25,945 nt of DNA, taken from a virus. Within the stretch, counting starts at the first letter, position 1, and each line of letters opens with the position of its first letter. Location: the IMG/VR virus record IMGVR_UViG_3300030106_003839, positions 7,836 through 33,780 of that record, one strand, 5' to 3'. The notes below the pieces were generated by a model, which saw nothing but the letters and a program-made list of their open reading frames with translations, had not been told where the DNA came from and did no database searches. Positions 1 through 25,945 of the stretch are shown one piece after another. A program made the position numbers and the translations under genes.

Positions 1-2
1 GT

Positions 3-1100
3 GGTGGCACCTTGGCGGCCGCAGGTAGTAATACTACCTTGACCGTTGATACTAGCGGTGGAGCCGCTGTTAGCTGGCTTATCAAAGGTATGGTAGTTCA
101 GTTTGCACAGAACGTCAATAAAGGCGGGGGTGCTGATACTGAAGCTATTACACAGGCAACAGCCAGAATAGAATCGGTAAATCATAATAGTGCTGATACA
201 ACTATTGTTGTAAAAACGATTGCCGCTTCAAGTGGCTCAACAACGACACTTGACGACAATGGAGAATGTGTTGTTATTGGAACATCTTATGAGCAAGGTT
301 CGGGTGCACCAGATACATGGTCACAAGAATTAGATAATGATTATGGGTACACTCAAATCTTTAAAACTGCTTGTGAAATGTCAAATACAGCACGTGCCAC
401 AGTTTATCGTGGTTATGCTGATGAATGGGCACGTCTTTGGAACTTGAAACTTCGTGAACACAAAGTTGATATCGAAAGAGCTATGCTTTTTGGAATGAGA
501 GGTTCTCAAGGTGGAATACAATATTCTGAAGGTATTGTTGGTCATATTATTAAAAATGGTGGAACTCCGTCAGATGGTGTTATTGGTGCTTATTCGGAAG
601 GTGTTCCTTACTTAGCTACTTATGCTACAAGCGACCTTACTTATGATGGTTTGCTAAGTGCATTTGAAACAATGTATGACCCGGCTAGAGGTGGTTCTAG
701 TGCTAAGTTGTGTTTAGCTTCTTTACCAGTCGTATCACATTTTAACAAAATTTCAGGTTTTGGAGAATTGAGTATGAGTGGTGAGACAAGATACAATTTT
801 GAGTCTGCTAAAGGCGCATTTGGTCATAAAGTAATGAAGATTGAAACTGTGCATGGAGATTGTACCTTAATAAAAGAACCATTATTCAGAAACAACGCTT
901 CTGGTCATATGTGCTTTGTTGATCTTGATCATGTTTCATATCGACCATTGGTTGGAAACGGTGTGAATCGTGATACGCAAGTGCAAACAAATGTACAAGC
1001 GGCTGATGAAGACTTGAGAAAAGACATGATTCTTACAGAGGCAGGTCTTGAAGTTTCTCTTCCTGAGACTCATGCTTTGATTAACTTGGAGGGTGTGTAA
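3..1100 (+). CDS. Major capsid protein, HK97-fold type, 5' truncated
   Basis: The open frame runs off the left edge of the window. The first possible start inside it, TTG at 12, is probably not the real one, because in-frame codons before it read Gly-Gly-Thr and no ribosome site is visible. About 365 residues remain. The centre is a helix-rich stretch (roughly residues 115-165) with alternating charged and aromatic residues ending in IERAMLFG, which matches the spine-helix region of SU10-like/DUF5309 major capsid proteins as I remember them. The C-terminus (RKDMILTEAGLEVSLPE) also has the form typical of that family. The product would form the icosahedral shell. It is followed after one base by a probable decoration protein, which fits a head cassette. 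The family assignment is from recalled sequence pattern, not a search. Confidence 0.75.
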   Translation, partial: GGTLAAAGSNTTLTVDTSGGAAVSWLIKGMVVQFAQNVNKGGGADTEAITQATARIESVNHNSADTTIVVKTIAASSGSTTTLDDNGECVVIGTSYEQGSGAPDTWSQELDNDYGYTQIFKTACEMSNTARATVYRGYADEWARLWNLKLREHKVDIERAMLFGMRGSQGGIQYSEGIVGHIIKNGGTPSDGVIGAYSEGVPYLATYATSDLTYDGLLSAFETMYDPARGGSSAKLCLASLPVVSHFNKISGFGELSMSGETRYNFESAKGAFGHKVMKIETVHGDCTLIKEPLFRNNASGHMCFVDLDHVSYRPLVGNGVNRDTQVQTNVQAADEDLRKDMILTEAGLEVSLPETHALINLEGV

Positions 1101-1101
1101 A

Positions 1102-1569
1102 ATGAGAAGTGATTATTTAAACTCAAATAGTTCGGCAAGTGGTGGATATCTTAAAAAGATTAGAAAGCTAGTAGGAGACTACACTGTGTTAGAAGCAGAT
1201 AGTGGAACAATCTTTTTGGTAAATCCTGCCGCAACAACAGAGCTTGACCTTCCGACCGTAACGGACTTAGATGCTGGTTGGAATTGTGAGGTTTGGGTAA
1301 CAGAAGACACCGATGGTTCAGATGGTGGAATGGGTGGAATCGTAAATATCGATTTTAACTCTGGTGCAGATATCGTAGGGCATATGTTTGCTGTTGCAAA
1401 TGCGGCTGGTGATACTGCTGTTAATAATGATGATTATGTTAACTTCACTGCGGCGGCAAGCCCCGGTGATAACATCCAAATATGGACAGATGGTGCACGT
1501 TGGTACGTAAGAGCCTTCGTTGCGGCGGCTGGTTCAGATTCATTGTTCCATACAGGTGCGGCTAGTTAA
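1102..1569 (+). CDS. Beta-rich virion protein, possible capsid decoration protein
   Basis: The 155-residue protein starts at ATG 1102, preceded by a strong GGAGGG site at 1088-1093 that lies inside the end of the capsid gene. An upstream in-frame GTG at 1093 is not preferred because it falls on that site. The sequence is rich in Gly, Ala, Asp, Thr and Val. It shows alternating beta-strand patterns, a conserved-looking GWNCEVWVTED segment near residue 68, and an IWTDGARWYVRAF segment near the end. This layout is common in small head-surface or fibre-attached proteins. Its place directly after the capsid gene makes a capsid cement or decoration role plausible. No enzymatic motif is visible. The function is inferred from position and composition only. 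Confidence 0.6.
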   Translation: MRSDYLNSNSSASGGYLKKIRKLVGDYTVLEADSGTIFLVNPAATTELDLPTVTDLDAGWNCEVWVTEDTDGSDGGMGGIVNIDFNSGADIVGHMFAVANAAGDTAVNNDDYVNFTAAASPGDNIQIWTDGARWYVRAFVAAAGSDSLFHTGAAS

Positions 1570-1613
1570 TAAGTCGAGCTAATTCAAAACAATAAGAATA
1601 ATAGTGGGAACTA

Positions 1614-1643
1614 TGGGGTAGGTCGTATAAAGGGCTTACCCCA
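1614..1643 (+). other. Hairpin downstream of the capsid genes
   Basis: TGGGGTA at 1614-1620 pairs perfectly with TACCCCA at 1637-1643. A G-U and a G-C pair extend the stem to about nine pairs, with a 12-base loop. It lies between the decoration-like gene and the zinc-ribbon gene. No U-run follows, so a standard intrinsic terminator is unlikely. An RNA-processing or stability element that lets capsid mRNA accumulate is an inference. Confidence 0.45.
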
Positions 1644-1661
1644 AAATCCAAAAGGATTATT

Positions 1662-1862
1662 ATGAAATGTGTTAATTGCAATAAACCGAATCCTGAACGA
1701 TGGTTCTATTGCCGCCATTGCGGAAGCAAGTCTTCTGATGTTAAATTTACTACCAATTTATATACGATGAGCGACATTGGAAAAAGAACAGATATTGAGT
1801 TTAGTCATACGACTATAGATCAAGATATCAAGGATCGAAATAAAAAGAGGGTTTATGCCTAA
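1662..1862 (+). CDS. Zinc-ribbon miniprotein
   Basis: This 66-residue protein begins with two closely spaced CxxC knuckles: C3-x2-C6 and C17-x2-C20. That is a complete four-cysteine zinc ribbon in the first 25 residues. The remainder is polar, charged and probably disordered or helical. AAGGA lies about six bases before the ATG. The gene sits alone between two spacers inside the capsid and neck cassette, an unusual place for a zinc ribbon. It could be a small virion-assembly factor or a nucleic-acid-binding protein. No specific family is recognised. Confidence 0.65.
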   Translation: MKCVNCNKPNPERWFYCRHCGSKSSDVKFTTNLYTMSDIGKRTDIEFSHTTIDQDIKDRNKKRVYA

Positions 1863-1877
1863 GGTTGGTAAGAAATA

Positions 1878-2324
1878 ATGGCTACTTTAAAAGTAAAGAT
1901 ACAAGAAGATATCGTACTTGATAATCAAGACTATGGTTCTAAGCGTACATTAGAAATAGCAAGTATTGATGAGGTGATGAAAAGAGTAGTTACTTGTGCC
2001 GCAAGTCAAACTACAACTGTTTTAGTTTTTAATTCTAATGCTTATGGAGCGGCTGGTGCTGTAGATATTGAAGATTCAAAGTATATTAGAATTACAAATT
2101 TAGACAGCTCTAATGCTGTTGAATTAGCGGTAGTGGGAGCGGCTACGTTATATCAAGTAACTTTAAGTGCTGGGCAAAGCCACGTTCTTGGCAGTGCCGA
2201 TGGTTTAATGCTTGCAGAAGCAGATACAAGCCCAAGCTTCGGAACAATGGCTGACTTGGGGAGCATACAGGTTAATCCGGGTGGTAATGCAGTGAGTGTT
2301 GAAGTGTTCGTAGCGAGTGCCTAA
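1878..2324 (+). CDS. Beta-rich structural protein of the head/neck cassette
   Basis: The 148-residue protein starts at ATG 1878 behind a weak GGTAAG site. It has no signal peptide or membrane segment. From about residue 40 the sequence is a series of short beta strands rich in Val, Thr, Ser and Ala (for example TTTVLVFNSN and KYIRITNLDSSNAVELAVVG), ending in a strand at VSVEVFVASA. This is typical of small virion surface or decoration proteins. The stop overlaps the next start (TAATG), so translation is probably coupled to the following neck-like protein. The function is not established. Confidence 0.6.
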   Translation: MATLKVKIQEDIVLDNQDYGSKRTLEIASIDEVMKRVVTCAASQTTTVLVFNSNAYGAAGAVDIEDSKYIRITNLDSSNAVELAVVGAATLYQVTLSAGQSHVLGSADGLMLAEADTSPSFGTMADLGSIQVNPGGNAVSVEVFVASA

Positions 2325-3331
2325 TGGCAACATTTGAAGTACAGGTAGAAGGATTAACGAGTCTTACATTGGATGGTGGTAGTTCACCTACTCAAACAGA
2401 ATTAACACAATTCTTAACAGACGGTGCTAAAGAAATTATTAACAACCTACCTAGTGATTTATTACCTTTATGTGCATCGTCTAATACATTTACATCTGGT
2501 AGTGCAGAAACCTTAGTTACTGGAAAAATATTAAATGTTTTTAGAAATGATGGTGACATATCACAGCCATGTAGAGAAATACCCGCAAAAGCAAAAGGTC
2601 GGGCATCAGACCCGGATGAAATGAATTATGCAACTATTACAGACCCTGTGTTTTTTATAGATAATAACACCTTAGATGTTCTTCCTGCCGGTGGTTCTTG
2701 TTCATATTCTGCGGTTGCGTATCCATCGGTAGCTTATAATGCTAGTTCTATCACAGCTTTTCCAAATGAAGCAGAACACCTTGTTGTGTTGTATGGTGCT
2801 GTGAAGTCATTGCAAAATGTATTAGGTAGTAGGGCTTCTAATGCAGATATCACAACTGCTTTAGGTTTAATAAAAGCCGCAGTAGACCAAGCAGAAACGG
2901 CTGGAGATAAATTTGCTTCCAATACAAGTGATTCTGTTTTTGATACAGATTCAACGTGGACAGCGGCAAGCAGTCAATTAACAAGGGTAAAAGCCGCTTT
3001 AGATAATGCTGAAAATGTTATTAATAACAATCAGCCTTCTTCAACTACAGATGCATTTGGTGCTCAGGACAATGAAGATATCGAGCTTGTAACAAGTGCT
3101 TTAAATATTTCTGGAGCAGAGATTAGAAGAGCGCAGGCTCATATATCTGAATGGACATCTATTGGGGATATGAGGGTAAAAGAGATTAATGCGGCTTTGT
3201 CTGAAGCTCAGGGATACGTTAACGAGGTACAGGCTAGGTTGCAGGTTGACAAAGATCAATATGCTTGGTATGAAAAACAACAAGCTAAATTGCAGGCAGA
3301 TTACGACAAGGGGTTACAGGCATTAAGGTAA
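2324..3331 (+). CDS. Virion structural protein, probable neck/adaptor with coiled-coil tail
   Basis: This 335-residue protein begins with a helical segment, TQFLTDGAKEIINNLP (residues ~28-43), of the kind found at the start of head-tail adaptor and neck proteins. A beta-rich middle part includes a run around NTLDVLPAGG (near residue 114). The last third (about 170-335) is almost entirely polar alpha helix with heptad-like spacing, suggesting long coiled coils. It is joined to both neighbours by one-base TAATG overlaps. Position after capsid genes and before another connector-like gene supports a neck or connector role. This is inference from context and secondary structure. Confidence 0.6.
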   Translation: MATFEVQVEGLTSLTLDGGSSPTQTELTQFLTDGAKEIINNLPSDLLPLCASSNTFTSGSAETLVTGKILNVFRNDGDISQPCREIPAKAKGRASDPDEMNYATITDPVFFIDNNTLDVLPAGGSCSYSAVAYPSVAYNASSITAFPNEAEHLVVLYGAVKSLQNVLGSRASNADITTALGLIKAAVDQAETAGDKFASNTSDSVFDTDSTWTAASSQLTRVKAALDNAENVINNNQPSSTTDAFGAQDNEDIELVTSALNISGAEIRRAQAHISEWTSIGDMRVKEINAALSEAQGYVNEVQARLQVDKDQYAWYEKQQAKLQADYDKGLQALR

Positions 3332-3681
3332 TGGCAATACATTCTTTAACAGTGAAGCAAATTATTAGTAGGGTTAGGCAGGTATTTCCCAATGTTCCTG
3401 AAGCGTATGTAATATCTTTAATTAACGATGCATTAAATGAATTAGGTCAGTATTCACAAAAATCAATGTCTGCAAAAATTAATATTGTTGCAGATCAAAT
3501 GTTTTATGATATATCAGATAGTGCTACAGATTCTTCTAATAACGAAATGGGAATTAATAAAATACATAGAGTAGATGTAATGGATAGCAGTGGTGATTAT
3601 ATTCAAATACCACGATCTTTAAATGGAGAACCGTTGATGTTTGATATTACTTCTGAATCTGCAATTAAGGAGCCTTCGTAA
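3331..3681 (+). CDS. Head-tail connector-like protein, N-terminal part
   Basis: The 116-residue product opens with two helices (LTVKQIISRVRQVFPN and EAYVISLINDALNELG) of the form seen in small head-completion or adaptor proteins. These are followed by beta strands (INKIHRVDVMDSSGDYIQIP). It stops at TAA 3679-3681, which overlaps the ATG of the next gene by one base. The next product begins with beta strands and ends with helices, so the two together look like one complete connector. It may be a native two-subunit arrangement or a gene split by a frameshift. No ribosome site other than coupling is needed here. Confidence 0.6.
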   Translation: MAIHSLTVKQIISRVRQVFPNVPEAYVISLINDALNELGQYSQKSMSAKINIVADQMFYDISDSATDSSNNEMGINKIHRVDVMDSSGDYIQIPRSLNGEPLMFDITSESAIKEPS

Positions 3682-4109
3682 TGGCAAGTAATATCACATA
3701 CCCAGAAGATCGAGTTTTATATTTTGTTCGAGGAGACCAATTAGGATTGGTAACTTCTTATGATTCTGATGGTGACAACAGAACCGACAGGAAGGCCTAT
3801 CAGGCAGTTGACCATGCTGTTACAAATGGTTTACTACTTCATTATTATGGAAATCCAAAAAAGGTCACATCAATTTCTAACACTTTAGATATTGATAACC
3901 TATTTCACTCTGCTATTGTTGATTATGTGAAAAAATGTTTATATATGGATAAAGCGGGTACACAGTCTGACCCAGCTCAATCTCAAGTGTCAATGGGGTT
4001 AATGATGCAACATGAGAAAAGATTTGATATGGCCGTTAAAAAATACGGATCAAAAAAACGCAGTAAAACTGGAGGTGCGAGAGCAGTAGTACCTGCAAAT
4101 TTTACATAA
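3681..4109 (+). CDS. Head-tail connector-like protein, C-terminal part
   Basis: This 142-residue protein starts at ATG 3681 within the stop of the previous gene. It has a beta-rich first half (DRVLYFVRGDQLGLVT) and a helical second half starting at DIDNLFHSAIVDYVKKCLYMDKAG (about residue 73 onwards). It finishes with a basic tail (KKYGSKKRSKTGG) that could contact DNA or another ring protein. The reading frame is -1 relative to the upstream gene and is closed by a TAA at 3666-3668. A shift joining the two would have to occur within about 12 bases. Most likely a neck or connector subunit. Confidence 0.6.
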   Translation: MASNITYPEDRVLYFVRGDQLGLVTSYDSDGDNRTDRKAYQAVDHAVTNGLLLHYYGNPKKVTSISNTLDIDNLFHSAIVDYVKKCLYMDKAGTQSDPAQSQVSMGLMMQHEKRFDMAVKKYGSKKRSKTGGARAVVPANFT

Positions 4110-4126
4110 CGACATCTAATTGATTG

Positions 4127-4164
4127 ATTATATGTTTTGCCGAGGGGTAGATTAAACATATAAT
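4127..4164. repeat. 11-bp perfect inverted repeat in the 4110-4242 spacer
   Basis: ATTATATGTTT (4127-4137) is the exact reverse complement of AAACATATAAT (4154-4164), with a 16-base centre. The right arm contains a perfect TATAAT. It may be an operator for a dimeric regulator or an RNA stem at the 5' end of the fibre transcript. The rest of the spacer is AT-rich apart from a short GC-richer patch near 4195-4220. Confidence 0.6.
4137..4164 (+). promoter_or_regulatory. Putative sigma70-type promoter before the fibre block
   Basis: TTGCCG at 4137-4142 (four of six matches to TTGACA) and TATAAT at 4159-4164 (six of six) are separated by 16 bases. A start near 4171 would give a leader of about 70 bases before the gene at 4243. 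This is the largest non-coding gap in the + strand block, which supports a promoter. The -10 box lies inside the inverted repeat. Confidence 0.5.
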
Positions 4165-4242
4165 TTAACAATAATTTAAGCAATCTCAGATAAGGAGCAG
4201 TTCTCGCCTCGCAAGCTGAGAATAAAATAATAGGAGAATATT

Positions 4243-4635
4243 ATGGCAGAATTACAAAAATTTAGAAGCCACGAAGCACTAAACACCACAGCGGCTGGTA
4301 ATTTTTCAGTAGCAGATGCATCTTCAGGTGGTTTAGGTGGTAGTTCAGGTGCTTCAATACAAGCTGGTTCAAGTGCAGATGTAACAAATACAAAGCACAT
4401 GGACTTAGCATCCACCACACATCAAATCATGGTTTATGCCGCTGGAGATATATATTTTAACTTTGCAACCTCAGACTTAGATATAGATGCGGATATAGAT
4501 TTAGTTTTACCCGGCGGCAGTTTAACAAGTCTTGCAGTTCCAGTTGGTATTAAAAATTCAAATGCAGATACGATTAGGTTTAATTTTAATTCAACGTCAA
4601 CAACTGCTCATGTGGTTAGGATAGTGGAGGTATAA
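4243..4635 (+). CDS. Beta-rich virion protein upstream of the fibre
   Basis: The 130-residue protein is preceded by a clear AGGAG site. The first half is low-complexity, rich in Ser, Gly and Ala (residues ~15-48). The second half has regular beta strands (HQIMVYAAGDIYFNFATS, then DLVLPGGSLTSLAVPVG) and ends in TAHVVRIVEV. It is the first gene after the putative promoter and lies one base before the fibre gene. It may be a small surface, decoration or fibre-attachment protein. No catalytic motif is seen and no family is recognised with certainty. Confidence 0.55.
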   Translation: MAELQKFRSHEALNTTAAGNFSVADASSGGLGGSSGASIQAGSSADVTNTKHMDLASTTHQIMVYAAGDIYFNFATSDLDIDADIDLVLPGGSLTSLAVPVGIKNSNADTIRFNFNSTSTTAHVVRIVEV

Positions 4636-4636
4636 G

Positions 4637-6400
4637 ATGATTGGTAAATTAATAGGCGCCGCTGGATTTCTAAGCTCTGGAGGTACAATAGGTGGTGATT
4701 TAACTATTGATGGTGATTTAACTGTAAATGGTGACGGAGCCGGTACTTACGATGAAATAGTCAATGGTATTTTAAAAATAGACCAAAACGCATCTACTGG
4801 CGAACACGCATTTCATATTGATTCAGAATCAACAAATTATCATAATATTTTCATTGAGGGGCCAGCAACAACAACTGCGGCAGTAATAAGAATTGATGGT
4901 GCATCTGCTTTAACTACTGGGCATTTATTTAATGCTAATATAACATCTACTGCAATGGCAACAACAGCAAATGATGGTGCTTTTAAAATTGACCATACTG
5001 CTAATTCAACAAGTAATGTAAATAATTTAATGTATTTGCATAATAACCATGCAAGTTCTACTGGAACTACTGTATTAAAGCTTGTACAAGATAGCACAGG
5101 AAATGCTTTGCATATAAATGCTGGTGGAAATGATGTTATGAAAGTTGATGCCAACTCCAGAATCTCACTCTCTAATAATGATAGTGGTACATCCAATACT
5201 ATCTTTGGTAAAAATGCAGGTGATGGTATCGTTTCTGGGGCAAACGAGAATGTATTTATCGGGGAATTATCCGGGGGGACAGGCACTCAAACTAATGCTT
5301 CAGATGGGAATGTTGGAGTAGGATATAAAACTTTAGAGGATGTCACTTCTGGAGCAAACAATATTGCTATTGGGAATGTAGCAGGTATATCATTGACAAC
5401 CGGAAGTAATAATATAGCAATCGGGGCATCCTGTTTATATAATTCTACGGGTGTAAACTATGCAGTAATTATCGGAAGAGATGCTGGTAATGGTGCTATG
5501 GATAGCGGAGCAAATGGATCGATAGGCATTGGTTTTGAGGCACTTACTGCTCTTCAAAGCGGTACTGGGAATATCGCCATCGGATACGAAGCAGGGAAAG
5601 CTGTTACTACAGGAGAATATAACACAGCAGTTGGATATGAAACATTAACGCTAGAAGATGCTGGTTCTGGAAATACTGCTGTTGGATACAGAGCATTAAA
5701 AGTTTGTAATAATGATTCTGGTGGAAATACAGCAGTGGGTAAAGGTGCTCTATTGGGTACGACATCTGGAAATAACAATACAGCATTAGGTCTTGGTGCA
5801 GGAGATAGTTTAGAAACTGGAACTAATAATGTTTTTATTGGAAGAAATTCTCAAGCAAGTGGAACAGGAGGAACAAACCAAGTTGTAATAGGTGGAATTG
5901 ATACAGGAGGTCTTGGTGATAACTATGCAGTAATTGGTAATAGCGACACAACGAGATTATATGCCGCTGAAGATGTTGGTGCTACATTATATGCTGGAAG
6001 TGCCACAGTGCAAACTTCTGATGAAAGAATAAAAGAGGATATTAAAGATTCATCTCTTGGATTGGACTTTATCAATCAGTTAAGAGCTGTTGAATATAAG
6101 AAACGACAGCCTGCTGATTACGATGAGAGCCTGAAGAAAGAAATGAACTGGTATAAGAAGGACAAAAAACCACGAGTTTTAGATGAATTGGATAAAAATA
6201 AATCAAGAACAGGATTTATAGCTCAAGAGGTTGGTAAGGTGTTAAAAGATATTGGTTTTGATGGCAATAACGATATTGTTGAAATTGACGAAAGCAATAC
6301 TCAACAGATGATTTCTTATTCAAAATTAGTATCACCATTAGTAAAAGCAGTACAAGAATTATCTGCGAAAGTAACAGAATTAGAAGCAAAACTTAAATAA
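4637..6400 (+). CDS. Tail fibre with YadA-like repeats and C-terminal S74 chaperone
   Basis: This 587-residue protein starts at ATG 4637 with GGAGG at 4626-4630. The N-terminus has the GDLTIDGDLTVNG pattern common in trimeric fibres. Residues ~188-408 form repeats of the type NTAVGYETL and NNIAIGNVAG, as in the trimeric beta-roll head of YadA and Hia adhesins. The C-terminus carries SDERIK (S461-K466), with the Ser and Lys expected for the self-cleaving intramolecular chaperone of endosialidase (Peptidase_S74). It then has GFIAQEVGKVL and a final coiled coil (LVKAVQELSAKVTELEAKLK). By family knowledge, the chaperone trimerises the fibre and is cut off just before S461, releasing ~127 residues. 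Probable host-recognition fibre. Confidence 0.9.
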   Translation: MIGKLIGAAGFLSSGGTIGGDLTIDGDLTVNGDGAGTYDEIVNGILKIDQNASTGEHAFHIDSESTNYHNIFIEGPATTTAAVIRIDGASALTTGHLFNANITSTAMATTANDGAFKIDHTANSTSNVNNLMYLHNNHASSTGTTVLKLVQDSTGNALHINAGGNDVMKVDANSRISLSNNDSGTSNTIFGKNAGDGIVSGANENVFIGELSGGTGTQTNASDGNVGVGYKTLEDVTSGANNIAIGNVAGISLTTGSNNIAIGASCLYNSTGVNYAVIIGRDAGNGAMDSGANGSIGIGFEALTALQSGTGNIAIGYEAGKAVTTGEYNTAVGYETLTLEDAGSGNTAVGYRALKVCNNDSGGNTAVGKGALLGTTSGNNNTALGLGAGDSLETGTNNVFIGRNSQASGTGGTNQVVIGGIDTGGLGDNYAVIGNSDTTRLYAAEDVGATLYAGSATVQTSDERIKEDIKDSSLGLDFINQLRAVEYKKRQPADYDESLKKEMNWYKKDKKPRVLDELDKNKSRTGFIAQEVGKVLKDIGFDGNNDIVEIDESNTQQMISYSKLVSPLVKAVQELSAKVTELEAKLK

Positions 6401-6417
6401 CAAACAAGGAGTCAATA

Positions 6418-6687
6418 ATGGCAAAAAAAGAAAAAGAAAAGCCAGTCTTGAATCTTGATGGCAAAGAATATGTTATCGATGATATGACTGATTCACAAAA
6501 GGAACTAGCGGCTGAAGTTGCTATGTACCAAAATCATGTAAGTGATGTTCAGAACAAACTGAATACAAATGCTTTCATGCGTCAGCAATTAGTTGAATGT
6601 GAGAAGGTGTTTGTAGAAAAACATCAGAAAGGTGTGATGGAGCTTAAAAAAGCTTTAGAACCTGAAGTTGTAGAGGCTGAAGTATGA
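6418..6687 (+). CDS. Small conserved phage protein, DUF6447-like
   Basis: The 89-residue protein is preceded by AAGGAG. A Lys-rich start is followed by VLNLDGKEYVIDDMTDSQKE, then a helical region (residues ~30-80) and an acidic Val-rich end. The LNLDGKEYVIDD opening plus helical remainder resembles the small DUF6447 proteins often seen beside structural genes of marine phages; that match is from memory. The function of that family is unknown to me. The stop (TGA) overlaps the next ATG, giving ATGA coupling. Confidence 0.6.
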   Translation: MAKKEKEKPVLNLDGKEYVIDDMTDSQKELAAEVAMYQNHVSDVQNKLNTNAFMRQQLVECEKVFVEKHQKGVMELKKALEPEVVEAEV

Positions 6688-6857
6688 AGATTAAAGGAGT
6701 TTCATTAAGTGGATTAAATAAAAGACAGGAAAATGCTATGAAACGACATTCTAAGCATCATACTGGTAAGCATTTAAAAGAAATGGTTTCTTTAATGAAA
6801 AAAGGTAAAACATTTACTGACTCTCATAAATTAGCAATGAAGAAAGTTGGTAAATAA
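6684..6857 (+). CDS. 57-residue basic His/Lys-rich protein
   Basis: ATG 6684 overlaps the preceding TGA and the TAA at 6855-6857 overlaps the next ATG, so the frame exactly fills the gap between two genes. The product is very basic, with many Lys and His residues (KRHSKHHTGKHLKEM) and two short helices (MVSLMKKGKTF and SHKLAMKKVGK). I recall similar small RHSKHHT..H proteins next to structural genes of environmental phages but cannot name a family. DNA binding or packaging of the capsid interior is possible on charge alone. Confidence 0.7.
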   Translation: MKIKGVSLSGLNKRQENAMKRHSKHHTGKHLKEMVSLMKKGKTFTDSHKLAMKKVGK

Positions 6858-7309
6858 TGATTATAAGAAGGTGCAGTCAGGGTCATCGAGTAAGACTACA
6901 TAGAAATACATCACCAAATGCAACAAGAGTTAAAACGTATCGAGATGGAACACAGGAGACTCTGACTTACCCTTCGTCTTATGATTATTTTGTAGATGTA
7001 GATGGAACAGTAGCAAAGAAAACGAATAGTTTTAAAACTGCTGAAGAATTTTATGTTGCTGAATGTGCAAAGAAACATGGCGATGGGCATGGTAGGTTGA
7101 TTATAGGAACTCATCAGGTTATTAATGGTGTCGCTACAAGTCAATTAGATTATCCTACTGATGCTAATACGAAAGCAGAAATAAAAGATTTCTATGATAA
7201 GCGAAATATTTCTTATGACTCTGGCGATACTAAAGCTGAGTTGTTATCTAAGATAGTAACTATGGTATACAGGGGCGGAAAAGAAGTATCAAAACATATA
7301 AAGGCGTGA
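6857..7309 (+). CDS. Protein with C-terminal HeH/LEM-like domain
   Basis: This 150-residue protein begins at ATG 6857 inside the previous stop. Residues ~1-95 are a mixed alpha/beta region with no recognised motif. Residues ~103-138 (TKAEIKDFYDKRNISYDSGD followed by TKAELLSKI) match the short helix-extended-loop-helix (HeH/LEM, SAP-like) pattern common at the ends of phage virion and packaging proteins. That domain usually binds DNA or a partner protein. A small virion or head-completion protein is the most likely reading. The N-terminal part remains unassigned. Confidence 0.6.
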   Translation: MIIRRCSQGHRVRLHRNTSPNATRVKTYRDGTQETLTYPSSYDYFVDVDGTVAKKTNSFKTAEEFYVAECAKKHGDGHGRLIIGTHQVINGVATSQLDYPTDANTKAEIKDFYDKRNISYDSGDTKAELLSKIVTMVYRGGKEVSKHIKA

Positions 7310-7310
7310 T

Positions 7311-7604
7311 ATGAAAAATCCATTAGCAACATTAGTGTCTTGGCAATATAATACAGGTCAATTAGATGGTTGGACTGCTTATCATTTAGCGGCGGGAGCT
7401 TTCTTTTGTAAGATATTCCAGTGGTTAGATTGGACAGATTTCTGGTGTGTTATGGGTGTGTTTATTATTGGTGTATTGTGGGAAATATTTGAGTGGGTTA
7501 TTGAAGGTGACGAAGAAACCTACGGAACAAAAAAAGCATGGGCATACAATACTATGGCTGATATAGTTGTAGAAACTGGCATTGCTTGGTGGATGGTCTT
7601 GTGA
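7311..7604 (+). CDS. Small polytopic membrane protein
   Basis: This 97-residue product is very rich in Trp, Phe and Ile. It has probable membrane helices at about residues 22-40, 44-66 and 80-97. Polar and charged residues sit inside or at the ends of the helices: H25, the pair in LWEIFEW (~56-62), and the N/D of NTMADIV (~80-86). That spacing resembles VanZ-like or DUF2238-like membrane proteins, but the match is weak. It opens the small membrane-gene cluster and could be a holin-like or membrane-modifying protein. Start ATG 7311 lies directly after the preceding TGA. Confidence 0.6.
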   Translation: MKNPLATLVSWQYNTGQLDGWTAYHLAAGAFFCKIFQWLDWTDFWCVMGVFIIGVLWEIFEWVIEGDEETYGTKKAWAYNTMADIVVETGIAWWMVL

Positions 7605-7723
7605 AAAATACTATTAAAAAATTAAAAACTGGAGACTTTAAGGTTGTCTATGAAAAACCTAATACATCTTATGGTTATTCTGTGCGTTATACTTTTACTG
7701 GTAAGCGTATTGGGATGCGGTAA
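7601..7723 (+). CDS. Possible 40-residue protein overlapping the lipoprotein frame
   Basis: GTG 7601 overlaps the previous TGA (GTGA), and a GGTGGA stretch lies upstream. The frame runs 40 codons to TAA 7721-7723. The product is basic with beta-like character (FKVVYEKPNTSYGYSVRYTF) and has no membrane segment. It overlaps, in another frame, the lipoprotein-like ORF at 7650-7757. One of the two, or both in a nested arrangement, could be translated. The evidence is the open frame and coupling only. Confidence 0.35.
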   Translation: MKNTIKKLKTGDFKVVYEKPNTSYGYSVRYTFTGKRIGMR

Positions 7724-7757
7724 CGGCTGGTCTGTAATGGGCTGGGAGGTTAAGTGA
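7650..7757 (+). CDS. Tiny putative lipoprotein
   Basis: ATG 7650 has AAGG six bases upstream. The 35-residue product is a textbook lipoprotein leader: MKN, a hydrophobic run at residues 4-21, then lipobox VLGC with the lipidation Cys at 23. Only 13 residues would remain after processing. The TGA at 7755-7757 overlaps the GTG of the following TM/coiled-coil gene. Together they recall an outer- and inner-membrane spanin pair, although the order is reversed from the usual Rz/Rz1 and the mature peptide is shorter than known o-spanins. The lipoprotein nature is seen directly; the spanin role is speculation. Confidence 0.5.
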   Translation: MKNLIHLMVILCVILLLVSVLGCGNGWSVMGWEVK

Positions 7758-8077
7758 GTGATAAACCAAAGACAGCTAGAAGTTATCGAGGTAGTATTAT
7801 TGATGACAATGCTGTCATTTCCCTTAATATTAAATGGCTGGGGCAAATCATCTTTCTTGCTGGTGCTATTGTATATGGTTATTGGCGCATTGAGTCTCGA
7901 TTGGTTGCATTGGAAGATAAGGTTATTGTTGCAGATGAACAAATTAGGGATTTGGTTGATAAACACATCTTGGCAGAAAGGACTGAGAGACAAGAGCTGG
8001 CAGAGAAGTTAGCGTTTTATGAAAAAGAATTTAACATCAACCCCTTGAGCTGGGGTAAAAAGAAGAAAAAGAAATGA
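7754..8077 (+). CDS. Single-TM coiled-coil protein, holin/spanin-like (copy A)
   Basis: This 107-residue protein starts at GTG 7754 with GGGAGG at 7744-7749. A short polar N-terminus precedes one membrane helix (about residues 27-45, WLGQIIFLAGAIVYGYW). A charged helix follows (46-95) with heptad-like leucines, suggesting a coiled coil. The end is a run of six lysines. The layout fits an inner-membrane spanin or a small holin. It resembles the protein at 8503-8787 around the membrane helix and the start of the coil, so the two look like paralogues. Lysis is an inference from topology and neighbours; no endolysin is visible nearby. Confidence 0.65.
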   Translation: MSDKPKTARSYRGSIIDDNAVISLNIKWLGQIIFLAGAIVYGYWRIESRLVALEDKVIVADEQIRDLVDKHILAERTERQELAEKLAFYEKEFNINPLSWGKKKKKK

Positions 8078-8196
8078 GTGAATTACAAGAGTCTATAAAA
8101 AGAGAGCAGACTCTTGTAATGCTTGCTAGGAATCAAGGTAATAAGCAAATTACCCAGAGAATAATTAAACAATTTTTAAAATGCATTAAGGAGTAG
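8074..8196 (+). CDS. 40-residue helical protein
   Basis: ATG 8074 overlaps the preceding TGA (ATGA), and the frame ends at TAG 8194-8196 just before the next start, filling the gap. The product is a short, basic, amphipathic helical peptide with one Cys near the end (FLKCIKE) and no membrane segment. AAGGAG for the next gene lies in its last codons. Function unknown; supported by coupling and by exact fit between neighbours. Confidence 0.55.
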   Translation: MSELQESIKREQTLVMLARNQGNKQITQRIIKQFLKCIKE

Positions 8197-8198
8197 TG

Positions 8199-8516
8199 AT
8201 GGATTTTATGGCAATATATGGCGAAGCTGGTATGATTGGTGTGGTTGGTGCGATGTTTGTATATCTTGTTATATCTCTATCTAATAAATCGGCGAAACAA
8301 CAAGAGGTGTTAGAAAATTTAAAAGTTGAAAATAAAGGACAATCTGAAACTTTAGAAAATATGGAAGGAATGATTATAAAATTAATTGGCAGATGGAATA
8401 CTTCAGATGATAAATTAGATCGCAAATTTGATGCGATTACAAAAGAAATAAATGATTTAGATAACCAAGTATCAGAATTAAAAGGTTCTATGAGCAGGAT
8501 AAATGGCAGACACTAA
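8199..8516 (+). CDS. Single-TM coiled-coil protein, holin-like
   Basis: ATG 8199 is preferred over GTG 8196 because AAGGAG at 8188-8193 is correctly spaced. The 105-residue product has an N-terminal membrane helix (residues ~10-28, GMIGVVGAMFVYLVISL). A long polar helix follows with leucine/isoleucine heptads (about 35-100), so it is probably a coiled coil. This N-in or N-out single-helix design with a soluble coil is common in small phage holins and membrane-associated assembly proteins. It shares layout but little sequence with copies A and B. It overlaps the next gene by 14 bases. Confidence 0.6.
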   Translation: MDFMAIYGEAGMIGVVGAMFVYLVISLSNKSAKQQEVLENLKVENKGQSETLENMEGMIIKLIGRWNTSDDKLDRKFDAITKEINDLDNQVSELKGSMSRINGRH

Positions 8517-8787
8517 ACCAATTTCAGACTCAAGTAGTTTAAATATTTCATTACCAATGCTCTTTCAGGCGATTGCATTAATTGGTGCTATGGTTTGGGG
8601 GTATGGAGAATTAAATTCAAGAATATCTTTTTTAGAATATCAAGTAAGTATTAATGAGGAACATCTTGGCAGAATGGAAGAAGATGCTAAGGCAAATCAA
8701 AATGCTGAAATACCAGCAGATATTAAGCAAAATCAAAGAATTGATTATTTAGAAAAAGAATTAGATAGATTGAGGAACAATGGATAG
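8503..8787 (+). CDS. Single-TM coiled-coil protein (copy B, paralogue of 7754-8077)
   Basis: The 94-residue product begins inside the end of the previous gene. A Ser/Asp-rich N-terminus is followed by a membrane helix (about residues 18-37, MLFQAIALIGAMVWGYG). A charged helix ends in DYLEKELDRLRNNG. Around the helix it lines up with the 7754-8077 protein: GAMVWGYGELNSRISFLEYQV against GAIVYGYWRIESRLVALEDKV style spacing. This suggests an old tandem duplication with one gene inserted or two genes between. Role probably in the membrane; specific function unknown. It ends with TAG, showing that TAG is used as a stop here. Confidence 0.6.
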   Translation: MADTKPISDSSSLNISLPMLFQAIALIGAMVWGYGELNSRISFLEYQVSINEEHLGRMEEDAKANQNAEIPADIKQNQRIDYLEKELDRLRNNG

Positions 8788-8926
8788 TTTAAAAGTAAGT
8801 GGGATAAGCACGAGTTTAGGTTTAGTATATTGGACAGATATAATATCTGGTATTTTAATGTGTGTTATGTTTGCAATCAATATATATTATTTAGTTTTAA
8901 AAACTAAGAAAATGAAGGAGTCTTAA
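8780..8926 (+). CDS. 48-residue membrane protein
   Basis: ATG 8780 overlaps the end of the previous gene by eight bases, with GAGG just upstream. The product has one hydrophobic helix (residues ~21-41, IISGILMCVMFAINIYYLVL) and a basic tail (KTKKMKES), so it should sit in the inner membrane with the tail in the cytoplasm. The AAGGAG for the next gene is inside its last codons. Size and topology are like small holins or pinholin-type proteins, but no family is recognised. Confidence 0.6.
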   Translation: MDSLKVSGISTSLGLVYWTDIISGILMCVMFAINIYYLVLKTKKMKES

Positions 8927-9154
8927 ATGGACATTAAATCAATGTTGGTAAAATTAGCTGAAGAGCAGGCTGAAAAGATGCAGGATGAGGCATTGAAGCA
9001 TTTATCTTCTGATGAATTTACAGAAATGTTAGCAACAAAAATCAATGAAAAAGTCAACATACCTTGGATCAATGAAGAGAAAGAGCAGGAGCTTTTTGAA
9101 AAACTTGTTGATGTAATGACAGATATGTTAGAAGGTGTATTTAAAGGTAAATAA
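8927..9154 (+). CDS. 75-residue acidic helical protein
   Basis: ATG 8927 is adjacent to the preceding TAA with AAGGAG upstream. The product is nearly all alpha helix with many Glu and Lys residues (LAEEQAEKMQDEALKHL and NEEKEQELFEKLVDVMTDML) and no membrane segment or catalytic motif. It lies between membrane proteins and may be a soluble partner of one of them. No known family recognised. Confidence 0.55.
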   Translation: MDIKSMLVKLAEEQAEKMQDEALKHLSSDEFTEMLATKINEKVNIPWINEEKEQELFEKLVDVMTDMLEGVFKGK

Positions 9155-9155
9155 T

Positions 9156-9341
9156 ATGAGAAAATTAATGACAATATTAATAACAGTCGCTTTATCAAGC
9201 TCTGTGTATCCAGAATATCACGAACAAGATAGGTATTCCTATAGCGAAATTAAGAAAAAGAAAAAGAAGAAGAAGAAGCTCGCAGAAAAAGGTAAAAAGA
9301 AAAAGAAAGGGTTTTTCTCAAAGGCATTTGGTTCTAAGTAA
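9156..9341 (+). CDS. Secreted poly-lysine miniprotein
   Basis: ATG 9156 has AAAGG eight bases upstream; an upstream in-frame GTG at 9135 lies within the previous gene and is not preferred. The 61-residue product starts with a signal peptide-like segment (MRKLMTILITVALSSSVYP). A Tyr/Glu-rich linker follows, then nine consecutive lysines, a KLAEKG spacer, five more lysines and a short aromatic end (GFFSKAFGSK). Lysines use both AAA and AAG, so the tract is not a single-base run. Export of such a strongly cationic peptide to the periplasm suggests action on the envelope, but this is inference. The stop overlaps the next ATG. Confidence 0.6.
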   Translation: MRKLMTILITVALSSSVYPEYHEQDRYSYSEIKKKKKKKKKLAEKGKKKKKGFFSKAFGSK

Positions 9342-9754
9342 TGCCTAAACAGTTTTATACAATACGGGATTGGTCTGGTGGTATGAACAATCGTAAAGAC
9401 CCTAGGGATTTGCGAGAAAACGAATACTCTTTTATTGAGAACATGTCAATAGATGCGTTGGGGAAGATAAAAACTATAGGCGGTTTATACGATAAAAACG
9501 CTGATTCTGATGGTGATACAAGCTCTACTCCTCTTACGGAGCATTTTGTTACGAGGGCAGCTAATATATTAGGTGGCGGAGGTTATGGTTTATATTACTT
9601 TGAATCTGACCACAGTAAAAACGCAGACCAAACAATTACAGAAACAAAAAGCGGAACAGCCTTAACGATTGGGACAAGTAATGGTAATATTAGTTTTGTT
9701 CGTGTCCAAACAACTCCTGACATACCTGCTGATATTCCTGATTTACCCGGATAG
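9341..9754 (+). CDS. N-terminal part of tail-hub/stabilisation protein, ended by TAG
   Basis: This 137-residue ORF starts at ATG 9341 (TAATG). Its N-terminus, FYTIRDWSGGMNNRKDPRDL followed by a segment ending KIKTIGGLYDK, is the characteristic start of large phage stabilisation or tail-tubular-like proteins, as I remember them. It stops at TAG 9752-9754. The next large ORF at 9767 is in the same frame, separated only by the TAG and four sense codons, and continues the expected protein. It is therefore probably not an independent gene. The options are a nonsense mutation, a readthrough signal, suppression, or a genuine split. Confidence 0.75.
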   Translation: MPKQFYTIRDWSGGMNNRKDPRDLRENEYSFIENMSIDALGKIKTIGGLYDKNADSDGDTSSTPLTEHFVTRAANILGGGGYGLYYFESDHSKNADQTITETKSGTALTIGTSNGNISFVRVQTTPDIPADIPDLPG

Positions 9755-9766
9755 AGTAAGTTAAAT

Positions 9767-12700
9767 ATGTCTACTCCTTCGTCAAGTTACATGTTGTTAA
9801 AGGGTGGTACAGATAATGGTAACAGTACCATTTATACCGCTGATGATTCCGCTACTCAAAATCTTATTAAGGTTGGTGACATCATCAAAGTCACTGGAAC
9901 CGCTAGCAATAATGGTATTTACACAGTAATAGATATTACTACAGATGGTACTGCTTTAGGTAGCACAGGGGATGTGTATTACTCGCTAAAAGGTTCTGCA
10001 TTGACAAACGAAAGCTCTGCCGGTAGTACTGACCCAGAAATAGAAGTTATTAGAGAACCGGGTGATAAATTGCTTGCACTAGGGGACGTGGACGGTGCAA
10101 ACAACATTGATGTGTGGTCTAATAATTCAGCTACGGATTATTCTAATAACAGCTCAGGAGATGATGATGGTGGTTGGACAACTGAAGCAGTTCATGTTAC
10201 AAAGACGGGTGATGATGCACAATATATTTATTATTTTGTAGACGAAGCGGTTAGAATTTGCAATATAAATGAGTTAAATAATTCTCATATTATGTGGTAT
10301 GGATATATTCAGCGACAGCAGTTTGGCTCTTCCGGGACTCCGGGTATGACTTTTTCTGGTTGGCAAGCTTTTAGGAATTTTTTATACCCACCAAAAACTG
10401 CTCATGGTATTTTTTCTTATTGCTATGTAAACTCTGCTGATACAGGTGGTAGCGGTGGCACTAATCCAACTCTTGGTGACGACCCTCACGATAATACAGA
10501 TGCGACTAATTATTATAGCGACAATAGAGGTGTTGCTTTTGTAATGAAAACATCTACAAGCGATTTAAGATTTAGGGCAAATAATACAGGGTTTTCTGGT
10601 TTTTTAAATACAGATGTCAAAACTTTTTTAGGAAATGCATTAGACGATGCCGATGATGTTATAGATTTTGGAGGAACCAATGGGGATGGTGGGGCTACAT
10701 TAATAGATAGTGACGGCTTTACAGCTAGCAATGCTACATTTGTTGTTAGTAGTGGTGTTGGTGTATTAACAAATAGCACGACCGCAAATGGTAGCGTTTA
10801 TTTAAGACTCACTTTAACTGCCAATAAACGATATCAAGTAAGCTTTGATCTGGCCTCTAGTAGCAACGCTAACGGTTCTGTTTCTTTAAGTGCTTCAACT
10901 TCTTATGATAGTAACTCTGCTTCTGGTTCTATTAGTTCAAGTGGTGTTACTAACAATACATTAACAGCCTCTTACTATGCAGATGGTTCTGCCGCAGCTT
11001 ATCTTCATTTAAAAGTAGAATCTACAACAAGCGGAGAGCATGCTGATTTTGACAATATTACAGTAAGAAGAATTGATGTCATAGCTCTTGAAGATACTAA
11101 TCCGACAATGATTACCGATCAATTTAATGTAAATGATGTGATTACTATAGGGGAAGCTTTAGGTACGTATCCAAAAGAGTTTATATTTGGAGCTCTTCAA
11201 AAATCTACGGGAGGGCCAATGACGGTTCTTCGGTCGTATGGAGGAAAGCTTGGAGGAACTGCCCCTCATATATACGCAGATGCAGACACTCCAGTTGTGT
11301 CTAGGGGGTTAGGTTTTAACATTGGAGTATCGGATGGGACAGCGGATGGAGAATGGGGGGCTGGAACGTATGAGTTTTTTCAAACAAAAGTATATGATGG
11401 CCACCAAGAATCTTTACCTGTAAAAATGGGAGATGGAGAAGAAACTACGAATATAGTGGCTGGTACGCATACATCAGCAGGAGGAAAAGCTTTAAGAATT
11501 TCCGTATATGCAGACGTTGGTTATAATGGGCGTATGTCAGGTGCTAGGGTATACACTAGAACATCTGGCTCAGATGATGATTTAATTTTACTATTAGATA
11601 TAGATATTATAAAGGGAGTTAGGACTACTTTAGACGGAGACCACGTTTCTTGGTCTTATCAGTCTGGTAAAGGTTATTATATAGTGGGCCCAGCGGAAGG
11701 AAACGCATCTAGTCCTAATCTAGACACGTACACAACTATCAATGGATTTAGCCCTGATGTTCATTTCAGTTCTTTAGGTGGTACCAATGAGATATTTAAG
11801 ACTTCGGTTATTGCAAACAGAAGAGCTTTTATAGCAAATGTAAAAACCAAAGAATCTACAGGTGAGTTAAAGCGTTATGGTGATAGAATTATGTATAGTG
11901 AAATTGGAAAATTTGATACATTTCTTAGTCATAATTTTATTGATGTTTCAAAGGGTGACTATGGTGAGTATGTTGCTTTAGAAACATTTGCAGATCGACT
12001 ATTGGCGTTTAAACATAACATTATTCACATTATAAATATTGCAAGTCCTAGTGTAGCAAGTTGGTATTTAGAAGACACAATTAAATACAACGGTGTACAG
12101 TTTTCCTTTAGCGTTGCCAAAACTAAAAATGGCATTGCTTGGGTTTCTGACGATGGTTGCTATTTGTATGATGGTACACGGGTAACAAACCTTATTGATA
12201 GAAAAATCGCTGTTAGCAATGCTTCTTACTCTAATATAGACGTTACATGGAATGATTGGTATAGAGGAACTGCTTTTTTAAAAGATGTTATGTTAGGCTA
12301 CGATCCAATAAGCAATTCTTTGTTAATGTTTAGAAGTCCGAATGATTCAACAAATAATTCTAATACAGGGTGGATGTATGATTTTGATACTGGAGCTTGG
12401 GTGTATCACACAGGTATTTTTACAGACAGTAGGACATATACAAATTTTATTACCGACTGGAATAATAATCTAACAACAGGGGGGCAGGCTGGGTCTCTTG
12501 TTGTATTTGAAAAGTTTTTACCAATAAGCAAATCTATAACTAATCAGCGATTTGTCACAAGGGATATAGATTTTGGAGTACCCGGTTTGACAAAAAAGAT
12601 TTACAAAGTAGTCGTTACTTATAAATCAGACGGTTCAGAAACTACCCCTTTCACATACGCCATAGACGGTAAGCAAAACTTCTCAGGTGATGGCGGAGGC

Positions 12701-12880
12701 ACATTTACTGGTAATTTTGTAGACACTTCAGGTAAATGGGACGTAGTTACTCTAACTCCTTCCTCTACAATTTCTTGCCAAAGTATACAAATTAAATTTG
12801 TATCTCCAAGTGCAGGAGTATTTGAAATCAATGATATGTCTATTCAATATAGAGTTATCCGTAATTTAGAGTCAACTTAA
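9767..12880 (+). CDS. Large tail-hub/stabilisation protein (main part)
   Basis: This 1037-residue ORF is in frame with 9341-9754. ATG 9767 has no Shine-Dalgarno site, in contrast to most genes here, so it may not be a true start. With the amber codon read, the product would be 1179 residues. Visible segments include GDKLLALGDVDGANNIDVW (~104-122), a beta-rich Ser/Gly/Asn region (~150-410), and a propeller-like second half with SYQSGKGYYIVG, LLAFKHNIIHII and DDGCYLYDGTRVTNL. A last domain ends in INDMSIQYRVI. This layout is that of proteins closing the portal or forming the podovirus tail hub (gp10-like or tail-tubular-B-like). The assignment is from pattern and context. Confidence 0.75.
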   Translation: MSTPSSSYMLLKGGTDNGNSTIYTADDSATQNLIKVGDIIKVTGTASNNGIYTVIDITTDGTALGSTGDVYYSLKGSALTNESSAGSTDPEIEVIREPGDKLLALGDVDGANNIDVWSNNSATDYSNNSSGDDDGGWTTEAVHVTKTGDDAQYIYYFVDEAVRICNINELNNSHIMWYGYIQRQQFGSSGTPGMTFSGWQAFRNFLYPPKTAHGIFSYCYVNSADTGGSGGTNPTLGDDPHDNTDATNYYSDNRGVAFVMKTSTSDLRFRANNTGFSGFLNTDVKTFLGNALDDADDVIDFGGTNGDGGATLIDSDGFTASNATFVVSSGVGVLTNSTTANGSVYLRLTLTANKRYQVSFDLASSSNANGSVSLSASTSYDSNSASGSISSSGVTNNTLTASYYADGSAAAYLHLKVESTTSGEHADFDNITVRRIDVIALEDTNPTMITDQFNVNDVITIGEALGTYPKEFIFGALQKSTGGPMTVLRSYGGKLGGTAPHIYADADTPVVSRGLGFNIGVSDGTADGEWGAGTYEFFQTKVYDGHQESLPVKMGDGEETTNIVAGTHTSAGGKALRISVYADVGYNGRMSGARVYTRTSGSDDDLILLLDIDIIKGVRTTLDGDHVSWSYQSGKGYYIVGPAEGNASSPNLDTYTTINGFSPDVHFSSLGGTNEIFKTSVIANRRAFIANVKTKESTGELKRYGDRIMYSEIGKFDTFLSHNFIDVSKGDYGEYVALETFADRLLAFKHNIIHIINIASPSVASWYLEDTIKYNGVQFSFSVAKTKNGIAWVSDDGCYLYDGTRVTNLIDRKIAVSNASYSNIDVTWNDWYRGTAFLKDVMLGYDPISNSLLMFRSPNDSTNNSNTGWMYDFDTGAWVYHTGIFTDSRTYTNFITDWNNNLTTGGQAGSLVVFEKFLPISKSITNQRFVTRDIDFGVPGLTKKIYKVVVTYKSDGSETTPFTYAIDGKQNFSGDGGGTFTGNFVDTSGKWDVVTLTPSSTISCQSIQIKFVSPSAGVFEINDMSIQYRVIRNLEST

Positions 12881-13470
12881 TGGCTATTAACGACAGGGAG
12901 ATAAGGAAGTTAATTAACACAAAGCAAAGCTCTATTGAGTTTGAGGGAATCCCTTCTTTAAATGGTATGCTTGAAGGGCAAACTGCTATACAAAAAAAAT
13001 CAAATTCTCAGCTATCTTTATATAGAAAACAATTTGGAAAGTTGTTTAAGTCTCACATGAGTGCGGATGGTAATCAATTTATAGAAAAGAATTTATCTGT
13101 AGAAAAAAATTTAGAACTAAAAGGCGATTTAAATGCTAGTGGTCTATTAAATGCAAATACGCTTGTTTTTAATAGGGGGCCAGAGTTAACAATAGCTAGT
13201 GGCTCAATTACAGCTACCCATTCTTTTCATTTGGTAGACACCCAAGGAGATTCTTCTTCAGATAACTTAGACACTATTACTGCTGGTACGACTGGGCAAA
13301 TTTTAATTTTAAAGCCAGCTAGTGGGTCTAGGGACGTTAGAATTAGAAACGGTGAAGATAATATTTATACATCGGGAGGCTCTAGTTTTACAATGAATAC
13401 AACAAACGATACGGCTATTTTATTAGCAGATGGTTCGGATTGGTATCTTATACTATCAATAAGTATATGA
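12880..13470 (+). CDS. Short fibre or appendage protein
   Basis: The 196-residue protein starts at ATG 12880 (TAATG overlap with the tail-hub gene). Residues ~1-65 are basic and helical. Residues ~66-88 have a LSVEKNLELKGDLNASGLL repeat like the trimeric shafts of fibres. The last ~100 residues follow the pattern seen at the ends of many phage fibres: SITATHSFHLVDTQGD, then TTGQILILKPASGSRDVRIR, then ending DTAILLADGSDWYLI. A trimeric surface protein attached to the tail is likely. The receptor is not indicated. Confidence 0.6.
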   Translation: MAINDREIRKLINTKQSSIEFEGIPSLNGMLEGQTAIQKKSNSQLSLYRKQFGKLFKSHMSADGNQFIEKNLSVEKNLELKGDLNASGLLNANTLVFNRGPELTIASGSITATHSFHLVDTQGDSSSDNLDTITAGTTGQILILKPASGSRDVRIRNGEDNIYTSGGSSFTMNTTNDTAILLADGSDWYLILSISI

Positions 13471-13478
13471 TACTTATT
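13458..13478 (+). repeat. 9-bp perfect inverted repeat across the stop codon
   Basis: AATAAGTAT (13458-13466) and ATACTTATT (13470-13478) are exact reverse complements with a three-base loop. The TGA of the fibre-like gene lies at 13468-13470. A short AAAAGTTTTATT follows. The hairpin is AT-rich, so a terminator here would be weak. It may instead be a processing site or operator before the internal-protein genes. Confidence 0.45.
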
Positions 13479-13510
13479 AAAAGTTTTATTAAATTCAAAG
13501 GAGCTATACC

Positions 13511-14791
13511 ATGAATAAAGATTTTACTGACCCATCAATGTTATCCGGCCCTAACCACGAAGGTTTTTACATGGATGATATTTCAACCCTTTTAAATATG
13601 TATCAAGCTGGTGGTGGCATTCCTTCAGCCTATAAAAAAAGTTTCAGCTTAACAGCTACTCCGGGAGGGGCAACCCTTGCAAGGGCTTTACAGCAAAGAT
13701 CAGATTTTGATAAGCTAGAAGATTATCAACGTGAAGAGGCAAAAAGGCAAGAACGTGGTGCATTATTTGGTGGTGTTCTTAAAACAGGGTTCGGTTTATT
13801 GGGTTCGGCTATAGCTGGCCCAGCAGGGGCCGCATTCGGAACGGCTCTTGGGAGCCGTATCGGAGAGGGGATAGGTGCTGGTAAAAGCAGAGAATATGAT
13901 TCAAGTGGTACGGTTTTTGGACAACAAGCCTTTAGAGATGTAGAACAGGCTAGTAGAGATTACACTAGAGGTATGGGTAAAAGAGCTATCGCATCAGGTT
14001 TAAAAGCTGGGCTTACAGCAGGGCTTGCTCCCGGTGGTGGTATATATGGAGAAGCCTCTAGAAGAGCAGGGGGGCTACGCCCTACTCTTGCTGGAGCTGT
14101 TGGCTATGGAGGGGCTCCATTGCCGTCCGTTCCTCAAATAGCGGATACGGGAATTATGGATGCTTATTTTTCTGGCAATCCATTAACAGCCGGATTACGG
14201 GAAGGTGGTGAGGTTCAGCGTGGTGCTTTGATGCAGGCTTTTAAAGAGGCAGATAAAAATGGTGGTCTTATTGGGTATACTTATGGAGGCTCGGTTGGTA
14301 GTATAGAAAAAATTTTAAAAGACGCTAATATGACAGCTACTCCAGAGCAATTAGCTTTATTTGAGCAATTTGATTCCACTTCTCTTAACAGGTTAGCTGA
14401 GGGCTTACAGGAGAGCTTGCTTTCTGGAACTCAACAAGCACAGCAAGCACAAGCCGGAACAGGATTTGCAGGTTCCGGGGCAATGAATCGAGCACAAATA
14501 GAACAAAGAGCAAAGGCTAGTAAAGCAATGGGGCAAGCTCAGGCAGATGCGGCAAAAGCATTTGAATCACAAACATTAGGAGATGTGGCTAGTATGATAG
14601 GACAGGGTGCTGAGTTTGGTAAAACCTCTTCATTTGTTGCTCCGACTGTTAGCAGTCTACCAACAGCAGATCAAGGTGCTGTAATTTTTGATGGTGTTGA
14701 ATATCAATGGGACAACGACTCTGGGCAGTATATTACATCAGCACAATTTGAGCAAGGTATGAGCACTTATTATGATGACCTATATGGTTAA
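13511..14791 (+). CDS. Probable internal virion (ejection) protein with glycine zipper
   Basis: This 426-residue protein has AAAGGAG upstream. A charged helix (residues ~60-83) leads into a glycine-zipper membrane region at about 84-125 with GxxxG and small-residue spacing (LLGSAIAGPAGAAFGTALGS). A second Gly/Ala-rich stretch lies at about 160-182. The middle (~235-350) is helical and Gln/Ala-rich. Such zippers occur in internal core proteins that enter the cell membrane during genome ejection. It is followed by a coiled-coil protein and a giant protein, matching the order small, medium, large of the T7 internal proteins gp14-gp15-gp16. Sequence homology to those is not claimed. Confidence 0.6.
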   Translation: MNKDFTDPSMLSGPNHEGFYMDDISTLLNMYQAGGGIPSAYKKSFSLTATPGGATLARALQQRSDFDKLEDYQREEAKRQERGALFGGVLKTGFGLLGSAIAGPAGAAFGTALGSRIGEGIGAGKSREYDSSGTVFGQQAFRDVEQASRDYTRGMGKRAIASGLKAGLTAGLAPGGGIYGEASRRAGGLRPTLAGAVGYGGAPLPSVPQIADTGIMDAYFSGNPLTAGLREGGEVQRGALMQAFKEADKNGGLIGYTYGGSVGSIEKILKDANMTATPEQLALFEQFDSTSLNRLAEGLQESLLSGTQQAQQAQAGTGFAGSGAMNRAQIEQRAKASKAMGQAQADAAKAFESQTLGDVASMIGQGAEFGKTSSFVAPTVSSLPTADQGAVIFDGVEYQWDNDSGQYITSAQFEQGMSTYYDDLYG

Positions 14792-14804
14792 AATGAGGTA
14801 TTAA

Positions 14805-15704
14805 ATGGCAAACGGCCCTAGAAGTATATACAGCAGAAGACAGCGGTTAGGCCCTGCAAGTTACGAAACCCCCCTTGCAGACTTTTTAGATAGACTGCCA
14901 GATTATTTTATTCAGTATCAGCAAATGGAGCTTGCTCGTGATAGGCAGAGACTAGCAGATAAAAGGTATGATGATCAGCAAAAACGTCAAGCAATTTTAG
15001 ATCAGCAAAGAGATGAAGATAGACAATATAGAATGGAAGTAGATTTTATAAACATGCTTCCAGAGGGCCAAAAAGGTTTAGCTATGTCGAAGTCTAGCAT
15101 AGAATCTATCAGCAAAGCCGGAGATTCTATCGTAGATAGTCAAAATAAGTTTAATGAAATGCTATATCCTCTTGATACTGAAAGTATCGAATACGAACAA
15201 AAATTAGAAACGTCATTACAAACTCCTAATTTAAGTGCAAACCAAAGAAAGATGGTTAACGACCAGTTAAACAAAGTAAAAAATAAAAGAATTTTTAACA
15301 ATGCTAAGTCTATTGTTGATAAATTACCAGACGGCCCTGATAAAGTTGCTTTTTCTGTTAGGCTTCAGTCTGGTGATATTGAAGGTGTGTTAAAAGACAT
15401 AAACAAAAGGGAAGCCAAAAAAGAAGAAGAGCTGTCTCCTTCAGAGCAGTTTACTAAACAATTAATTAGCCAGCCTAATCAAGTTGAAAATATAATAGAA
15501 AGCATAGATCAAGATTTAAACTCTAACCTAAGACAAAGAAAAAATCTTCCACCATTAACTCCTGATCAAATTAAACAACGAGTTGACTTGAGGAGGAACC
15601 TTGTAAATAGTAGGTTTGATTTAATTCAGCCTTTAATACAGGGATTTGCCCCTCCTGAAAGCACGAATGTTAAAGATAATAAATATTTATCAAACTTCGA
15701 TTAA
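14805..15704 (+). CDS. Probable internal virion protein, coiled coil
   Basis: The 299-residue product begins at ATG 14805 with a GAGG site. A short basic N-terminus is followed by a long Gln/Arg/Asp-rich helix at about residues 38-75 (YQQMELARDRQRLADKRYDD) that should form a coiled coil. The remainder is mostly polar helix with no membrane segment or catalytic motif, and it ends in a Pro-rich linker. Position between a glycine-zipper protein and the giant protein points to a middle component of an internal core or ejection complex. This is context inference. Confidence 0.55.
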   Translation: MANGPRSIYSRRQRLGPASYETPLADFLDRLPDYFIQYQQMELARDRQRLADKRYDDQQKRQAILDQQRDEDRQYRMEVDFINMLPEGQKGLAMSKSSIESISKAGDSIVDSQNKFNEMLYPLDTESIEYEQKLETSLQTPNLSANQRKMVNDQLNKVKNKRIFNNAKSIVDKLPDGPDKVAFSVRLQSGDIEGVLKDINKREAKKEEELSPSEQFTKQLISQPNQVENIIESIDQDLNSNLRQRKNLPPLTPDQIKQRVDLRRNLVNSRFDLIQPLIQGFAPPESTNVKDNKYLSNFD

Positions 15705-15707
15705 AAA

Positions 15708-18700
15708 ATGTCACAAAGACATATAAAATCACTATATGATACTGCAATTAAGGAATACCCAGAGAATACAAACTTTGGAACTTTAGATGAGTTTTATGAA
15801 AAGATACAAGACCCTGAAAAAGGTAAAATTCTTTATGATGGCCTGACGAGTAAAGGCTACAAAAATCTAGGTGATTATGAGTCTTTTCAAATAAAAATAT
15901 CTAGTAAAGCCCCAGATATAACAGCAGATTCTGTTTTAGTTATTCCTGAAGAAGTTGAAACTCCACAAGAAACAAACCTTCAAAAAGTAATGAGGGCCTT
16001 AGAGGAAGGTCGTGACAATCCTCAATTTATTATGAGTGCGATGAAGGATAACGATCCTATAAAAAGGCTTAATGAATCCGTATCAAAGATGCCTAAGTTT
16101 GCAGGATTGATTCCAACAGAGCAAATAACGGGTCTTCCTAGAATACAACCACCACCTACAGAATTTAAAAAGAAATATGATGCATTAGATGACGATGGTA
16201 AATACACATTATTTAAATCCGAAGTTGTTAAAAGAAAAAGAAAAAAAAATATTAGCGAAAGAGATGCATGGAAAGAAATATATAGAGAGACAGGTAAGAC
16301 ACCTCCGGGTCTTTTAGATTTAGCTTTAGAAAAATCTATTACGGGTGGCGTGTTGAGGCTGTTTGGTAGGGACATAGGCTTTGACATTAAAGAGTATCCG
16401 GAAAGAGAAGAAACGCTTTCTTTAGATGCTCTAGAAGATTTCGCAACAGGTGCTATGTCTTTAGTTATGCCAACAGATGCTTTGTTGTTTGGTTTTGGCG
16501 GTGGTATTGGTGCTAAAGCAGGGTTAAAAGGTGCTAATGCTGTTAAGAGTCAAGTAAAGCAAATAGGCAAGTTTGCTGATGAAGTTGCTTTAAAAATATC
16601 TAAGTCAAAAAAAATACCATTGCCACAAGCTAGAGTAATTACGAAAAATGCAGTTAGCAGGATTACAGGTGGTGCAGGGGGATTTGGAGCTTTTGATGCT
16701 GGTAGGAACATAGTAGACCAGATTGAGCTTACAGGAGAGGTTGACGTTGTAGAAGCTACTAAATCATTTGTAAAGGGTGTTTTAACTGGAGGAACGGTAG
16801 GTTTTGCAGGTGCGGCTGGTTCTTATGTTGGTGGTAAACCTGCTGAATTTGTTTCTGAGGTTTTAGGTCTTGGAACTGTAGGGCCTTTATTGGAGGGTGA
16901 GCTAAAGATCACTGGAGAAGAAGGTGTTATTGAAAGTAAAGAAGCAAGAGATAGATATTTTCGTGGTTTGGTAGATGCCTCTGGAACTATCGTTGGGTTG
17001 CGACTACTAAAACAATTAAAGCCAAGGCAACAAAAAGTTATTCAGGAAAGAATAGCTGAAGAGATAAAATCTCGTGCTGAAGAAACGGGTCAGTCTGAAA
17101 TAAAGATTGCTAATAAAATACAAGGTGAATTAAAAACTGCTGTTCAGTTAGCAATGGAGGGGAAGTCTCCAGAGAAAGTAAGTAATATAGAAAAGAGAGA
17201 GTCTTTTGGAAAGGCACAAGAAAGAAATAGAAAAGTAGTAGAAGAAGCCTTTGACAGAGTAAATAAAGAAGTAAAAGAACTAGCAAAAGATATGGATGCT
17301 TTGGAAAAAGCAGGAACTGAACAGTCTATAATGGATCAATATCAAAATAGAATAGACCGTAAAATAGAGTTTCAAAACATGTTAGCTGAGGATTTAAATA
17401 TAATTACGCCTAGACAGGTTAGGGAAGATGGGGTTGCTAATCCTCAGAACGTACAAACTGGGCCACTTCTTTTACCTCCTAAGTATGAATCTCCTATAAA
17501 AATACAAACGGTTTATAGGACTAAAGAAGATGCTAAAACAATATTGTCAGAGTTAGATAGGAAAGCTAGAAAAGAACAAGAAAGGTTAGACAAGGCACTT
17601 GAAACAGGTTATGAGCCATTGTTTCCGTCAACTAACATTCCTAAAATGTTTGGTGCAGATAGATTATTGGTAAATCCATCTAAGCTTCAACCGACTGAAA
17701 ATCTATCAGTGGCTCTTCATCCACCTAAGTTAGGAAGGATACAAAACGCAAAATTAGTTCAAAGAAATATTATAGAGCAAAATAAGGCTAACAGAAAAAC
17801 TGTTCAACAATTACCACCTGAAAAGAAAATAGAAGGATACCAGTTACAAAAAGAATTTAGTGACTTAACAGAGACTCTTAGAGTAAATGAAAATAGGCTT
17901 TCTTCTGAAAACTTAACACAAAGAGAAAAGTTAAATATTGAAAGATCAAACGAAAGAGTAAAAGATTTAATTTCAGAAGCTCAAGAAAGTGCAAATTCAA
18001 AAGGTATTGAATTGCAAATCTTTATGGGTATCCCTACTCCTAAAATATTAAAAGATTTATTTGGTTCATCTAAGAACAAACCAAAGAGTTTATTGGCTCC
18101 TGATATAAATAAAAAATATGAAAATGCTATAAAAAGATTAAACAAAAAGTTGCCTGAAGAAACTCCTCAAGTTGATCCCAAGCAAAAATCAGAGCCTGTA
18201 CCGGAAGCCAAATACAGAAATAACATTATAGACCCGACATTTTTTGCCACTGACATGGTTAACAGAGTAAGGTCTAGTGGTGGTCAGGCATCAGTAGAAA
18301 TTTCTGACTTAGCTAGAAGAGCAATAGATATTAAAAAGAGAATAAGTGGTGAATTGTCAGAGGTTATTTTCCCTGCACAAAAAATTATGGGATCATCTCC
18401 TTTGTCAAAGGATGGCAGAGCAGTGTTTAATTTATCTCAATTTAAGAAGGTAAAGATTAACGGTCAGGAAGTATATCAAAATAAATTACTTTCTGGTATA
18501 GAGGGTATGGATGTTTTTAAATACAATAAAAACGAAATGAAAATAATAGAACTTGCTAGAGATGTCATTGAGGCTAGGGGCAAGCAAATGGAAAGAGCTG
18601 GGGTGGTACAGCAAAAACCAGATGGCTCAATAGAACCTTTTAAGGTTTTAGGAAGGAATATTGCACCAAGAATTATGAGTCCCGAATTTTACAGTATACT

Positions 18701-20849
18701 CGAATTACCAATAGGAGAGAAAACTGGCACGCACCCTCATTTTAGAATATTAATTAAAGAATGGGCAAAGGCAAATCCCGGCAATTCGTATGAAGATATA
18801 AAAGCATATTTTGAATCTCAGGCAAAAAACTTTAGAGGAGAAAGGGGCCAAGGTGAAGCAGGTTATCCAACTAGAACAACTCAAGCAGAGCACAGTAGAA
18901 TATGGAGCAATATACCTCATGCAATAAAAATTAATGGTGAACTTGTTCCAATGGTTGAATACAGACCTTTTCAATATGTCAGCAGACTTGCTGAAACAGG
19001 CTCTGCTAGAATTGGAGTAGTTAAAACATTTGGTCAAGAACTAAATAATACTAGCGTTGTTGAAGATTTAAAGCTTAAGTTTGCAAAAGAGGGTGGAAAT
19101 CCTCAATTAGTACATGACTTGATAAAATCTATTAGCGGTGTTCCCGTTGAGCCCCCTTTAATTGTTGGAAGGAATTATGCTTATTCTACTATGGCAAGAG
19201 CTCAAAGAGGACTTGGTATTGGTATTGATTTTGTAAAAAATTCTGCACTTTCACTTTCTTTTTTTACAAATACATTTGAACCTCTTGGGAATGTAAGGAA
19301 GCATGCTGGTATGCCGGAAATGTTAAAATCGATATTTAACATAACCACCAATCCAAACGCTGTTACAGAGTTTTTAAGGTTGCAAGGGTCTATAACATCA
19401 GAAGTAAGAAACTTTTCTATAGATAGGAGTAGGCCTTTTGAGTCTTTAGGTAATGCGGTATCGGATTTTCAAAGAAGGTTATTTGGCTTTCAATATGCAA
19501 ATGAGTTTCAAGAAGTATTAGCGGCTCAAGTTTACAAGGACAAAATAAATAATAAATTTAAACAAGGAAAAGGAACTTCAAAAGATGCTCTATTGCTTAG
19601 AGAATTAGATTTTACAAGAGATCAAGCTGAGGCAATAATAGAAGGAACAGCCCCTCAAGAGCTATATGATGCCGTAATTAGAACAGCCGCCTCTAAACTT
19701 ACAGGTGGAGCTCAAGCTAAGGGGGAGCAGTCTAGATTAGAGCAAAATAAGTATTATAAAGCAGGTATTAAGTTCGATCAATACGCACAGACAAAACTTA
19801 GGTCTCTTGTTAGAAGCATGCGTACTTACAAAGAAGCTATTAAAGAAGGTGCTAAGGAAGGAGATTATAAGAAGTGGGTTGATGCAAACAGATTAATGGC
19901 TAGTGAAATATTAGGAACTGCAATATCTGGTATGACCACTCAAATTTTGCTATCATTAATTTATGGAGGTACAGATAATTTAAGAATAAAATTTAATGAA
20001 ATAACAGGTGAAGAGCCTGTAGATGTAGACCTACCCGTTATTGGTAAAGTTCCAATACCTCAACTAGAAACTCAACAAGTAGAGGTTCCTATTATAGGTG
20101 AAACTACATTGCCAACTGGCAGGTCTTTAAAAACATTAGCTGATTTTGCTGTAGAATCTTATGTTTATTCTGCTTTTGCCGGTGTTTATGGCAGTCTTTT
20201 GCAATCAACGTCAGAAGGTAAATTAATGCAAAATCCTTTAGAGTTGTCTTTTCCTGTTCAGGTTTTAGAGGAAGGGATAAAAGCTTATAAAGGAGAAAAA
20301 GGAAGATATGCTTATAAAGAAGCAGATGAAAGATTTTATGAGGCAATTAAAAGGTTTTTCCCTGTTAATAGATTTGCAAGAACAGTAGCAGTTGCTACAG
20401 GATTTGGAAATCCACAAGCACAAAAAAACGACAACGCTATTAGAGCTTATTACAGATGGAAGTTTAAAAATAAATACGGTGGCAGGTATAGCGGTAACTT
20501 AGATGAAGATATTAAAAATTTTAGAAAAAATATGTCTAGTGCTTATGAAGTAATAAAAAACAGTAAAGACCCTCTAGGAACTGATGCCGAAATAGCTAAT
20601 GAATTTGTAGAAAAAGCTTTGAATATCAAAGGAAAAAGCCAGAGCAGTGCAATCTCATCCATAAGAGCTAGAATGTTTTTAACAAAATCAAAAATAGCAC
20701 CGGGAAAAGATTTTGAAACTGAAGAAGAAAGAAGAGAAGATTTAAAAAGGACTATAGGAATACAGGCTTACGAAGTATTAGAAGCCCACGACAGAAGACT
20801 AGAAGATTATATAGAATACGATATAAAAACAATGTTTAAAGATTATTAA
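15708..20849 (+). CDS. Giant internal virion/ejection protein (1713 residues)
   Basis: This is the longest gene. ATG 15708 lies three bases after the previous stop, without a clear ribosome site. Hydrophobic Gly/Ala-rich segments occur at about residues 245-280 (TDALLFGFGGGIGAKAG) and 318-395. A highly charged helical region spans ~440-830. A compact middle domain at ~840-1190 includes GTHPHFRILIKEW and ends with a hydrophobic SALSLSFFTNTF. More hydrophobic stretches lie at ~1403-1421 and ~1485-1500. I see no transglycosylase catalytic motif of the gp16 type. Similar giant proteins at this position in podovirus-like genomes are internal proteins ejected with DNA; large polyvalent phage proteins are another possibility. 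The gene ends overlapping the stop of a - strand gene. Confidence 0.6.
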   Translation: MSQRHIKSLYDTAIKEYPENTNFGTLDEFYEKIQDPEKGKILYDGLTSKGYKNLGDYESFQIKISSKAPDITADSVLVIPEEVETPQETNLQKVMRALEEGRDNPQFIMSAMKDNDPIKRLNESVSKMPKFAGLIPTEQITGLPRIQPPPTEFKKKYDALDDDGKYTLFKSEVVKRKRKKNISERDAWKEIYRETGKTPPGLLDLALEKSITGGVLRLFGRDIGFDIKEYPEREETLSLDALEDFATGAMSLVMPTDALLFGFGGGIGAKAGLKGANAVKSQVKQIGKFADEVALKISKSKKIPLPQARVITKNAVSRITGGAGGFGAFDAGRNIVDQIELTGEVDVVEATKSFVKGVLTGGTVGFAGAAGSYVGGKPAEFVSEVLGLGTVGPLLEGELKITGEEGVIESKEARDRYFRGLVDASGTIVGLRLLKQLKPRQQKVIQERIAEEIKSRAEETGQSEIKIANKIQGELKTAVQLAMEGKSPEKVSNIEKRESFGKAQERNRKVVEEAFDRVNKEVKELAKDMDALEKAGTEQSIMDQYQNRIDRKIEFQNMLAEDLNIITPRQVREDGVANPQNVQTGPLLLPPKYESPIKIQTVYRTKEDAKTILSELDRKARKEQERLDKALETGYEPLFPSTNIPKMFGADRLLVNPSKLQPTENLSVALHPPKLGRIQNAKLVQRNIIEQNKANRKTVQQLPPEKKIEGYQLQKEFSDLTETLRVNENRLSSENLTQREKLNIERSNERVKDLISEAQESANSKGIELQIFMGIPTPKILKDLFGSSKNKPKSLLAPDINKKYENAIKRLNKKLPEETPQVDPKQKSEPVPEAKYRNNIIDPTFFATDMVNRVRSSGGQASVEISDLARRAIDIKKRISGELSEVIFPAQKIMGSSPLSKDGRAVFNLSQFKKVKINGQEVYQNKLLSGIEGMDVFKYNKNEMKIIELARDVIEARGKQMERAGVVQQKPDGSIEPFKVLGRNIAPRIMSPEFYSILELPIGEKTGTHPHFRILIKEWAKANPGNSYEDIKAYFESQAKNFRGERGQGEAGYPTRTTQAEHSRIWSNIPHAIKINGELVPMVEYRPFQYVSRLAETGSARIGVVKTFGQELNNTSVVEDLKLKFAKEGGNPQLVHDLIKSISGVPVEPPLIVGRNYAYSTMARAQRGLGIGIDFVKNSALSLSFFTNTFEPLGNVRKHAGMPEMLKSIFNITTNPNAVTEFLRLQGSITSEVRNFSIDRSRPFESLGNAVSDFQRRLFGFQYANEFQEVLAAQVYKDKINNKFKQGKGTSKDALLLRELDFTRDQAEAIIEGTAPQELYDAVIRTAASKLTGGAQAKGEQSRLEQNKYYKAGIKFDQYAQTKLRSLVRSMRTYKEAIKEGAKEGDYKKWVDANRLMASEILGTAISGMTTQILLSLIYGGTDNLRIKFNEITGEEPVDVDLPVIGKVPIPQLETQQVEVPIIGETTLPTGRSLKTLADFAVESYVYSAFAGVYGSLLQSTSEGKLMQNPLELSFPVQVLEEGIKAYKGEKGRYAYKEADERFYEAIKRFFPVNRFARTVAVATGFGNPQAQKNDNAIRAYYRWKFKNKYGGRYSGNLDEDIKNFRKNMSSAYEVIKNSKDPLGTDAEIANEFVEKALNIKGKSQSSAISSIRARMFLTKSKIAPGKDFETEEERREDLKRTIGIQAYEVLEAHDRRLEDYIEYDIKTMFKDY

Positions 20850-21214
20850 TCCTGTGTATAAAGCAAAGTTTCTTCTGCATATTCTGGAAACCCCTGTTTA
20901 TTCCAGAACTCAGCTACTTTCTGAAAATATTCATTACCCACCAATCTGCTACTTAAACAACTTGTAATTAAATGCAATATTTCATCCGCCTGTTCTTTTG
21001 GTAGTGCATCTTTTACTTCTGGCTCTTCTTTTAAATCTCTTTCTGTTTTACCATCGCATCTCATCAAAGGTCTTTCTTCTCCATGTAACTTGCAGATCAT
21101 ATATAAATGACCACCACCTATTTCTGATACGTGAAAATTATTACAGTCTTCTTTAATACAATGATATGTTAATGTCTCTCTGCTTCTACCTGAAAAATCA
21201 TCTAGTATATCCAT
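20846..21214 (-). CDS. Cysteine/histidine-containing protein of unknown function
   Basis: This 122-residue - strand protein starts at ATG 21214, overlapping the stop of the upstream gene by one base, with AAGGAG about ten bases before. Residues ~18-52 hold four cysteines and two histidines: YHCIKEDCNNFHVSE, then MICKLHGEERPLMRC. This could be a small zinc site, although the spacing is not a named finger. The remainder is helical. Its TAA (20846-20848) overlaps the stop of the giant + strand gene. Function unknown. Confidence 0.65.
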   Translation of the reverse strand: MDILDDFSGRSRETLTYHCIKEDCNNFHVSEIGGGHLYMICKLHGEERPLMRCDGKTERDLKEEPEVKDALPKEQADEILHLITSCLSSRLVGNEYFQKVAEFWNKQGFPEYAEETLLYTQD

Positions 21215-21456
21215 TACTTATTTCTCCTTAATGATAGTGAAAAATATTCATCTTTCTTTTTTCTTGTATATGTAGACCGCTGACTCTTTGTCATCTTCAA
21301 CCAACAGTTAGGAAGTGAGGAAACTAAAGTATCGTAACCGCCTGCAACCCCACAAAATATTTTAGATTTATCATCATTTTCTTCTGTTTTTGGATTGTAA
21401 TATGAAAATCCACAAAAACCACACATCTTACCTGTCTTGCTACAAATTTCAAACAT
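21214..21456 (-). CDS. Small cysteine-rich protein
   Basis: I take ATG 21456 as the start (80 residues). An upstream in-frame TTG at 21465 has better ribosome-site spacing (GAGGGGG) and cannot be excluded. The N-terminus reads FEICSKTGKMCGFCGFSYYNP, with cysteines at 5, 12, 15, 35 and 51. This could bind zinc or an iron-sulphur cluster. The C-terminal part is basic (RSTYTRKKKD). It lies downstream of a strong terminator, so it and the next gene need readthrough or their own promoter. No family recognised. Confidence 0.6.
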   Translation of the reverse strand: MFEICSKTGKMCGFCGFSYYNPKTEENDDKSKIFCGVAGGYDTLVSSLPNCWLKMTKSQRSTYTRKKKDEYFSLSLRRNK

Positions 21457-21488
21457 TGCCCTCAAAAAACCCCCTCTATATTGCCGAA

Positions 21489-21498
21489 TACGGCCGTA
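21489..21498. repeat. 10-bp perfect palindrome
   Basis: TACGGCCGTA at 21489-21498 is its own reverse complement. It lies in the 114-base gap between the terminator and the cysteine-rich gene, about 33 bases upstream of ATG 21456. It could be a dimeric protein-binding site controlling the last two - strand genes. Evidence is symmetry and location only. Confidence 0.35.
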
Positions 21499-21542
21499 AA
21501 AAAACTTTTTGGATATAAGTATCGCCTAAATAAAATACGTTG

Positions 21543-21564
21543 AAAAAGGGGGCCGTAGCCCCCT
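21543..21564 (-). terminator. Rho-independent terminator, - strand
   Basis: Read on the - strand, AGGGGGC (21564-21558), loop TACG (21557-21554) and GCCCCCT (21553-21547) form a perfect seven-pair GC stem with a tetraloop, followed by a U-run (21547-21543). It begins 15 bases after the stop of the 21580-21792 gene. This is a textbook intrinsic terminator ending the main - strand operon. Confidence 0.9.
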
Positions 21565-21579
21565 GATTCTGAGTCAAAA

Positions 21580-21792
21580 CTAAAAAGGGCTCTCATCCTT
21601 CTTTTTTGGCTCGTTTAATTGACCAGACAAGTATCTGTTGCCGTTTTTGTCTTCATTAATCCATAAAGCAACGTCTTTTGTTGAACCGTTGAACATACCG
21701 TTTCCAGTATAGTCAGGTTTTTTATCTCCGTCTTTCTTGTACTTGTTCTTCCAGAGTTTAAACGTCTGGTCTTTTACTTTGTATTCAGCCAT
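21580..21792 (-). CDS. Small DUF736-like protein with SSB-like tail
   Basis: The 70-residue protein has a strong AGGAGG site upstream. The pattern FKLWKNKYKK, then KPDYTGNG, VALWINEDKNGNRYLSGQLNEP resembles the small DUF736 family (beta-rich, PDY followed by W...G..YLS), as I recall it. The last residues are KKKDESPF, an acidic tail ending Pro-Phe, similar to the protein-binding tip of single-stranded DNA-binding proteins. The gene is the last before a strong terminator and belongs to the recombination block. DNA binding or recruitment of a replication protein is plausible but unproven. Stop codon is TAG. Confidence 0.6.
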   Translation of the reverse strand: MAEYKVKDQTFKLWKNKYKKDGDKKPDYTGNGMFNGSTKDVALWINEDKNGNRYLSGQLNEPKKKDESPF

Positions 21793-21816
21793 GAATACCT
21801 CCTGTTTGTGGGCAAG

Positions 21817-22035
21817 CTAATTCATTACCTTTTTTAGCCAATCGAAATCAGTTTCTATTTGATCCTGTTTCTTGTAATAAACAGCCTGCCCCGTTCTGTT
21901 ATTAAACTTTGTTTCTAATTCTACCAATCTTTTGTGAGATGATCCGTGTTTCTTAATTCGACCTTCTTTCAGAAGTTGTTTGTAAAAAGCAATTAAACCC
22001 CTAGGCCCTAATCTTTTTGGATGGTACTTACTCAT
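21817..22035 (-). CDS. 72-residue basic protein, unknown
   Basis: ATG 22035 lies inside the end of the upstream gene (eight-base overlap) with AAGGA upstream. The product is basic and mostly helical (RGLIAFYKQLLKEGRIKKHG, then LVELETKFNN) with no recognised motif. Nucleic-acid binding would fit the charge and the neighbouring nuclease. Stop codon is TAG. Confidence 0.55.
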   Translation of the reverse strand: MSKYHPKRLGPRGLIAFYKQLLKEGRIKKHGSSHKRLVELETKFNNRTGQAVYYKKQDQIETDFDWLKKVMN

Positions 22036-22378
22036 TTGCCAATTCCTTCATTATAGTTAACATTCCAATAAAATATTCATAGTCCAACACAATATATGGC
22101 TTTCCACGATCTTCACGAATTACCACTCCCTCTTCTTGCTTTTCAGGGATAAGCCATTTGGCAACCTGTCTTCTTCTTTTACAGCCGTAATAATGTCCTT
22201 CTATTTCTATGTCCCCCTGTTCATGCTGTGCACCGCCTCTATCTCTGTTGTACGCTTCTAAGCCTACATCTTTTGCCATACGTACTGCCTGTCTTTGTAG
22301 TTCAGCACCACGTTGCCTTGCACGCCTACCCCTCTTAACATTTTTAGGGTTTTTCTTTTTAGTTTTATTTTGTTTCAT
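22028..22378 (-). CDS. PD-(D/E)XK-like nuclease, possible resolvase
   Basis: ATG 22378 (116 residues) is chosen over GTG 22387 because AAGGTG lies just upstream of it. A very basic N-terminus precedes RGAELQRQAVRMAKDVG, an alpha helix with the early Glu typical of this fold. Then comes GGAQHEQGDIEIEGHYYGCKRRR, the position of the catalytic D-x(n)-(E/D)xK motif, and later GVVIREDRGKPYIVL. In most relatives the strand reads ECKR; here Gly replaces the Glu. Holliday-junction-resolvase-like phage nucleases have this general form. The fold assignment is moderate, and activity is uncertain because of the missing acidic residue. Confidence 0.6.
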   Translation of the reverse strand: MKQNKTKKKNPKNVKRGRRARQRGAELQRQAVRMAKDVGLEAYNRDRGGAQHEQGDIEIEGHYYGCKRRRQVAKWLIPEKQEEGVVIREDRGKPYIVLDYEYFIGMLTIMKELANE

Positions 22379-22625
22379 TCGGAACACCTTGCATAACAGA
22401 ACTTTCTAATATTATTTCTTTTTCTTTTTTCTTATCTGCCCTAGCATCATTTTCTTTGTCTATCATTTGGTCTTTAATTCTCTGCATGTCTTTCAATAAG
22501 TTAAGATAAGGGCCTCTATAGTTGGTTAGCTTATCTCCTTGCAATGCAATCTTTAATGCATTAATGTGAACTTCCACTTCTTGTTTTGAATATCTAATTA
22601 ATGCAGTGCATACATAATCTTTCAT
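22365..22625 (-). CDS. 86-residue helical protein, unknown
   Basis: ATG 22625 overlaps the preceding TGA (ATGA). The product is mainly alpha helix with a highly charged C-terminal half (DKENDARADKKKEKEIIL). One YRGPYLNLL segment near residue 36 may be a conserved turn. No catalytic or metal-binding motif is visible. Its coupling between two nuclease-like genes suggests a partner or regulator. It overlaps the next gene by 14 bases. Confidence 0.55.
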   Translation of the reverse strand: MKDYVCTALIRYSKQEVEVHINALKIALQGDKLTNYRGPYLNLLKDMQRIKDQMIDKENDARADKKKEKEIILESSVMQGVPNETK

Positions 22626-23104
22626 AATAATTCTGTTCCTTTTTTAAATGGTAAATATGCATTGGTTCTGATAACGCTACCACCATTAATTGTTTTTTGT
22701 GTTCTTGTGTTTTTAACATCAAAATCAAATAAAAAGTTTCCGTATTTATCTGTGATTTTCCAATACATAATAATCTGGTCTGGTATTAAATATAAGAAAC
22801 CAATAAACGGTACTCGTAACATTTCTGAAAGTCGCTTGCCGTCCATAATCTTATCAAAAGTCACAAGCCATGAGCCAAAATCCATTAGTTGCATTAAGCT
22901 CATGTCTCTACATTTAGATTCAAAAATTCCAGATAGCTGACTTTTTTTGATAATCATACCATCCACCTTAGCATCCATATCTTTGTCTGTTTCTATTAAG
23001 TATGAATTGTCTTTGTGTTTTTTGCAAATATGTCTTCTAATCGTGTCTAACATTTCTCTTTCATATTGTAAAGAACTTTGACCTTTTGAGGTTAGGATAT
23101 CCAT
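22622..23104 (-). CDS. PD-(D/E)XK-type nuclease-like protein
   Basis: This 160-residue protein starts at ATG 23104 inside the upstream stop (TAATG). Residues 40-66 hold the core expected of a restriction-like nuclease: D44 and D48 (DAKVDGMII), then a beta strand ending in E62-S63-K64 (GIFESKCRD). This gives D-x13-ExK. Helices and strands around it are consistent (LVTFDKIMDGKRLSEML, then FIGFLYLIPD). It may act as a phage endonuclease in recombination or host DNA breakdown. Specific substrate unknown. The motif is seen in the sequence; activity is inferred. Confidence 0.65.
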   Translation of the reverse strand: MDILTSKGQSSLQYEREMLDTIRRHICKKHKDNSYLIETDKDMDAKVDGMIIKKSQLSGIFESKCRDMSLMQLMDFGSWLVTFDKIMDGKRLSEMLRVPFIGFLYLIPDQIIMYWKITDKYGNFLFDFDVKNTRTQKTINGGSVIRTNAYLPFKKGTELL

Positions 23105-23577
23105 TAGAATGGTACTGGTGCTTCTTTCACAAACTGTATCGTTCTTGCTACGGGATAATATATTTCAGAATCTAAATCATTTACAAACCTCTTTTTAAAC
23201 ACATCTATTAATACTGTAATATTTTTAATATCAGACAAGTGAAGAAAGGGTAATTGCCTACCCTTTACTCCACCCTCTACCATTCGCATAATAGATATAA
23301 ACTTTGCAAATCCCCAGTTTTTCTTTTCTTCGTAAACAAAACCTTGAACTTTCTTATATCTAAATATGCCGTTATCCCTGACAAAACAATCTGTGTACTC
23401 TGGATGTTCTTTTGCATCAATCTCGTATTCGGGTTTAAATACATCAGCTATGTACTTACCAAACTGCACATCTTTATTCACCTCCATATCTCTTACAATA
23501 GCTGTGTATCTACCCGCAGGCACAGTTTTTTGGAAATCAAATGGATCACCAGAGTAATATGCATCTCCTGTATCCAC
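23104..23577 (-). CDS. Putative single-stranded DNA-binding protein
   Basis: I use GTG 23577, which overlaps the upstream TAG by one base. A TTG at 23613 would add 12 residues, and neither has a clear ribosome site. The protein (157 residues) has a five-strand-like beta region beginning AGRYTAIVRDMEVN and KYIADVFKPEYEID, as in OB-fold phage SSB proteins. A variable central part follows, then ITVLIDVFKKRFVND. It ends in EAPVPF. The final Pro-Phe recalls SSB tails, but there is little acidity before it. Position between a Cas4-like exonuclease operon partner and a nuclease supports a recombination role. No search was possible, so this is moderate. Confidence 0.55.
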   Translation of the reverse strand: MDTGDAYYSGDPFDFQKTVPAGRYTAIVRDMEVNKDVQFGKYIADVFKPEYEIDAKEHPEYTDCFVRDNGIFRYKKVQGFVYEEKKNWGFAKFISIMRMVEGGVKGRQLPFLHLSDIKNITVLIDVFKKRFVNDLDSEIYYPVARTIQFVKEAPVPF

Positions 23578-23984
23578 TATGCTTGTTTTAATGCCTCTAT
23601 CTTCGTAAGGCAAGCTTTCAGATTATCAATAGTGATGTTACCATTTTTTAATTGATACATTACCTTATTCTTATCCTTAGCCCCTAGTCCATCAACTGCA
23701 TTAATAATCTCATTTGCAACGTACTGTTCATCTGTTTCTTTCACCACCTCCCCATCAAACTTATCTTTTACTTCATCCGCAAGTTGTTTATCTGTCATGG
23801 CACCATTCTTATCAAGTATTTCTTTAATACCGTGATAACCGTGTATAATAAACTGCACCCACTTTTCCATTGTCTTCATATTGTCGGAAGTTAGGTCTTT
23901 GCCTTGTTCGATGAAGGCCACTGCGACACCATGTCGTATCTTGCCTTCTGTTATTTTATCCCAATCGGGTTGTTTGTCGCTCAT
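23577..23984 (-). CDS. Conserved-type protein of the recombination block, unknown
   Basis: ATG 23984 (135 residues) is preferred over an earlier in-frame start at 24020. It has AAAGGAG upstream and overlaps the preceding TGA as ATGA. The N-terminus reads DWDKITEGKIRHGVAVAFIE, which I associate with proteins that sit beside exonuclease and SSB genes in environmental phages, though I cannot name a family. The rest is helical, including a KWVQFIIHGYHGI stretch, and contains no catalytic motif. A helper of recombination is plausible. Stop codon is TAG. Confidence 0.6.
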   Translation of the reverse strand: MSDKQPDWDKITEGKIRHGVAVAFIEQGKDLTSDNMKTMEKWVQFIIHGYHGIKEILDKNGAMTDKQLADEVKDKFDGEVVKETDEQYVANEIINAVDGLGAKDKNKVMYQLKNGNITIDNLKACLTKIEALKQA

Positions 23985-24709
23985 AGATCGACTCCTTTCT
24001 CTTTGTATCCACCACCGCATATTTCATAGAAGTTGCAATACTTAGGGTTGCACTCCCATTTATATACAGGAGCTACACCTAGCTCAATAGGTGGATTACC
24101 TGTTTCAAAATTCTTTTTAACATTATGCCAATAGTCTTTTGCTTTCTTGATATACGATGTTGATATTACTTTTTCTTTCATTCTTGAATTGTCTTTGTTG
24201 TAATATAATAACGCTAATTTTTTTAGTTTGTTCCCAGTTTCTTCTTCAAACCACCAACCATATGTTCCTAGCTGTATATTGTAATTAACAGCGGGGTTTT
24301 GATCTGGATTTCTACCAAATAAACTTTTCCACTTCCAAGCGTTACATGTTTTAATATCGTACAAAGCGTTATCTTCGACAATAATTACATCTAAAAAGCC
24401 ACGTACATTTACATCGGGTAGTTGTATCTCACGTTCTATCATTATTTGAGAACCGTTGATTCTTGCATAATCCATTAATGCTTCCTGTATATCTCCATGC
24501 ACTAAATCCCCCAGTCTAAATAGTCTCATTGTATCATCATCAATTTCTTTTGGTTCTACTTCTGCTACATGTTGAAAATAATGTTTTCTCATGCACATTC
24601 CAGAAGCGGAAGCATGAAACCATTGCTCTTTGCCTTGATATCTTTTTTTTCGATGAAGCTCATTGCCTTTACGCAACCAGTCCTCATATATATTTTGTAT
24701 GTTTAACAT
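23981..24709 (-). CDS. Cas4/RecB-like nuclease with four cysteines (probable Fe-S)
   Basis: This 242-residue protein has AAGGA upstream of ATG 24709. The PD-(D/E)XK nuclease motifs are clear: H71 (RLGDLVHG), D107 (RGFLDVIIVED), D118-I-K120 (LYDIKT), then Q146 and Y150 (NIQLGTYGWW). One cysteine at C39 (SGMCMRKHYF) and three at the end (C220, C225, C231) have the one-plus-three layout of the iron-sulphur cluster in Cas4 and AddB-type nucleases. By family knowledge such phage proteins are exonucleases for recombination or DNA processing. No Cas1 or Cas2 is near, so CRISPR adaptation is not implied. A structured spacer lies immediately upstream of this gene. Confidence 0.9.
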   Translation of the reverse strand: MLNIQNIYEDWLRKGNELHRKKRYQGKEQWFHASASGMCMRKHYFQHVAEVEPKEIDDDTMRLFRLGDLVHGDIQEALMDYARINGSQIMIEREIQLPDVNVRGFLDVIIVEDNALYDIKTCNAWKWKSLFGRNPDQNPAVNYNIQLGTYGWWFEEETGNKLKKLALLYYNKDNSRMKEKVISTSYIKKAKDYWHNVKKNFETGNPPIELGVAPVYKWECNPKYCNFYEICGGGYKEKGVDL

Positions 24710-24731
24710 TTGTTTTCCTTTGGTATGTAGT

Positions 24732-24813
24732 ACAGGGCAGGACTTTTGAGATGTGTAGTTGCGGAGTGGATCGGAAAATTTGTTGGAGCAAAAACCGATC
24801 CTGCCTGCCCTGT
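24732..24813 (-). ncRNA. Structured RNA candidate upstream of the Cas4-like gene
   Basis: ACAGGGCAGG at 24732-24741 pairs perfectly with CCTGCCCTGT at 24804-24813 (10 pairs). Inside it, GGATCGG at 24768-24774 pairs with CCGATCC at 24795-24801 (7 pairs). On the - strand the inner stem follows the outer by two bases, has a 20-base loop with a further TTTG/CAAA pairing, and leaves 26 unpaired bases before the outer 3' strand. The element fills the 113-base gap between genes at 24823 and 24709. There is no U-run on either strand, so it is not a simple terminator. Strand is assigned from the operon direction. Confidence 0.6.
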
Positions 24814-24822
24814 TAGTTTCAT

Positions 24823-25017
24823 TTAATCTTTTATCTCCAATGTTTTTTCTTTATCTGCATAGAAGTTAATCTCTATAACAGCACCCCCATCTGTTTTGGC
24901 ATAGATTGTTTTAACGTAAGTCTTACCATTGCCAACTATGACTGGGTGTTCCTCTACAGATAAAGATTTAACTTTGTGTATATTAACTTCTTGATAATTT
25001 CCTAGTGTTGATTGCAT
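24823..25017 (-). CDS. Small beta-rich protein, unknown
   Basis: ATG 25017 has AAGGAGAGG upstream, a strong site. The 64-residue product is predicted mostly beta (YVKTIYAKTDGGAVIEINFY) with no Cys and no membrane segment. It resembles small proteins common in cyanophage-type early regions, but no family name can be given. It overlaps the upstream gene by 35 bases. The structured spacer follows its stop. Confidence 0.6.
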   Translation of the reverse strand: MQSTLGNYQEVNIHKVKSLSVEEHPVIVGNGKTYVKTIYAKTDGGAVIEINFYADKEKTLEIKD

Positions 25018-25222
25018 TATCCTCTCCTTGCTGTTGCTGTGCCCATTTGTCTAGTGCTGTTAGCTCATCTGCTTCTGCTTTCTGCACAAACTCTAGGGCT
25101 TTTCTTAGTCCACTAATCTCAGCGAAATAATAATCGTTAGATGGATTGTCGTCCCACTGCTTCTCCACGTTAGTGATCTCTTTAGCTATTTGATATTTTA
25201 GTTTACTTAGTATTGTAAACAC
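24983..25222 (-). CDS. 79-residue helical protein, unknown
   Basis: GTG 25222 is supported by a strong AAAGGAG site six to seven bases upstream. The product is helical, with YYFAEISGLRKALEFVQKAE in the middle and a Gln-rich stretch (WAQQQQGED). The last ~11 codons overlap the next gene, which has its own strong ribosome site. No motif is recognised. It lies between the HNH endonuclease and the small beta-rich gene. Confidence 0.5.
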   Translation of the reverse strand: MFTILSKLKYQIAKEITNVEKQWDDNPSNDYYFAEISGLRKALEFVQKAEADELTALDKWAQQQQGEDNAINTRKLSRS

Positions 25223-25255
25223 TGTATTCTCCTTTTGTTTTCTATATACTGTAAC

Positions 25256-25765
25256 TCAGTTTTCATTGTTTTGTTCCCGTTTTTCTACATATTCTTTAAC
25301 AATATCTTGTATATGCTTAAAGTACCCAAACTGTTTATGTGTTTTTATCTGATGGCAATTACGACAGCGTATCTTACATTTGTTAATTTCTTTTTGTATG
25401 GTATCCCATTTGTAACCTGTTCTCACAAGAGCACCTACTCCCTCAGTTCTTCTTTTATTCTGTCTTTTCTTGATTCCCTTGACATGGTCAAACTCTAGAA
25501 CTCGATAATCATTTTCACCACAATCTACACAGCCATGAATAAAATACTCCATAAATATTTTTTTATAATTTTCCCTCACTATTCTTGACTTCCTCTCTTT
25601 TACCTGCTGTATCCTATGCTGTCTATGGGACTCATACCAAGTATCGTTATGATACCTTTTTTGACAAGCCTTACAGGAGTATTGTCTACCATCGGGTTTA
25701 GCACGATTGATATAAAACTCCTTACGGGGTTTGTCTTCCTTACAAGTTGCACATCTCTTTAACAT
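25256..25765 (-). CDS. HNH endonuclease with N-terminal zinc finger
   Basis: This 169-residue protein has two parts. Residues 1-40 carry C5-x2-C8 and C31-x2-C34 around KPRKEFYINRAKPDGRQY, the zinc-finger module common at the start of phage HNH proteins. Residues 75-145 carry C79-x2-C82, the D93-H94 pair (LEFDHVKG), and C134-x2-C137 with N136 and H138 (RCRNCHQIKTH), a full zinc-bound HNH core. Such enzymes nick or cut DNA; free-standing ones in phages are often mobile (homing-type). No intron or direct target is visible. The 52-base gap upstream is AT-rich and contains a TATAAT at 25797-25792 on the - strand without a convincing -35 box. Confidence 0.9.
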   Translation of the reverse strand: MLKRCATCKEDKPRKEFYINRAKPDGRQYSCKACQKRYHNDTWYESHRQHRIQQVKERKSRIVRENYKKIFMEYFIHGCVDCGENDYRVLEFDHVKGIKKRQNKRRTEGVGALVRTGYKWDTIQKEINKCKIRCRNCHQIKTHKQFGYFKHIQDIVKEYVEKREQNNEN

Positions 25766-25817
25766 CTCAAGTTTCGATTCTTTTTAATTTAATTATAATT
25801 ATTTTCAATTACTACGA

Positions 25818-25945
25818 TTAATATACGAGCTTCCATGCTTTCTTATATGTCTCCCCCACAACTCCACATTGAATCAGTCTCTGGCTGTGTAGGTAATCTG
25901 CTTCTCTATCTCCTATCTCTCCATCTTGATAATAGTTTTCAGGTG
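25818..25945 (-). CDS. 3' end of an unidentified gene
   Basis: A - strand frame is open from the right edge to TAA 25820-25818, giving 41 residues that end ETYKKAWKLVY. It contains a Trp, several Tyr and a charged stretch (DGEIGDREADYLHSQ) and looks like genuine protein; the other two frames are closed by stops near the edge. The gene lies upstream of the HNH gene in the same direction. Too short to assign a function. Confidence 0.55.
   Translation of the reverse strand, partial: PENYYQDGEIGDREADYLHSQRLIQCGVVGETYKKAWKLVY

Follow-up and report, generated by a model that had tools for sequence, protein, structure and literature searches.

The tail nozzles T7 gp12, P22 gp10, the phicrAss001 muzzle, and the cyanophage A4 nozzle are single chains. 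SU10 gp17 (PDB 7z47, 7z4b) is also one polypeptide, in which an N-terminal platform segment leads into the propeller and inserted domains open it (PMC9509320). We analyzed a stretch of viral DNA of 25,945 nucleotides (the window), which belongs to a virus record of 33,780 bases. SU10 gp17 is the best fold match for the protein encoded at the locus described here, although there is no detectable sequence similarity and, in contrast to gp17, the protein is divided between two genes, ORF1 and ORF2. A preliminary description of the window had proposed that the in-frame TAG codon separating them reflects a population nonsense variant, programmed readthrough, a local suppressor tRNA, or a natural split. 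We consider it very likely that the TAG is a normal stop codon and that ORF1 and ORF2 are neighbors that arose when a single tail-nozzle gene underwent fission long ago, within one uncultured phage clade.

Layout of the locus and its relation to nozzle proteins

ORF1 (9341–9754, plus strand, 137 residues) is a separate gene for the N-terminal part of the nozzle protein, and its ATG overlaps the stop codon of the gene at 9135–9341 (TAATG). The TAG at 9752–9754 (plus strand), the genuine stop codon of ORF1, is followed by a 12-nt intercistronic spacer (AGTAAGTTAAAT, 9755–9766, plus strand), the length and encoded residues of which vary among relatives. ORF2 (9767–12880, plus strand, 1037 residues) starts at its own conserved ATG and encodes the β-rich remainder of the protein; a small domain at its start (YMLLKGG...IKVGDIIKVTGTASNNGIYTV, 9788–9937, plus strand) is matched in relatives by phrog_1236, albeit weakly (E values of 1.9e-4 to 0.1). 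As first described, ORF1 and ORF2 share a reading frame in the window, with TAG and the codons AGT AAG TTA AAT between them, and translation through the stop gives 1179 residues. The description of ORF2 as being without its own ribosome site is accurate to the extent that the site is weak (anti-Shine-Dalgarno duplex of −3.3 kcal/mol), but the ORF1 start is equally weak (−3.1 kcal/mol), and weak sites are also observed at the tightly packed starts at 2324, 3331, and 12880.

The earlier assignment of the protein to the tail hubs finds support at the level of the fold but not from sequence families. Pfam, PHROG, and PDB sequence searches gave no nozzle match and nothing useful for ORF1 or ORF2, tblastn with both ORFs against annotated phage genomes gave no match, and a search of genome contigs gave one weak match (23%) in a Calditrichota MAG. 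T7 gp12 was rejected as a match by sequence, there being no support from hhalign, though the N termini look alike by eye. In AlphaFold models of a fused homologue (L010, mean pLDDT 62.7) and the joined window protein (69.5), it is mainly the C-terminal two thirds or more that can be relied on; the ORF1 models are unreliable, and confidence is lacking over most of residues 1–282 in the joined chain. Foldseek analysis of the L010 model identified the SU10 tail (7z47_G, E value 4.1e-13), followed by cyanophage A4, phicrAss001, P22 gp10, and T7 gp12, all of the same fold class, and SU10 was again the best match for the window readthrough model (4.9e-12). These nozzle matches have significant E values with low TM-scores (0.18–0.29 by query length) and unreliable N-terminal models. 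The same genome, within the window, encodes an SU10-type capsid protein and gives a sub-threshold match to SU10_adaptor, in agreement with the placement in the nozzle fold. For a gene elsewhere in the window that encodes 1713 residues (15708–20849), the only PHROG match is weak and its function unknown.

ORF1 and ORF2 most likely encode subunits that jointly build the nozzle, and, by analogy with SU10 gp17, the N-terminal platform and the early blade strands may come from ORF1 and complement ORF2. The lack of a confident model for the place of ORF1 in the nozzle fold would also be consistent with two real genes of which ORF1 encodes no nozzle subunit, having taken on a new role after the split, e.g. 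as an assembly factor. We regard this as unlikely, given that ORF1 aligns with the N terminus of the fused gene of more distant relatives (about 27–41% identity), always adjoins ORF2, and has diverged to a degree similar to that of ORF2.

The gene boundary in relatives

A profile search identified 80 contigs and a second profile search with the N-terminal part identified 34, and the junction of each contig was classified by script. The two-gene form is present in 76 virus contigs, the window included, with the boundary at an equivalent place; all 76 use the equivalent M-x-x-P codon as the ORF2 start, and the length of ORF1 is, with few exceptions, about 125–149 residues. A further contig, L082, also looks split; it is missed by the M-x-x-P motif and is additional to the 76. 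The preliminary description had itself stated that homologues breaking off and resuming at this position would show two real genes, and 76 contigs do so. The ORF1 stop codon is TAA in 62 of the split contigs and TAG in 14. The gap between the genes ranges from −1 to +20 nt, with values of −1 (18 contigs, the TAATG overlap), 0 (12), 1 (4), 2 (8), 3 (12), and 12 nt (13), and of 5–20 nt in the others. ORF1 and ORF2 are in different frames in 35/76 split contigs, and in 21 of the 37 groups that remain when these contigs are collapsed at 90% protein identity. In-frame spacers encode SKLN, SKLE, QVYI, SKDI, DTG, and other peptides, with unrelated residues encoded by the longer ones, and elsewhere the spacer is shorter or absent. 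In L094 (3139–4053), ORF2 ends after 305 residues and stops abound in the frame beyond it; a frameshift in that contig or its assembly is the probable cause.

The DNA of three IMG/VR contigs is near-identical to that of the window or matches it at about 90% identity, and in these, as in the window, the frame is open through the stop. L002, an independent contig, retains TAG as the ORF1 stop, and L003 and L004, the two nearest divergent relatives, have TAA at this codon, followed by the spacer AGTAAGTTAGAG and the same ORF2 ATG. The TAG is thus not a read error; moreover, the position of the stop is conserved while its identity (TAG/TAA) is unconstrained, which argues against TAG-specific decoding. 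The dN/dS values against L003 (0.027 for ORF1 and 0.077 for ORF2) reveal strong purifying selection on both genes. ORF2 of L003 (2365–5685) encodes 1106 residues compared with 1037 in the window, with an insert of approximately 70 residues after VITIGD, implying that the protein tolerates insertions.

Readings of the TAG codon

A nonsense mutation in a normally intact gene, be it a population variant or a sequencing error, finds no support beyond the intact distant relatives, and its probability is negligible: L002–L004 carry a stop at the same codon and refute it, the boundary is shared by 75 other contigs, and both halves are under strong purifying selection. Phages that recode TAG exist, and the codon could in principle be decoded as an amino acid via a suppressor tRNA or genome recoding. 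However, TAG is the normal stop of at least five other genes, on which basis genome-wide recoding had already been judged unlikely; we confirmed the ends of two genes at 8074–8196 and 8503–8787, and of three minus-strand genes at 21580, 21817, and 23577. Decoding by a suppressor tRNA or by recoding is also contradicted by the TAA at the same site in relatives, and ARAGORN identified no tRNA gene in either the 33.8-kb record (possibly incomplete) or the closest relatives, making this reading extremely improbable.

In programmed readthrough, some ribosomes would decode the TAG to give a 1179-residue fused nozzle beside the 137-residue product, as might be envisaged from the open frame through the stop in the window and L002–L004, and from the fused protein made by distant relatives. 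However, no single protein can be made by readthrough in the 21/37 groups with out-of-frame genes, the stop switches freely between TAG and TAA, and the spacer codons are not conserved. There is no stimulating RNA structure at the stop of the window, where folding is no better than that of shuffles (z = +0.86); among three relatives folded at the stop, one (L028) beats most shuffles (z = −1.9). No Rfam match was found in the window and no terminator-like site near the junction, where five promoter matches, all on the minus strand, are below the shuffle mean. We consider programmed readthrough at this locus very improbable.

Origin and translation of the two genes

The preliminary description took the full-length protein to be one polypeptide, which holds for more distant relatives only, 29 contigs having a single open gene across the junction site, and not for the split clade. 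These fused homologues (IMG/VR L009–L025, L106–L122) are homologous to both ORFs, but form one uninterrupted gene compared with two in the window; complete fused genes encode 874–1167 residues, whereas the open frames of two matches, L113 and L118, are shorter, at about 530 residues. The aligned fused homologues are without the approximately 31-residue segment that holds the stop of the window, which in the alignment lies between a conserved GYGLYYFE motif and the small IKVTGTASNNG domain. In a tree of the shared part, one fused/split change suffices (SH-aLRT 100), and the midpoint root has fused forms to either side; this tree was built by a quick method, some of its branches are long, and no independent evidence fixes its root. 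The simplest reading of the tree is one old fission and, because the rooting is by midpoint only, fission rather than fusion is likelier but not proven. Neighboring genes are in matching order in several fused relatives (L010, L014–L025). A 106-residue gene at 8196–8516 of the window is 83–87% identical in L014, L015, L017, L018, and L025, in which the nozzle is only about 33–36% identical, suggesting mosaic exchange or unusually strong conservation of that gene.

Closely spaced gene pairs often encode subunits of one complex, and, as in the translationally coupled pairs described previously, ORF1 and ORF2 are on the same strand with an overlap or a short gap (PMC10666635). The overlaps and short gaps across the family make coupled translation by termination-reinitiation plausible, and it is from these that we infer coupling here. 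Such coupling falls steeply with distance and is nearly abolished at about 20 nt (PMC10666635); counting against the proposed two-gene arrangement are the weak ORF2 Shine-Dalgarno sequence and the 12-nt gap of the window, which is longer than the overlaps where coupling is strongest. ORF1 provides the conserved N terminus and ends in a variable linker, and ORF2, with its own ATG just before the small inserted domain, carries the rest of the protein. In the proposed mechanism, the ribosome would terminate on ORF1 and start ORF2 at a distance of −1 to +20 nt, which in the window is 12 nt. This start may occur through reinitiation or through de novo binding to the weak ORF2 site, and at a 12-nt gap de novo initiation may contribute. 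The two proteins would then most likely come together to form the nozzle below the adaptor.

The TAG is an ordinary conserved gene boundary, at which two genes should be annotated, and stop-codon recoding is a false lead that is now removed; the interest that is left lies in the two-gene tail nozzle. With its boundary occurring both in and out of frame, the family is a clean and well-sampled example of fission in the gene of a phage structural protein. A two-chain nozzle, if true, would amount to a minor structural variant of a machine that is well studied, the solved nozzles being single-chain. We lean toward the view that, after one old fission beside an inserted domain, the uncultured phages of this clade make their nozzle from two chains that are translated separately; such a break may let the N-terminal piece be swapped, or let it move as the genome is released.
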